NCBI GenBank assembly: GCA_030619185.1
Contig: JAUXBW010000047.1
Coordinates: 1-10,668, forward strand
Reading direction: 5' to 3'
Source of the DNA: Methyloprofundus sp.
GTDB taxonomy: Bacteria > Pseudomonadota > Gammaproteobacteria > Methylococcales > Methylomonadaceae
Length of the DNA: 10,668 nucleotides
Shown: in pieces, positions 1 to 10,668 of the stretch
Numbering within the stretch: the first letter of the stretch is position 1
How the letters are laid out: each line of letters starts with the position of its first letter
Position numbers and translations under genes: made by a program
Notes under the pieces: model-generated
The model's database searches: none
Told to the model about the DNA's origin: nothing
Seen by the model: only the letters and a program-made list of their open reading frames with translations

Positions 1-2
1 CC

Positions 3-140
3 TTTGATCCAGAACAGATGCGTGCAGCCTTCGACGCGGGGCATGCGCTCGCGCAACAGCCCGACCCATGGTCGAGCGAGCCGCCCAACGTAGGGGACAT
101 TCCCGCTTGGGCGATGGGCGCGATTAAGGCGAGTTACTGA
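3..140 (+). CDS. 3' end of an unidentified protein (partial, 45 residues)
   Basis: An open frame runs in from the window edge and ends at TGA 138-140, reading FDPEQMRAAF at its start and AWAMGAIKASY at its end. It is the only frame that stays open across this stretch. GC content is about 64% with G/C-rich third positions, typical of a real coding sequence, but unlike the AT-richer genes that follow. The visible tail is Ala, Pro and Trp rich with no recognisable motif, signal or membrane segment, so I assign no function. A hydrolase or patatin-like C-terminus was considered, but nothing diagnostic is visible. The compositional break could mean horizontal transfer or an assembly join. Confidence 0.6.
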   Translation, partial: FDPEQMRAAFDAGHALAQQPDPWSSEPPNVGDIPAWAMGAIKASY

Positions 141-141
141 G

Positions 142-333
142 TCAGCGACTCTCTTTTTTGCCTCTCTTCAGCGTTGCAAAAACAGTTGCATAGAGCGAAT
201 GCGTCTGTTGTCGCCCACCCCCCCATACCAAGTACGGTGAAAGTTTTGAAGATGAATAATAATCCTGCGTAATTTGGACTACTTTTTTCTGACAATCACC
301 TAAAGATACGCCTTGGCATTTTTTTAAATCCAC
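142..333 (-). CDS. possible small hypothetical protein (63 residues), doubtful
   Basis: This antisense ORF fills most of the gap between the partial gene and the dehydrogenase. It starts with GTG and has a good Shine-Dalgarno-like GAGGAAG seven bases upstream (minus strand, about 341-347), which is the only reason to list it. The product has two cysteines near the N-terminus (C6, C14), a GGG stretch and a basic C-terminus, but no recognisable domain, signal peptide or membrane helix. It would face the dehydrogenase gene divergently. It may equally be a chance ORF in non-coding DNA. Confidence 0.2.
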   Translation of the reverse strand: MDLKKCQGVSLGDCQKKVVQITQDYYSSSKLSPYLVWGGGRQQTHSLYATVFATLKRGKKESR

Positions 334-385
334 CAGAAAACTTCCTCAGGGTAACAACACAATCAATTCGCGAGAGACTAACACA

Positions 386-1243
386 ATGCAAGCTGGAATA
401 ATTGGCTTAGGTGCTATGGGGCTGGGCATGGCACGCAATATGGCCCAGTCGGGTATTTTAACCCAGCTATGGAATAGAGCACCCGACAAAGCGCAAAAAC
501 TGGCAGCAGAACTTAATATTCCAGCCTGTTCTTCTATTCAGCAACTGGCAACGAGAGTCAACATTATTATCCTGTGTGTTTCTGCTGATCGGGATGTGCT
601 GGAGGTCATTGATGCAATACTTGAAGGCATCAAGCCGGGAAGCGTTGTCATTGATACTTCTACAGTCAGTAGTGAAACAGCAAAAACGGCAGCCAGGTTA
701 CTGGCAAACAAGCAGGCTCACTTTCTGGATGCTCCTGTTTCGGGTGGCGTGGAAGGCGCCAAAAATGGCAGCCTGGCAATGATGGTCGGCGGCGATAAAA
801 CAGTACTGGAAAAAGTAAGACCTGTTTTAGAATCCATGTGTGCACGCATAATACATATGGGAACTACAGGATCTGGACAAGGCACTAAGGCTGTTAATCA
901 GATTATGGCTGCGGGTATTAACCAGGCCGTAACCGAAGCCCTGGCCTTTGCTCAGGCGGAAGGCCTGCCCTTAGAAAAAGTGATTGAGGTAGTCTCAGGT
1001 GGTGCCGCAGGTAATTGGTTTTTAAACCACCGCGGACTAACTATGACACAGCAACATTTTCAGCCAGGATTTAAACTGGCCTTACATCATAAAGATCTAA
1101 ACATCTGCCTATCCATGGCAGAGAAAAATTCAGCAGCTTTGCCCTTGGCCAGACAAACTGTTAGTGATTATCAGAAGCTAATGAGGCTAGGGTTTGGTGA
1201 TGAAGATATTTCAGCTTTATTTCGGCTAAAACAAATAAAGTAG
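386..1243 (+). CDS. NAD(P)-dependent beta-hydroxyacid dehydrogenase (3-hydroxyisobutyrate dehydrogenase family)
   Basis: This 285-residue cytosolic oxidoreductase has the usual family length. An N-terminal Rossmann domain opens at once with the dinucleotide-binding motif GLGAMG (residues 7-12), which fixes the start. The substrate-binding signature DAPVSGG lies at 115-121, followed by the catalytic-lysine segment GQGTKAVNQ with K168 and N171. The all-helical C-terminal domain carries the HHKDL motif at 234-238. Members oxidise or reduce small hydroxyacids such as 3-hydroxyisobutyrate, tartronate semialdehyde, succinic semialdehyde or serine-like substrates; the substrate cannot be told from sequence. 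No valine-degradation or glyoxylate-pathway gene adjoins it, so the context gives no hint. The ribosome site is weak (GAGAG about 10 bases upstream). The gene converges on yggX. Confidence 0.9.
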   Translation: MQAGIIGLGAMGLGMARNMAQSGILTQLWNRAPDKAQKLAAELNIPACSSIQQLATRVNIIILCVSADRDVLEVIDAILEGIKPGSVVIDTSTVSSETAKTAARLLANKQAHFLDAPVSGGVEGAKNGSLAMMVGGDKTVLEKVRPVLESMCARIIHMGTTGSGQGTKAVNQIMAAGINQAVTEALAFAQAEGLPLEKVIEVVSGGAAGNWFLNHRGLTMTQQHFQPGFKLALHHKDLNICLSMAEKNSAALPLARQTVSDYQKLMRLGFGDEDISALFRLKQIK

Positions 1244-1354
1244 TAAGCGATTATTAAGCCGTCTTACAAAAAAATGTGTGGTGAGTAGCCTTTTATTGAG
1301 AATAGCTTATTAGTATTTAAAATTGGACGATTATTACTCCATCTCCCTAACCAT

Positions 1355-1395
1355 AGAGAACACTGAGTTTTTGCCGTGAAACCTCAGTGTTCTCT
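1355..1395. repeat. 13-bp perfect inverted repeat between convergent genes (REP-like hairpin)
   Basis: AGAGAACACTGAG (1355-1367) and CTCAGTGTTCTCT (1383-1395) are perfect reverse complements around a 15-base spacer. The stem can be extended by TTT/AAA past a bulged C. It sits in the roughly 200-base gap where the dehydrogenase and yggX transcripts meet, so it may act as a bidirectional transcript end. There is no U-tract on either side, so it is not a textbook intrinsic terminator. It resembles short dispersed REP-type palindromes. Nothing else is evident in 1244-1444. Confidence 0.7.
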
Positions 1396-1444
1396 GCGCT
1401 AAAAATGTTAAATCTGTTATGCTCAAGTACTATAGTTAGCTACT

Positions 1445-1717
1445 TTAGTTTTTTGGCGGAACATAACCTTCTGGCATTTGAAAGCCCGAGCCAAATAAAA
1501 ACTTCTCTCTTTCTTCTTCTATCATTTTTTTCGCTTTAGGCTCAAAGCTTGCCAGGCGGTTTTCATTAATCAACATGGTTTGCATGCTTACCCATTCCTT
1601 CCAGGCTTTCTGAGATACATTATCATAGATGTACTGTCCTTTAGGGCCGGGGAAGGGGGTGGAATCCAGACCTTCTTCTTCAGTGCCTAGTTTTACACAA
1701 TTTACTAATCTTGCCAT
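1445..1717 (-). CDS. yggX: probable Fe(2+)-trafficking protein YggX
   Basis: This 90-residue cytosolic protein matches the YggX family in length and layout. It has the conserved N-terminal cysteine (C7), the KAWKEWVSMQTMLINENRL core at 38-55, a FLFG segment at 73-76 and a C-terminal EGYVPP. In enteric bacteria YggX protects iron-sulfur clusters from oxidative damage and is thought to help handle labile iron. The start is supported by a strong GAGGAAG Shine-Dalgarno just upstream, lying inside the end of mutY. The two genes overlap by 38 bases in different frames, so they are almost certainly cotranscribed and perhaps translationally coupled. The mutY-yggX order is the same as in E. coli. Confidence 0.95.
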   Translation of the reverse strand: MARLVNCVKLGTEEEGLDSTPFPGPKGQYIYDNVSQKAWKEWVSMQTMLINENRLASFEPKAKKMIEEEREKFLFGSGFQMPEGYVPPKN

Positions 1718-2762
1718 TTTCTTCCTCTATTATTTCATCAAATAGTTGTTTTACAGGCGCGGGTAGCGCAATATTTTTAGTTTGCAGGTGTTTATACCAG
1801 AGTGTCTTTTCTGCTTCCAGCACATTATTTATAGGGTATTCCACATTTAACACGATAGGCTGATAATCCAGGTGAAAATGAGAGAAGGTGTGCCGCCTAA
1901 TTTCCCATAATTGTTTTTTAGTGACCACGATAGATTTTGCGTATAACCATGCATCCAGCTCGGCGACACTGGTTAATTCAGGGACACTCCATAAGCCGCC
2001 CCAAATACCTGTGAGTGCTCTTTTTTCTAAATAAATTTGCTTATCTTGATCGATTGCAATAATAAATGTGCTTTGTTTAACTGGTATTTTCTTGCTGGGC
2101 TTAGGCGTTGGCAGTTCATGCACTCGTTGTTGCTCTAATGCCATGCAATTTATTTGCAGTGGACAATCTATACATTTAGGCTTGCTGCGTGTACAGACCG
2201 TTGCCCCTAAATCCATAATCGCCTGGGTGTAATCTGCTACACGTTCTTTAGGTGTATACCGTGTACTGATTACCCATAATTGCTTATTAACTTTAGTGCT
2301 TCCCGTCCAGCCCTGTATGGCTTTAAAGCGTGCGAATACGCGACGTACATTGCCGTCAAGAATAGGCTGGCTTTTATGGTAAGCGATACTTAAAATCGCA
2401 CCTGCCGTTGATAACCCGATACCGGGCAAGGCGACTAACCCTTCCAGAGAATCAGGAAATTTCCTTGCCTGGTTGATGATACCCGCTGTTTTATGCAGGT
2501 TTCTGGCACGGGCATAATATCCTAAGCCAGCCCATAGACTGAGCACTTCATCTAAAGGCGCATCTGCCAGTGTTTGTATATCAGGGTACTGCTGGATAAA
2601 TTTATTAAAATAGGGGATCACAGTGGCAACTTGAGTTTGTTGTAACATGATTTCAGATATCCATACTCGATATGCGGTAGCAGGGTGTTGCCAGGGGAGA
2701 TCTTTGCGTCCGGATTGGTCAAACCATTTGAGTAGGTTTTGGCTAAAGGTGTGTGAGTTCAT
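1680..2762 (-). CDS. mutY: A/G-specific adenine DNA glycosylase MutY
   Basis: MutY removes adenine mispaired with 8-oxoguanine or guanine in base excision repair. The 360-residue protein has the complete family layout. The catalytic E37 lies in WISEIMLQQTQV, the helix-hairpin-helix loop LPGIG is at 112-116, and the catalytic aspartate D136 is in ILDGNVRR. The [4Fe-4S] ligands C190, C197, C200 and C206 follow the C-x6-C-x2-C-x5-C spacing. The C-terminal NUDIX-like 8-oxoG recognition domain (about 225-346) contains HTFSHFHLD at 291-299. The ATG start gives the normal N-terminus. The 3' end runs 38 bases into yggX, so the last dozen or so residues (a Lys- and Glu-rich tail) are encoded in shared DNA. 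Upstream lies a palindromic region shared with a divergent small gene. Confidence 0.97.
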   Translation of the reverse strand: MNSHTFSQNLLKWFDQSGRKDLPWQHPATAYRVWISEIMLQQTQVATVIPYFNKFIQQYPDIQTLADAPLDEVLSLWAGLGYYARARNLHKTAGIINQARKFPDSLEGLVALPGIGLSTAGAILSIAYHKSQPILDGNVRRVFARFKAIQGWTGSTKVNKQLWVISTRYTPKERVADYTQAIMDLGATVCTRSKPKCIDCPLQINCMALEQQRVHELPTPKPSKKIPVKQSTFIIAIDQDKQIYLEKRALTGIWGGLWSVPELTSVAELDAWLYAKSIVVTKKQLWEIRRHTFSHFHLDYQPIVLNVEYPINNVLEAEKTLWYKHLQTKNIALPAPVKQLFDEIIEEENGKISKLCKTRH

Positions 2763-2785
2763 TTATGTGAAAAATCGTAGCGCGC

Positions 2786-2820
2786 TTATTGTTTCCACTT
2801 AAGAAACAAACTAACAATAA
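2786..2820. promoter_or_regulatory. nested palindromes in the divergent mutY/small-gene promoter region (operator candidate)
   Basis: TTATTGTT (2786-2793) and AACAATAA (2813-2820) are perfect inverted copies. Nested inside is a second perfect pair, TTGTTTC (2789-2795) and GAAACAA (2803-2809). A third TTATTGT occurs at 2827-2833, overlapping the -35 box of the rightward promoter. Dyads of this kind between divergent genes often bind a dimeric regulator. No regulator gene lies nearby and the motif matches no operator I recognise. Confidence 0.4.
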
Positions 2821-2829
2821 ATTGACTTA

Positions 2830-2857
2830 TTGTCTGGTTTTTAATCTTCTGTATAGT
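2830..2857 (+). promoter_or_regulatory. sigma-70-like promoter for the 50-residue membrane protein
   Basis: TTGTCT (2830-2835) and TATAGT (2852-2857) are separated by 16 bases and resemble -35 and -10 boxes. Transcription would begin near 2864, leaving a leader of about 34 bases before the ATG at 2898. The in-frame GTG at 2856 falls inside the -10 box, which argues against it as the translation start. Confidence 0.5.
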
Positions 2858-2897
2858 GTGCGTTAGGTTTATTATTTACTTTTTATCAACCAAACAA

Positions 2898-3050
2898 ATG
2901 ACTGATTATCAAAAAGATATTTTAGTAGGTGCTATATTTATTGCAGGCGTGTTTAGTGTTATTTCAGGTGCATTTATTATTACCTTAATGCTTATTGTCG
3001 GCACTATCTTTTTCAGTACCACACAACGTTTGCGCCCAGTAAAAAGTTAA
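2898..3050 (+). CDS. small hydrophobic membrane protein (50 residues)
   Basis: The product begins MTDYQKDILVG and then has a long hydrophobic stretch (residues 9-40, Gly/Ile/Phe/Leu rich), long enough for one long or two short membrane helices. It ends in a basic tail, QRLRPVKS. Charge distribution suggests a C-terminus on the cytoplasmic side. The frame also opens upstream at GTG 2856, but that codon lies within the -10 box, so I chose ATG 2898. No clear Shine-Dalgarno precedes it. A promoter upstream and an intrinsic terminator 42 bases downstream make it a self-contained transcription unit, which supports it being real. The family is not recognised and no function is proposed. Confidence 0.6.
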   Translation: MTDYQKDILVGAIFIAGVFSVISGAFIITLMLIVGTIFFSTTQRLRPVKS

Positions 3051-3091
3051 ATTCCTCCTTATAAACTAATACCTCCTCGTGATATGTTTAT

Positions 3092-3128
3092 AAATGCCTG
3101 CTGCAGCGATGCAACAGGCATTTTTTTT
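3092..3128 (+). terminator. intrinsic terminator
   Basis: AAATGCCTG (3092-3100) pairs with CAGGCATTT (3115-3123). An inner TGC/GCA pair (3102-3104 with 3111-3113) sits beyond a single C/A mismatch, around a 6-base loop. A run of eight T (3121-3128) follows. This is a classical terminator for the small membrane protein gene. On the opposite strand the trailing sequence is only partly T-rich, so stopping of leftward transcription from the repeat-protein gene would be weaker. Confidence 0.85.
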
Positions 3129-3167
3129 GCATGACCATAGCTCGCTTAAACCTGGAAAAAGCCAGAC

Positions 3168-3581
3168 TCAATCACAGGTTTCAGTGCCAAATGAATCCTT
3201 ATAGCAATTTATCCGTTTACCTGAGCTATCCCGGTAATCTGTATTACCAAAGGAATCAGTTCTCCCTTTGATGACATTGCCATCCTTACCTTGCCAGGCT
3301 TTATTGCCAAAAGAGTCCTCTGCTCCCATAATTTTTCCTGCACTATCCCTGTAGGTGATATTGCCAAAAGAATCCCTGACTCCCGTCATCGTATTTCCCT
3401 TATTGTCTCGCCAGGTTTCATTGCCGGAGGTATCTGTGCGTCCAAACCAGGTATTGCCTTTATTGTCCTGACAGGTTTTGTTGCCAAACGAATCTGTGTT
3501 GCAGCGCATTCCTGCGTTGGCACTGGCACTTAATAATAAACAGCCTAGGACAAGAGGAATAATAAGCGTTGATAATTTCAT
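3168..3581 (-). CDS. secreted DSFGN-repeat protein with cysteine-capped ends (137 residues)
   Basis: The start was chosen at the Met whose upstream AAGGAAAT is well spaced and which opens a clean signal peptide: MKLST, a hydrophobic core, then cleavage after SASANA (residue 23). The frame opens 16 codons earlier, but that would bury the signal. The mature part is almost entirely tandem repeats of about 20 residues with consensus G-x-x-DSFGN-x-x-[WY]-x-D-x-x-G-[NK]. DSFG-type units occur at about 30, 50, 70, 89, 109 and 129. The first and last units have Cys where internal ones have Gly and Trp/Tyr (C27/C37 and C126/C136), suggesting a disulfide at each end of a small beta-rich repeat protein. 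A lipobox at C14 was considered and rejected. The function is unknown; the protein is likely periplasmic or exported. Confidence 0.8.
   Translation of the reverse strand: MKLSTLIIPLVLGCLLLSASANAGMRCNTDSFGNKTCQDNKGNTWFGRTDTSGNETWRDNKGNTMTGVRDSFGNITYRDSAGKIMGAEDSFGNKAWQGKDGNVIKGRTDSFGNTDYRDSSGKRINCYKDSFGTETCD
3184..3495 (-). repeat. 60-bp period tandem repeat inside the secreted protein gene
   Basis: On the + strand, the motif TTGCCAAA followed by GAATC or a close variant recurs near 3183, 3243, 3303, 3360, 3420 and 3480, a spacing of 57-60 bases. It encodes the DSFGN core on the minus strand. Copies differ at several positions, so this is an old amplification kept by protein constraint and not a fresh slippage array. 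Confidence 0.8.
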
Positions 3582-3621
3582 AATTAATTTCCTTTTTTTA
3601 TTGAACTCCATTGCGATATTA

Positions 3622-3641
3622 CCAGTCATTTAAGTGACTGG
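3622..3641. repeat. 7-bp perfect hairpin upstream of the secreted repeat-protein gene
   Basis: CCAGTCA (3622-3628) and TGACTGG (3635-3641) flank a 6-base TTTAAG loop in the gap between the DUF58 stop and the repeat-protein start. On the minus strand it would form about 40 bases before that start. No U-run follows, so it is not an obvious terminator. It may be an operator or an mRNA processing hairpin. Confidence 0.4.
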
Positions 3642-3694
3642 CTAGGTTATGGTGGCCACGAATGTGCCCGAAATAATATTGACAAGCTTAAGGC

Positions 3695-4579
3695 CTATCT
3701 CAATACTTCTACAGGCTTTTCGTTACTGGCGCAACGCAATAAGCGGATGTTGAGTTTTTTGGCAAGTACTTGTAGGTGCGCACAATGTTGCTGAAATTTA
3801 TGCTGATAATTCATCATGCGTTGCTTATCTCCCGTATCAACCACGACATCGGTTTTGGTATCGGTAAATCGATAGCGGCCTTTAGCGGGCAACTGACTTT
3901 CCAGGGGATCATAAACCAGAATCATAATAACTTCGCAATGGCGCGCCAGTTTGGTCAGATAATTTTCAATAGTGTGGTTGATACCGCGAAAATCACTGAT
4001 AATATAAACTAGACTCCCGGGCTTTACATGATGGCTTAAGCGTCCCATAACTTGCTCAAAATTAATTGCTGTGTGTCTGGTTTCCGTCTTAACCAGCGCA
4101 TTGAAGAAATGCAAAACAGCCTGCTTGCCATTTTGCGGCTTTAATTCACGACAACTGGTATCGGAAAATATTTGCCCTCCGATCCTGTCACCATGTCGCT
4201 CTGCAACCCAGGCTAATAATCCCGCTAACTTTGCAGCCTGTACCGATTTAAAAACACCGCGCGTAGCAAATTGCATCGATGCCCGGTAATCAACTGAAAT
4301 AAATACCGGGCGCGCTCGTTCTTCACGGAATAATTTAGTATGGGTTTTTCCTGTGCGCGCAGTTACTCGCCAGTCTATACTGCGAATATCATCTCCGGGC
4401 TGGTACATGCGCACCTCATCAAACTCCATACCCCGGCCTCTGGTACGCGATAAATAGCCGCCACTTTGCGGCGCACGAACGCGCGAGCGAAATAACTTTA
4501 ATGAGGCAGCGGGTTTGGCTAGTTTGATTAGCATATCCAGGCTCACGCTCACTAATCCACTGTTGGTTTGATTTTCCAT
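3695..4579 (-). CDS. DUF58 domain-containing protein (MoxR partner)
   Basis: The 294-residue protein carries the DUF58 hallmark GRGMEFDEVRMYQPGDDIR at 48-66 followed by SIDWRVTARTG at 67-77. A von Willebrand A-like fold follows, with a first strand FISVDYRASM (93-102) where the metal-site DxSxS is degenerate (D97-Y-R-A-S), and a second strand VYIISDFRG at 191-199. No membrane helix is evident, so this is the short cytosolic form. DUF58 proteins are almost always encoded beside a MoxR ATPase and are thought to work with it in protein maturation; the substrate is unknown. The usual following VWA and TPR (BatA/BatB-type) genes are missing. The gene is now separated from moxR by a 145-bp insertion, and the only ribosome-site candidate (CTAGG) is supplied by that element's end. 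Confidence 0.92.
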   Translation of the reverse strand: MENQTNSGLVSVSLDMLIKLAKPAASLKLFRSRVRAPQSGGYLSRTRGRGMEFDEVRMYQPGDDIRSIDWRVTARTGKTHTKLFREERARPVFISVDYRASMQFATRGVFKSVQAAKLAGLLAWVAERHGDRIGGQIFSDTSCRELKPQNGKQAVLHFFNALVKTETRHTAINFEQVMGRLSHHVKPGSLVYIISDFRGINHTIENYLTKLARHCEVIMILVYDPLESQLPAKGRYRFTDTKTDVVVDTGDKQRMMNYQHKFQQHCAHLQVLAKKLNIRLLRCASNEKPVEVLR

Positions 4580-4581
4580 TA

Positions 4582-4726
4582 ACCTAGAAACCGCAGTTGA
4601 GCACGGATTTATTCACAAAACCGTGAAGAGGGGTATATTCACCCAGCAGGTGACAAGTATTTGCGTTCATTATGTAATATTCAGTCACTTATAGTGTTTT
4701 ATAGCGGTCAGCTGTGGTTTCTAGGT
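4582..4726. mobile_element. 145-bp MITE-like element with 21-bp terminal inverted repeats and TTA target duplication
   Basis: The left end ACCTAGAAACCGCAGTTGAGC (4582-4602) matches the reverse complement of 4706-4726 at 18 of 21 positions, including an unbroken 11-base tip. The element is flanked on both sides by TTA (4579-4581 and 4727-4729), consistent with a 3-bp target duplication. On the minus strand those copies are the moxR stop TAA and the TAA that overlaps the DUF58 ATG. Deleting the element plus one copy rebuilds CCCTAATGG, an overlapping stop-start. It is too short to encode a transposase, so it would be non-autonomous. The mobilising IS family is not identified. An internal pair CACGG/CCGTG (4602-4606, 4621-4625) could form an extra hairpin. 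Confidence 0.75.
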
Positions 4727-5713
4727 TTAGGGTACAGCAATTCTGGCGATTAATTGCTGAATAAAATCATCACTGCTTATCCCTTCTGCCTCGGCTTCAT
4801 AGGATAAAATGACGCGATGGCGTAATACATCAAATGCCATATCCTGTATATCCTCCGGGGCAACAAAATCTTTACCACTTAACCAGGCTTTGGCGCGGGC
4901 ACATCTGTCTAGCGCAATACTTGCGCGTGGACTGGCTCCATATTGCGACCAATTGGCTAAATCGTCTCCATAGGCTCCCGGGTTGCGTGTTGCAAGAATG
5001 ATTTGCAACAGGTAATCTTCCAGGTTGTCTGCCATATAAATATTAAGTACTTCCTGGCGTGCGCTAAAAAGGCTCTCTTGACTAATGGCTGACGAAACTG
5101 TTTTTTCCGTTGCATGACTCTGCATTGCTTCATTACGCGCCAGATGCAGAATAAGTTTTTCATCTTCGGCCTGCGGGTAATCAATTTTTACATGCAATAA
5201 AAAGCGGTCTAATTGCGCTTCAGGCAAAGGATAGGTACCTTCTTGCTCAATCGGGTTTTGCGTCGCCATCACCAAAAACAAAGGTGGTAATGGATAAGTC
5301 GTACCTCCCACCGTAATTTGCCTTTCAGCCATGGCTTCTAATAAGGCAGCCTGAACTTTAGCGGGGGAGCGGTTAATCTCATCAGCCAGCACCAGATTAT
5401 GAAATAAGGGGCCTTTCTGAAACTCAAAGCTACCCTGTTGCGGACGATAAATTTCTGTTCCGGTCAAATCAGCAGGTAATAAATCCGGGGTAAATTGCAC
5501 TCGATGAAAATCGGCTTGTATGCCTTTGCTCAATGCGTTGATCGCACGGGTTTTTGCCAGACCGGGTGCTCCTTCGACCAGAATATGCCCGTCGGCAAGT
5601 AGGGCAATTAACATACGCTCAACTAAAATTTCCTGACCAATGATTTGCTCACTGATAGTGTTTTTCAATTGTTTTAAGGCGATAAAACTATCGCTAGAAC
5701 TTGCTTCTGACAT
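4727..5713 (-). CDS. MoxR-family AAA+ ATPase
   Basis: This 328-residue cytosolic ATPase has all MoxR motifs. Walker A is GAPGLAKT (48-55), Walker B is LVLADEINR with D111 and E112, and sensor 1 is in ATQNP (N153). The arginine finger region is LPEAQLDRF (R170), and the lid domain has sensor 2 in GASPRAS (R263). MoxR proteins act as chaperone-like remodelers in metal insertion, stress response or cell-envelope assembly, usually with DUF58 and VWA proteins. Here the only partner is the DUF58 gene downstream on the same strand. The start at 5713 gives a normal N-terminus, but the ribosome site is weak. Upstream is an AT-rich divergent region shared with the tandem membrane-protein genes. The stop codon TAA is part of the target duplication of the inserted element. 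Confidence 0.95.
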   Translation of the reverse strand: MSEASSSDSFIALKQLKNTISEQIIGQEILVERMLIALLADGHILVEGAPGLAKTRAINALSKGIQADFHRVQFTPDLLPADLTGTEIYRPQQGSFEFQKGPLFHNLVLADEINRSPAKVQAALLEAMAERQITVGGTTYPLPPLFLVMATQNPIEQEGTYPLPEAQLDRFLLHVKIDYPQAEDEKLILHLARNEAMQSHATEKTVSSAISQESLFSARQEVLNIYMADNLEDYLLQIILATRNPGAYGDDLANWSQYGASPRASIALDRCARAKAWLSGKDFVAPEDIQDMAFDVLRHRVILSYEAEAEGISSDDFIQQLIARIAVP

Positions 5714-5893
5714 AGCTAGTGTTTAATCCTGAGTACTGTCTGATAAATAGAGCTATGTATTTTATTATAAAAAAATAATTAAACTATTATAAATTACGTA
5801 TAAATACCCTCACTTAAAATTCAGCCGTTAAGAACCCCATGGTCTGATCGCGAAAAACACAGTATTAATAAGTTTTGTCTTGCTGGAATAAGG

Positions 5894-5899
5894 TATAAT
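5894..5899 (+). promoter_or_regulatory. candidate -10 box for the tandem membrane-protein genes
   Basis: A perfect TATAAT lies 48 bases before the first ATG. The best -35-like sequence, TTGTCT (5875-5880), is only 13 bases away, which is too close; a poorer AGTTTT sits at the right distance. The promoter may therefore need an activator, or the -10 may be coincidental. The 233-base divergent region also contains a very AT-rich tract (about 5757-5815) with several -10-like sequences facing moxR. Confidence 0.4.
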
Positions 5900-5946
5900 T
5901 AACGGTTGTCATAATAATAACAATAAGTTTTAAGCAAGAGGTTAGT

Positions 5947-6699
5947 ATGTGTTGGAGTGGTGAAGCATCAGCGGTTTTAGCAACCGTTGGCCTGGGAACG
6001 GCAGCGTATGTTGCAATAAAAGGGGAATCTAAAGAACTATGGATTCCATTAACTTATTTTGCATTGATGGAGCTATTGCAAGCGGCTACCTATGTTTATA
6101 TAGACGATTGTAGCTCACCGCAGAACCAGATTCTCACGCTGTTTGGCTATGTCCATATCGCCTTTCAGCCATTTTTCGTCAATATGGTGGCAATGTACTT
6201 TATTCCCGAAAGTGTCAAATTAAAAATAAGAACAACTGTCTATACTCTCTGCGCAATGGCTGCTCTGGCAATGATTGTTAAAATGTTTCCCTTTGCGTGG
6301 GCGGGGCTTTGTAACATTGGTCAGGAAGGTTTTTGTGGCGATCAGATATGCTCCGTTTCTGGTGCATGGCACATTGCATGGCAGATGCCTTTAAATGGCC
6401 TTATGTCCGACCCTGTTTCATGGTTCCCCGGTTTTGAATGGGGCTTGCATGGTTTTGTATATATTTTATCGGCTTTCTATTTACCTTTTATATATGGCTC
6501 GTGGCGCTTTGTTGCCTTTCATTATGTTGTAGGCCCCTGGATTTCAGATGTCACTACCGATGATCCAAATGAGTATTCAGCAGTATGGTGTTTATTCTCG
6601 ATTGCTTTATGCGTATCGGTGATTAAAACGCCTATCAGAAAATATTTACATGTTACAAAATGGCCTTTTTATAAGCGCACGGTGAGCGATTCTTTATAA
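5947..6699 (+). CDS. multi-pass membrane protein, probable DUF5765 family, copy 1
   Basis: The start has a good AAGAGG ribosome site and the diagnostic N-terminus MCWSGEAS. The 250-residue product has about six or seven hydrophobic segments (about 9-25, 31-53, 62-86, 96-120, 166-186, 187-200, 211-228). Conserved patches are MELLQA (41-46), GYVHIAFQPFF (67-77), GAWHIAW (139-145), DDPNE (205-209) and AVWCLFSIAL (212-221). These match my memory of DUF5765, a family of unknown function. Cysteines at 2, 55, 102, 122, 130, 135, 215 and 222 and histidines at 70, 142, 168 and 192 are shared with copy 2 and could bind a metal or heme or form disulfides (inference). It is separated from copy 2 by 38 bases and is likely in the same operon. 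Confidence 0.75.
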   Translation: MCWSGEASAVLATVGLGTAAYVAIKGESKELWIPLTYFALMELLQAATYVYIDDCSSPQNQILTLFGYVHIAFQPFFVNMVAMYFIPESVKLKIRTTVYTLCAMAALAMIVKMFPFAWAGLCNIGQEGFCGDQICSVSGAWHIAWQMPLNGLMSDPVSWFPGFEWGLHGFVYILSAFYLPFIYGSWRFVAFHYVVGPWISDVTTDDPNEYSAVWCLFSIALCVSVIKTPIRKYLHVTKWPFYKRTVSDSL

Positions 6700-6737
6700 A
6701 TTATTTTCTATTACACTAAATTTCGCAAGGGGATCGT

Positions 6738-7490
6738 ATGTGCTGGAGTGGTGAAGCATCTGGAGTATTGGCAGCCGTTGGGCTGGGCACGGCTGCCTAT
6801 GTCGCGTTAAAAAATGAGTCAAAAGAGCTTTGGATACCATTAACATTTTTCGCTTTAATGGAGTTATTACAGGCGGCAACCTATGTTTATATAGATGAAT
6901 GTAACTCGCCGGTTAATCAGGTGCTCACGCTATTTGGCTATCTACACATTGCTTTCCAGCCTTTTTTTATTAATATGGTAGCCATGTACTTTATCCCGGA
7001 GAGCGTTAAACTAAAAATCAGAACCACCGTTTATACTTTATGTGCCGTTGCGGCACTGGCCATGATTGTTAAGATGATGCCTTTTGTTTGGGCCGGACTC
7101 TGTGTTATTGGTACAGAAGCTGTTTGTGGTACGCAAATATGTTCAACTTCAGGAGCATGGCATATCGCCTGGCAGATACCGTTAAACGATATTATGTCGC
7201 CTCCCGTTTCCTGGTTACCTGGATTTGAAGGGGGATTACATGGCTTTGTTTATCTCTGGATCGGGTTTTATCTACCTTTTTTATATGGCTCGTATCGTTT
7301 TGTATTATTCCACTGTATGGTTGGCCCCTGGATATCAGATGCCCTGACTGATGACCCAAATGAATTTGCTGCTGTCTGGTGTTTATTTTCTATCGCACTC
7401 TGCGTATCGATTATTAAGTCGCCGATTAGAAAATATTTACATGTTACTAGATGGCCTTTTTATCACCGCACCGTTAGTGACTCCTTGTAG
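6738..7490 (+). CDS. multi-pass membrane protein, probable DUF5765 family, copy 2
   Basis: This paralogue of the preceding gene has exactly the same length and aligns without gaps. By eye about 43 of 250 residues differ (about 83% identity). Differences are mostly conservative within helices (Ile/Leu/Val, Phe/Tyr) and cluster in the loop at 123-137 and around 173-203. The MCWSGEAS start, MELLQAATYVYI, GYLHIAFQPFF, GAWHIAW, DDPNE and the C-terminal HRTVSDSL are retained, with all eight cysteines plus an extra one at 194. Many silent differences exist, so the duplication is not recent and both copies seem to be under purifying selection. AAGGGG about 7 bases before the ATG is a strong ribosome site, so it can be translated independently on a shared mRNA. 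The function is unknown. Confidence 0.75.
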   Translation: MCWSGEASGVLAAVGLGTAAYVALKNESKELWIPLTFFALMELLQAATYVYIDECNSPVNQVLTLFGYLHIAFQPFFINMVAMYFIPESVKLKIRTTVYTLCAVAALAMIVKMMPFVWAGLCVIGTEAVCGTQICSTSGAWHIAWQIPLNDIMSPPVSWLPGFEGGLHGFVYLWIGFYLPFLYGSYRFVLFHCMVGPWISDALTDDPNEFAAVWCLFSIALCVSIIKSPIRKYLHVTRWPFYHRTVSDSL

Positions 7491-7596
7491 TTTACTTTAG
7501 TGCTAAAAAAGCAATAGTACGTGATATGACATATTGTTTTTTATGCTAACTATGCTAAAGTTTTCCAGATTACCCACAGCTCTCAGCTAAGCACAA

Positions 7597-7637
7597 ATTC
7601 CCGATAAAAGACTTCGGGAATGACGAGACTCTTATCG
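7597..7637. repeat. REP-like hairpin with an alternative overlapping stem
   Basis: ATTCCCGA (7597-7604) and TCGGGAAT (7614-7621) form a perfect 8-bp stem with a 9-base loop, and the right arm continues GACG. The CGGGAATGACG ending resembles a widespread class of dispersed bacterial palindromes. CGATAA (7602-7607) can pair instead with TTATCG (7632-7637), and the two stems exclude each other. It lies between the tandem membrane genes and the DUF3450 operon and may end the former or be a dispersed repeat. The rest of 7491-7732 shows no gene I can support. Confidence 0.5.
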
Positions 7638-7732
7638 TGCTGTTATTTTTAAAGTTTTTCAATGTTACTGTGAGTTGTAGGTAATCAGGAAAGTTTTTGT
7701 CATTCTTCTCTTTAGATAAAGAAATTATTGTT

Positions 7733-8512
7733 ATGCCTTTTTTATCCCGCAAGTGTCAGATATTACTGACATCATCTGTATTAAGCTTAGCCTCGGCTTC
7801 CCTCTTTGCTGACACTCTCTCTAGTACCATACAAACTGAAAGCGCGACCCATAAAAGTGCTATTAAATCGCAAAAGAACATCGATAACCTGGATGATCGC
7901 ACACGCAAGATGCTAGAGCAATACCGCTCTGCTACACGACAAACAAAGACATTACTTACTTATAATGCGCATTTAAAGGCATTACTGGACTCTCAGGAAG
8001 AAGAAAAAGCCTCATTTGCACAGCAATTAGAGCAAATAGAAACGACACAGCGTGAAATAGTGCCACTCATATTAAATATGCAAGAGAGTCTGGCTCAATT
8101 TGTACAACTAGATCTACCTTTTTTACCCGAAGAGCGCCAGCAACGTGTTGCACGCTTAAAAGACATGATGACCCGGGCGGATGTCACTAACGCAGAAAAA
8201 TTTCGCCGCATTATTGAAGCCTATCAAATTGAGAATGATTACGGCAACACTATAGAAGCCTATCGCGCTGATATAGAATTAGCAGGTAAAACCAGCTCGG
8301 TCGATTTTTTACGCCTTGGCCGGGTTGCTCTTTACTATCAACGCCTAGATGGCAGTGAAACCGGTTTCTGGAATGACACGGAAAAACGCTGGGAAACTTT
8401 GCCGACTGAATATCGTAACTCTATCCGTCAGGGGTTACGCATAGCTCGTAAAGAAACTGCCCCTGACTTATTAACCTTACCGATTCCAACTGTAGCAGAG
8501 GGTGTGCAATGA
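7733..8512 (+). CDS. periplasmic DUF3450 protein of a TonB2-type system
   Basis: The 259-residue protein starts at ATG 7733. An upstream in-frame TTG at 7697 would add 12 residues in front of the signal peptide. The leader has K7 in its basic n-region, a hydrophobic core and likely cleavage after SASLFA (residue 26). Residues 45-125 are Glu/Gln/Lys rich and probably coiled coil. The DUF3450 signatures are DLPFLPEER (127-135), EKFRRIIEAYQIENDYG (155-171) and FLRLGRVALYYQ (192-203). These proteins are encoded with TtpC/ExbB proteins and presumably act in the periplasm to help couple the inner-membrane motor to outer-membrane transport; the exact role is unknown. The stop overlaps the next start as ATGA. 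The ribosome site is weak. No Fur box is seen. Confidence 0.88.
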   Translation: MPFLSRKCQILLTSSVLSLASASLFADTLSSTIQTESATHKSAIKSQKNIDNLDDRTRKMLEQYRSATRQTKTLLTYNAHLKALLDSQEEEKASFAQQLEQIETTQREIVPLILNMQESLAQFVQLDLPFLPEERQQRVARLKDMMTRADVTNAEKFRRIIEAYQIENDYGNTIEAYRADIELAGKTSSVDFLRLGRVALYYQRLDGSETGFWNDTEKRWETLPTEYRNSIRQGLRIARKETAPDLLTLPIPTVAEGVQ

Positions 8513-9834
8513 GATTAATTAGCAGTTTTTTCCTCACCCTTTTATTGTCTAATAGCGTATGGGCTGCTCATCAGGGGTTAGACCAGTTATTGCGCGATGT
8601 TAAACAAAGACAAAGCGTCGAGCACAAGATTAACAAAGTCCGTGAGGCAGAATTTCTTGCAGAAAAACAAACCCGGCAACAATTACTTAAAACTGCTCAA
8701 GTCGAACTTGCTCAACAAGAGGCGTTGAGCAAGCAGTTAAAAGTACATTTGGAGAGTAATGAAGAGTTACTCAGTAAATTTGAAACACAATTAAAAGAAC
8801 GTAGTGGCGAACTAGGTGAATTATTTGGTGTGGCAAGGCAAGCCGCTGGTGATTTAAGTGCAGATTTACTTAACTCAATAGTCTCAGCGCAATACTCTGG
8901 TCGTAGTGAAGCATTAAACACCATGATTGAGAGCAAAGCATTGCCCACCATAAATCAGCTGGAAAACCTGTGGTTTACTTTGCTACAAGAAATGACTGAA
9001 TCAGGTAAGGTTGTTCGTTTTAAACGAGAAATACAAGTTTCAGGTAATAGGCAAGAGGCTGAAGTTACTCGTATCGGAGCATTTAATGCAATTGCAAATA
9101 ACAGCTACTTACGCTATTCACCTGAAACAAATATTTTAGTCAGTTTAACGCGTCAGCCAGCTAGCAAATATCTTGATTTACTTGATTCATTTAGCAATGA
9201 TACAACGGGGCTAGCTCCCATTGCAATTGATCCAACACGCGGCGTTATGCTGAGTATGCTTATTCAAACACCAAATGCACAAGAGCGCATTCAACAAGGT
9301 GGGGCGGTTGGTTATATTATTTTGGCTTTAGGGGCGATAGGCTTTCTGTATGCCTTATTACGCCTGATTATTCTGACTATCACAGGCCATAAAATGAAGC
9401 GGCAAATACACGCTGCCGCTGCCTCAGAAGATAATCCCTTAGGTCGCGTATTATCAGCGACAGAGCAGAGTTCAGCGCAAGATAACGCTACATTAGAATT
9501 AATACTGGATGAGGCGATTACCCGTGAAGTGCCTAGTTTGGAAAAGGGGCTATCCATGATCAAGCTATTTGCCGCTGTTGCGCCATTATTAGGCTTGCTT
9601 GGAACGGTAACAGGCATGATCTCCACCTTTCAATCCATTAGCTTGTTTGGAACCGGCGACCCTAAACTTATGGCTGATGGTATTTCTCAAGCTCTGGTAA
9701 CCACAATGTTAGGTTTAAGTGTTGCCATTCCTTTATTATTTCTACACAATTTAGTCGCTTCACGCAGTAAAACATTAGTGCAGATTCTGGATGAACAAAG
9801 TGCTGGCATCATGAGCCGTCGTGCAGGAAAATAA
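8509..9834 (+). CDS. ttpC: TtpC-like MotA/TolQ/ExbB proton channel protein with periplasmic coiled coil
   Basis: The 441 residues match the long ExbB-like TtpC architecture. An N-terminal signal peptide (cleavage near SVWA, residue 19) is followed by a periplasmic coiled coil (about 25-105). A periplasmic domain extends to about 260, and three membrane helices lie at about 267-290, 352-375 and 394-415. The MotA/TolQ/ExbB core has APLLGLLGTVTGMI (358-371) and GISQALVTTMLGLSVAIPLL (391-410). In Vibrio, TtpC joins ExbB2, ExbD2 and TonB2 to energise outer-membrane iron-siderophore receptors. The start overlaps the DUF3450 stop by four bases (ATGA), and the stop overlaps the exbB start by one base (TAATG), so the three genes form a tightly coupled operon. 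The symbol is by architecture and context, not by experiment. Confidence 0.9.
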   Translation: MRLISSFFLTLLLSNSVWAAHQGLDQLLRDVKQRQSVEHKINKVREAEFLAEKQTRQQLLKTAQVELAQQEALSKQLKVHLESNEELLSKFETQLKERSGELGELFGVARQAAGDLSADLLNSIVSAQYSGRSEALNTMIESKALPTINQLENLWFTLLQEMTESGKVVRFKREIQVSGNRQEAEVTRIGAFNAIANNSYLRYSPETNILVSLTRQPASKYLDLLDSFSNDTTGLAPIAIDPTRGVMLSMLIQTPNAQERIQQGGAVGYIILALGAIGFLYALLRLIILTITGHKMKRQIHAAAASEDNPLGRVLSATEQSSAQDNATLELILDEAITREVPSLEKGLSMIKLFAAVAPLLGLLGTVTGMISTFQSISLFGTGDPKLMADGISQALVTTMLGLSVAIPLLFLHNLVASRSKTLVQILDEQSAGIMSRRAGK

Positions 9835-10346
9835 TGGAATTTATAGAAGATATTCGTAACTTTCTTTACTCCGGTGGCGATATTTTATGGCTTATTTTAG
9901 GGGTTGCCATCTGCTTATGGTGTCTGATTGTTGAGCGCTTTATTTTTTTCAGGCAAAATTACCCAGACTTGAGAGCTAGCTGTCTAGATCGATGGGAGCA
10001 ACGTGATGATAAAACATCTGCCTATGCATTATTTATTCGCCAGGAGTTTATTTCTAACGTAGAAATCCAGATGAACCAAGGCGTGTCGATAATAAAATTA
10101 CTTATCGCTTTATGTCCTTTGCTAGGTCTATTAGGTACGGTAACCGGTATGATTCATGTGTTTGATGTCATGGCGATAACCGGCTCGGGTAATGCTCGCG
10201 CCATGGCGGCGGGTATATCTAAAGCAACAATAACTACGATGGCTGGTATGGTGATTGCTATTTCTGGATTATATTTGAATAAACTGATTGAAGAACGTAT
10301 AAGTGATGAATCCCATCATCTTGCAGATTTATTAAAATATCATTAA
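9834..10346 (+). CDS. exbB: ExbB-like biopolymer transport protein (ExbB2 type)
   Basis: This compact 170-residue inner-membrane protein has a first helix at about 16-37, ending in the conserved ERF (34-36). The second helix has CPLLGLLGTVTGMI at 94-107, and the third has GISKATITTMAGMVIAISGLYL at 127-148. Conserved channel threonines are visible (T102, T104, T132, T134, T135). It would form the proton channel with ExbD to power a TonB-like protein. An AGGA ribosome site lies within the end of the previous gene, with a one-base TAATG overlap. The length is normal for ExbB2, so the gene is intact. The expected exbD, tonB and TPR genes do not follow, and 10347-10668 has no gene of size. Confidence 0.92.
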   Translation: MEFIEDIRNFLYSGGDILWLILGVAICLWCLIVERFIFFRQNYPDLRASCLDRWEQRDDKTSAYALFIRQEFISNVEIQMNQGVSIIKLLIALCPLLGLLGTVTGMIHVFDVMAITGSGNARAMAAGISKATITTMAGMVIAISGLYLNKLIEERISDESHHLADLLKYH

Positions 10347-10434
10347 ATTAAAAAAGAAACTGCTCCATAAGCTTTATATTATCGTAACTACTCAGCGGAT
10401 TTCAGCATCATAAGCTATTGATTTATAGTAGTAA

Positions 10435-10508
10435 GGGTGGGCAAAGCTTGCGTACCCATCTTGGTCACAGGAGGATGAAATGATGAGCACACTGCGTTTT
10501 GCCCATCC
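10435..10508. repeat. REP-like imperfect inverted repeat downstream of exbB
   Basis: GGGTGGGCAAA (10435-10445) is inverted as TTTGCCCATCC (10498-10508), 10 of 11 matching. The similarity extends over about 26-base arms (10435-10460 and 10482-10508), each of which can also fold on itself. The GGGTGGGCA...TGCCCATCC form resembles a common class of dispersed bacterial palindromes. It falls in the 322 bases after exbB, which otherwise hold only AT-rich DNA, a tiny ORF and a 12-bp palindrome (10646-10657). Confidence 0.6.
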
Positions 10509-10586
10509 TGCACGTAATTTATGTCATTGATTAATAAAATGGAATTTATTTATCTGAGAAACTATATGTTATCAAGATAGGAATAC

Positions 10587-10658
10587 ATGCTTAAAATTAT
10601 GCAGGCCATCTCTAATGAGCTCTTACGAGCCGCAAAAAGAAGCTCTACCGATCGGTAA
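10587..10658 (+). CDS. possible 23-residue ORF, doubtful
   Basis: ATG to TAA encodes MLKIMQAISNELLRAAKRSS plus three residues, a short amphipathic basic helix. TAGGA lies 4 bases upstream, closer than ideal. The stop falls within the 12-bp palindrome TACCGATCGGTA (10646-10657). It could be a small protein, the remains of a truncated gene, or chance. It does not resemble the start of ExbD. Confidence 0.15.
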   Translation: MLKIMQAISNELLRAAKRSSTDR

Positions 10659-10668
10659 CTAATTCACC

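Follow-up and report, generated by a model that had tools for sequence, protein, structure and literature searches.

A MITE is a short non-coding DNA element that is mobilised by a transposase encoded elsewhere. ERIC and Correia elements duplicate TA, whereas the family described here has a 5-bp WTNAW duplication. As far as the available text describes them, ERIC and Correia elements resemble this family in being short inverted-repeat elements within transcribed regions. ERIC is reported to have an orientation-dependent effect on operon mRNA, namely cleavage, and the same pneumococcal paper treats frames encoded by BOX elements (PMC3049150). Cleavage by RNase III is described for Correia elements (PMC3049150, PMC10969869). 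The Chunjie MITE of Geobacter uraniireducens is 178-235 bp long, has inverted ends and direct repeats, and occurs in 38 copies, one of which lies within a phosphate uptake operon; the review concerned also covers MITEs in operons (PMC10969869). Size, inverted ends, direct repeats and operon location are shared with the present family. In contrast, Chunjie belongs to another genus, and its available description, which is the sole basis of the comparison, contains neither stop-start targeting nor an orientation rule. QMITE1 and QMITE2 are, like the present family, gammaproteobacterial MITEs, and QMITE2 of Coxiella burnetii lies at the 3' end of a gene, where it supplies C-terminal residues and the stop codon in one strain (PMC5896051). 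The accessible account of MITEAba12 gives it no orientation preference (PMC6382973). A literature search mostly of papers outside subscription journals, several of them available in part, found no description of an orientation or stop-codon rule at stop-start junctions, and no paper treating both Methyloprofundus and MITEs.

The window, which is the whole 10,668-nucleotide stretch analysed, comes from a Methyloprofundus-type methanotroph with a host genome of 1.7 Mb that is 66% complete. A moxR gene and a DUF58 gene are intact in it at the protein level despite a 143-bp non-coding insert at their junction. The features of the locus are as follows.

3695..4579, minus strand: DUF58 protein gene, the downstream partner (ORF list; Pfam DUF58).
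4578..4582, plus strand: ATTAA, left-hand repeat of the 5-bp target duplication, now decayed (family flank comparison; flanks of the same-site copy in genome G001 identical).
4583..4725, minus strand: MITE copy, a 143-bp deletion form of a family of about 241 bp, with the family minus strand reading in the moxR-DUF58 direction (genome matches, alignment).
4583..4602, plus strand: left terminal inverted repeat, CCTAGAAACCGCAGTTGAGC, on the DUF58 side (inverted-repeat match).
4584..4670, minus strand: open frame of 28 codons in the element, whose TAG stop lies in the terminal CTAGG and precedes the DUF58 ATG by 4 nt.
4706..4725, minus strand: right terminal inverted repeat, on the moxR side (inverted-repeat match).
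4726..4730, plus strand: TTTAG, right-hand repeat of the 5-bp target duplication, now decayed, which includes the moxR stop (family flank comparison).
4727..5713, minus strand: MoxR-type AAA ATPase gene, the upstream partner (ORF list; Pfam AAA_3, bpMoxR).

The original prediction described 21-bp inverted repeats at 4582-4602 and 4706-4726, and both the coordinates and the match of 18 of 21 positions are right. Mononucleotide shuffling of the 700 bp around the site, repeated 20 times, never produced a 21-bp inverted pair with at least 18 matches. The 145 bp that it placed between TTA at 4579-4581, which overlaps the DUF58 ATG, and TTA at 4727-4729, which is the minus-strand stop codon of moxR, were also read correctly. 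The element proper begins at CCTAG throughout the family, and the window copy therefore comprises 4583-4725 (143 bp) with the flanking 5-mers ATTAA and TTTAG. As a single strand, 4580-4730 folds much better than 200 dinucleotide shuffles (z -5.5).

Other parts of the window contain two adjacent, closely similar genes of 250 amino acids (5947-6699 and 6738-7490; Pfam DUF5765), which form a tandem duplication, and two adjoining genes of the MotA/TolQ/ExbB type (8509-10346), the first with a long N-terminal extension and the pair joined by a one-base stop/start overlap at 9834. A small secreted-looking protein with DSFGN-type repeats and no Pfam match is encoded at 3168-3629.

The window copy is a decayed, internally deleted member of a dispersed MITE family. 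At full length the family measures about 241 bp, with the ends CCTAGAAA...CAGTTG. Full-length copies are mostly 230-242 bp long, as short as befits a MITE, and contain no transposase gene. Their ends are inverted, each matching at 13-17 of 17 positions in the 53 paired copies (the cut-off for paired ends was 13/17), and the family has dispersed copies, empty orthologous sites and a target-site duplication. The expected non-autonomous inverted-repeat element with dispersed copies is thus borne out, with 65 copies collected in the clade and several in the window's own genome. This set joins two collections and omits some of the 107 matches, 56 of which are complete. In the own genome, 27 matches were obtained at E <= 1, among them the window itself and multiple fragments of a single copy. 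Four other places there match 114-126 of 151 bases at 82-88%, besides weaker ones, and three of the four are parts of copies of about 240 bp. The alignment comprised 46 of the 53 paired-end elements and left out copies of 86, 341, 383 and 417 bp and three elements of a second, 161-bp family. The window copy lacks about 98 of the 241 bp, a gap shared by four copies of 144-145 bp in G001; other short forms are three copies of 157-158 bp in G009 and G016.

The relatives that carry a name comprise Methyloprofundus genomes together with methanotrophic symbionts of Bathymodiolus platifrons and B. japonicus. The full-length element was matched in 6 of 18 genomes of the genus: G000 (the window's genome), G001, G006, G009, G016 and, weakly, G010. 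End motifs on the two strands number 29+30 in G000, 25+30 in G001, 26+27 in G006, 36+41 in G009 and 14+15 in G016, while a reversed-pattern control gave 0-3 per strand in the same five genomes. Across the wider bacterial family, a sample of 151 genomes in 29 genera gave matches at E <= 1e-8 in 12 genomes, which belong to 4 of the genera. G019, from another genus, has 41 matches (150 candidates, 40 scored); leaving out the query there are 40, and 39 of these are 88-98% identical.

The second MITE family is 161 bp long, nearly palindromic, and has related ends (CCTAGAAAAATCAGTTG). Its full-length copies number 14 in stretches of G006 (L349, L352, L355-L359, L361-L366, L368) and two in G016, and the window's genome has three (L168:1698-1858, L169:2778-2938, L166:3636-3796) with exact 5-bp duplications. 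A separate repeat of about 57-70 bp lies downstream of 2647 in L111 (query bases about 384-452), with dozens of near-identical matches listed in G001 and more than 10 in G006.

The family duplicates a 5-bp WTNAW target, not 3 bp. In 26 of the 65 copies the two flanking 5-mers are the same, and in 48 of 65 they agree at four or more positions, whereas control offsets of 5, 10, 20 and 40 bases outward gave 0/65 identical pairs at each. The 26 exact sites comprise 17 ATNAT, eight TTNAA and one other. The 3-bp duplication that had been expected around the copies was a truncated view of this target. A transposon that duplicates 3 bp, TTA or TAA, would fit the window flanks, where TTA is repeated exactly, as it is around the G001 copy; such a type is nevertheless very improbable, as among the 28 copies that have one or two flank differences the mismatches fall at every one of the five positions (9, 4, 7, 7 and 7) and exact 5-bp duplications prevail in the young copies of G019 (22/28). 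PIF/Harbinger-like elements have such a 3-bp TTA/TAA duplication, and membership in that group does not fit the 5-bp duplication of the family.

IS1380-family elements have CCTAG... ends and duplications of 4-5 bp, and so resemble the present family in terminal bases and duplication length. They differ in that 0 of 30 IS1380 loci (NF033539 model) have paired ends of this kind, with a single good end at one of them, L188; a match to this model over its cut-off occurs in 2 of 18 genomes. An IS1380 origin is not supported: none of these 30 loci has an IS1380 transposase flanked by the family ends. The search for an autonomous transposon with matching ends found none. A loose pair scan of 30 DDE_Tnp_1 loci gave no convincing end pair among the matches listed, 55 viral stretches with one end motif gave no convincing transposase near it, and a plasmid search gave no match. 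Inverted end pairs 0.7-3.5 kb apart with at most one mismatch, a limit at which diverged ends are missed, were not seen by eye in G001, G006 or G009. G000 has one such pair (C122:2752-3995, 1,244 bp), a gene-sized stretch between MITEs of the main and the 161-bp families.

Stop-start junctions such as TAATG meet the WTNAW target exactly, and the duplication restores both the upstream stop and the downstream ATG. In the reconstructed empty sites, the last two bases of the duplication are the AT of the downstream start codon ATG at eight loci, L028 (the window), L093, L095, L112, L146, L153, L159 and L160; L028, L093 and L160 are TAATG overlaps, and L112 and L153 are ATGA overlaps. The upstream protein is unchanged in 16 of 19 tight-junction copies, where the stop precedes the element. 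QMITE2, as far as its description is available, extends its protein by 33 residues and in this differs from the present family. At the ATGA sites L112 and L153, the tip CCTAG or CCTAA gives a stop, and the upstream protein becomes one residue longer. The tail of the upstream protein is altered by the insertion at L100, one of the 19.

Landing at stop-start junctions recurs, and the family shows an unusually clear operon-orientation rule. At tight co-directional junctions, with a spacer of up to 60 nt, 19 of 19 copies have the family minus strand as mRNA, compared with 12 of 26 at looser co-directional sites (p = 6e-5; 65 copies). Without three doubtful rows the count is 16/16, and with one copy per same-site pair it is 14/14 (Fisher p = 5e-4 against the same 12/26). 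L163 was added manually to the tight set, its upstream gene being below the 80-codon limit, and doubt attaches to L141, where a frame runs through the site, and to L111, where the downstream gene is unclear. A first count, which gave 14/14 at 40 nt, 14/14 at 80 nt, 16/20 at 150 nt and 21/31 overall, preceded the choice of the 60-nt limit. A second count by spacer gave 13/13 at 0-60 nt, 4/10 at 61-200 nt and 8/15 above 200 nt. Gene calls were ORF-based, frames that reach a flank edge being counted as genes, and the 19 tight rows were rechecked. Outside the genus, three tight sites are available: one in G140 follows the rule, and of two in G019 one follows and one, with a 49-nt spacer, opposes it. 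These two are the only tight co-directional sites among the 28 copies of G019 (30 of the 41 matches had loci, and two partial ones were dropped). The orientation rule at tight co-directional junctions is new here.

The DUF58 locus was found in 17 genomes of the genus, of which 15 are without the insert and two, the window's genome and G001, are filled. The empty junction was predicted to be a bare TAATG, and this is present in eight of the 17; the remaining empty loci are six ATGA-type overlaps and one short spacer. The 15 empty loci and the multi-copy family argue against a single-copy spacer shared by all relatives. Uninterrupted counterparts exist for 11 of 18 query blocks. Ten are in other genomes and represent nine junctions, L095 and L159 being one, and the eleventh, L138, is found within repeated copies inside G009. 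The spacer itself differs in the counterparts of L112, L115, L163 and L005, yet the element is absent from them. The copy at L138:2491-2730 lies within sequence that is repeated at 91-92% in at least 18 places of G009, and this host sequence is probably another mobile element.

A second junction, at ATAATG, is filled in two genomes in the same orientation: L095:2500-2740 in G001 holds 241 bp and L159:2500-2657 in G016 holds 158 bp, while the junction is empty in G000, G006, G009 and G014. Both copies have exact duplications, they are of different forms, and the element tree, which is weakly resolved, does not place them as sisters. A double insertion is the likelier reading at this junction.

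The original prediction took the window insertion to be recent, and this part did not hold. The flanks ATTAA and TTTAG match at 3 of 5 positions, a decay which indicates that the insertion is not recent; the copy is a deletion form, and G001 is filled at the same site. The G001 copy is 238 bp long, has the same orientation and has identical altered flanks (CTAAA...TTAAT). Such shared flanks point to one event, an old ancestral insertion (or one passed on by recombination) that was later lost in G006 and in the G009/G016 line, and the two elements are also sisters in the element tree (support 76). The low divergence of the elements, 12% over 126 bases against 38-58% at third codon positions of the flanking genes, points with the gene tree to two events. 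In the moxR+DUF58 tree, G000+G006 (99) are split from G001+G009+G016 (95), so that a single origin needs two precise losses. The comparison of flanking genes between G000 and G001 shows no visible local recombination tract, and the L095/L159 junction was itself probably hit twice. A single insertion at the DUF58 locus is a serious possibility, somewhat short of an even chance.

The orientation rule could also stem from target asymmetry at insertion instead of selection, since stop-start junctions are themselves asymmetric (xTNATG). Away from tight junctions, however, the 18 sites with an exact duplication have an ATG after it five times on each strand, and TTA and TAA cores are balanced outside tight junctions (15 and 14), which makes this origin unlikely. 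Even less probable is that the element has been domesticated, its structured RNA serving as a leader or attenuator by which the MoxR:DUF58 ratio is set. This reading would agree with the precise placement between the two partners, seen in two genomes, with two-sided change at 8 of 62 consensus pairs, and with 26 of 32 copies in which the plus-strand hairpin is better preserved than in random mutants (mean -9.5 kcal/mol, p = 1e-4), a test that counts related copies as independent so that common ancestry inflates the signal. The hairpin signal is missing in the 19 copies of G009 (p = 0.29), the element is absent from the locus in 15 of 17 genomes of the genus, the window, the only sequence scanned against Rfam, has no match at the gathering threshold, and terminator-like sites are absent from 4500-4800. 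As causes of orientation, neither a promoter nor a terminator is supported: in two copies, consensus scans gave one and two promoter-like sites, where 0.7 and 0.8 would be expected, and no terminator. The observations are best explained, with high confidence, by a MITE family with 5-bp WTNAW targets at stop-start junctions, the other orientation of which is probably purged from tight operons.

Under this explanation of purging, the element would insert in both orientations, and the reverse one would be lost from tight operons because of the more stable plus-strand hairpin, less favourable frames within the operon mRNA, or both. The plus-strand RNA is more stable than the minus-strand RNA in 46 of 52 full-length copies (means -87 and -76 kcal/mol), and also in 9 of 9 copies from other genera. 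The longest open frame of the whole consensus lies on the minus strand, has 62 codons and ends in the TAG of the terminal CTAGG. This frame reaches the end of the element in 19/19 tight-junction copies against 36/46 other copies (p = 0.03). The plus strand has a frame of 53 codons too, and the reading-frame argument is therefore weak alone. In 36 copies, synonymous changes in the element frame number 56 against 64 expected, and nonsense changes five against 6.6. Counts are close to expectation in all six frames, and selection on an element-encoded peptide was not seen. The peptide appears to evolve neutrally, and the frame counts, if at all, as an open frame.

In the retained orientation, ribosomes could translate the element frame and terminate a few bases short of the following start codon, and expression of the downstream gene may then be partly kept. 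The original prediction proposed that the insertion uncoupled the two genes and possibly changed the MoxR:DUF58 ratio, and both effects are hypothetical. In the window the frame stops 4 nt before the DUF58 ATG, so that re-initiation at DUF58 could persist; no clear ribosome site was seen by eye before the 28-codon frame. Judged from the sequence, the element probably makes translation of DUF58 rely on a new leader. The family may, tentatively, be an 'operon-compatible' MITE, in which the WTNAW target and the stop of the CCTAG tip would leave both proteins with little or no change, the strand read as mRNA would be open and weakly structured, one orientation would survive, and the same junctions would be hit again across species.

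The family illustrates how mobile DNA multiplies without gene disruption. Within tight operons, its near-strict orientation can be read as a mark left by selection on mRNA structure or on the reading frame. More than 12 tight operon junctions, several of them with empty and filled alleles, form a natural series for testing coupling and polarity.
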